Assembly: GCA_021774155.1 (NCBI GenBank) | Contig: JAJFJH010000145.1 | Span: 1-37,599 of the forward strand | DNA: 37,599 nt | Source of the DNA: Nitrosomonas sp. | GTDB lineage: Bacteria; Pseudomonadota; Gammaproteobacteria; Burkholderiales; Nitrosomonadaceae | Direction of reading: 5' to 3' | Shown here: positions 1 through 37,599 of the stretch, one piece after another | Layout of the letters: each line of letters opens with the position of its first letter | Position numbering within the stretch: the first letter of the stretch is position 1 | Translations under genes and position numbers: made by a program | Notes under the pieces: model-generated | Told to the model about the DNA's origin: nothing | What the model saw: only the letters and a program-made list of their open reading frames with translations | Database searches by the model: none

Positions 1-415
1 ACGAACATTATCTATTATTAAACCAGATGCAGTTGCAAAAAATGTGATTGGAGAAATTTATTCTCGTTTCGAAAGCAATGGATTAAAAATTATTGCTTCA
101 CGTATGAAGCATCTTTCGCGAACAGAAGCCGAAGGTTTTTATGCCGTTCATCGTGAGCGCCCATTTTTTAAAGACTTGGTTGAGTTCATGACTTCTGGGC
201 CGGTGATGATTCAGGCGTTAGAGGGTGAAGATGCCATTAAAAAGAATCGTGATCTAATGGGGGCGACCGACCCACAAAAAGCCGAGAAAGGGACGATCCG
301 TGCTGATTTTGCTGACAGTATTGACGCAAATGCGGTGCATGGTTCAGATGCGCCAGAAACAGCTGCTGTTGAGATTGCTTACTTTTTCGCAGCCTTGGAT
401 GTTCATTCACGCTAA
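1..415 (+). CDS. ndk: Nucleoside diphosphate kinase (5' end outside window)
   Basis: Cytosolic enzyme that moves the gamma-phosphate from a nucleoside triphosphate to a diphosphate through a phosphohistidine. The reading frame is already open at position 2 and begins inside the conserved N-terminal motif ([14 protein letters not shown]), so only a few residues are lost; the GTG at 44 is an internal valine, not a start. The nucleotide-binding stretch [11 protein letters not shown] and the active-site histidine in [12 protein letters not shown] are both intact. The C-terminus ([12 protein letters not shown]) differs slightly from the common one. It is followed after 20 bp by rlmN on the same strand, the usual gammaproteobacterial order. 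Identification is secure; the true start cannot be seen. Confidence 0.97.
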
Positions 416-435
416 TTCATGGCGTCAATAATACC

Positions 436-1575
436 GTGACCACTAATTTACTTGATTTTAACGCCAAACAACTGACAGACTACTGTGCGGAGATTGGCGA
501 GAAACCATTTCGAGCTAAACAATTGTTGCGCTGGATTCATCAGTTTGGCAAAGCTGATTTTTTTGAGATGAGTGATCTTGCGAAGGGGTTGCGGGATAAA
601 CTTTCGGTGATTGCGGAAATTGAGCCGCCGAAAGTAATGAGTGACTATGTCGCTGCGGATGGTACCCGTAAATGGTTATTGTCTGTGGGGTCGGGTAATG
701 GCATTGAGTCGGTTTTTATCCCCGAAGCCAATCGCGGTACGCTATGTGTTTCTAGTCAAGTAGGCTGTGCGTTGGCTTGTTCTTTTTGTTCGACTGGAAA
801 GCAGGGTTTTAATCGTAATTTGACGGTTGCAGAAATTATTGGCCAACTATGGTGGGCAAATAATGCGCTTAAAGCAACGTCTGCTGATGGGACTATTTTA
901 AATGATGGCGCACAAATTTATCAGAGTCAGGTTGCAGATAAAAACCGTGCGGTGAGTAATGTGGTGATGATGGGTATGGGTGAACCATTGTCTAATTTTG
1001 AGAACGTAGTGACCGCACTCGATTTGATGTTGGACGATAATGCTTACGGACTATCACGTCGAAAAGTGACGGTGAGCACCTCCGGGTTGATACCAGCATT
1101 AGATCGTTTACGTGAGCGATGCCCTGTCGCTTTGGCGGTGTCATTACATGCGCCCAACGATGCGTTACGTGACCAACTTGTACCGATTAACAAGAAATAT
1201 CCGATTAAGGAATTATTGGCAGCCTGTCGGCGATATCTTACTGCCGCGCCAAGAGATTTCGTGACCTTTGAATATGTGATGTTAGATGAAGTGAATGACA
1301 GCGTGGAACATGCACGTGAACTCGTCGAATTAGTACGAGACACCCCTTGTAAATTTAATTTAATTCCATTTAATTCATTTCCTGGGTCTGGATATCAGCG
1401 TTCGTCAACAGAGGCGATACGTATTTTTCGTGATGTATTGATACAAGCGGGATTGATTGTGACGGTGCGTAAAACACGGGGTGATGATATTGCTGCAGCA
1501 TGTGGACAACTGGCGGGTCAAGTGTTGGATAAAACTCGACGAACAAAACAATTAATGGCGGAGGCAGTGAAATGA
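436..1575 (+). CDS. rlmN: Dual-specificity 23S rRNA/tRNA (adenine-C2) methyltransferase
   Basis: Radical-SAM enzyme that methylates C2 of A2503 in 23S rRNA and A37 of some tRNAs. The 379-residue protein has the cluster motif C111-x3-C115-x2-C118 (CALACSFC), the MGMGEPL segment, and a C-terminal methyl-carrying cysteine in AAACGQ (about C356), matching the two-cysteine mechanism known for the family. The start is a GTG at 436; the following [12 protein letters not shown] aligns with the usual family beginning. A moderately long insertion (about residues 138-168) sits between the cluster motif and GMGEPL. The stop overlaps the start of pilW (ATGA), so the two are probably translationally coupled. 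Confidence 0.97.
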
Positions 1576-2357
1576 GAGGCATGTCATTTGGTTTTATCAT
1601 TGTGTTGCTGGTGTTGTTAATCAATGGTTGTGCGCAGCAATCGGTGTACGGGGATTTGACTGCCGAACAGCATCAGAAACGCATGCAACAAAGCGCAAAA
1701 ATACACACAGAGCTGGCCGCTGAATATTATCACCGGGGTCAGTTTGGTGTCGCAATCGACGAGATAACCGAAGCGTTACAAGCTGATGCAAGTTATGCGC
1801 CGGCACATAATGTGCTGGGTTTGGTCTATATGGCATTGCATGAAAATGACATGGCGCATAAGAATTTTGAGCAAGCATTGATACTGACCCCCAATGACCC
1901 AGATATTCATAATAACTATGGGTGGTTTCTGTGCCAGCGATCACCAGAACAGATGGACAAAGCCATTAATCATTTCTTAGTGGCGATAAGAGATCGGCTT
2001 TATTTGACACCTGAGAAATCGTTTACAAATGCAGGTGTTTGTGAAATAAAACGGGGAGATTATGGCGCTGCATCAGAATATTTTAGGCGTGCATTGTCTA
2101 TCCAATCGACTTATTCGCCCGCGGTAGTTGGTTTGATTGAGGTCGATTTTAGAAAAGGCAGTGTGATCGGTGCTAAAACGAAACTTTCTAATTATATGCA
2201 GCGTACAAAATCAACACCTGAAGGTTTATGGTTAGCTATACAAATTGAGCGTGAAATGGGTGACCAATATGCCGCAGATAGTTATCAATTTCAGCTACAG
2301 AAACATTTTCCAAATTCCAAAGAAGCGACAGCGCTACGCGAGGATAGGTTTAAATGA
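1572..2357 (+). CDS. pilW: Type IV pilus biogenesis/stability lipoprotein PilW (PilF)
   Basis: Outer-membrane pilotin-type lipoprotein with TPR repeats, needed in the family for assembly and stability of the type IV pilus secretin. The sequence shows a lipoprotein signal ending in the lipobox LINGC (Cys20), followed by AQQS, then tandem TPR-like helices from about residue 45 to 220 (for example [21 protein letters not shown] and [12 protein letters not shown]). At 261 residues it has the family's usual length. Start and stop overlap rlmN and rodZ respectively, so rlmN-pilW-rodZ behaves as one unit. The position between rlmN and rodZ is the conserved one for pilF/pilW. Confidence 0.93.
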
Positions 2358-3418
2358 TGAATAAGTTTGAGGATAACAATCAAAACGACGCTAATGACAA
2401 TACTAATATTGGCTCAATACCCGTTGATATTGATAGAGCGGCTTTAATCAATCATCGACATACTACTGAGGAAGAATCTGCGGAAGATAATGACGGTGTA
2501 AGTGTCGTTCATGGCATAGGGCATCAACTGCAAACGGGTAGAATTACATGTAATCTGAGTATCGAAGACGTATCACGACAGTTGCGTTTGTCGGCAAGGC
2601 AAATTGAGGCGTTAGAAAAAGAAGATTATGAGAAGCTTCCAGCCGGTACCTTTTTGCGTGGATTTATACGTAATTACGCTAATTTGGTGAAGTTGGATCC
2701 AAAACCAATGTTGCGAGTATTGCCATCCTCAGCCCCAACAATCACAGCTCATACGACATTGAATTCGGTACAGCAGCCACAGAGAACAACATCGTTTTCA
2801 TCAAACTGGGCGTGGGATCGGCAAAGCTATAGAAATAGTAGGAACCAAAATGGCCTGTTTAAAGTTATAGCGGTGGTATTATTTTTACTTGTTATTTATG
2901 GTTTATATCATAGCATCAACTGGAGTCAGATGCCTTTTATTGGTAATGGGTCTGAAAAAGAGGTGGATAATTCAGTAGAGGCTAGTGTCACTAATGGTCA
3001 GTCGACTATTGAGTTGAAGTTACCAATCTCTCCTGCGAATACTTCGGCCGCACAAAACATTAGTAATCAACCTATTCAAACAATTGATGCTGAGGCTCAT
3101 CAGAAACAAAAGCGTTTTTCGTCAGTGGAATCATTACCTGCGGCTGTTTCTAGTTCAAGCCCAGTTGACGGTGACTTGGGTACTTTATATTTTAAATTCA
3201 CCAGTGACTCGTGGGTTGAGGTGAAAGATCAAGCAAGTACGGTAGTTTTTAAACAAAACAATATTGCTGGCACTAAGCAGGTGGTCAGTGGCAAGCGCCC
3301 ATTATCATTGGTTATAAGTAATGCTGAACAAGTTGATTTGACTTATAATGGACGAACAATTGATCTGGTTCCATATACAAATAAAAACGAAGGTATTGCA
3401 CGCCTCACGCTGGAATAA
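2354..3418 (+). CDS. rodZ: Cytoskeletal protein RodZ
   Basis: Inner-membrane protein linking MreB filaments to the wall-synthesis machinery, so it sets rod shape. Domains in order: a cytoplasmic Cro/C1-type helix-turn-helix at about residues 53-120 (SIEDVSRQLRLSARQIEALE, then GTFLRGFIRNYANLVKLDP), one transmembrane helix at about 169-187, a low-complexity linker, and a C-terminal periplasmic DUF4115 beta domain (about 274-354, beginning GTLYFKFTSDSWVEV). The N-terminal acidic and Asn-rich leader of about 50 residues is longer than in E. coli. The ATG at 2354 overlaps the pilW stop; a second ATG follows directly. Confidence 0.94.
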   Translation: MMNKFEDNNQNDANDNTNIGSIPVDIDRAALINHRHTTEEESAEDNDGVSVVHGIGHQLQTGRITCNLSIEDVSRQLRLSARQIEALEKEDYEKLPAGTFLRGFIRNYANLVKLDPKPMLRVLPSSAPTITAHTTLNSVQQPQRTTSFSSNWAWDRQSYRNSRNQNGLFKVIAVVLFLLVIYGLYHSINWSQMPFIGNGSEKEVDNSVEASVTNGQSTIELKLPISPANTSAAQNISNQPIQTIDAEAHQKQKRFSSVESLPAAVSSSSPVDGDLGTLYFKFTSDSWVEVKDQASTVVFKQNNIAGTKQVVSGKRPLSLVISNAEQVDLTYNGRTIDLVPYTNKNEGIARLTLE

Positions 3419-3472
3419 TTTACATTCGAAATTTGTTCTTGTAATCTTATAGAAATTTAAATTACTGTATAT

Positions 3473-4708
3473 ATGTCCTCAAATAATAGCATCAAACAAC
3501 GACGCACTAGCGTTGGTGTTCCGGTTGGATCCGTCACTATCGGTGGGAGTTCGCCGGTAGTTGTTCAGTCTATGACTAATACCGACACTGTGGATGCTGA
3601 CGCTACCATTGCGCAGGTTGCACAGCTTGCACGTGCGGGTTCAGAGCTGGTTCGGATCACGGTTAACACGATGGAAGCCGCAAAAGCAGTTGCAGAGATT
3701 CGAGCGAAATTGGACGATATGGGTTGTGATGTGCCATTGGTGGGTGATTTTCATTTTAATGGCCACAAATTACTCCCGGCATATCCAGATTGTGCAAAAG
3801 CATTATCAAAATACCGCATTAATCCGGGCAATGTAGGTAAAGGCAAGAAGCGAGACGAACAATTTGCTACTCTGATTGAAACAGCGTGTAAATATGACAA
3901 GCCGGTTCGTATTGGTGTTAATTGGGGCAGTCTTGATCCTGAAATGTTGGCGCGTATTATGGATGAGAACGCCAAATCGAGTGAGCCACAGGATGCCGGT
4001 TTTGTGATGCGTGAAGCATTGATTACTTCAGCATTGGAAAGTGCGGCTAAAGCAGAAGAAATAGGGCTGGCACGTAATAAAATTATATTGTCATGCAAAG
4101 TGAGCGGCGTGCAGGACTTGATCGCTGTTTATCGAGAATTGGCTGCGTGTTGTGACTATGCGTTACATCTTGGGCTAACAGAGGCCGGAATGGGTTCTAA
4201 AGGTATTGTGGCTTCCACTGCTGCGTTGTCTGTATTGTTGCAAGAAGGCATTGGCGATACCATTCGTATTTCGTTGACACCAGAGCCGGGAGGTGATCGA
4301 ACACGCGAAGTGATCGTTGGTCAGGAGATACTGCAAACCTTGGGTTTGCGTGCTTTTGTTCCATTAGTTGCCAGTTGTCCTGGTTGTGGTCGTACAACCA
4401 GTACCTATTTCCAAGAGTTGGCTGATAGTATTCAGACCTATGTGCGTGATCAGATGATTGTCTGGCGCGACCAATATGAAGGTGTAGAGAATATGAACTT
4501 GGCGGTCATGGGATGCGTGGTAAACGGCCCAGGGGAAAGTAAACATGCCAATATTGGCATTAGCTTGCCTGGGTCTGGTGAAAGTCCTGTTGCACCTGTT
4601 TTTGTCGATGGTGAAAAAACAGTGACGCTAAAAGGCGATAATATTGCAGAAGAGTTTCGCCAAATTGTTGATCAATATGTGCAGGATAAATACCCTAAAA
4701 AAGCTTAA
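3473..4708 (+). CDS. ispG: 4-hydroxy-3-methylbut-2-enyl diphosphate synthase
   Basis: Penultimate enzyme of the non-mevalonate (MEP) isoprenoid pathway; reductively converts methylerythritol cyclodiphosphate to HMBPP using a [4Fe-4S] cluster. The 411-residue length fits the short bacterial form. Cluster ligands are visible: C302 and C305 in SCPGCGR, C348 in [11 protein letters not shown], with the nearby glutamate of that motif as the known fourth ligand. The N-terminal TIM-barrel signature VQSMTNTDT is present. It sits 54 bp after rodZ and 49 bp before hisS, the conserved gammaproteobacterial arrangement. Confidence 0.97.
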
Positions 4709-4757
4709 CTCTTTTAGAAGTAAATTTAGAGAGCAGTTAAGAAAAATTAGCTAATTA

Positions 4758-6017
4758 ATGACGAAGAAAATACAAGCTGTTCGTGGCATGAATGACATTC
4801 TGCCTGACGAATCCTTTCGCTGGGAGTTTTTTGAGCAGACTATCCAAGAATGGTTGGCAGCTTACGGTTATCGAAATATTCGTATGCCCATCGTTGAGCA
4901 AACAGATTTGTTTGTACGTTCGATTGGTTCAGTGACTGATATTGTTGAGAAAGAGATGTACACTTTCGTCGACCATCTTAACGGTGAGAGTTTGACGCTT
5001 CGCCCAGAAGGCACAGCATCTTGTGTGCGCGCTGTGATCGCGAATAATTTGCTATATGCTAGCCCACAGCGGTTATCTTATTCTGGCCCTATGTTTCGTC
5101 ATGAGCGCCCGCAAAAAGGGCGCTATCGTCAATTTCATCAAGTGGGTGTTGAGGCATTAGGTTATACCGGTCCGGATATTGATGCAGAGCATATTGTGAT
5201 GTGTGCGAGACTATGGGAACAGCTCGGTATTTCTGGCGTGCGCTTGGAAATCGGAACGCTTGGTAGTGTTGAATCTAGAGCCTTGCATCGGGAGCGGCTG
5301 ATTAAATATTATGAAGGCTATATAGACGTACTTGATGAAGATGCTCGACGACGTCTTCATAGCAATCCGTTACGCATACTCGATAGTAAAAACCCAGGTA
5401 TGCGCGAGATTAATAACGGCGCACCCAAGTTAATTGATGATCTGGATGAAACGTCTCGTGAGCATTTTGAAGCATTGCAGCAAATACTAAGAAACCAAGG
5501 TGTCGATTTTGAAATAAACTTACAGCTCGTTAGAGGTTTAGACTATTATAATTGCACCGTGTTTGAGTGGATCACTGATAGGCTGGGTGCACAAGGTACC
5601 ATTTGTGCCGGTGGTCGTTATGATGGCTTGATTTCACAAATCGGCGGCAAGCCTGCGCCCGCCTGTGGTTTTGCAATGGGTGTTGAACGATTACTTACGT
5701 TGATGGCGGAATGTGGTAAAGAAATAGCGCCACCAGCACCGGATGCCTATGTTGTGCATCAGGGTGGAGATGCATTTGTTTTTGCTTGGAAAACAGTGGA
5801 ATATTTGCGTGATCATGGACTTAAGTCGATATTGCATTGTGGTGGCGGTAGTTTTAAGTCGCAAATGAAAAAAGCAGACGCCAGTGGCGCACGTTTTGCG
5901 TTGATCATTGGAGATGATGAAGCTGCAGTAGAAGAAGTAAGCTTAAAGCCATTACGCGAAGCAACGAATCAAGTGAGAGCTGGACTAAGCACTGTGGTTG
6001 ATTTAATTAAGATTTAG
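4758..6017 (+). CDS. hisS: Histidine--tRNA ligase
   Basis: Class II aminoacyl-tRNA [14 protein letters not shown] charges tRNA-His. Visible features in the 419-residue protein: motif 2 ([20 protein letters not shown]), the histidine-specific [14 protein letters not shown] segment, motif 3 near the [10 protein letters not shown] stretch, and a C-terminal anticodon-binding domain from about residue 330. The N-terminus [18 protein letters not shown] matches the family start, supporting the ATG at 4758. It is flanked by ispG and yfgM as in other gammaproteobacteria. Confidence 0.97.
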
Positions 6018-6056
6018 CACTAAAAATACAGACCTTAAATATATTCGGGAAGAAAA

Positions 6057-6707
6057 ATGGCGACATATAATGCAGATGAGCAGGAAAGAATTGATGGCAT
6101 GAAATCGTGGTGGGACGCTTATGGTACAACTGTTCTTATTGCGATTTCAGTTTTTGCTGCAAGTATTGGTGGGACCCAAGCATGGAAATATTATACCCAT
6201 CAACAAAAAACACAAGCTGCTGACTTATATGTTTTAGTTCAACAAGTTCAGGAATCTAAAGACCCTAAAAGAATTAACGACGCTGCATCTTTACTGATGG
6301 ACGGTTACTCATCAAGTGGTTACGCATCACGTGCTGCAATGATAGCTGCAAAAGCCAACTTTGATGCTGGTGATGTAAAAACAGCTAAAGAAAACTTACA
6401 ATGGGTTATCAATAATGCAGAAGAGTCTGAATTAAAGGATTTATCAAAGCTTAGATTGTCAGGTTTGTTGTTAGACGAAGAGAAATTTGACGAAGCTTTG
6501 AAAGTGATAGCGTCTAAGCATGGTGAAGCTTTTAACGGCCTTTATTCTGACCGTAAGGGAGATATTCTGACCGCGGCGGGAAGAATTGCAGAAGCGCGTG
6601 AAGCCTATCAAATAGCCATTGCTAAACTTGAGCCGAATAATAATTATTTTAATATTGTGCAGATGAAGTTGGATGCGCTAGGGGACGCGGAAGTATCGGT
6701 AGAGTAA
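6057..6707 (+). CDS. yfgM: YfgM family ancillary SecYEG translocon subunit (TPR-like)
   Basis: Single-pass inner-membrane protein that in E. coli associates with SecYEG and PpiD and helps periplasmic chaperoning. It shows the typical short cytoplasmic lead with the MKSWWDAYG motif, one transmembrane helix at about residues 22-42, and a periplasmic helical TPR_21-type domain to residue 216. A purine-rich GGGAAGA sits just before the ATG. It lies between hisS and bamB, and only 6 bp separate its stop from the bamB start, pointing to cotranscription. Function is assigned by family and position. Confidence 0.92.
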   Translation: MATYNADEQERIDGMKSWWDAYGTTVLIAISVFAASIGGTQAWKYYTHQQKTQAADLYVLVQQVQESKDPKRINDAASLLMDGYSSSGYASRAAMIAAKANFDAGDVKTAKENLQWVINNAEESELKDLSKLRLSGLLLDEEKFDEALKVIASKHGEAFNGLYSDRKGDILTAAGRIAEAREAYQIAIAKLEPNNNYFNIVQMKLDALGDAEVSVE

Positions 6708-6713
6708 TTAAAC

Positions 6714-7940
6714 GTGATTCGAGATACTATTGCGAAGATAGATGACAGTAGGCGCTTTGGACTGCTTTTGCTATTTGTACTACAGTTGACTGGCTGTGCA
6801 AATATGCCCGATATGTTTAGTCTCAGAGCGGTTGACTCATTTGTCGCTGATATCGCTGAATTGATTGCTGGTGAAGAAGAGGCAGAAATTGATGAAGAAG
6901 AACTGGCTGAGCTAGATAAGATTGAAGGTTTGACATTACTTTGGAAAGCCAGTGTTGGTGAGAGCCTAACTGCTATTTTTTCCCCTGTGGCGGATGAAGA
7001 ATCAGTTTATGTCGCAGATGAAGATGGTCATCTATTCCGTTTTGATGCTAAAACAGGCGAACGAGTCTGGCGCATTGATACTGAGAAAGAATTGTCCGGT
7101 GGTGTGGGACTTGGGGGTGGTCTTGTTTTGGTTGGCACTTATGAAGGCGAAGTCTTGGCTTATGATGAAGTCGGGAATAGTCAGTGGAAGGCGCAAGTTT
7201 CCAGTGAAATTTTAAGTGCCCCGCAAATAGACAATGATGTTGTGGTGGTGCGAGCTGGTGATGGTCGAATATTTGGCCTAAATGCGCTAGATGGTAGTCG
7301 ACAATGGGTTTATCAAGGTGCAACGCCTTCATTGACGGTACGTAGCTATGCTGGTGCATTGGTTACTCATGGTGCTGTTTTCGCTGGATTTGCCGGAGGG
7401 AAACTTGTCGCAATGAGCTTGTATAATGGCAACGTTGGATGGGAAGTGGCTGTTTCTCAGCCGCGTGGGGTTACCGAGTTAGAACGTATGACAGATATTA
7501 CGAGCTTGCCGGTTGTTGATGGTCAGTTCATTTGTGCGGTTGCCTATCAAGGACGTGTGGCATGTTTTGATATGGTTGACGGCGGTCAGATTTGGGTAAG
7601 AGATGCGTCTAGTAATGCTGGACTTAGTATGGATGATGATTATCTATATGTCAGTAAAGAAAACAACACCGTGATGGCATATGACAAGAGAAGTGGCGCA
7701 GGTGTCTGGAGAAGAGGGCGGCTGGGTAGTTTGAAATTGTCAGCACCTTTGATGCTGGGCCATAATTTAGTCATCGCGAATGAGCAAGGTTATGTCATTG
7801 TGTTAAGAAGTTATGATGGTGCGATTATTGGACGTTCAGGCACTGATAAAAGTGCGATTAGTGCAACTCCAGCCCTGATACCAAATGGCTTTGTTGTGCA
7901 AACGAAAGAAGGTGGACTTTACGCCTTTGCAGCAGAATAG
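6714..7940 (+). CDS. bamB: Outer membrane protein assembly factor BamB
   Basis: Lipoprotein of the BAM complex that folds beta-barrel proteins into the outer membrane. The chosen GTG start at 6714 gives a somewhat long n-region before the hydrophobic stretch and the lipobox LTGC (Cys28), followed by Ala-Asn, which does not signal inner-membrane retention. The rest is an eight-bladed beta-propeller with PQQ-like repeats (for example DAKTGERVWRIDTE and NALDGSRQWVYQG). An acidic insertion (GEEEAEIDEEELAELDK, about residues 52-68) lies between the signal and the propeller. The length of 408 residues is a little above the usual 390. Confidence 0.95.
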   Translation: MIRDTIAKIDDSRRFGLLLLFVLQLTGCANMPDMFSLRAVDSFVADIAELIAGEEEAEIDEEELAELDKIEGLTLLWKASVGESLTAIFSPVADEESVYVADEDGHLFRFDAKTGERVWRIDTEKELSGGVGLGGGLVLVGTYEGEVLAYDEVGNSQWKAQVSSEILSAPQIDNDVVVVRAGDGRIFGLNALDGSRQWVYQGATPSLTVRSYAGALVTHGAVFAGFAGGKLVAMSLYNGNVGWEVAVSQPRGVTELERMTDITSLPVVDGQFICAVAYQGRVACFDMVDGGQIWVRDASSNAGLSMDDDYLYVSKENNTVMAYDKRSGAGVWRRGRLGSLKLSAPLMLGHNLVIANEQGYVIVLRSYDGAIIGRSGTDKSAISATPALIPNGFVVQTKEGGLYAFAAE

Positions 7941-8019
7941 TTACATTCTTCAAGTCATATCAACTAATCATAGTTAGCAAAACATTTCGTGCAGTATCTT
8001 TTATAAATATCCTTAAATC

Positions 8020-9426
8020 ATGAAACCCACACTCGTACTGGTTGGGCGACCAAATGTTGGTAAATCAACATTATTTAACCGTTTAACGCGTAGTCGTGAT
8101 GCGATTGTCGCAGACATTCCTGGGCTGACTAGAGATCGCCATTATGGTCATGGAAGAATCGGCGACAAACCACATTTGGTGGTTGATACGGGTGGTTTTG
8201 AGCCTGTAGTCAAAGAAGGTATCCTGCATGCAATGGCCAAGCAGACATTACAGGCCGTTGATGAAGCTGATATGGTGTTATTTATTGTTGATGGTAGGCA
8301 AGGTGTGGCTGCACAGGACAAAATTATTGCTGACCAATTGCGTAAAACGGGTCATAAAATATTGCTGGTCGTCAATAAAACAGAAGGCATGGCTACCGCC
8401 GTGATAACCGCTGAATTTTATGAGTTGGGTTTAGGCGAACCTTGTGCCGTATCTGCGATTCATGGTGATAACATCAATGATTTGGTTGAGGTGTCGCTTG
8501 CGGATTTTCCCGAATCGGAACCCGAAGATGAAGAGAGCGGTAAAGAGAAGAACCCAAAAATAGCCATTGTTGGCCGTCCCAATGTTGGCAAATCTACCCT
8601 CATTAATACCATGCTGGGTGAAGAGCGCGTCATTGCATTCGATCAGCCGGGAACTACACGCGATAGTATTTATATTGATTTTGATAGTCATGGCAAACGT
8701 TATACATTAATTGATACAGCGGGTTTGCGTCGACGTGGCAAGGTAAACGAGATAATCGAAAAATTCTCTGTCGTGAAAACCTTGCAAACAGTGGAGGATG
8801 CCAATGTTGTTGTACTGGTATTGGATGCAACCAATGAAATTTCAGACCAGGATGCCCATATTGCCGGGTTTATACTAGAAACCGGACGTGCATTGGTCGT
8901 TGTGGTCAATAAATGGGATGATTTGGATGAATACCGACGTGAAACGATCAAGAGAGAATTCATACGCAAGCTTGCATTCCTGAGTTTTGCCAAATTACAC
9001 TATATTTCTGCCTTGCGTGGTAGCGGTATGAAAAAATTGTTGCCATCAATAGACGCAGCTTATAGTGCTGCAATGGCAAATTTGTCAACACCAAAATTAA
9101 CACGTGTCTTATTGGCGGCCGTAGAAAAACACCCGCCACCACGTGGTGGAATGTCCCGCCCTAAACTACGTTACGCACATCAGGGTGGCTCTAATCCACC
9201 ACTAATCATCGTTCATGGCACCATGCTGAATCATGTGCCGCTAACCTATCGACGCTATCTTGAAAATACGTTCCGCGAGACCTTTAAGCTGGAAGGGACA
9301 CCGCTTCGAGTTGATTTTAAGACGGGACATAATCCTTATGCTGGAAAAAAAGCCGCGCCGCCGACTAAGCTTGAGGAAAGACAAGCGCATAGTCGCCGTC
9401 GTCGAAATAGGAAAAAATATGGTTAA
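8020..9426 (+). CDS. der: Ribosome biogenesis GTPase Der (EngA)
   Basis: Tandem-GTPase that acts in 50S ribosomal subunit assembly. The first G domain has GRPNVGKST (residues 9-17), DTGGF and NKTE as the fourth motif; the second has GRPNVGKST (185-193), [10 protein letters not shown] and NKWD. An acidic linker ([14 protein letters not shown]) separates them and a C-terminal KH-like domain ends in a basic tail ([10 protein letters not shown]). The first-domain NKxD motif reads NKTE, a tolerated variant I recall in some proteobacterial homologues. The 79-bp gap after bamB keeps the usual gene order. This closes the housekeeping block. Confidence 0.97.
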
Positions 9427-9529
9427 ATATCAGGATTCGTCAGGCTAGATTGAGGTAAAAAGTTTGCCAAAGCTTGTATAGGTGTTTTATGTTTTAATGT
9501 TCCCTCTGTGCCAGCATCCAGCATAGTTG

Positions 9530-9560
9530 TTGTCTCTAATTTTCAACTAGAGGTAGACAA
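9530..9560 (+). repeat. Imperfect inverted repeat before the transposase remnant
   Basis: TTGTCTCTA (9530-9538) pairs with TAGAG (9548-9552) and AGACAA (9555-9560) with a two-base bulge and a 9-base loop. It lies directly before the start codon of the orfA remnant and could be a leader hairpin or part of the former insertion-sequence end. I cannot tell these apart from one copy. Confidence 0.35.
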
Positions 9561-9562
9561 GA

Positions 9563-9822
9563 ATGAGAACAAGATTCAAGCAAGCCTATAAAATACAAGC
9601 AGTAGAAAAAGCGCTTACTCGCAGCGAAACGACAAATTTGGCGGAAATAGCAGAATTCTTGGGAGTTAGTTATTCAACCCTGCAAAGTGAATTGCCCAAT
9701 CAAGAAAATAAGAACTTGAATCTGTCTCAGGAAATGAATTGTCGAGTTTAACGAACATGATGAAAGAGGAAAGACAGCAGAATTGGAATCTGGAAGAACG
9801 ATTCAATATTATCATTGCTTAG
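9563..9822 (+). pseudogene. Degraded IS3-type transposase orfA remnant
   Basis: The first frame (9563-9751, 62 residues) begins MRTRFKQAYKIQAVEKAL and continues with a small helix-turn-helix (LAEIAEFLGVSYSTLQ), typical of the DNA-binding orfA of IS3-like elements. It then hits a stop. A second frame from 9757 reads MMKEERQQNWNLEERFNIIIA before a TAG at 9820; as I remember this orfA family, a K-E-x-R-x-x-x-W-x-x-E-E-R segment with that ending lies further along the same protein, so the two pieces look like one gene broken by a frame change. No orfB follows; the remnant ends at the hairpin at the flagellin stop. Non-functional as a transposase. It is the only gene-like content of the 399-bp gap between der and the flagellin. 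Confidence 0.7.
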
Positions 9823-9845
9823 ATGCTATCTAAGTAATGATAATA
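9807..9845 (-). terminator. 18-bp near-perfect hairpin across the flagellinolysin stop codon
   Basis: The arm at 9807-9824 is the reverse complement of 9828-9845 with a single G-T type mismatch, separated by three bases (9825-9827). It includes the last codons and stop of the flagellin gene on the minus strand and the last stop of the transposase remnant on the plus strand. The stem is AT-rich and no clear T-run follows on the minus strand, so it is terminator-like rather than a textbook rho-independent terminator. It might also be a scar from the IS remnant. Confidence 0.5.
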
Positions 9846-11538
9846 GCATTTGAGGAGATGAGTTTGCTTGTGCGGTTACGGCAAGTGCTGCTTGTTGCGT
9901 TATTTGTGATCGGGTAAGCGATGCGGTTTCACTGGCAAAATCAGCATCTTTAATACGAGACCGACTGGCCGTTATGGATTCGGTGCTAGTTTGATTGTTG
10001 GCTATGGCGGAGTCAAGACGGTTTAATTGTGCGCCGACTCTTGCTCTTTCTCCATTAATGTAATTAAGTGCCATGTCTATTTGAGTAATAGCAAACCCTG
10101 CGTTAGTCATAAGGTTAACGTCAGTAATAGCCAGTGCGTTTGTATTAACCGCGCCAAAAGATACATCTAGTGTTTGCCGAGCATTCGCGCCTACTTGGAG
10201 TGATTTGGTGTTACTCGTTGTTGCCGTGCCAACGATGTCCTCCCAAATCTCATTAAACCCATTCAGAGGGTTTGTTGTGTTGCCTTTTATACCGGTATCC
10301 GAAACGACACTCTCAGCTGTTTTTACGGATCCACCGTCAGCATTTGAGCCTCCAACGGCGCCAGTATCAGCGTCTGTTAGGTTCATGCCAGCTATGAAGG
10401 CTGCGCCGTTAGCAACGAAATCAGCATTGAATAAATCAGCGGTGGCAAATGTAGTGGTGGCATTGATCGCATCATCAAGTTTTGCAGCCGGATTTTGATT
10501 CATAAAGACCATAACATCCTTGATACCATTTCCGCCATTGTTTTTTACTTCCTGGTGTAGATAACGTATAGCTGAATAGGCAGCCGAGTATTCATCCGAA
10601 GTGCCGCCCCATGCGCCACCAGCCGAACCAAAATTTCCTGCCGCAGCGACAACACCCGCAATACCAACATTGGCGATGGAAGTAGCTAACCGTTCGTCTG
10701 CGCCGTGAATAAATTCTGCGGCGCCTTCTAGAAACCATGTTTGATCATTGGCGTTGACAATCTCGCCGATATTTACACCTCGATACATAACCGCATGTAC
10801 CATTTCATGGGCAATAATTCGGTCATTATAAAAAGGCGCAGTACCGCCATTTGGAAGATTTGGTGGTGTAAAGTCGCTCATGTCGATCTGAAGTGTGACA
10901 CTTGTGGCCTTGCCAGAAACAGGTACTAAGCCTCCCACGCGAGCTGCGGTGCCACCAAGGCCGTCAGTGAATGTTGTTAACTCAATGCTGAGATCTGCAC
11001 CGTCAGCTGTAATACCAAAGTGTTGTTGAATCATGTTTTCTGCCTGCTCTAACCAACCAGACTGAAGTCCATAAATGACAGTAACTTGATTGGGATCACC
11101 TAAAACGCTAGCTGTGCCAGAATCAAATATTTTTTCATTATTGAATGAAGTGGTTGTTGCAACGCGTTCAATTTCCTGAATGAGTTGGTCGACTTCAGTT
11201 TGTAGTGCTCTTCGGTCATCTAAGCTGTTGGTAGCATTTGCAGCTTGTACGGAAAGCTCACGAATACGTTGTAGTGAACCAGCGACTGACGTTAATGCGC
11301 CGTCTGCAGTTTGCAGCATGGAAATACCGTCATTAGCATTTCTTGTCGCCTGATTAAATCCACGAATTTGTGACGTCATACGCTCAGTGATGGCGAGACC
11401 AGCCGCATCATCTTTAGCGCTATTAATACGTAGGCCCGAAGAAAGGCGTTCTAAAGAACGACTTAAATCTAGATTAGTCGTAAACAAATGTCGCGAACTA
11501 GTCAACGCAGCAATATTCGTATTTATCGTGGAACTCAT
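9826..11538 (-). CDS. Flagellin with inserted zinc metallopeptidase domain (flagellinolysin type)
   Basis: A 570-residue flagellin. Residues 1-140 are a canonical D0/D1 N-terminus ([32 protein letters not shown]) and 465-570 a canonical C-terminus ([11 protein letters not shown], ending QMLLSLLR). Between them, about 150-435, the hypervariable region is a metallopeptidase: zinc motif HEMVH at 244-248 with E245 as expected catalytic base, and [14 protein letters not shown] at 271-284, whose E275 (or E271) should be the third ligand in a gluzincin arrangement. This is the layout of flagellinolysins, proteolytic flagellins described in several phyla that assemble into active filaments. Frame is intact and motif residues are present, so activity is plausible. 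No strong Shine-Dalgarno is seen (AAGAA before ATG). It stands alone, divergent from yheS, about 26 kb from the other flagellin. Confidence 0.9.
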
Positions 11539-11573
11539 TTCTTGTTTATATATTAATTAATTTCACAGTGACT

Positions 11574-11599
11574 TAAACGGAAGGGTTTTTTAATTCTTA
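11574..11599 (-). promoter_or_regulatory. Weak candidate sigma-28 promoter for the flagellin
   Basis: On the minus strand TAAGAATT-N10-TCCGTTTA lies about 36-61 bases upstream of the flagellin ATG. It resembles the FliA consensus TAAAGTTT-N11-GCCGATAA only partly and is one base short in spacing. Recorded because late flagellin genes are normally FliA-dependent and nothing better is visible nearby. Confidence 0.22.
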
Positions 11600-11724
11600 A
11601 TACTAACCTGATGAATAGATTAAAATAATCAAGATTTTTATTGAGATGACTCTGTTTGATCATAAAAACCTTAGATATAAAATCTTTTTAAAATGATATT
11701 GATTTGTAAATTGGTCGAATAAGC

Positions 11725-11743
11725 TATCTCTTTAAAAGAGATA
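11725..11743. promoter_or_regulatory. 19-bp palindrome, possible operator
   Basis: TATCTCTTT-A-AAAGAGATA is a perfect 9-bp inverted repeat around one base, in the divergent region between the proteolytic flagellin and yheS. The symmetry and location suit a dimeric regulator, but the AT-rich background makes chance occurrence possible. Confidence 0.35.
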
Positions 11744-11865
11744 TTTTAATTAAAGTTTTTTTGTTACCTTTGTTGTTTTTAATGCTTAATATTTTTCCGT
11801 TAAATAAGCGTGTTTTACATGACATGCTTTGCAAAAGTTACGTGTGTCTCTGATATCATTGCGCG

Positions 11866-13716
11866 ATGCTAAATATTCAACACGTAACTTACTTACAAAG
11901 TGGCGCCCCTCTATTACAGGATGTAGATCTTCAGATTTTTTCTAATCAACGGGTTGGACTAGTTGGTATGAATGGTTGCGGAAAATCTACCTTATTTCGA
12001 TTGATTCGTGGAGAGATTAAGCCGGAAAGTGGTGAAATTAATTTTCAAGCAGGAAAAACAATTGCTTTTGTTGAACAGGAAATCGTTAATTCTGAGCAGC
12101 CCGCAATAGAATTCGTGCTTGATGGTGATATTGAACTCCGAATACTTGAAAAAAAACTGACGAGTGAAATTCATAACGAATCATGGTTTGAGGCACAACA
12201 GCGTTACGAAGTAATCAATGGCTATGTTGCACGTGCGCGGGCTGCACAGTTGCTGAATGGTTTGGGTTTCGCCAATAATACATTAGAAAATCCGGTGTGT
12301 AGTTTTTCTGGTGGTTGGCGTATGCGTTTGAATTTGGCCAGTGCTTTAATGCATCGCGCTGATTTACTATTATTGGATGAACCGACGAACCATCTGGATT
12401 TGGAAGCAATTATTTGGCTTGAGCAGTATCTGGTCAATTATCCGGGTAGCTTGATTTTAGTGTCACATGATCGTGAGTTTCTTAATGCTTGTGTGACGCG
12501 GATTGCCTATATTCATCATTTAACAATTGATAGTTATACGGGTAATTATGATGTTTTTGAGCGCACACGTGCGGAACGCGCCCTACAACAGGTGAGTGCT
12601 ATTCAGCAGCAACAGAAAAAAATCGCACATATGGAAGACTTTGTGCGGCGCTTTCGTGCTAAGGCGACGAAAGCAAAACAAGCGCAAAGTCGCATTAAAG
12701 CTTTGGAGCGGATTACACGTATAGCGCCAGTGCAAGTTGAAGATGGCCACTTCCAGTTGCGGATTGAGGCGCCAGAGCGTAGCCCGGATGTATTGATGCG
12801 AGTTAAAGATGTCAGTTTTGGTTACGATGAAAGCTTATTATTTCAGCGTATTAATCTCGTGCTGCAGGCAGGCGCACGTATCGCATTGCTAGGGCAGAAT
12901 GGTGCGGGCAAGTCTACTTTTATTAAATTACTGACCGGTGAGCTTAAACCTGTTTCAGGTAGCTTGGATATTGCACCTGATATTCGTTTTGGTTATTTTG
13001 CGCAGCATCAATTGGAGAATCTCGCTGGTAATGCGACACCGCTGCAGCATATGGAGCAATTGGCGCCTAAAGAGACGACGCAAGTCTTGCGTACTTTTCT
13101 TGGAAGATTTGGTTTGGCTGGTGATAGTGAAGATCGTCCAGTTAGCAGCTTCTCCGGCGGAGAAAAGAGTCGTTTGGCATTGGCATTACTGGCATGGCAG
13201 AAACCACATTTATTATTACTTGACGAACCGACAAATCATCTTGATTTGGATATGCGTGATGCGTTGACATTGGCGTTAGAAGAATACACTGGTGCAGTGG
13301 TGTTGGTGTCACATGATCGCAGTTTAGTGCGAACGGTAGCCGATGAGCTATGGTTGGTTGCTGATGGTGAAGCGAAAGTATTTGACGGTGATTTAGAAGA
13401 TTACAAACGCTGGATTGAGACACGTCGCTCCAATGAAATTGCACAATTTCAAGCACCAAAGCAGAAACAAAAACTGGCTTCTAAGCCAAGCAAGAAAGCG
13501 TTGCTATCAAAGCAAACTAAACTTGAAGTTGCCTTGGCAATTGCACAAAGAGATTTAACGGTAGTTAATCGCCAACTGGCGGATCCAGCGACTTATACCA
13601 GTCGTTCTCGCGCTGAAGTTGAACAATTGAATGCAACGCATTCCAGTTTGGAGAAAAAAGTGGCGGAGCTGGAGGAGGGCTGGTTGGAACTAGAAATGGC
13701 GATGGAAGAAGGTTAG
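11866..13716 (+). CDS. yheS: ABC-F family ribosomal protection ATPase, YheS type
   Basis: Cytosolic twin-ATPase without membrane domains; ABC-F proteins bind the ribosomal E site and relieve stalled translation. The first cassette has Walker A GMNGCGKST (about 34-42), signature SFSGGWRMRLNLA and Walker B LLLLDEPTNHLD. The interdomain linker carries the diagnostic FRAKATKAKQAQSRIKALER. The second cassette has GQNGAGKST, SSFSGGEKSRLALALL and again LLLLDEPTNHLD. A C-terminal coiled coil (about 530-616) completes it. At 616 residues it is close to E. coli YheS (637), and the linker and PERSP-type segment match YheS better than Uup or EttA. It is monocistronic, convergent with the DUF4139 gene 22 bp away. 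A housekeeping-type gene inside an accessory-looking stretch. Confidence 0.93.
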   Translation: MLNIQHVTYLQSGAPLLQDVDLQIFSNQRVGLVGMNGCGKSTLFRLIRGEIKPESGEINFQAGKTIAFVEQEIVNSEQPAIEFVLDGDIELRILEKKLTSEIHNESWFEAQQRYEVINGYVARARAAQLLNGLGFANNTLENPVCSFSGGWRMRLNLASALMHRADLLLLDEPTNHLDLEAIIWLEQYLVNYPGSLILVSHDREFLNACVTRIAYIHHLTIDSYTGNYDVFERTRAERALQQVSAIQQQQKKIAHMEDFVRRFRAKATKAKQAQSRIKALERITRIAPVQVEDGHFQLRIEAPERSPDVLMRVKDVSFGYDESLLFQRINLVLQAGARIALLGQNGAGKSTFIKLLTGELKPVSGSLDIAPDIRFGYFAQHQLENLAGNATPLQHMEQLAPKETTQVLRTFLGRFGLAGDSEDRPVSSFSGGEKSRLALALLAWQKPHLLLLDEPTNHLDLDMRDALTLALEEYTGAVVLVSHDRSLVRTVADELWLVADGEAKVFDGDLEDYKRWIETRRSNEIAQFQAPKQKQKLASKPSKKALLSKQTKLEVALAIAQRDLTVVNRQLADPATYTSRSRAEVEQLNATHSSLEKKVAELEEGWLELEMAMEEG

Positions 13717-13738
13717 ATAGCCTATATGTATTACAGAT

Positions 13739-15175
13739 CTAATAAGTGTATCTAGTGCGGACACGATAAGTTAGCGACGTTTTATGTTTACCTGGAATGG
13801 ATATCGTCCATTCGGCGGTGCCAGAAGATGTTTTTTGATGCGGGTGTGATTGTGCCAGTATTTTCCAGTCGCCGGGTATTGGTTCAACTACCGTGATAGT
13901 TACCGCTCTGTCTTTGGCATTTTTTAGTGTGATTTTATGGGCGGTCTCAAATACCTTAGTACTCTTGGTTTTACCGTGTAGTTTTTTGTAATCTGTTTGT
14001 TTTTTACTGGCAGTTAAATCAAAGGCGTTGCCTAATTTTAGACGAATGGGTTTATTATTTGGTGTATGGTCAATTTGATTTTCACCAATAAACTGTGCAT
14101 TGCCCTGTTTATCCTTTTTATAGACTCGAATTATTCCCTTGGGTAGTGGGATACCTAAACCTTCTCCCTTGTTTTGAAACTCTATGAATACACCGATTTT
14201 TGATGATTTACTTAGTTCATCATATGGCTCAATGAAATGATGAGCTGTGCCTTGTAATAGAAACTCTTTTTCAATTGGAATATTGGTAGTAGACATCAAT
14301 GCAACTTGTTTTGTTTGGTTTTCGGCTAATGTGGTGAGGTGTTGCAAGGTGTAAAGATGGTATTCGAACAATGCTTCTTCAGTCATGGCTGGCGCATTGG
14401 CCATCTCTGCAGACATAGCTAGATTGCGGTGGACTCTAGCTTTTGGTTGATGAACTCGATTTACATCGCCTGCAACAAGTTGCAATTTAGCTTCTGGAAA
14501 AGTTGTGCCACTTTGGTTGGTTAACGTAACCAATCCATTCAGATCAAGGTGGCTATCGGTTGCATTGAGTTCTGCAACATAATCTGCCTGCCATGATAAA
14601 CCCGCAGTCAAATAGGAAAGCTCTAACTTTTGGTTTCCAGCCATAGCATTTTGAAAGGTGGCAACCAATGTAGGCTTGTCACGTAAATCTTTAGGTACAT
14701 CAGGGAAGGCTAGTCGACCCGGAATACCTGTCTCTATTCGATCATCAAATTTGAGAATGACACCACCATTAGTTGCAAGCACGGTTGCTTTTTCTTTGTT
14801 TTCTTGACCACTGCTTGGGTGGATGCGGATGACTGAGATTTTTCTGTTGGTATATTTTTCTAGCAGTTTCTGTGGTGTTAATAGGTCAAAATCAAAATTT
14901 TGCTCTTGTATGTGAAAACCGACGGGGCTAGTTAAATTTCGTAATAATGCTGTTTCTGATTGCATCTTGGCAGAAACTTCACGCCAAGCTAATTTATTAA
15001 GATTGCTATCGAGCCTAATGTCTCTTGTGTCTTTTATTAAGGCAAGATTGTTGTTGTATATTGTCACCGCCATCTCAATCTGATCTTGAAGGGTCGTGGT
15101 TTTCTCAGCTAAAGGCGTGGCAGAACCATTAGTAGAAATGATCACTAAACAGATTATGACAATTTTTTTCAACAT
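13739..15175 (-). CDS. Exported DUF4139 domain protein
   Basis: A 478-residue protein with an N-terminal signal peptide (MLKKIVIICLVIISTNGSATP, likely cleaved near residue 19) and no other membrane segment, so probably periplasmic or surface-exposed. The middle and C-terminal parts match the DUF4139 pattern, including the hallmark AGLSWQADYVAELN (about residue 190), LVTLTNQSGTTFPEAKLQLVAGDVNRV, and a terminal immunoglobulin-like stretch (ITVVEPIPGDWKIL, EWTISIPGKHKTSLTYRVR). DUF4139 proteins have no settled function; some relatives are annotated as MuiA-like mucoidy inhibitors. It begins 15 bp after the stop of the helical protein gene upstream, so both are likely one transcript. Confidence 0.85.
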   Translation of the reverse strand: MLKKIVIICLVIISTNGSATPLAEKTTTLQDQIEMAVTIYNNNLALIKDTRDIRLDSNLNKLAWREVSAKMQSETALLRNLTSPVGFHIQEQNFDFDLLTPQKLLEKYTNRKISVIRIHPSSGQENKEKATVLATNGGVILKFDDRIETGIPGRLAFPDVPKDLRDKPTLVATFQNAMAGNQKLELSYLTAGLSWQADYVAELNATDSHLDLNGLVTLTNQSGTTFPEAKLQLVAGDVNRVHQPKARVHRNLAMSAEMANAPAMTEEALFEYHLYTLQHLTTLAENQTKQVALMSTTNIPIEKEFLLQGTAHHFIEPYDELSKSSKIGVFIEFQNKGEGLGIPLPKGIIRVYKKDKQGNAQFIGENQIDHTPNNKPIRLKLGNAFDLTASKKQTDYKKLHGKTKSTKVFETAHKITLKNAKDRAVTITVVEPIPGDWKILAQSHPHQKTSSGTAEWTISIPGKHKTSLTYRVRTRYTY

Positions 15176-15190
15176 TTTGGCTTCTCCAAT

Positions 15191-17086
15191 TTAGGCTTGA
15201 CTTTTACCTTTTGAGGTATTTCTTTCTTGACGTATGATACCTTCGTTTGTGTTAGTACGGGCTTGTTTGGCAGCTGCAATTTCTGCTCGTATTCTTGATG
15301 CGGCGGCGACAGTAGCCTCTTTGTCCAGTTTAGTGCGTTCTTGCGCTGCTTCTTTAGCCATTGTCTCAACGGCTTCGCGTTCAGTTGCTTGTTCAATTGC
15401 ATTCTTATCACTAATAATGCGTTCTTGGATGGCTTTTAGCGCGGCGGATTCAGCTTTGGCTTTAGCAGCCGCTGATTCGGTGGCTTCTTCTTCAGCTTTC
15501 AGACGTGCTTTAGCATCAGCAGCGGCTGCAATCTTTTCTTGCACTTTGATCATTGCCAGCTTTGTTGTTTTTTGTTCGGCCTCAAGTCGTTCTGTTACTT
15601 CTTTCTTTGACTGGGTGATTGCTTCAATACGTATTTTCGCATCTTCTAGTAAACGTGTTTCTATGTCAGCCAATGCCTCTGCTTCAGTCGTGGATAGGGT
15701 GTCTGCTTCAGCTCGTAATGTTGCAATTTCTTGAGCTTTAGTTTCTGCTTCAGTTTTTTCATCTGCAGCTTCTTTTGCGGCGGTTTCAGCTACAACGCGT
15801 GTACGAGATTTATCAATTGCTGTTTTCTCAGCTTCAATCCGAGCCTGAATGATTTCTGTTTCTTCAACATTCACATTCGCCTTTTCTTGAGTTATCAATA
15901 TTTCTTGGCGCTCAGCTTGGATGCGAGCCTCTTCAGCGGCAGTTGCCTCTGTCTCGACTTTAAGGCGTTCTTCTTGACGAAGCTTAGCTTCTTCGAGTAA
16001 GCGTGATTTCTCTTCAACTTTGGACTTGGCAAGTTCAGCTGCGACTTTATCAATCTCGACAATGGATTGTGCGAGTGATGTCGCTTCTTGTTCGGCGATA
16101 GTAAGAGCGTGAGCCGCAGCCGTGGCTTCAATATCTGCGGCGGCACGTTCTTCGGCCGCGTTTGCGGCTAAGGTTTCTGCCTCAATTCTTGCTTGTGCTG
16201 TTTTGGTGGCAATTATTTCTGTCTGCTCTTTTCTTTCTTCAGCTTCTAGTGCTTCAATTTCTGTTTCTAAACGAATACGTGCTTGTTCAAGTATTTGTGT
16301 TTGGATTTGATTACGTTTTTCAATGGTTTCCTTTGCTTGATTTTCGGCCTCTATGGTAGCATTGATCAATGCTAATTCTTTCTCACTTTCCTGGATCTTG
16401 GTATAGGCTATTGCTGCTGCCGTAGTTTCGGCTTCTGTAACGGCAAGAGAAAGTTGGCGAGCTTCTTCTTCTACTTTGCTTCTGGCAAGTGCAGCTTCTG
16501 AAGCGGCTTTTTCTGCTAATACAGCTGCATTTGCTTTGTCTAATGCTTTAGCTTCTTGATCAGCGCGAATATGAGCTTTTTTAATAATAGCTGCGTCAGC
16601 TTGTATCTTAGCCTGCAGCATCATGTTAATTTCTTTCTCAGCTTTGATGCTTTCTTCAGTTAGTTGTTTTGCCTTAATTTCTAGCTCTTTGTGGTGAATG
16701 GCTTCTTTAGCGGCAATTTCTTCTACCTTAGCTTTGGCTCTAGCTGCCACGGTTGCAGCTGTTTCTGCTTTGGTTCTTTCTTCTGCCATCGATCGGGCAT
16801 TAGCTTCAGCTCGGGCGCGGGCTTCTGCGGCAACACGAGCTTTAGCATCTGCTTCAATACGACTTTTTGCTTCTTTGATGGCCTGATCCTCAGCATCTAG
16901 GCGTTCACGACGAGTTTTTTCACTTTGTAAGTTAATTTTAATAGCCGTGTCGATTTCAGATTGCGATGAAAATTCGTTGTGTGTGTTGTCGGCTGCATTC
17001 ATAACTTTTGTCTTTTCACATTTGGTTTCCCTTGTTTCCTGTGATGGACTTAAAATTGATTTTATTAATTTAGACTTAAATGTCAT
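15191..17086 (-). CDS. Very long Ala/Glu/Lys-rich helical (coiled-coil) protein, unknown function
   Basis: I do not recognise a family. The 631-residue product is built almost wholly of Ala, Glu, Lys, Arg, Thr and Ile. I find no Gly and no Pro from about residue 15 to about 610, a single Tyr and no Trp, so it should form one uninterrupted helix or coiled coil, possibly about 85-90 nm long if extended. Degenerate long repeats are visible, such as KSRTRVVAETAAKEAADEKT near residue 430 echoed by QATEREAVETMAKEAAQERT near 580. There is no signal peptide or membrane segment, so cytoplasmic location is expected. The start is the first ATG; another in-frame ATG lies at residue 29 and neither has a clear Shine-Dalgarno. 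It is cotranscribed with the exported DUF4139 gene. Confidence 0.75.
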   Translation of the reverse strand: MTFKSKLIKSILSPSQETRETKCEKTKVMNAADNTHNEFSSQSEIDTAIKINLQSEKTRRERLDAEDQAIKEAKSRIEADAKARVAAEARARAEANARSMAEERTKAETAATVAARAKAKVEEIAAKEAIHHKELEIKAKQLTEESIKAEKEINMMLQAKIQADAAIIKKAHIRADQEAKALDKANAAVLAEKAASEAALARSKVEEEARQLSLAVTEAETTAAAIAYTKIQESEKELALINATIEAENQAKETIEKRNQIQTQILEQARIRLETEIEALEAEERKEQTEIIATKTAQARIEAETLAANAAEERAAADIEATAAAHALTIAEQEATSLAQSIVEIDKVAAELAKSKVEEKSRLLEEAKLRQEERLKVETEATAAEEARIQAERQEILITQEKANVNVEETEIIQARIEAEKTAIDKSRTRVVAETAAKEAADEKTEAETKAQEIATLRAEADTLSTTEAEALADIETRLLEDAKIRIEAITQSKKEVTERLEAEQKTTKLAMIKVQEKIAAAADAKARLKAEEEATESAAAKAKAESAALKAIQERIISDKNAIEQATEREAVETMAKEAAQERTKLDKEATVAAASRIRAEIAAAKQARTNTNEGIIRQERNTSKGKSQA

Positions 17087-17309
17087 GACTTACATGCGTT
17101 AACGGTTTAAAGTGCTGGATTTTGCATAAACGTTTGAGGCGTTTTTTAATTTTAAAATGACAATTTAACGTGAGATGTATTTTGAAAATAGGATCGGACA
17201 AACTTTATTATTAAGGTTTGTTAATTTTCAAGTCTGTCAGCATCATTTTAAATATTACTTGGACGTATAGAATGTTACTTTAACAGCTCTTAAAAATTAT
17301 CCTGGGCGG

Positions 17310-17331
17310 AAAAGGCAGGGGATTATTGCCT
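17310..17331 (-). terminator. Weak terminator-like hairpin after fliR
   Basis: On the minus strand AGGCA (17331-17327) pairs with TGCCT (17317-17313) over a 9-base loop and is followed by a short TTTT run. It lies about 35 bp past the fliR stop, where the flagellar operon should end before the coiled-coil gene's own promoter. The stem is short, so support is modest. Confidence 0.35.
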
Positions 17332-17365
17332 GTTTAAGTGTTTGGTAACGTTATTAAATGTTGTT

Positions 17366-18160
17366 CTATGGGAAAATGATATCAGGGAGGTGGGTGATTT
17401 CCATGACCATATTGAAACTGTCGTAAATCATTCGTTCAAGAACTGGAGCAAAGTAAGGTACAGCAAGTGCTAAAACTAGCCACCCGACAGCCAATGCAAG
17501 TGGAAAACCTACTGCAAAAATATTCAATTGTGGTGCGGCACGTGACAATACGCCCAATGTAATATTAGTAATTAATAATGCGGCTAATACGGGTAGCGAT
17601 AATTGCAGTCCTGATAGAAAAATTTCTTGCCCCCAGTGGGCAATATGACTGAATGATATTGCTGATAACCCAGTGGTTCCAATCGGAAGTGTCGTAAAGC
17701 TTTGCGTAATCAGTGCGATCATGATCAGATGACCATCTATCGCAAGAAAGGCGAGGCTTGCGATAAGCCCCAGAAAGCGACCAATAAGTGGGACTTGGCT
17801 GGTACTTTGTGGGTCGACGATGGTAGCGAAACCTAAACCCATTTGTAAACCGATTATTTCACCGGCTGCTTCAACGGCAACAAAAATAATTCGCATGGTA
17901 AAACCTATGGCACCACCAATCATGACTTGTTGAGCCAGTATCAATAAACCTTCGCCTGAACCCGGGTCGACTTGAGGTAAAGAATCTAAAGAGGGAGCAA
18001 CCAGAATGGTGATTAGTACAGCTAAACCAAGTTTTGTGCGAGCCGGGAGGCTAGGGTTCCCAAGAATTGGTGCGCTGGCAATTAATGCTAGTATTCTACT
18101 GAGCGGCCATATAATCGCCGTCATTAGCGCATACAATTCTGCGGTAGTTATACTAATCAT
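17366..18160 (-). CDS. fliR: Flagellar export gate protein FliR
   Basis: Inner-membrane component of the flagellar type III export gate, which with FliP and FliQ forms the helical FliP5Q4R1 assembly. The 264-residue sequence has about six hydrophobic segments and the conserved FliR stretches (RILALIASAPILGNPSLPAR near the N-terminus; GEIIGLQMGLGFATIVDPQ; a C-terminal LNIFAVGFPLALAVGWLVL). It is the last gene of the fliLMNOPQR run, 18 bp after fliQ. flhB, which often follows fliR, is not here; the gene is followed by a 279-bp gap. Confidence 0.95.
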   Translation of the reverse strand: MISITTAELYALMTAIIWPLSRILALIASAPILGNPSLPARTKLGLAVLITILVAPSLDSLPQVDPGSGEGLLILAQQVMIGGAIGFTMRIIFVAVEAAGEIIGLQMGLGFATIVDPQSTSQVPLIGRFLGLIASLAFLAIDGHLIMIALITQSFTTLPIGTTGLSAISFSHIAHWGQEIFLSGLQLSLPVLAALLITNITLGVLSRAAPQLNIFAVGFPLALAVGWLVLALAVPYFAPVLERMIYDSFNMVMEITHLPDIIFP

Positions 18161-18178
18161 TCGAGGTATCGAATGTGT

Positions 18179-18451
18179 TTAACTAACAGCAAGCCAGGGA
18201 ATGCTGGTAAACATACGGTGCATGTAATCGATCATAACGCTAAGCATCCATGGCCCAGCAAAAATCATGACAGTAAACATCGCCAATAATTTTGGAATAA
18301 ATGACAATGTCATCTCATTGATCTGGGTGGCTGCTTGGAAGATGCTAACGATCAAACCCGTGACCAATGCAGTTAATAGTAAAGGTGCGGATATCATAAA
18401 AGTTACTTCTAACGCTTGACGACCAATGGTCATTGCACTATCTGGAGTCAT
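18179..18451 (-). CDS. fliQ: Flagellar export gate protein FliQ
   Basis: Small (90-residue) inner-membrane protein of the flagellar export gate. It has the family's two transmembrane helices (about 15-38 and 50-75) and the conserved LLTALVTGLIVSIFQAATQINEMTLSFIPKLL core. Length and place between fliP and fliR are exactly as expected. It starts 15 bp after the fliP stop. Confidence 0.96.
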   Translation of the reverse strand: MTPDSAMTIGRQALEVTFMISAPLLLTALVTGLIVSIFQAATQINEMTLSFIPKLLAMFTVMIFAGPWMLSVMIDYMHRMFTSIPWLAVS

Positions 18452-18466
18452 TGTTTAGATCCTCCA

Positions 18467-19261
18467 TTAGGTAAAGAAACTCTGTGTCAGTGAGCCAATC
18501 AATAAATGCCATCCATCAACCAGCACAAAAAGCATAATCTTAAAAGGTAAAGAAATAATCATCGGTGACAACATCATCATACCCATGGCCATTAAGATGC
18601 TCGCGACAACCATATCAATAATAAGGAATGGAATGAATACGATAAAGCCAATTTGAAAGGCTGTTTTCAATTCGCTGGTGATATACGCTGGCACCAATAT
18701 TTTCATGGGTACATTGTCAATACTTTCAATGTCCTCGCTGTTTGATATTTGTACAAATAATGCCAAGTCGGTTTCGCGGGTTTGTCGTAGCATAAATTCT
18801 TTTAACGGGACGCTAGCTTTATCTCCGGCTTCCATGATGGTGATCGTGTCTTCCGAGAAAGGTAAGTAAGCTTCCGTATACACGCGATCAATGACAGGAG
18901 CCATAATAAAAAATGACAGAAATAACGCAACGCCTACGAGTATTTGGTTGGGTGGTGTTGATTGTGTTCCCAACGCCAATCGTAACAGTGATAGAACGAT
19001 AATGATGCGTGTAAAGCTAGACATCATTAACACCATTGCTGGCAAAAACGTCATAGACGTTAATAGTAATAACGCCTGTATGCTAAGTGTGTAGGTTGTT
19101 TCACCATCCCCAGCGGTTGTGCTTGAGAATGCAGGGAAGCCTGATTGTTGTGCAAGCGCTGGTAACGCAATGCACCCGGCGAGTATAAGTGCCGCCTGCA
19201 ATATACGTTGCCACCGGAATGAGTACTTAGTTTTCCGATTACCTGAACGATAATTAGTCAT
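18467..19261 (-). CDS. fliP: Flagellar export gate protein FliP
   Basis: Integral inner-membrane protein forming most of the export gate pore. The 264-residue precursor has a signal-like segment ([17 protein letters not shown], cleavage near residue 39), as is usual for FliP, then four transmembrane helices. Family motifs are clear: [31 protein letters not shown], the loop [23 protein letters not shown], and the ending [20 protein letters not shown]. The N-terminus before the signal is longer than usual (about 20 residues), so a slightly later start is possible. Its start overlaps the fliO stop by 8 bp. Confidence 0.96.
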
Positions 19262-19691
19262 TTGCTTTCTTAATTGATTGGTCTAATTTTCCGGGAAATT
19301 CATGAGTTGTTAATTCAGATAAATGTCCGCTGGGTAATTTATCTGAAGATTCATTTAAACAATGCAAGATGTTGACGCGACCCGGCGCGACACCTAATAC
19401 CAATCGGGTATTTTCAATTTCGACAAGAACAACGCGCTCACGCTGACCAACGCCAGCCGTCGCAATGACTTTTATGGGGCCTGATGATGTAGCGGTACCA
19501 ATGCCAAATCGTTTGAGTATCCAGGCCAATCCACCAATGACAATTAATACTAAAAATAGGCTGGAAACTATTTGTAGCATGTTTTCAGTGGTAAAAATGG
19601 GAGCGGGTGGTGTGTAGCCTAACTGGGATGTCTCAGCATGGACCCATAACGGTGCTGCCAATGCAAATAAAATAAGTGTGCGTATTAGCAT
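19254..19691 (-). CDS. fliO: Flagellar export assembly protein FliO
   Basis: Bitopic membrane protein that helps assemble the FliP ring. The 145-residue sequence has a cleavable signal ([19 protein letters not shown]), one transmembrane helix at about 38-60 ([20 protein letters not shown]) and the cytoplasmic FliO domain ([29 protein letters not shown]). Similarity is in the conserved VLVE segment; position between fliN and fliP confirms it. Confidence 0.92.
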
Positions 19692-19701
19692 CTGATTATT
19701 A

Positions 19702-20190
19702 TTAGCGATTAAGCTTACGAATTCGTTCGCTTGGTGTGATGATGTCCGTTAGTCGAATGCCAAATTTGTCATTAACCACCACCACTTCACCTTGGGCGAG
19801 TAAACAGCCGTTAACCAGTACATCCATGGGTTCACCAGCCATACCATCAAGCTCAACAACTGAGCCCTGTGCTAACTGCAATAAATTCTTAATAGGGAGC
19901 TTGGTGCGTCCCAATTCAACGGTGAGTTGGACTGGGATGTCCATAATCATGTCAATATCATTGCGTGCACCGGTTAATACACCGTCATTTGAGAATTGCT
20001 CAAATACAGGTGCCTGTGTTTCAGTGTCGCCTTCACTTTCATTGGCTACTTCAGTTGGCGGGTCAGTTGGTTCAGTGTCATTGGGTGTATCTGCTGAACC
20101 GTTTTTCTCCGTTGATGCTTCTTGTTCGGCCATGGCGGCAGACCAGTCATCCATTTCTGTCACTTCTGTGTCTGTAGACTCTTCTGACAT
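19702..20190 (-). CDS. fliN: Flagellar motor switch protein FliN
   Basis: C-ring component that with FliM and FliG sets rotation direction and docks the export ATPase complex. The 162-residue form has an acidic, low-complexity N-terminal half (to about residue 80) and the conserved C-terminal SpoA domain (IPVQLTVELGRTKLPIKNLL, GMAGEPMDVLVNGCLLAQGE, VNDKFGIRLTDIITPSERIRKL). The acidic extension is longer than in the enteric protein (137 residues) but common in polar-flagellated gammaproteobacteria. It begins 12 bp after fliM. Confidence 0.96.
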   Translation of the reverse strand: MSEESTDTEVTEMDDWSAAMAEQEASTEKNGSADTPNDTEPTDPPTEVANESEGDTETQAPVFEQFSNDGVLTGARNDIDMIMDIPVQLTVELGRTKLPIKNLLQLAQGSVVELDGMAGEPMDVLVNGCLLAQGEVVVVNDKFGIRLTDIITPSERIRKLNR

Positions 20191-20202
20191 GTCCTTCTCC
20201 GT

Positions 20203-21189
20203 TTAATTTTCAGTTTCATTTTCTGTTTGAGAAATCATTTTGTTGACTCTCAGTGCATACTGTCCATTGATGACGCCGTAACGACACTCCAATACTGGAA
20301 TGCCATCCACTTGGGCGGTGATGACTTTCGGTATATCTAGTGGGATTACGTCACCTTCCTGCATATTAAGAATCTGGTCCAACGTTAATTTTGCATGACC
20401 AAGATTAGCAATTAACTCAACTTCTGCGCTCTGAACCTGTTTTGATAGTAATCTGACCCAGCGTTTATCAACCTCCATATGATCGCCTTGCAAGCTACTA
20501 TGGAGTTTGTCGCGTATCGGTTCGATCATTGCATAGGGCATGCAGACATGAAGCTCTCCGCCAGTATCACCTATTTCAAGCTCGAATGTGACTGTCACAA
20601 CGACTTCATTAGGTGTTGCGATGGTAGCGAACTGTGGGTTCATTTCGGATCGTATGTATTCAAATTTTATTGGATACACCGATTTCCATGCTTTTTCATA
20701 GTCTTCAAATACCACATCAAGTAAGCGTTGGATCATTCGCTGTTCAGTCTGCGTAAAATCTCTACCCTCAACGCGGTTATGAAATCTGCCGTCGCCTCCA
20801 AATAGGTTGTCTACAATGAGAAAAATCAAACTTGGGTCAAAAACTAGCAAAGCAGTTCCACGCAGTGGCTTCATGTGAACCATGTTGAGGTTCGTTGGAA
20901 CGACTAAATTGCGTACAAATTCACTGAATTTGATAACTTTGATTGGCCCAACCGAGATATCTACGGTTCTGCGCATGAAATTAAATAATCCAACGCGAAA
21001 CAGGCGCGCAAAACGTTCATTAATGATTTCGTATGTAGGCATGCGCCCACGTACAATCCGTTCCTGCGTCGCAAGATTATAGTCGCGAGGTTTGCTCGGA
21101 TCTTCTTCTTCTTTTACTTCATCTTTCTCGCCAGATGTGCCCTTGAGTAGAGCATCAACCTCTTCTTGAGAAAGAAAATCTTCAGCCAT
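20203..21189 (-). CDS. fliM: Flagellar motor switch protein FliM
   Basis: C-ring protein that binds phosphorylated CheY. The N-terminal CheY-binding motif LSQEEVDALL is intact at residues 6-15. The CheC-like middle domain (about 50-230) holds the GGDGR loop, and a C-terminal SpoA domain follows (from about 250; EVELIANLGHAKLTLDQILNM, GDVIPLDIPK). At 328 residues it is full length. It starts 6 bp after the fliL stop, so both are cotranscribed. Confidence 0.97.
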   Translation of the reverse strand: MAEDFLSQEEVDALLKGTSGEKDEVKEEEDPSKPRDYNLATQERIVRGRMPTYEIINERFARLFRVGLFNFMRRTVDISVGPIKVIKFSEFVRNLVVPTNLNMVHMKPLRGTALLVFDPSLIFLIVDNLFGGDGRFHNRVEGRDFTQTEQRMIQRLLDVVFEDYEKAWKSVYPIKFEYIRSEMNPQFATIATPNEVVVTVTFELEIGDTGGELHVCMPYAMIEPIRDKLHSSLQGDHMEVDKRWVRLLSKQVQSAEVELIANLGHAKLTLDQILNMQEGDVIPLDIPKVITAQVDGIPVLECRYGVINGQYALRVNKMISQTENETEN

Positions 21190-21195
21190 GAGGAA

Positions 21196-21681
21196 TTATT
21201 GAATAACAAAAGAAGTGAACAAAACACTAAGAATGTCGTCTTGCATTTCTTCTGAATCAAAAACTTGTTTAATTTCGTTGGTAATATCGGTGGTTAATTG
21301 TTGTTTGCCAATAATTGTTGATATCTCTGTAGCTTCTTTGCTTGAGAGTAATAGCAGAATACGATTACGAATTTCTGGCATTTGGCCATCAATGGCTGCA
21401 ACTACTTCTGTTTCATGTGCCTTTATTGTTAGGCCTACTTGAAGGTAAGAGTTGCTTTCCTTTGGTTGAAGGTTGACTGTGAAGATATCTAGTGCAATAA
21501 ATGTCGTTGGTTTTTTTACTGGTTCCTTTGGCTCTTCTCCTGTGTGTTCATCTATTTGACTTTGCATATAGAACCATGTACCACCAATGCCGCCGCCAAG
21601 TGCCAGAAGGACAATAATGATGACCATTAGCTTGCCTTTTTTGTTTGGTTTGCTTTTTTCTGTAACTTCAGCTTCAGACAT
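21196..21681 (-). CDS. fliL: Flagellar basal body-associated protein FliL
   Basis: Single-pass inner-membrane protein that associates with the stator ring and supports torque. The 161-residue protein has a basic cytoplasmic tail (EKSKPNKKGK), a transmembrane helix at about 17-37 and a periplasmic domain with the family's TVNLQPKESNSYLQVGLTIKA segment and PEIRNRILLLLSSK. A clear Shine-Dalgarno (AAGGAG) precedes the ATG. First gene of fliLMNOPQR; 244 bp separate it from fliK, so it may have its own promoter, though I see no GG-N10-GC site there. Confidence 0.94.
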   Translation of the reverse strand: MSEAEVTEKSKPNKKGKLMVIIIVLLALGGGIGGTWFYMQSQIDEHTGEEPKEPVKKPTTFIALDIFTVNLQPKESNSYLQVGLTIKAHETEVVAAIDGQMPEIRNRILLLLSSKEATEISTIIGKQQLTTDITNEIKQVFDSEEMQDDILSVLFTSFVIQ

Positions 21682-21835
21682 TTTTCTTCTCCTTCAGTAA
21701 GGTGTCAATTATGTGAGATACCGTTACGAGGTGATATGGCAAATAGTAACTAAATTTATAGCTATTTCCAGATTCGGCGTGATGCGTTAAATTTTCAGTT
21801 ATGTTGTTGGTGCCTGTAAACTGCGTGACTGTATA

Positions 21836-21863
21836 CAAATAACAGGATTAACAATGTTATTTG
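21836..21863 (-). promoter_or_regulatory. 9-bp perfect inverted repeat between fliK and fliL
   Basis: CAAATAACA (21836-21844) and TGTTATTTG (21855-21863) are perfect inverse complements with a 10-base loop. It lies 60 bp past the fliK stop and about 155 bp before the fliL start. It could end the fliK transcript or bind a regulator; no T-run follows on either strand. Confidence 0.3.
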
Positions 21864-21925
21864 CATGATTATGCTAGATAATCTTGTTTGTGTGCGTTTG
21901 CTTAAGTCTCAAGTAACCTATGTTT

Positions 21926-23185
21926 CTAAGCAAATGTATTTACTATGCCATTATGTCTATTAAGGGAGATTGTGGATTCGACTTTGCCCATTGACTCATC
22001 GTTCATCCCGGTTAAATGGGAGTCGTAACCATGGCTTGATGATTCTTTATTATTTTGCTTAGTGTCAGCTTGCTGTTGAAATGATTCCGCTCCAACAGAA
22101 ACGTCTCCGAGTGTGATGCCATTTTCCGCCATCATTTCTCTCAATCGTGGTAATGAAGCTTCAATTGCTTCCCTTACAGCTAAATGAGAAGAAACAAATT
22201 GGACGGTTGCTTGATCACTGTTAATGTTTAACATGACCTCGACAGGACCTAGATGCGCCGGATTGAGTCGAATCTCAGCCACTTGCTGTTGTTGAGATGA
22301 TAACCATACTACTTTTTGTGCGAGTTCTCCCCCCCATTTTGGCTGCCCAACTTGGGAGTCAATACCTAGACTTTGCGGCATAGACGTTGTTGATGAAGCA
22401 TAAGGCGTCGTCGAGGAAAGATTGCTAATCCCACCTAGCTGTGTAAATTCAGATGACGTAAATTTCATTGATTCGTTTGTGCTGGTTAAAATGGTGCTGT
22501 TGGCATCGGCTCTTGGCGGCAAGATTTGGTCAAAAGTGGCAGAATTTGCCGCGCCATATGGTTGTTGTCCATTACTTGAGTAGCTGTTAAAAGTAGGAAT
22601 GTAGCGTGAGGAGCTTTGTTGTGCTGATTGACCGGACGCCAACAATGAAGCGCCGGTTGTTTGTCCTTGGTTACTGGCAATGTGGCCAATTGACGCATTA
22701 ATGGGGAGCGTGGGTGATATTATTGCTGCAAAAGGCGACATTGTCTCATTATCAGGAAGTGCTTCTATGTTAAGTGCTTCTATGTTAAGTGCTTCTATGT
22801 TAAGTGCTTCTATGTTAAGTGCTTCTATGTTAAGTGCTTCTATGTTAAGTATTTTTATATCGTTATCTAATTCAGGTTCTAGCTCGAGTGAAATGGTTTT
22901 TTTGGGGGAATTGTATTGAGTTAGTTTTGATGCGTTTTCTGGTGTTTGTGGTGGCGTTTTAACATTGCTTTGTTTTGCTGGTGATTCTTCAGTAGGTGTG
23001 GTCGTACTATTGGCTGTATTGGCTGTATTGGCTGTATTGGCTGATTTGTCGCTAATTTCTTTTGCCAATATTTTATTGAATTGCTCATTTTCGGGTAAAT
23101 TGTTTGCCGATATATCTGCATTAGTCGACATAGTTGAATCACTAGGATTCGTGTTTGCTTGAGGCGGAATAGTAAGATTTAGCAT
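21926..23185 (-). CDS. fliK: Flagellar hook-length control protein FliK
   Basis: Secreted ruler that measures hook length and switches export from hook to filament substrates through FlhB. I place the start at the ATG ending at 23185 (419 residues). The upstream in-frame ATG at 23225-23227 lies within a few bases of a sigma-54 promoter and upstream of its expected transcript start. The N-terminal two thirds are low-complexity Ser/Thr/Asn/Gln, including a TAN repeat and six tandem LNIEA units. The C-terminal Flg_hook domain (about 305-390) is clear: WGGELAQKVVWLSSQQQQVAEIRLNP, LGPVEVML, LPRLREMMAENGITLGDVSV. fliJ precedes it; a second FliK-like gene lies at 33098-34114. Confidence 0.92.
   Translation of the reverse strand: MLNLTIPPQANTNPSDSTMSTNADISANNLPENEQFNKILAKEISDKSANTANTANTANSTTTPTEESPAKQSNVKTPPQTPENASKLTQYNSPKKTISLELEPELDNDIKILNIEALNIEALNIEALNIEALNIEALNIEALPDNETMSPFAAIISPTLPINASIGHIASNQGQTTGASLLASGQSAQQSSSRYIPTFNSYSSNGQQPYGAANSATFDQILPPRADANSTILTSTNESMKFTSSEFTQLGGISNLSSTTPYASSTTSMPQSLGIDSQVGQPKWGGELAQKVVWLSSQQQQVAEIRLNPAHLGPVEVMLNINSDQATVQFVSSHLAVREAIEASLPRLREMMAENGITLGDVSVGAESFQQQADTKQNNKESSSHGYDSHLTGMNDESMGKVESTISLNRHNGIVNTFA
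22758..22847 (-). repeat. Six perfect 15-bp tandem repeats inside fliK
   Basis: The unit AGTGCTTCTATGTTA occurs six times without a mismatch, followed by a decayed copy. On the coding strand each unit gives LNIEA. The period is a multiple of three, so copy-number changes would lengthen or shorten FliK in steps of five residues without breaking the frame. Perfect identity at the DNA level implies recent expansion. Confidence 0.95.
23009..23044 (-). repeat. Four 9-bp tandem repeats inside fliK
   Basis: ATTGGCTGT is repeated three times and followed by a fourth copy with one change. It encodes a Thr-Ala-Asn run in the N-terminal part of FliK. Like the 15-bp array nearby it is in frame and could change copy number by slippage. 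Confidence 0.9.
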
Positions 23186-23227
23186 AGGAATTTTCTTGCG
23201 ATATATAAATATTAAGATATTTAACAT

Positions 23228-23245
23228 AAAGCAATTGTTGTGCCA
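23228..23245 (-). promoter_or_regulatory. Sigma-54 promoter upstream of fliK
   Basis: The minus strand reads TGGCAC-AACAA-TTGCTTT, matching the sigma-54 consensus TGGCAC-N5-TTGC with the required GG-N10-GC spacing. Transcription would start near 23219, about 35 bases before the fliK ATG at 23185. It is the only near-perfect match I found in the window and fits control by the FlrC activator encoded at 30266-31573. Confidence 0.8.
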
Positions 23246-23277
23246 GAAATTAAAAATATTTCTATTTGCTATTAGTG

Positions 23278-23736
23278 CTACTTGTTTTTAGGCGTAAATT
23301 GATTGTGTGGTGAGATATTTGAAGCGAATTCATCCTGTTCTTTTTGCTCAGATTTTATTTGTTGTTGAATTTCGATTCGTTGATAACGTTTTGATAAAGT
23401 GTCGTAAGATTTGAGTTTTCCTTGATGCATTCGAAATTCGGTACCACCGACTTCTCGGTTGTTATTAGCGTTCTCAACACTCTGGCGTTGTTCCGCAATA
23501 GCCGTGTCAAGTTTGTAAATAAAAGCATTGAAATTTGACCAGTTAGCCTGGTTTACCCCATTCTTTGCTGAGTCTTGAAATTTGGATTGATAACTATGAC
23601 GATATTCTTGAAGTAAATGGAGTTTCTGTTTGGCTTGTTGTTGACGTGACGTCAACTGCCCAAGTTTCTTTGCAGCATCATCACGTTGCTTCTGAGCATG
23701 ATCGAGTAGTATTTGTAATGAAGGTTTAATAGGCAT
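23278..23736 (-). CDS. fliJ: Flagellar export chaperone FliJ
   Basis: Soluble coiled-coil protein that sits in the FliI ATPase ring and couples it to the FlhA gate. The 152-residue sequence is charged and helical throughout, with the FliJ pattern LQILLDHAQKQRDDAAKKLGQL and QQQAKQKLHLLQEYRHSYQSKF near the N-terminus. Length and place directly after fliI (18 bp) support the call. The sequence evidence alone is moderate because coiled coils are not distinctive. Confidence 0.9.
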   Translation of the reverse strand: MPIKPSLQILLDHAQKQRDDAAKKLGQLTSRQQQAKQKLHLLQEYRHSYQSKFQDSAKNGVNQANWSNFNAFIYKLDTAIAEQRQSVENANNNREVGGTEFRMHQGKLKSYDTLSKRYQRIEIQQQIKSEQKEQDEFASNISPHNQFTPKNK

Positions 23737-23754
23737 TGTAAGATCGATATTCGA

Positions 23755-25170
23755 TTATTGAATATGGTCATTATTTTGAGGCGCAAATAATGTCATTAGT
23801 TTTTTCAAACTGTCGTCGTAGCTTTCTTGTTGAAACATGTCTTGCTGGAGAAAAGAAGCAAGGCTTGGGTAGCGTTCGATTGCTTGATCAAGTTCTGGGT
23901 CGGTACCCGCAACATAAGCACCAACACTGATTAAATCATGACTACGTTGATAGCGGGAATATAATCTTTTGAAAATTCGTGAAAATTCAGCCTGTTCCTT
24001 AGAAACCAAGTTTGGCATAACACGACTAATGGATGCTTCAATATCAATAGCAGGGAAATGTCCGGCTTCAGATAATTGTCGTGAAAGAACAATATGGCCG
24101 TCAAGAATTGCACGAGCATTATCTGCAATGGGGTCATTTTGATCATCACCTTCAGTAAGAACGGTATAGAAAGCGGTGATTGAACCGCTGTCATTATTGC
24201 CATTTCCTGCACGTTCTACAAGCTGTGGGAGCTTAGCAAAAACAGAAGGGGGGTAACCTTTAGTTGCCGGTGGTTCACCAATAGCTAGTGCGATTTCTCG
24301 CTGTGCCATAGCAAAACGAGTGAGTGAATCCATAATTAGCAGGACATGTTTTCCGGTGTCGCGAAAATATTCGGCAATTGACGTAGCGTAGGCTGCACCT
24401 TGGAGTCGGAGTAATGGTGACGTGTCCGCAGGTGCTGCTATAACGACTGATCGGGCTAGTCCTTCAGCGCCTAGTATATTTTCAATAAATTCTTTAACTT
24501 CACGCCCGCGTTCACCAATTAATGCGACCACGATAACATCGGCGCTAGTATAACGAGCCATCATGCCAAGTAAAACACTTTTCCCCACGCCACTGCCAGC
24601 AAATAAGCCCATACGCTGACCACGCCCAACACTTAACAATGTATTAATTGCACGTACGCCAACATCTAAAGGTTTACTAACAGGGGTGCGGTTAAGCGGG
24701 TTGAAGGGTCGACTATATAGCGGTGCACTGAGTTCAGTGTGTAAAGGACCCAGTTGATCGAGCGGTTCTCCAATTCCGCTTAGGACGCGGCCAAGAAGTT
24801 CAGGGCCCACTGCGATATGTTTTGCACGGTCGGCAGCACGTCGGCGTGGGTGTTGTTTGTGACCGACTTTAGGCAGCTCACCGCTATATTCAGTTGGAAT
24901 AACCTTTGCGCCTGGGACTAACCCATAAACGTCGCTAGAAGGCATCAAGAAGAGGCGGTCTCCTGAGAAACCGACAACCTCAGCTGAAACCGTGTTGCCG
25001 TTGGAGAGAAAGACCGTACAACTGCTTCCTACAGCAAGTTTTAGACCGACAGCTTCCATAACTAAGCCAGCCACTCGAGTGAGTGTTCCGCTGAGTAACA
25101 ACGGGTTTGAGGCGGAAACAAGATGGTCGCAATTTTGCAAGAAACTGCACCAATCTTCGCTGTGTGCCAT
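23755..25170 (-). CDS. fliI: Flagellum-specific export ATPase FliI
   Basis: Hexameric ATPase of the flagellar type III export apparatus. The 471-residue protein carries Walker A GSGVGKS (192-198), the segment [17 protein letters not shown], Walker [41 protein letters not shown], and the signature [18 protein letters not shown]. Its C-terminal helical part matches FliI rather than the F1 ATPase. A basic stretch ([15 protein letters not shown], about 104-118) precedes the ATPase core. It lies between fliH and fliJ. Confidence 0.97.
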
Positions 25171-25193
25171 TTTATTTATAGGTTTCGTGAGTA

Positions 25194-25916
25194 TTATTCA
25201 TTGTCCATATCTTGGTCGGAAGGTTGTTTTAACCAATTATCTTCCTGGTCAATAGTGGATAGTATCTGTTGCCAACGAGTCGGTGTGCTTGCGTCAATTT
25301 CACTACCGTTTGTTTTTATACGGCAGCCACCCTTTTCCATTTGTTCGTCTTCACAAATTTCCCAGCCAGATTGAGGCTGTTGATCGCTAAGATATTTGCG
25401 TATTAATTCAGCGTCGTCAGGATGCAAAATTAAATGTGGAGGGTGTGATGTATGAGGTAAATGTTTCATGGCTTCTTGGACAATAGGAATTATTAATTCT
25501 GGATTTATCTGCAATGCTTTCGAGGTCATTTTTTTTGAGAGGTTAAGCGCCAAGGTCAATAAGTCTTGAGCAACATTTTGATCTATCTCATCTAATTCTT
25601 TGTTGAGTGCTGATAGTAGTGTATGCATATGTTCTACTTCAGCTTTGACTTCGGTCTCTGCAAGTTGGCGACCTTCCTGGTGGCCTGCTGTGTGTCCTTC
25701 TTGAAACCCTGCTGCATAGCCTTCCTCTTTTGCTTGATGGTGAATTTCATTTATTTCTGTTTCATCAAGTATTTCTTCTTGATCATTTGATTTAGAGTCT
25801 TCTGAAGCTGACTCACCCGTATTGGGGATAGGTTTCTCAGCCTTCTCGAATGTATCTGGCTCCCATCGTTGATAAGTGCGGAGTTTTTCTTTTGGTATGA
25901 CACTTGTAGTGTTCAT
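25194..25916 (-). CDS. fliH: Flagellar assembly protein FliH
   Basis: Negative regulator and stalk of the FliI ATPase, linking it to FliN in the C ring. The 240-residue protein has an acidic N-terminal region, the glycine-repeat helix typical of FliH ([28 protein letters not shown], about 77-104, with A/GxxxG spacing), and a C-terminal V-ATPase E-like domain ([32 protein letters not shown], then [13 protein letters not shown]). It starts 92 bp after fliG, the largest gap inside the fliFGHIJ run. Confidence 0.93.
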
Positions 25917-26008
25917 TTCATTGTCCTAGTATTGGCTGCCAAAATAGATATATTTTTATTGGTGTGGGTGATTTTTGTGAAATGTATTTTCTCATGACGC
26001 GGCATGAA

Positions 26009-27004
26009 CTAGATGAAACTGTCTTCTCCGCCACCACCGAGAACAATTTGGCCGTCATCAGCCAGCTGACGTAATACTTTTAGAATTTCTTTTTGTTCGG
26101 CTTCAACTTCAGATACGCGCACAGGTCCTTTTGATTCGAGGTCTTCCTTTAAGGCTTCTGCGGCACGTTTTGACATATTCTTGAGTATTTTGTCACGCAG
26201 TCCTTCTTGTGCGCCCTTAAGTGCAATAATCAAAGATTCTGACTGTACTTCTCTTAGTAAAAGTTGGATGCCATGGTCATCAATATCCATTAGATTATCA
26301 AATACAAACATTTCATCCATGATTTGTTGTGCAAAATCAGCATCATATTGTTTGACGTTTTCAATGACACTGCTTTCTTGAATTGATGACATGAAATTGA
26401 GAATTTCTGCCGCTGCACGTACGCCGCCCATCGGTGCTTTTCTAATGTTATTGCTGCCGGACATTAACTTAGTGAGGACATCATTGAGCTCGCGCAATGC
26501 GTCAGGTTGAATGCTGTCGAGTGTTGCAATGCGTAATAAGGCATCATTACGTAGTCGCTCGTTAAAGAGACTAAGAATCTCGCTGGCTTGATCACGTTCA
26601 AGATGAACTAATATTGTGGCAATAATTTGTGGATGTTCGTTTTTAATCAGCTCTGCAACTGATGGCCCGTCCATCCATTTTAAACTTTCGATACCACTGG
26701 TATCACCGCCGTGCAAAATACGGTCAATCAAATTAGCCGCTTTTTCATCACCTAGTGCATTGGTAAGTACTCTACGAATATATTCATCTGAGTCTTGGCC
26801 AAGTGCCGTTTTTTCTTCAGCTTGTTCACGGAATTCTTCAAGTACATTTTCGATTTGATCACGTTTAATATTATTTAAATTGGCCATGGCCGTGCCTAAT
26901 TTCTGTGCCTCTTTTGGGGACAAAAATTTGAATACTTCAGATGCTTCTTGTTCGCCCAAAGACATTAGTAAAATTGCGCTTTTTAAAACGCCGCCATCAT
27001 CCAT
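26009..27004 (-). CDS. fliG: Flagellar motor switch protein FliG
   Basis: C-ring protein that binds FliF and the stator and carries torque. A longer frame opens at 27040, but I choose the ATG ending at 27004: it gives MDDGGVLKSAILLMSLGE, matching the family start, yields 331 residues (the size of the enteric protein), and overlaps the fliF stop by only 8 bp. The three armadillo-like domains are present, with the EHPQ motif in IKNEHPQIIATILVHLERDQA and the charged torque helix in the C-terminal part (DIDDHGIQLLLREVQSESLIIALKGA). Confidence 0.97.
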   Translation of the reverse strand: MDDGGVLKSAILLMSLGEQEASEVFKFLSPKEAQKLGTAMANLNNIKRDQIENVLEEFREQAEEKTALGQDSDEYIRRVLTNALGDEKAANLIDRILHGGDTSGIESLKWMDGPSVAELIKNEHPQIIATILVHLERDQASEILSLFNERLRNDALLRIATLDSIQPDALRELNDVLTKLMSGSNNIRKAPMGGVRAAAEILNFMSSIQESSVIENVKQYDADFAQQIMDEMFVFDNLMDIDDHGIQLLLREVQSESLIIALKGAQEGLRDKILKNMSKRAAEALKEDLESKGPVRVSEVEAEQKEILKVLRQLADDGQIVLGGGGEDSFI

Positions 27005-28667
27005 TACCAGACATCCAATCTTTGACAACATTAGCGACAATTGCTGGTTCGTTGGAAGCTAATTGTTTGGCCATGTCCAGGTTTTTTAGATAGGATGACG
27101 AGCGGTTATGTCCAATCTGATTGTCTGCTTCATCAAGGGGTTCTTCCAGCGCTGCATTCTCGTCTTTGGTTAATGGCAAAGCAGCAACGGGTGCTGTTAG
27201 TTGCGTCAAGTTACTTAAAAATGGACGTAATACTTTAAGCAAGAAAAATAGTACGATTGCAGCGATCAGCAATTGCTTACCTATTTCTTTTGCCAATAAG
27301 ATCATATCTGGATCTTGCCATAGCGGAACATCAATCATTTCTTCGTCTGCAAGGTTAAACAGATTGTTTGATACGGTGAGAGTGTCGCCACGATTTCCAT
27401 TGAAACCCATGGCTTCTTTGACAAGATCATTTATTTTGGTAATTTCCTCTGTTGTCAAAGGTTCATGACTGATATTGCCTTCTTCATCAGTATGGGGACG
27501 ATAATTGACAACAACGGCAGCCGAAAGTCTTTTGATGCCGCCAATTGACTGGCGAGTATGCTGGACTGTTTTGTCGACTTCATAATTTATTGTGGATTCA
27601 GTGCGTCTGTCTGTGGGTATTTCTACAGGATTGTTAACGACTTCTTCTCCATCCTCATTAAATTCGATGGCGGCGTTGTCAGGTTCAGGGGGGCGGTTGG
27701 TTAATGCGCCGGGTATGCCGCTCTCTATGGGTGAGTTTGTTGATAAAGACTCCGTGTTTTGTTGGCTGCGGATCGAAGCTGGCTCGGTTTCGCTGTTATT
27801 GGGTCTATAAATCTCTTCCGCTCGTTCGATACGTGAAAAATCAACATCAGCTGTGACTTGTGCGCGTACATTATTTGGGCCTGTAATCGGCGAAATAATG
27901 GCCTCAATGCGCTTAGTATAACCATCTTCTAATTCTTTTAGATAATACAATTGACTAGCATCCAGTCCTGTTTCCGTCTTATTGTCCGATTGTGTGCTCA
28001 ATAGGTTTCCGTTTTGATCGACGACAGTCACATTTTTTACCGGGAGATTAGGCACACTGCTTGATACTAAATGAACAATAGCGCTGACTTGTTCTTCACT
28101 GAGTAATCGACCAGAGTATAAATTGAGTAATACGGATGCGCTGGGTTGTTGCTTTTCTCTGGCAAACACAGAGGGTTTTGTTATGGCAAGATGTACCCGC
28201 GCACTTTGAACGGCGGACAATGACTGAACAGAGCGTGCTAACTCACCTTCTAATGCGCGTTGATAATTGATTTGTTCTAGAAATTGGCTGGATCCGAATT
28301 TCTGGTTTTCCATTAATTCAAAGCCGGCCAAACCGCCTTTAGGTAATCCTTGGGTAGCTAGTCGCAAGCGAATCTCATGTATTTGATTGCCAGGAATTAA
28401 AATCGAGTTGCCACCTTGGTCAAATTTAAATGGCACGTTCATTTGCTGTAAAGAACTGATGATAGCGCCGCCATCTTGATCAGAAACATTGGAATATAAC
28501 ACCCGGTAATCAGGTGTTTGGCTCCACATCCATGCACCCACAATGATTGCGATGATGGCTGCAGTTGCGACCATTAGCCCGAGTTTCTTCTCGGTTGATA
28601 GCTCGGCTAGCTGATCAATGCGGGTTTTGGCGTTGGTTTCGCTTGGCTCACTGGGTACTGTTGCCAC
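26997..28667 (-). CDS. fliF: Flagellar MS-ring protein FliF
   Basis: Inner-membrane protein forming the MS ring, the base of the flagellum. The start is a GTG at 28667 with AGGAG ten bases upstream. The 556-residue protein has two transmembrane helices (about 30-50 and 460-482) around a large periplasmic part with the ring-building motifs (DYRVLYSNVSDQDGGAIISSLQQMNVPF; GFELMENQKFGSSQFLEQINYQRALEGELARSVQSL). The C-terminus (PAIVANVVKDWMSGN) is the FliG-binding tail. First gene of the fliFGHIJ run, divergent from flrB. fliE, which usually precedes fliF, is instead on the other strand. Confidence 0.97.
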   Translation of the reverse strand: MATVPSEPSETNAKTRIDQLAELSTEKKLGLMVATAAIIAIIVGAWMWSQTPDYRVLYSNVSDQDGGAIISSLQQMNVPFKFDQGGNSILIPGNQIHEIRLRLATQGLPKGGLAGFELMENQKFGSSQFLEQINYQRALEGELARSVQSLSAVQSARVHLAITKPSVFAREKQQPSASVLLNLYSGRLLSEEQVSAIVHLVSSSVPNLPVKNVTVVDQNGNLLSTQSDNKTETGLDASQLYYLKELEDGYTKRIEAIISPITGPNNVRAQVTADVDFSRIERAEEIYRPNNSETEPASIRSQQNTESLSTNSPIESGIPGALTNRPPEPDNAAIEFNEDGEEVVNNPVEIPTDRRTESTINYEVDKTVQHTRQSIGGIKRLSAAVVVNYRPHTDEEGNISHEPLTTEEITKINDLVKEAMGFNGNRGDTLTVSNNLFNLADEEMIDVPLWQDPDMILLAKEIGKQLLIAAIVLFFLLKVLRPFLSNLTQLTAPVAALPLTKDENAALEEPLDEADNQIGHNRSSSYLKNLDMAKQLASNEPAIVANVVKDWMSGNG

Positions 28668-29086
28668 TAAAGTTGTCTCCTGCTAAATCAAATCGGTGTA
28701 TTGCTGATGTTGTTGTGTAAGACGTTTTAATTTAAATGTGCTAGCAAGACAGGAATCAGGTAATTGATCTGCAATTCTTTAATGAGGGATAAGAAAGCTG
28801 AATGGACTAATTATTTTTGTTAGTTTTTTTATTTGCGATCAATTAAATAAATTGTTGGTTGTACCGTAATAAAGTATATAGGTGAGTATATACAGTTTTC
28901 AATTTTACCTTTTTGCTAACCTTCTACTCGATACTGAAATTATCTAGAAAATTACTAAGAATGAATGCTTAAACAAAGCAAATTTGTCAGTCTTATTCTG
29001 ACAATGAAGGTAGGTGTAGGTAATGCTATGCTTCATGCAACTTTCAGAAATTGCCTTATAGATTAGTGCAAACAGACAACAATATA
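28668..29086. other. Divergent regulatory region between fliF and flrB
   Basis: About 420 AT-rich base pairs without a convincing gene. It must hold the promoters of the minus-strand fliF run and the plus-strand flrBC-fliE unit. I see one inverted repeat (28984-29004), and a GG-N10-GC spaced sequence near 29012 that otherwise fits sigma-54 poorly. No convincing sigma-54 site for fliF was found. Confidence 0.5.
28984..29004. promoter_or_regulatory. 7-bp perfect inverted repeat upstream of flrB
   Basis: TTGTCAG and CTGACAA flank a 7-base spacer, about 83 bases before the flrB ATG. Its symmetry suits a dimeric regulator binding site (for instance the flagellar master regulator, not encoded in this window), but this is position-based only. 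Confidence 0.3.
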
Positions 29087-30265
29087 ATGATCACATCGGA
29101 TGTTTCTTCAGCTGACCATGAGCAGTTACGGCGTGCATTTGCTGTTTTTAATGAGACATCTGAGCAGCTTTCTGGTGCTTATAAAGAATTACAAACTCAA
29201 GTTACGCAACTGACTAAAGAACTTGCTGTTGCTAATGGGGAGTTGCACCGACAGCTTGTCGCAAAGGAAGATTTATCTCAGCGTCTAACTTTGTTATTAA
29301 CTGCATTACCCGCAGGTGTTATTGCGTTGGATGCAGCTGATTGTGTCGAGCAGGTTAATCCAGCTGCCATATCGATTTTGGGTAAACCGCTAATGGGTTT
29401 GCCATGGTCGAGTGTTTTAGATGAGCGTTTAAGTCAGACAACAGTTGTTAGCGAATGGAATCTTAAGCAGGATAATGCGGTATGTCCGCGACGTGTGCGT
29501 ATTGAAAGCAATACTTGTGAATCGACGGGTAGAAGAATCTTGCTGGTACATAATATTACTGAGGCGCATGCGATGCAGGAACAGGTCAGGCGTAATCAGC
29601 GATTGACATCTATGGGTGAAATGGCCGCTAATCTCGCGCATCAATTGCGCACTCCCTTATCGACCGCTTTATTATACGCCACACATTTAGGTGATGGATC
29701 ATTGGCTGCAGATGAACGTCAACAATTTGCTTCTAAAACAACGGAACGCCTTCATCATCTTGAGCATTTGATTAACGACATGCTGCGTTTTGTTAAGGGT
29801 GAAACTACTCAGTTGGAGGAAATTGTTGTTTCTGATTTGTTGGTGGAAATGAAGCATGTCATTGAGCCTCAAATGGCGCATTTTAATTTAAAGTTTATTG
29901 TGTACGACAATAGTGAAGGAATCAGCTTACTGGTTGACAATAAAGCATTGTGTGGTGCATTGACCAATCTTTTAGAAAATGCCATGCAATTTTCATGTGT
30001 AGGTGATTGTGTTGTACTTACGTGTGATGTTGATAGCAATGCAGTGATGCTAACCGTGAGTGACGATGGCCCAGGTATTGATATGGAAGTTCAAGAGCGG
30101 TTGTTTGAGCCGTTCTTTACTACACGCTCTGAAGGTACAGGGCTTGGCTTGGCTATTGTACGTGGCGTGATTCAGTCAATGGGCGGTAGTGTTCAAGTAA
30201 ATTCTCTGCCTAATGCTGGTTGTGAATTTGTTATTAGGTTGCCAAGAAATAAAGGAGTCTCATAA
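29087..30265 (+). CDS. flrB: Flagellar sensor histidine kinase FlrB (FleS)
   Basis: Cytoplasmic kinase that phosphorylates FlrC. I choose the ATG at 29087 (392 residues); the frame stays open to a TTG at 29051, and no start has a good Shine-Dalgarno. In order: an N-terminal helix, a PAS-like domain (LLTALPAGVIALDAADCVEQVNP, about 70-160), a dimerisation helix with H-box AHQLRTPL (His185), N-box NLLENAMQ, and the ATPase glycine boxes DDGPGI and GTGLGLAIVRG. There is no transmembrane segment, as is usual for FlrB/FleS. The stop directly abuts the flrC start. Confidence 0.93.
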   Translation: MITSDVSSADHEQLRRAFAVFNETSEQLSGAYKELQTQVTQLTKELAVANGELHRQLVAKEDLSQRLTLLLTALPAGVIALDAADCVEQVNPAAISILGKPLMGLPWSSVLDERLSQTTVVSEWNLKQDNAVCPRRVRIESNTCESTGRRILLVHNITEAHAMQEQVRRNQRLTSMGEMAANLAHQLRTPLSTALLYATHLGDGSLAADERQQFASKTTERLHHLEHLINDMLRFVKGETTQLEEIVVSDLLVEMKHVIEPQMAHFNLKFIVYDNSEGISLLVDNKALCGALTNLLENAMQFSCVGDCVVLTCDVDSNAVMLTVSDDGPGIDMEVQERLFEPFFTTRSEGTGLGLAIVRGVIQSMGGSVQVNSLPNAGCEFVIRLPRNKGVS

Positions 30266-31573
30266 ATGAAAAATCTCCCCGTTTTGATTGTAGAAGACGA
30301 TCATGATTTATTAGAAGCAATATGCGCCACGATGAGACTGGCAGGTTATAAGACGCTTGCAGCCTCTGATGGAGAAATTGCGCTGGAATTATTGCAGACG
30401 AATCAAGTGGGTATGATTGTTAGTGATGTACAAATGAAGCCAATGGATGGCATCGCTTTATTAAATAAAATTAAAGCATCCTACCCGGAATTGCCCGTGT
30501 TACTAATGACTGCATATGGCGAAGTTGATAAAGCTGTGACGGCCATGCGCATTGGCGCTTGCGATTATTTATTAAAGCCATTTGATCCAGATAGTTTATT
30601 AATTCATGTTGAAAAATATTTGTTGTCAGTGCCAAAAGATGATGTTGGAATTATTGCAAAGGATCCTAATACTCGTGCTTTACTATCCTTAGCAACGCGT
30701 GTTGCAAAATCTCCAGCAACCGTCATGTTGACGGGTGAGAGTGGAAGTGGAAAGGAAGTCATGGCGCGCTTTATTCATCAACATTCATCACGGTCAGAAA
30801 AGCCGTTTGTTGCAATCAATTGTGCGGCTATTCCCGATAACCTTCTAGAAGCAACATTGTTTGGTTATGAAAAAGGTGCGTTTACCGGTGCAGCACATGC
30901 TCAAGCGGGTAAGTTTGAGCAAGCGGATGGTGGGACTTTGTTACTCGATGAGATCTCTGAAATGCCCTTGGAGTTACAAGCAAAATTACTTCGCGTATTG
31001 CAAGAACGTGAAGTTGAGCGTGTGGGGGGTGTCAAAACTCTTAAGTTGGATATTCGGCTAATTGCCACATCTAACCGCAATATGCTTGATATGGTTAAAG
31101 CGGGTTCTTTCCGAGAAGACTTATATTATCGATTAAATGTTTTCCCGCTGGAAATTCCATCATTGAAAGACCGTCTTTTAGATATTGAACCTTTAGCGCA
31201 GAGAATTCTTAGTATTTCTGATGAGGGGCTAACGAGAAGAAATGTAAAACTGTCGAAAGCTGCAATAGCTAAATTAGAAAACTATGTATGGCCTGGAAAT
31301 ATTAGGGAACTGGAGAATGTTATTCAGCGTGCGGTGATTTTGGCAACGGATACAATTAATGTTGAAGATTTAAACTTGCCTGAGATAGAGGCTCAAGAGA
31401 TAGCAATAGAGCGTAATAATATGCGGTGTGACATGAAGACTTTAGAGCGCAATCACATCATGGAAACACTTGCTGCCGTGAATGGTTCCAGGAAGTTAGC
31501 GGTGCAGAGATTAGGGATTTCTGAGCGTACATTACGCTATAAACTGCAACAATATCGTTTAGCCGAATGTTAA
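30266..31573 (+). CDS. flrC: Sigma-54-dependent response regulator FlrC (FleR)
   Basis: Transcription activator for mid-class flagellar genes. The receiver domain has the acidic pair DD (11-12), phospho-acceptor D54 (VSDVQMKP) and K104. The AAA+ domain has Walker A GESGSGKE (157-164), the sigma-54 contact loop GAFTGA (204-209) and Walker B GGTLLLDEI. The C-terminal Fis-type helix-turn-helix is RKLAVQRLGISERTLRYKLQQY. At 435 residues it is close to homologues. The ATG follows the flrB stop without a gap and is served by GGAG at the end of flrB. Likely targets in this window include the sigma-54 promoter before fliK. Confidence 0.95.
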   Translation: MKNLPVLIVEDDHDLLEAICATMRLAGYKTLAASDGEIALELLQTNQVGMIVSDVQMKPMDGIALLNKIKASYPELPVLLMTAYGEVDKAVTAMRIGACDYLLKPFDPDSLLIHVEKYLLSVPKDDVGIIAKDPNTRALLSLATRVAKSPATVMLTGESGSGKEVMARFIHQHSSRSEKPFVAINCAAIPDNLLEATLFGYEKGAFTGAAHAQAGKFEQADGGTLLLDEISEMPLELQAKLLRVLQEREVERVGGVKTLKLDIRLIATSNRNMLDMVKAGSFREDLYYRLNVFPLEIPSLKDRLLDIEPLAQRILSISDEGLTRRNVKLSKAAIAKLENYVWPGNIRELENVIQRAVILATDTINVEDLNLPEIEAQEIAIERNNMRCDMKTLERNHIMETLAAVNGSRKLAVQRLGISERTLRYKLQQYRLAEC

Positions 31574-31660
31574 AAATGCAATCGCAGTATATTTCTGTTT
31601 TTGTGCCGTTAACTATTTATAACCGTAAATATTTGTTGACTAATTTTGTTGGAGAGTATC

Positions 31661-31987
31661 ATGGATAGGTCGGGAATTGATAATGTGTTGGCGCAATTAA
31701 ATGCTGCGTCAGTCACTGCTTCCGGTAGTAAAAAGTTATCGGCGTCCGAAGGCGAAGTTGCAGGAGTTGATTTTAGTCAGACACTCAAAGCAGCCGTGGA
31801 CCAGGTTAATGATGCGCAACAGTCAGCCGGCCAAATGACTAGAGATTTTGTCAGCGGAGAGTCAGATAAGAATCTGCATGAGGTTATGATTTCTCTACAA
31901 AAAGCGAATATATCGTTCCAATCCATGATACAAGTTCGCAACAAATTAGTGACCGCTTATCAAGAAATTATGAATATGCAAGTTTAA
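31661..31987 (+). CDS. fliE: Flagellar hook-basal body complex protein FliE
   Basis: Adapter between the MS ring and the rod and the first export substrate. The ATG at 31661, with GGAGAG eight bases upstream, gives 108 residues; a TTG at 31646 is in frame but less likely. The conserved C-terminal half is clear: [59 protein letters not shown]. It follows flrC by 87 bp on the same strand. Its usual partner fliF is on the opposite strand, over 3 kb away and divergently transcribed. Confidence 0.95.
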
Positions 31988-32029
31988 GTTGCGTTAGTTG
32001 TATTAGGCTAGTGCAAGTTAAACAAAACG

Positions 32030-32773
32030 TTAGTTTGCTCTGTGTTTTTGTTCTAGTTTAACGATATAACGTTGAATCATCGCGTGTGTTTTTGCAGGTG
32101 GCTTAATGAATTCGCATCCCGCACGTTTACAAGTGATCTCGTTGTGAAGCTTGACTTCGTAAGTGTTTTTCACCTCAATACTCGCAGTAATTGTCCCAAT
32201 TTCAGGTAGTGTGATTTGGCAATTTTCAAAGATAGTTCCAGGGTCAAAGCTGACGATAGGGTGTTGATCAATCACCGCAATACCTCCACAACTAATGTCA
32301 AGTAAAACAACTTCGGCTGTTTTGGGTTTATATTCTTCAGGTAATGGAATAATGCATATTAAAGGCTTGACTGAAGGTGTTGTTATGCGAAAGAAGTCCC
32401 TTCTTTGCATACGTACCAGAGACTCAGGTAAGTTAACAATAAACGCGTTATCATCTTGAAACTTTATCTTTTTAATTGAATTACATTTAAATTCAACTTT
32501 TACTTTAGCTTGTGATGTAACACAGGTTAGTTTGGCTGTATTTAATACTTTCCGATTTAATTTTTCGTCATTGCCATAATCTAAAATCATTTTTCTGTTT
32601 ATCGGATCAATTGCTAGAATCGATGACAGAATAAAGTTATCGCCTTGGTTAAAGTAAAGCGTGATGAGTGTTTTTGCTTGCATGATTCCGCGTAGCACGA
32701 ACTGAATATCAGAATCATTATGGGTAGCGTAACTATCTTCAGGGGCTATGGGTGTTTGGTCTGGTGTGGGCAT
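32030..32773 (-). CDS. PilZ-domain flagellar brake protein (YcgR/FlgZ type)
   Basis: Likely cyclic-di-GMP receptor acting on the flagellar motor. The 247-residue protein has an N-terminal YcgR-like domain (about 24-115; FVLRGIMQAKTLITLYF) and a C-terminal PilZ domain with both ligand motifs intact: RxxxR at R125-R129 (RRDFFR) and DxSxxG at D159-G164 (DISCGG). So binding is expected. It is the last gene of the minus-strand flagellar run, overlapping the end of the FlhB-like gene by 28 bp. E. coli ycgR is the nearest functional model. Confidence 0.9.
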   Translation of the reverse strand: MPTPDQTPIAPEDSYATHNDSDIQFVLRGIMQAKTLITLYFNQGDNFILSSILAIDPINRKMILDYGNDEKLNRKVLNTAKLTCVTSQAKVKVEFKCNSIKKIKFQDDNAFIVNLPESLVRMQRRDFFRITTPSVKPLICIIPLPEEYKPKTAEVVLLDISCGGIAVIDQHPIVSFDPGTIFENCQITLPEIGTITASIEVKNTYEVKLHNEITCKRAGCEFIKPPAKTHAMIQRYIVKLEQKHRAN

Positions 32774-33117
32774 TGTTTGCTGGTTTCCATTTTTTGTTGT
32801 GGGCTATTCAAGTCCGATGAATTACTTGAATTAGCTGTTAGTATTTCTTCCTTATGTTCTAATCGATAGAGCCATGCTAATAGTTCAGCCACCGCTATAT
32901 AAAGTTGTGGTGGAATACGGTCGTCCAGGTTTACCTGCATTAGTAGTGCTACTAGTTCTGTAGACTGATGAACATATATTCCAGATTCATTCGCTCTTTT
33001 AATAATTTCCTCAGCGATAACACCATTGCCTTTGGCGACAACTTTTGGTGCTGATTGACCATTACGATAAGCAAGAGCGACAGCGGATTGAATTGTCTTA
33101 TTTTTCGGTATCTGCAT
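32746..33117 (-). CDS. FlhB C-terminal domain homologue (FlhX/YlqH type)
   Basis: A 123-residue soluble protein resembling only the cytoplasmic tail of FlhB downstream of its self-cleavage site. The segment AVALAYRNGQSAPKVVAKGNGVIAEEIIKRANESGI, then DRIPPQLYIAVAELLAWLYRLEH, lines up with the FlhB export-switch domain. The NPTH cleavage motif and all membrane helices are missing: the protein begins MQIPKNKTIQ where NPTHY would be. Such stand-alone proteins (FlhX, B. subtilis YlqH) can partly replace the cleaved FlhB tail. Its start overlaps the end of the second FliK-like gene by 20 bp, suggesting a functional pair. The C-terminus is low-complexity. Confidence 0.88.
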   Translation of the reverse strand: MQIPKNKTIQSAVALAYRNGQSAPKVVAKGNGVIAEEIIKRANESGIYVHQSTELVALLMQVNLDDRIPPQLYIAVAELLAWLYRLEHKEEILTANSSNSSDLNSPQQKMETSKQCPHQTKHP

Positions 33118-34114
33118 GTATCTCTAACGCCTTAACGCTTAGGCCGGCAGATTCTAAGGCCATAGCTAGTGGCGGCTGATTAGTTTTTAATAATTCTATG
33201 GTTTCAGTTGCTGGCGCATGTAACTTTATACGTACATCCTCAGAATTAAACATTAGTGTTGCGGTAATCTCTCCTAGCTTTGGCAATGTAAGACGTAGTT
33301 GTGTTTGCCATTGGGGCGATGATTCCTCCGGGTTTTGTCCACTCTTATCGTGTGCATGTTCAGTAATATCCCAGTCCATGAATTGTTCGGGCCAGATTTC
33401 ACCGCACCAGTGTATTTGGCCAGAATCTAATGTGGTTAGCTGGTGTTGCACCAAAGGTAAGCTTTGTGTGTTAACAAGCGTGTCGGCATTAAATAAAACG
33501 GCGGTAGAGCCCGTGACTGCACTATTCGTTGTTTTTACACTTAGTTTACCTTGAGGTTCTTGTTGTAATTGTGCCAGTGTTTTTTCTCCGTTTACCCATT
33601 TTGCTTGATGAGATTCATAGAATAACCCACTTTGTGACAATGCTTTTTGTAATAAAACGGGTGTTTCTACATTATTTGTTGGTGGATTAGTTAGAACAGG
33701 AGTTGCGCTAGAGAGTGGCTGCGGCGTCGTGTTTTTAGCTGCGTCTTGTGCTAATAAACCAAGAAAGCGTCCCGTGGCGCTTATGTTTGAAGGACTCTTC
33801 TCAGTGTTTAGGGGAGGGTTATTTTGCAGCACAAACTTTAATTGTGGTTCCCTTGCAATTAGCACAAGTGCCATTTTGTCGCCAGGCCGTGTATTTTCTG
33901 GTAGGCGCATTTGTAATGCTTGATTTCCAACTAAAACTTTAAAGTTGCCGTTAGAGAGTTGGGTGTCAACCGTAGCTAGGAATTGCTTGCCCTGGGAGAA
34001 ATCTTGTGGCGATTTTAAGGAATCAGAAGCAGATTTAACAGGTGTGACAGGCGTAACCGATTCAATCAAAGCCGTTTTTAGAATAGCATCTGTTTTGTTT
34101 ATGAACGGAATCAT
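33098..34114 (-). CDS. Second FliK-like hook-length control family protein
   Basis: A 338-residue protein with FliK architecture: a variable N-terminal region containing a small beta stretch (FKVLVGNQALQMRLPENTRPGDKMALVLIAREPQ, about 58-91) and a C-terminal Flg_hook-like domain (about 250-338; WQTQLRLTLPKLGEITATLMFNSEDVRIKLHA, then LAMALESAGLSVKALEI). It differs strongly from the fliK at 21926-23185. With the FlhB-like gene that overlaps its end it forms the pair known as ylqG-ylqH in Bacillus. Whether it acts in hook length or a separate export switch is unknown. Confidence 0.82.
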   Translation of the reverse strand: MIPFINKTDAILKTALIESVTPVTPVKSASDSLKSPQDFSQGKQFLATVDTQLSNGNFKVLVGNQALQMRLPENTRPGDKMALVLIAREPQLKFVLQNNPPLNTEKSPSNISATGRFLGLLAQDAAKNTTPQPLSSATPVLTNPPTNNVETPVLLQKALSQSGLFYESHQAKWVNGEKTLAQLQQEPQGKLSVKTTNSAVTGSTAVLFNADTLVNTQSLPLVQHQLTTLDSGQIHWCGEIWPEQFMDWDITEHAHDKSGQNPEESSPQWQTQLRLTLPKLGEITATLMFNSEDVRIKLHAPATETIELLKTNQPPLAMALESAGLSVKALEIHADTEK

Positions 34115-34172
34115 AAAAGTTTATCTTCATGCCAAAGAACTTTTAATTAATCAGAATTCAATAGCTAAAGCC

Positions 34173-34526
34173 TTATGTGTTGTTATTTGGATGATATGTC
34201 TGCTGTAAATTACGCTCACATTTAGTCGTGTTAAGAATGTCTTGTAATTGCGCCATCCATGGTTCGGTGATTGTTCTTATTTGTGCATCGTTGGCGAGCA
34301 CCTGATGAATGATTTTAACTTTTTGCTGCTGCAGTTCTTCGCTTAGATTAAGTTCATGCTCGGCGTTGTTAGACATAAGCTTGTCAGTCAATTTTCTGCA
34401 TTCTTTTTCTAAATTTATTAACTGATCCCATTCGTTGTTTTGAGCGGCGGCCAGCATTTTATTGGTTGTGTTCAGAATGTTTTTATAAATATTAATGGAT
34501 TGTGAGTTGCTCATACGTGTCGTCAC
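34173..34526 (-). CDS. fliT: Flagellar chaperone FliT-like protein
   Basis: A 117-residue all-helical protein in the place of FliT, the export chaperone for the filament cap FliD. The pattern YKNILNTTNKMLAAAQNNEWDQLINLEKECRKL and the C-terminal INTI-like ANDAQIRTITEPWMAQLQDIL fit the family. The start is a GTG at 34526 served by AGAGG; an ATG four codons later lacks one. It lies 31 bp downstream of fliS. Identification rests partly on context because FliT is short and variable. Confidence 0.8.
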   Translation of the reverse strand: MTTRMSNSQSINIYKNILNTTNKMLAAAQNNEWDQLINLEKECRKLTDKLMSNNAEHELNLSEELQQQKVKIIHQVLANDAQIRTITEPWMAQLQDILNTTKCERNLQQTYHPNNNT

Positions 34527-34557
34527 TTTATTTATTCCTCTCTCTGGCTTTGCAGAC

Positions 34558-34965
34558 TTAGGTTGTTTTTATTTCTTTTGAATCGCCGATGGTTTTCCAT
34601 GCGCCATATAACTCGGTTAATAAATCATTAACTTCATCGATTATTTTCAAATCACTTTGGATATTTGCGATTAATAGTCGATTGGTCATATATTCATAAA
34701 GGCTATATAGTTTTTGAGCGATGTCTTCACCAGTACTCATGTCAAGGCTGGCTTTAAGGCCGTGATCTATTATCATAATGGCCTTAGAAAGCATTTCACC
34801 TTTTTTTGCTATTTCGTTATGTTGTATGTGAAGCTTGGCTTTTGCCAATGCTTCTTGTGCGCCTTCAAACAGCATTAGTATCAGCTTATGTGGGTTGGCT
34901 GTTTCAACGCCGGTTTCAATACCCGTACGCTGATAGGCTGCAATTGAGTTCATTGTTGCAAACAT
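34558..34965 (-). CDS. fliS: Flagellin export chaperone FliS
   Basis: Cytosolic chaperone that binds the flagellin C-terminus and stops early polymerisation. The 135-residue protein has the family motifs AAYQRTGIETGVETANPHKLILMLFEGAQEALAKA and YEYMTNRLLIANIQSD, and the ending LLTELYGAWKTI. A strong AGGAGG precedes the ATG. It sits 74 bp after fliD. It would be expected to serve both the flagellin at the right edge and the proteolytic flagellin. Confidence 0.96.
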   Translation of the reverse strand: MFATMNSIAAYQRTGIETGVETANPHKLILMLFEGAQEALAKAKLHIQHNEIAKKGEMLSKAIMIIDHGLKASLDMSTGEDIAQKLYSLYEYMTNRLLIANIQSDLKIIDEVNDLLTELYGAWKTIGDSKEIKTT

Positions 34966-35039
34966 TTTTCCTCCTACGCTTCCAGAATATTTTGTAAGTT
35001 TAGTTTCTTAAAATCAGACCGCGAGTGAATAAATATTAC

Positions 35040-37022
35040 TTAGTTATTTCCACCTATAGTTGGTAGATTTGATAGCTGCAGTTGTAAGAAGCTGCTTGTT
35101 TGTGACATGCTGGAAATCATGGTGTCCAACGCCGAAAATTGGGCGCGAATACGTCTTTCCACACCTTCTAGTCGTTGACTGAACGAATCGCGCTGTGAGC
35201 CAATGTCTTTGATAGTGGCATTGATGCCATCAATGCGGCTATCAATTAGACTGTCATTTTCCAACATGCTGTCAACGAGTTTTTCCAATTTAAAAGCAAA
35301 TCCATGAGCAAAGTTTATACTGCCGCGCGTGCCAGTTGCGCCACCAGTTATCTTTAATACGAGTTCACTATTGTTTCCTGCGCCTGTTAGCGTTTGTCCT
35401 AGACCTGTTGCAGTGACGCCGCCAATGGTGCCGGCTACATCGACACCACTTGTTTCTACGGGGGTGCCGAATAAGCCAAGTTTGCCAGTACCACCTGTGA
35501 TAGTTACGACTGATTCGGAGCCATAGCGATCAGAGGTGATGTTAAGTACGCCCTCTGACTGAGTAACAAAAACATCAACGCCGGCAGTAGAGATGGCTGC
35601 AGCGCCATTAATTTTTGATTGTATTTCAGCGGCTAGTGAATCAGCGGTATAGACGCCAGAAGCAAGTGTTATGCTGGCACTCACACCATCAACGGTTAAG
35701 TCGAGTGTGTCATTAACAGCCGCATTTATAGTCAGCACTGCAGCCGTATTACCAACGGCTTGTCCTTGTGTGGCAAGCTGACTGATATTTAATGAATAAG
35801 AGCCATCCTGTGTTTCTGATGAAGCACTGACGAATGAGACGAGACTGTCACTAGGTTTGCCTATTGAGGTAAATAGTGTTGATATATCTTTGGTCGTGTC
35901 ATTAATGACGTCACTTAATTTGCTCGAATCAAGACTGAGTGAGCCATCTGCTTGGAAAGTAAGTCCTATTTCAGACAATGTAGATAATCCGCCGCCTGCT
36001 GTTAATAGCGGGGCGTTAAAAACACCACGCAGTTGAGACTGGATTGAGCGCAAAGTGGAATCGCCAGTTAAAACGGATGCGCGTTGATTTTCAGCATCAT
36101 ATTTTGTTAAATTTATAATCGTATTGTCAAGGTCATTAAAAGCAGAAACAAAAGATTGTATCGACGCCTGAACACTAGCCGTGTCACGTGCGATGGTTAG
36201 AGTGGTTGGGTTGCCAATGTCTGCTTTCAGTAGATTGAGTGTGACGCCTTCGATTGCGTCGCTAACGGTATTAGATGACTTGTTAACTGTGATGCCATCT
36301 ATTATAAGCGTGGCATTACTTGCAACGACCGTTTCAGTAAGGTTGGCTGTGCCATCAGTGGAAAGATCAAAAGCGAGTTGTGACAACCCCGCATTATCAG
36401 TATTATTTAAATCGTCATCAATCACTGTAATTTTTAAAGCGTTATTTAGGCCCGTGTCATTCGAAGAAATGACTAACCGGTCTCCGTCGCCGTCATTAAC
36501 AATACTTGCGGAGATGCCGCCGTTGGCCTCGTTGATGGCATCACGTACGCCTTCAAGTGATGACTGACCAGCTGCAATAGTGATTGATTCTGCGGCCTTG
36601 CTTGGGTTGAGTGTAAATGTGCCACCGTTATAAGTGCCAAACTGTATTGTTAGAGAACCGCTACCAATGGTTGTAGTCGTGTCCGCATAATTGCCCGATT
36701 TTATTTTTTGTGATTGTGCCAGCGACTGGATTTCCATACTATAACTTCCAGCAGCTGCTTTTGAGGAACCGGTAACGGTTGCCAGGCTAGTATCAGCAAG
36801 GTTGGCGGTAATTGCCGAGAAATTTGCTGGATCAGCTAGTGTGGCAACACTACTTTGGAATGATGATAATGAGCCTTTTAAGCTACCAAAAGCAGACAAT
36901 TGTGCTTGTTGTTTTGCTTCTTTGCTAGCTAATGTTGTCAGTGGTCGGCTTTCAACCGCCATTAATTGGCTGACAATACTATTGACATCTAATCCTGAGC
37001 CTATTCCTGGTGATGCAAGCAT
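35040..37022 (-). CDS. fliD: Flagellar filament capping protein FliD
   Basis: Hook-associated protein 2, the cap under which flagellin subunits fold at the filament tip. The N-terminal coiled coil (ASPGIGSGLDVNSIVSQLMAVESRPL) and the C-terminal coiled coil (RIDGINATIKDIGSQRDSFSQRLEGVERRIRAQFSALDTMI) are canonical. The middle has a flagellin IN-type domain (VNDTLDLTVDGVSASITLASGVYTADSLAAEIQSKING, about 430-467). At 660 residues it is longer than the enteric form (about 470), owing to Ser/Thr/Asp-rich outer domains, as in many polar-flagellated bacteria. It follows flaG by 40 bp. Confidence 0.95.
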   Translation of the reverse strand: MLASPGIGSGLDVNSIVSQLMAVESRPLTTLASKEAKQQAQLSAFGSLKGSLSSFQSSVATLADPANFSAITANLADTSLATVTGSSKAAAGSYSMEIQSLAQSQKIKSGNYADTTTTIGSGSLTIQFGTYNGGTFTLNPSKAAESITIAAGQSSLEGVRDAINEANGGISASIVNDGDGDRLVISSNDTGLNNALKITVIDDDLNNTDNAGLSQLAFDLSTDGTANLTETVVASNATLIIDGITVNKSSNTVSDAIEGVTLNLLKADIGNPTTLTIARDTASVQASIQSFVSAFNDLDNTIINLTKYDAENQRASVLTGDSTLRSIQSQLRGVFNAPLLTAGGGLSTLSEIGLTFQADGSLSLDSSKLSDVINDTTKDISTLFTSIGKPSDSLVSFVSASSETQDGSYSLNISQLATQGQAVGNTAAVLTINAAVNDTLDLTVDGVSASITLASGVYTADSLAAEIQSKINGAAAISTAGVDVFVTQSEGVLNITSDRYGSESVVTITGGTGKLGLFGTPVETSGVDVAGTIGGVTATGLGQTLTGAGNNSELVLKITGGATGTRGSINFAHGFAFKLEKLVDSMLENDSLIDSRIDGINATIKDIGSQRDSFSQRLEGVERRIRAQFSALDTMISSMSQTSSFLQLQLSNLPTIGGNN

Positions 37023-37062
37023 TATATTAGTCCTATAGTAAGTTCGGTTTTGCTTATTAGGC

Positions 37063-37461
37063 CTATGCTTTATCGCTGAATAACAGGCCTTGTACTTTAT
37101 CCAGTGTACGTGCGATTGATATAGCTTCTTCAGATGGAAATTGTCTTATGACTTCCTGTGTTTGTGAATCTAAAAGCTTAACAATTGTTTTTCCGGTGTC
37201 TTCGTCAATAGAAAACTTTAAGTTTTTTGCTACGTTATCAGTGAAGCCTTGAATTTTGTCGACTGCTTGTTGTATTTGCTCATCCGACACAGGTTCTGAG
37301 TCAACGTTTTGCCGTGTGCTTGTTGTGGTAGGCAATGATTTTACATTCTGCATGCTGGGTGGTTCACTTGTTGCTTGTTGAGGTTTCTGTGTATTTATTG
37401 GTGTCGACACCGAGGGTTTTAGAAAATGTGTAGTCGACTCCATTAATTGATTAATAGGCAT
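37063..37461 (-). CDS. flaG: FlaG family flagellar protein
   Basis: Small protein linked to filament length in other species; its mechanism is not settled. I choose the ATG ending at 37461 (132 residues) because AAGGAG lies ten bases upstream; the frame continues to a start at 37500 without one. The conserved C-terminal FlaG domain is clear (LKFSIDEDTGKTIVKLLDSQTQEVIRQFPSEEAISIARTLDKVQGLLFSDKA); the N-terminal half is Thr/Gln/Pro-rich. Lying between flagellin and fliD it keeps the Vibrio/Pseudomonas-like order flagellin-flaG-fliD-fliS. Confidence 0.93.
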   Translation of the reverse strand: MPINQLMESTTHFLKPSVSTPINTQKPQQATSEPPSMQNVKSLPTTTSTRQNVDSEPVSDEQIQQAVDKIQGFTDNVAKNLKFSIDEDTGKTIVKLLDSQTQEVIRQFPSEEAISIARTLDKVQGLLFSDKA

Positions 37462-37489
37462 GATGTGACTCCTTGACGTTGGAATGAGA

Positions 37490-37520
37490 ACGCAAAGCAA
37501 TCTCTTCGATCACTTCGCGT
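37490..37520 (-). terminator. Stem-loop between flagellin and flaG
   Basis: ACGCAAAG (37490-37497) and CTTCGCGT (37513-37520) pair over 8 bp with one G-T wobble around a 15-base loop. It lies 30 bp past the flagellin stop, where a partial terminator or mRNA-stabilising hairpin would limit read-through into flaG. There is no T-run, so the role is uncertain. Confidence 0.35.
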
Positions 37521-37549
37521 ATCATCATTGTGCCCTTCCTTTTCTTCTC

Positions 37550-37599
37550 TTAACGTAACAGTGAAAGAACATTGTTTGGCAATGAATTTGCCTGTGCCA
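37550..37599 (-). CDS. Flagellin, C-terminal end only (runs off right edge)
   Basis: Only the last 15 complete codons lie in the window. They read AQANSLPNNVLSLLR followed by TAA, the highly conserved D0 C-terminus of bacterial flagellins. The gene continues beyond 37599 on the minus strand upstream of flaG, the expected place for a structural flagellin. It differs from the end of the proteolytic flagellin ([15 protein letters not shown]), so these are two distinct genes. Whether this one also carries an insert cannot be seen. Confidence 0.85.
   Translation of the reverse strand, partial: AQANSLPNNVLSLLR

Follow-up and report, generated by a model that had tools for sequence, protein, structure and literature searches.

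A flagellinolysin gene in Nitrosomonas: a predicted zinc protease domain in the middle of a flagellin

Flagellinolysins and the Nitrosomonas gene

Enzymatic flagella have been little studied, and the main texts of PMC5595980 and PMC7643111 present two biochemically characterized cases: FliA(H) of C. haemolyticum (PMC5595980) and HgrFlaMP of H. gracilis (PMC7643111). Both belong to the flagellinolysin or FlaMP family, to which PMC7643111 gives the MEROPS name M101. Both proteins have the N- and C-terminal ends of a flagellin, and their hypervariable region is filled by a gluzincin-like domain containing an HExxH motif, a distal glutamate and an alanine. The site of FliA(H) is described as H233, E234 and H237, with E262 as third ligand and A265 as the ‘basement’ residue (PMC5595980). 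C. haemolyticum also encodes an ordinary flagellin elsewhere in its genome, and its flagellinolysin is reported to be spread evenly over the ordinary filaments, where it makes up as much as 10% of the subunits and provides 1000–2000 sites per filament by the authors’ own reckoning (PMC5595980).

Here, we describe a gene with the same layout from a draft genome of Nitrosomonas (475 contigs totalling 3.88 Mb, with 96% completeness and 5.2% contamination). The window, i.e. the whole stretch of 37,599 nucleotides that was analyzed, lies on contig C52; the features of the gene are collected in Table 1. Like that of C. haemolyticum, the genome also encodes an ordinary flagellin at another place (on contig C475, where it is cut by the contig end), and contig C292 holds a further Flagellin_N protein that looks like FlgL. 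The protein differs from FliA(H) and HgrFlaMP in its organism group and gene context.

A first-pass annotation had placed a proteolytic flagellin with an intact frame at these positions, leaving the strand unnamed. The exact frame is found on the minus strand, where it runs uninterrupted for 570 residues, while frame 1 of the plus strand has stops throughout this interval. Pfam searches recover Flagellin_N (148 bits) and Flagellin_C (71 bits) above their cut-offs, in line with the earlier claim that flagellin is kept at both ends. The NCBIfam equivalog model for flagellinolysin, NF033876, matches residues 112–500 with 433.1 bits against a cut-off of 205 (E 1e-129). Pfam M9 (PF01752) matches weakly at residues 243–329, its 18.1 bits being below the gathering score of 26. 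Because the curated model, the architecture, the conserved active-site residues and the predicted fold agree, we identify the gene as a flagellinolysin (MEROPS M101) with a predicted zinc protease domain filling the flagellin middle, as the first-pass annotation had proposed.

This kind of protein is already known, and for the family catalogue the gene is an ordinary addition, here from a Nitrosomonas host. Among the papers listed by a literature search, there was no report of a flagellinolysin or proteolytic flagellin in Nitrosomonas, and the main texts of PMC5595980 and PMC7643111 do not name the genus. Two Pseudoalteromonas papers mention proteolytic flagellin, but just in titles that they cite. 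This sequence or a near one may already be in the database behind the species list of the family papers.

Table 1. Features of the flagellinolysin gene in the window
Feature	Positions	Strand	Basis
Flagellinolysin gene	9826..11538	-	ATG at 11538, stop 9828-9826; 570 aa; NF033876 433 bits vs 205
N-terminal flagellin D0/D1, residues 1-140	11119..11538	-	Flagellin_N PF00669 at residues 5-140
Predicted gluzincin metallopeptidase domain, residues about 150-400	10339..11091	-	
HEMVH 244-248: predicted zinc ligands H244, H248 and general base E245	10795..10809	-	49/49 relatives
WFLEGAAE 268-275: expected third zinc ligand E271, ‘basement’ A274	10714..10737	-	49/49 relatives; roles by correspondence with FliA(H) E262, A265 (main text of PMC5595980)
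Y317, candidate transition-state tyrosine	10588..10590	-	49/49; weak profile match to M1 glutamyl aminopeptidase
C-terminal flagellin D1/D0, residues 485-569	9832..10086	-	Flagellin_C PF00700
Possible degenerate sigma-28-like promoter	11574..11600	-	starts 62 bases 5′ of start codon; 8 of 11

The peptidase domain and its active site

The middle domain is predicted confidently (pLDDT 89.6), with mean values of 97 and 98 for the ten-residue blocks that contain HExxH and E271. Structural comparison places the model among the gluzincins, with alignments of some 190–225 residues to peptidases of this group and a resemblance to the M30, M9 and M1 families. Identity is 10–17% to the peptidase domain of clostridial and Vibrio-type M9 collagenases, and 16% to the M30 peptidase lugdulysin (7bb8), which is not a flagellin. 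A Foldseek search of solved structures gave a best E of 0.012 and no match at E 0.001. A PDB profile search returned weak matches only, the best of which (E 0.017) is a seemingly unrelated chimera, and was used for the M1 alignment alone. Since no solved structure matches at E 0.001 and M9 stays below its cut-off, the link to characterized peptidase folds is carried by the model and the family. A gluzincin-like fold, in keeping with the gluzincin zinc site named in the first-pass annotation, is recovered in the prediction, and the proximity of H244, H248 and E271 is indicated indirectly, by the confidence of their blocks and the gluzincin alignment.

HEMVH and EGAAE (271–275) stand exactly where they had first been noted. 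H244, E245, H248, E271, G272, A274 and Y317 are identical in all 49 distinct full-length relatives of the alignment (52 rows minus three duplicate sequences), a figure somewhat favored by the fetching of some relatives with patterns containing HEMVHAVM; the loci of the distribution survey below were found in genomes with the whole-family model instead. Excluded from the 49 were L047, a flagellin without a peptidase domain, and L019, L034, L037, L040 and L046, whose match does not extend over residues 5–535. Among these, L034, L037 and L046 retain HExxH and WFxEGxA, L040 stops before the active site, and the frame-shifted L019 has lost the second zinc histidine. By correspondence with FliA(H), the third zinc ligand is expected to be E271, not E275, which is kept in 48 of the 49. 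The spacing from the second histidine to this glutamate is 22 residues here and ranges from 16 to 25 among the relatives. The earlier statement that all expected zinc and catalytic residues are present therefore holds for H244, E245, H248 and E271, although E275 is not needed as a ligand and Y317 had been missed.

A role for Y317 is suggested by its alignment with glutamyl aminopeptidase, a weak profile match at E 0.019. There, HEMVH is opposite HELVH, an NEG stretch lies opposite the E271 stretch, and Y317 falls on the tyrosine of YSKG. In M1 peptidases, that glutamate is the zinc ligand and that tyrosine is catalytic. For the calcium-site aspartate (D206 in FliA(H), which is itself outside the alignment), there are two candidates, D219 (aspartate in 43/49) and D222 (44/49), and either may be the calcium ligand.

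Taken jointly, we consider it highly probable that this flagellinolysin is exported, polymerizes with ordinary flagellin and acts as an outward-facing zinc endopeptidase. The conserved flagellin ends would allow the flagellar type III apparatus to export the protein, which would then polymerize with the ordinary flagellin of the cell. On the exterior of the filament, the middle domain would function as a zinc-dependent (probably also calcium-dependent) endopeptidase, in which H244, H248 and E271 would hold the zinc, E245 would activate water, and Y317 would probably stabilize the transition state. Activity, a preference for hydrophobic P1′ residues and display on the filament are inferred by analogy with the two characterized relatives.

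Origin, distribution and decay in the genus

The closest named relatives of the gene are from Nitrosomonas (69–72%). A flagellinolysin scores above the cut-off in 28 of 149 genomes, i.e. in 24/85 of the genus (this one included) and 4/64 others, and in none of the 14 control genomes; a looser E-value raises the number to 105 of the 149, mostly because it admits short stretches of ordinary flagellin. The carriers include the named strains Nitrosomonas aestuarii Nm36, N. marina Nm22 and N. marina Nm71. They also include ammonia oxidizers, because amoA is detectable in 14 of the 24; it is not detected in the other 10, to which this genome belongs. Across the genus, amoA (PF02461) was not found in this draft and 38 others of the 85 genomes. 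Collapsed repeats in draft assemblies are a likely cause, because most single-contig genomes carry multiple copies (two or three in seven of nine, one copy in one, and none in one that is 89% complete). In this genome, a PF13447 fragment lies at a contig edge; hydroxylamine oxidoreductase belongs to this family of multihaem cytochromes.

To place the flagellin part, a tree of the N-terminal region was made from 50 flagellinolysins and 77 sequences labelled as ordinary flagellins (a short alignment, midpoint-rooted). This gene falls in a 20-leaf clade with support 0.86, which consists of 19 flagellinolysins (17 of the genus, together with one from Spongiibacter, L011, and one from Povalibacter, L027) and L040. 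The latter carries the label of an ordinary flagellin in the tree; its match to this gene is 72% over residues 3–225, and it is likely to be a flagellinolysin that a contig end has truncated. The structural flagellins fetched from the genus all fall outside this clade. Because the flagellin N-terminus groups with flagellinolysins of other genera and not with the fetched structural flagellins of its own genus, the whole gene, and not the domain alone, is shared. The 50 flagellinolysins are not monophyletic in this tree, a pattern compatible with the multiple insertions and transfers that the main text of PMC5595980 proposes.

Within the genus, flagellinolysin and the housekeeping GTPase Der give concordant protein distances (Mantel r 0.88, p 0.0002, in 13 genomes with both), which fits a gene inherited along with the species and lost repeatedly. 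Against the closest relative, G071, dN/dS is 0.117 overall (93 synonymous and 40 nonsynonymous changes) and 0.154 for residues 150–400, compared with 0.060 for Der; the gene is under purifying selection. Decayed copies were also seen. The G023 copy (L019:1519-3242, = L151) is the frame-shifted one without the second zinc histidine, and the single-contig genome G020 holds a C-terminal remnant of 131 residues only (L142:6445-6840), beside ORFs with sizes like those of the neighbors of intact copies, which suggests decay in place. As one copy is broken and another is reduced to a remnant, the gene is dispensable in the genus. The copies in G004 and G080 are split over contigs and are not whole as assembled.

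In the window, the gene is flanked by der and an ABC-F gene, at 5.8 kb from fliR-fliF. In G071, whose Der is 95–96% identical, the match extends over 1.9 kb with the gene inside it (window 9807-11700); the ABC-F gene is on the same contig there but 6.7 kb away, with APS-kinase and DHH-family genes in between, and der is on another contig. The match breaks in 9493-9807, a stretch that holds a 62-codon frame (9563-9751, plus strand) with a sub-threshold match to a transposase helix-turn-helix (PF01527, 18.3 vs 24.1 bits), possibly left over from a mobile element. Another genome of the genus (L147:4014-6582 and 8531-10228) has its flagellinolysin between chromate-transporter and multicopper-oxidase genes, near a PF10023 aminopeptidase gene, and L140, L145 and L146 have neighbors of similar size, compared by size alone. 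Peptidases are also mentioned among flagellinolysin neighbors in the main text of PMC5595980. Elsewhere in the window, a 631-residue Ala/Glu/Lys-rich, coiled-coil-looking protein (15191-17086, minus strand) without a Pfam or NCBIfam match lies beside the fliR-fliF cluster. A second Flg_hook (FliK-like) protein (32746-34114, minus strand) adjoins an FlhB C-terminal-like protein; the FliK of the main cluster is at 21926-23227.

Expression signals, filament dose and possible roles

The structural flagellin genes of 21 carriers (all of the 24 except G071, G023 and G080) were compared with 21 flagellinolysin genes, of which 20 are from the same genomes and one is from G071. All 21 structural genes have 5–7 Shine-Dalgarno bases and a sigma-28-type site (9–11 of 11) located 122–139 bases upstream. 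Five or more Shine-Dalgarno bases occur in none of the flagellinolysin genes, and in only 6 of 25 other genes of the window. Flagellinolysin thus looks ordinary in this respect and fliC looks strong; the missing signal argues only weakly for a low dose, because it is also missing in 19/25 window genes. Against the canonical sigma-28 consensus, flagellinolysin genes reach 7–9 of 11, overlapping with the structural genes. A motif TAAA-N16-TCGTTAA, picked after inspecting these related sequences, is present 56–62 bases upstream in 13 of the 21 flagellinolysin genes. The promoter-like site of this gene matches the position of that clearer motif. Its own score is at chance level, as 39% of shuffles reach 8 of 11 too, and a sigma-28 promoter is not established for this gene.

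The gene could be a flagellinolysin by descent that no longer serves as a filament protease here, being underexpressed or inactive and on its way out. Its patchiness in the genus, the G023 copy without a whole HExxH, the G020 remnant, and the weak promoter-like site without a Shine-Dalgarno sequence would all fit, but the frame is intact, the catalytic residues are kept and dN/dS against G071 is low, which makes this unlikely. Far less credible still, to the point of being extremely improbable, is a recent capture of an M9 collagenase domain by a local flagellin. In its favor were the weak Pfam M9 match and the structural comparison, where M9 peptidase domains ranked among the top hits; this candidate was rejected, as the M9 score is below the curated cut-off and the N-terminal part clusters with flagellinolysins, also with those of two other genera, rather than with the fetched structural flagellins of the genus. 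Moreover, the main text of PMC5595980 reports that cleavage of type I collagen by FliA(H) was not found.

The functional flagellinolysin that we favor could also build a separate, mainly proteolytic filament instead of being a minor part of a mixed one. Such a filament would fit with the complete D0/D1 ends and with the clear promoter-like motif that 13/21 genus copies carry for themselves. We nevertheless judge it very unlikely, given an ordinary flagellin with strong signals in the genome and the even distribution of the C. haemolyticum protein over ordinary filaments (PMC5595980). The first-pass annotation had envisaged thousands of protease sites on one filament; a mixed filament is likelier because ordinary flagellin is present. 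That flagellinolysin would be the minor subunit in it is a weaker suggestion, drawn from the signals and the C. haemolyticum precedent.

The interest of this gene lies in its host setting and the physiological role of the enzyme, and nothing else. Nitrosomonas is lithoautotrophic. This narrows the options for a role, because protein would not be the energy source of a lithoautotroph, and the named carrier strains N. aestuarii Nm36, N. marina Nm22 and Nm71 would make such a role testable. One could speculate, doubtful as we consider it, that ammonia-oxidizing Nitrosomonas keep a conserved, low-dose flagellar protease subunit under its own variant flagellar promoter. If true, a lithoautotroph would wear a proteolytic filament, for example one that cuts the flagella or matrix of its neighbors; alternatively, it might release peptides for partner heterotrophs to turn into ammonium.
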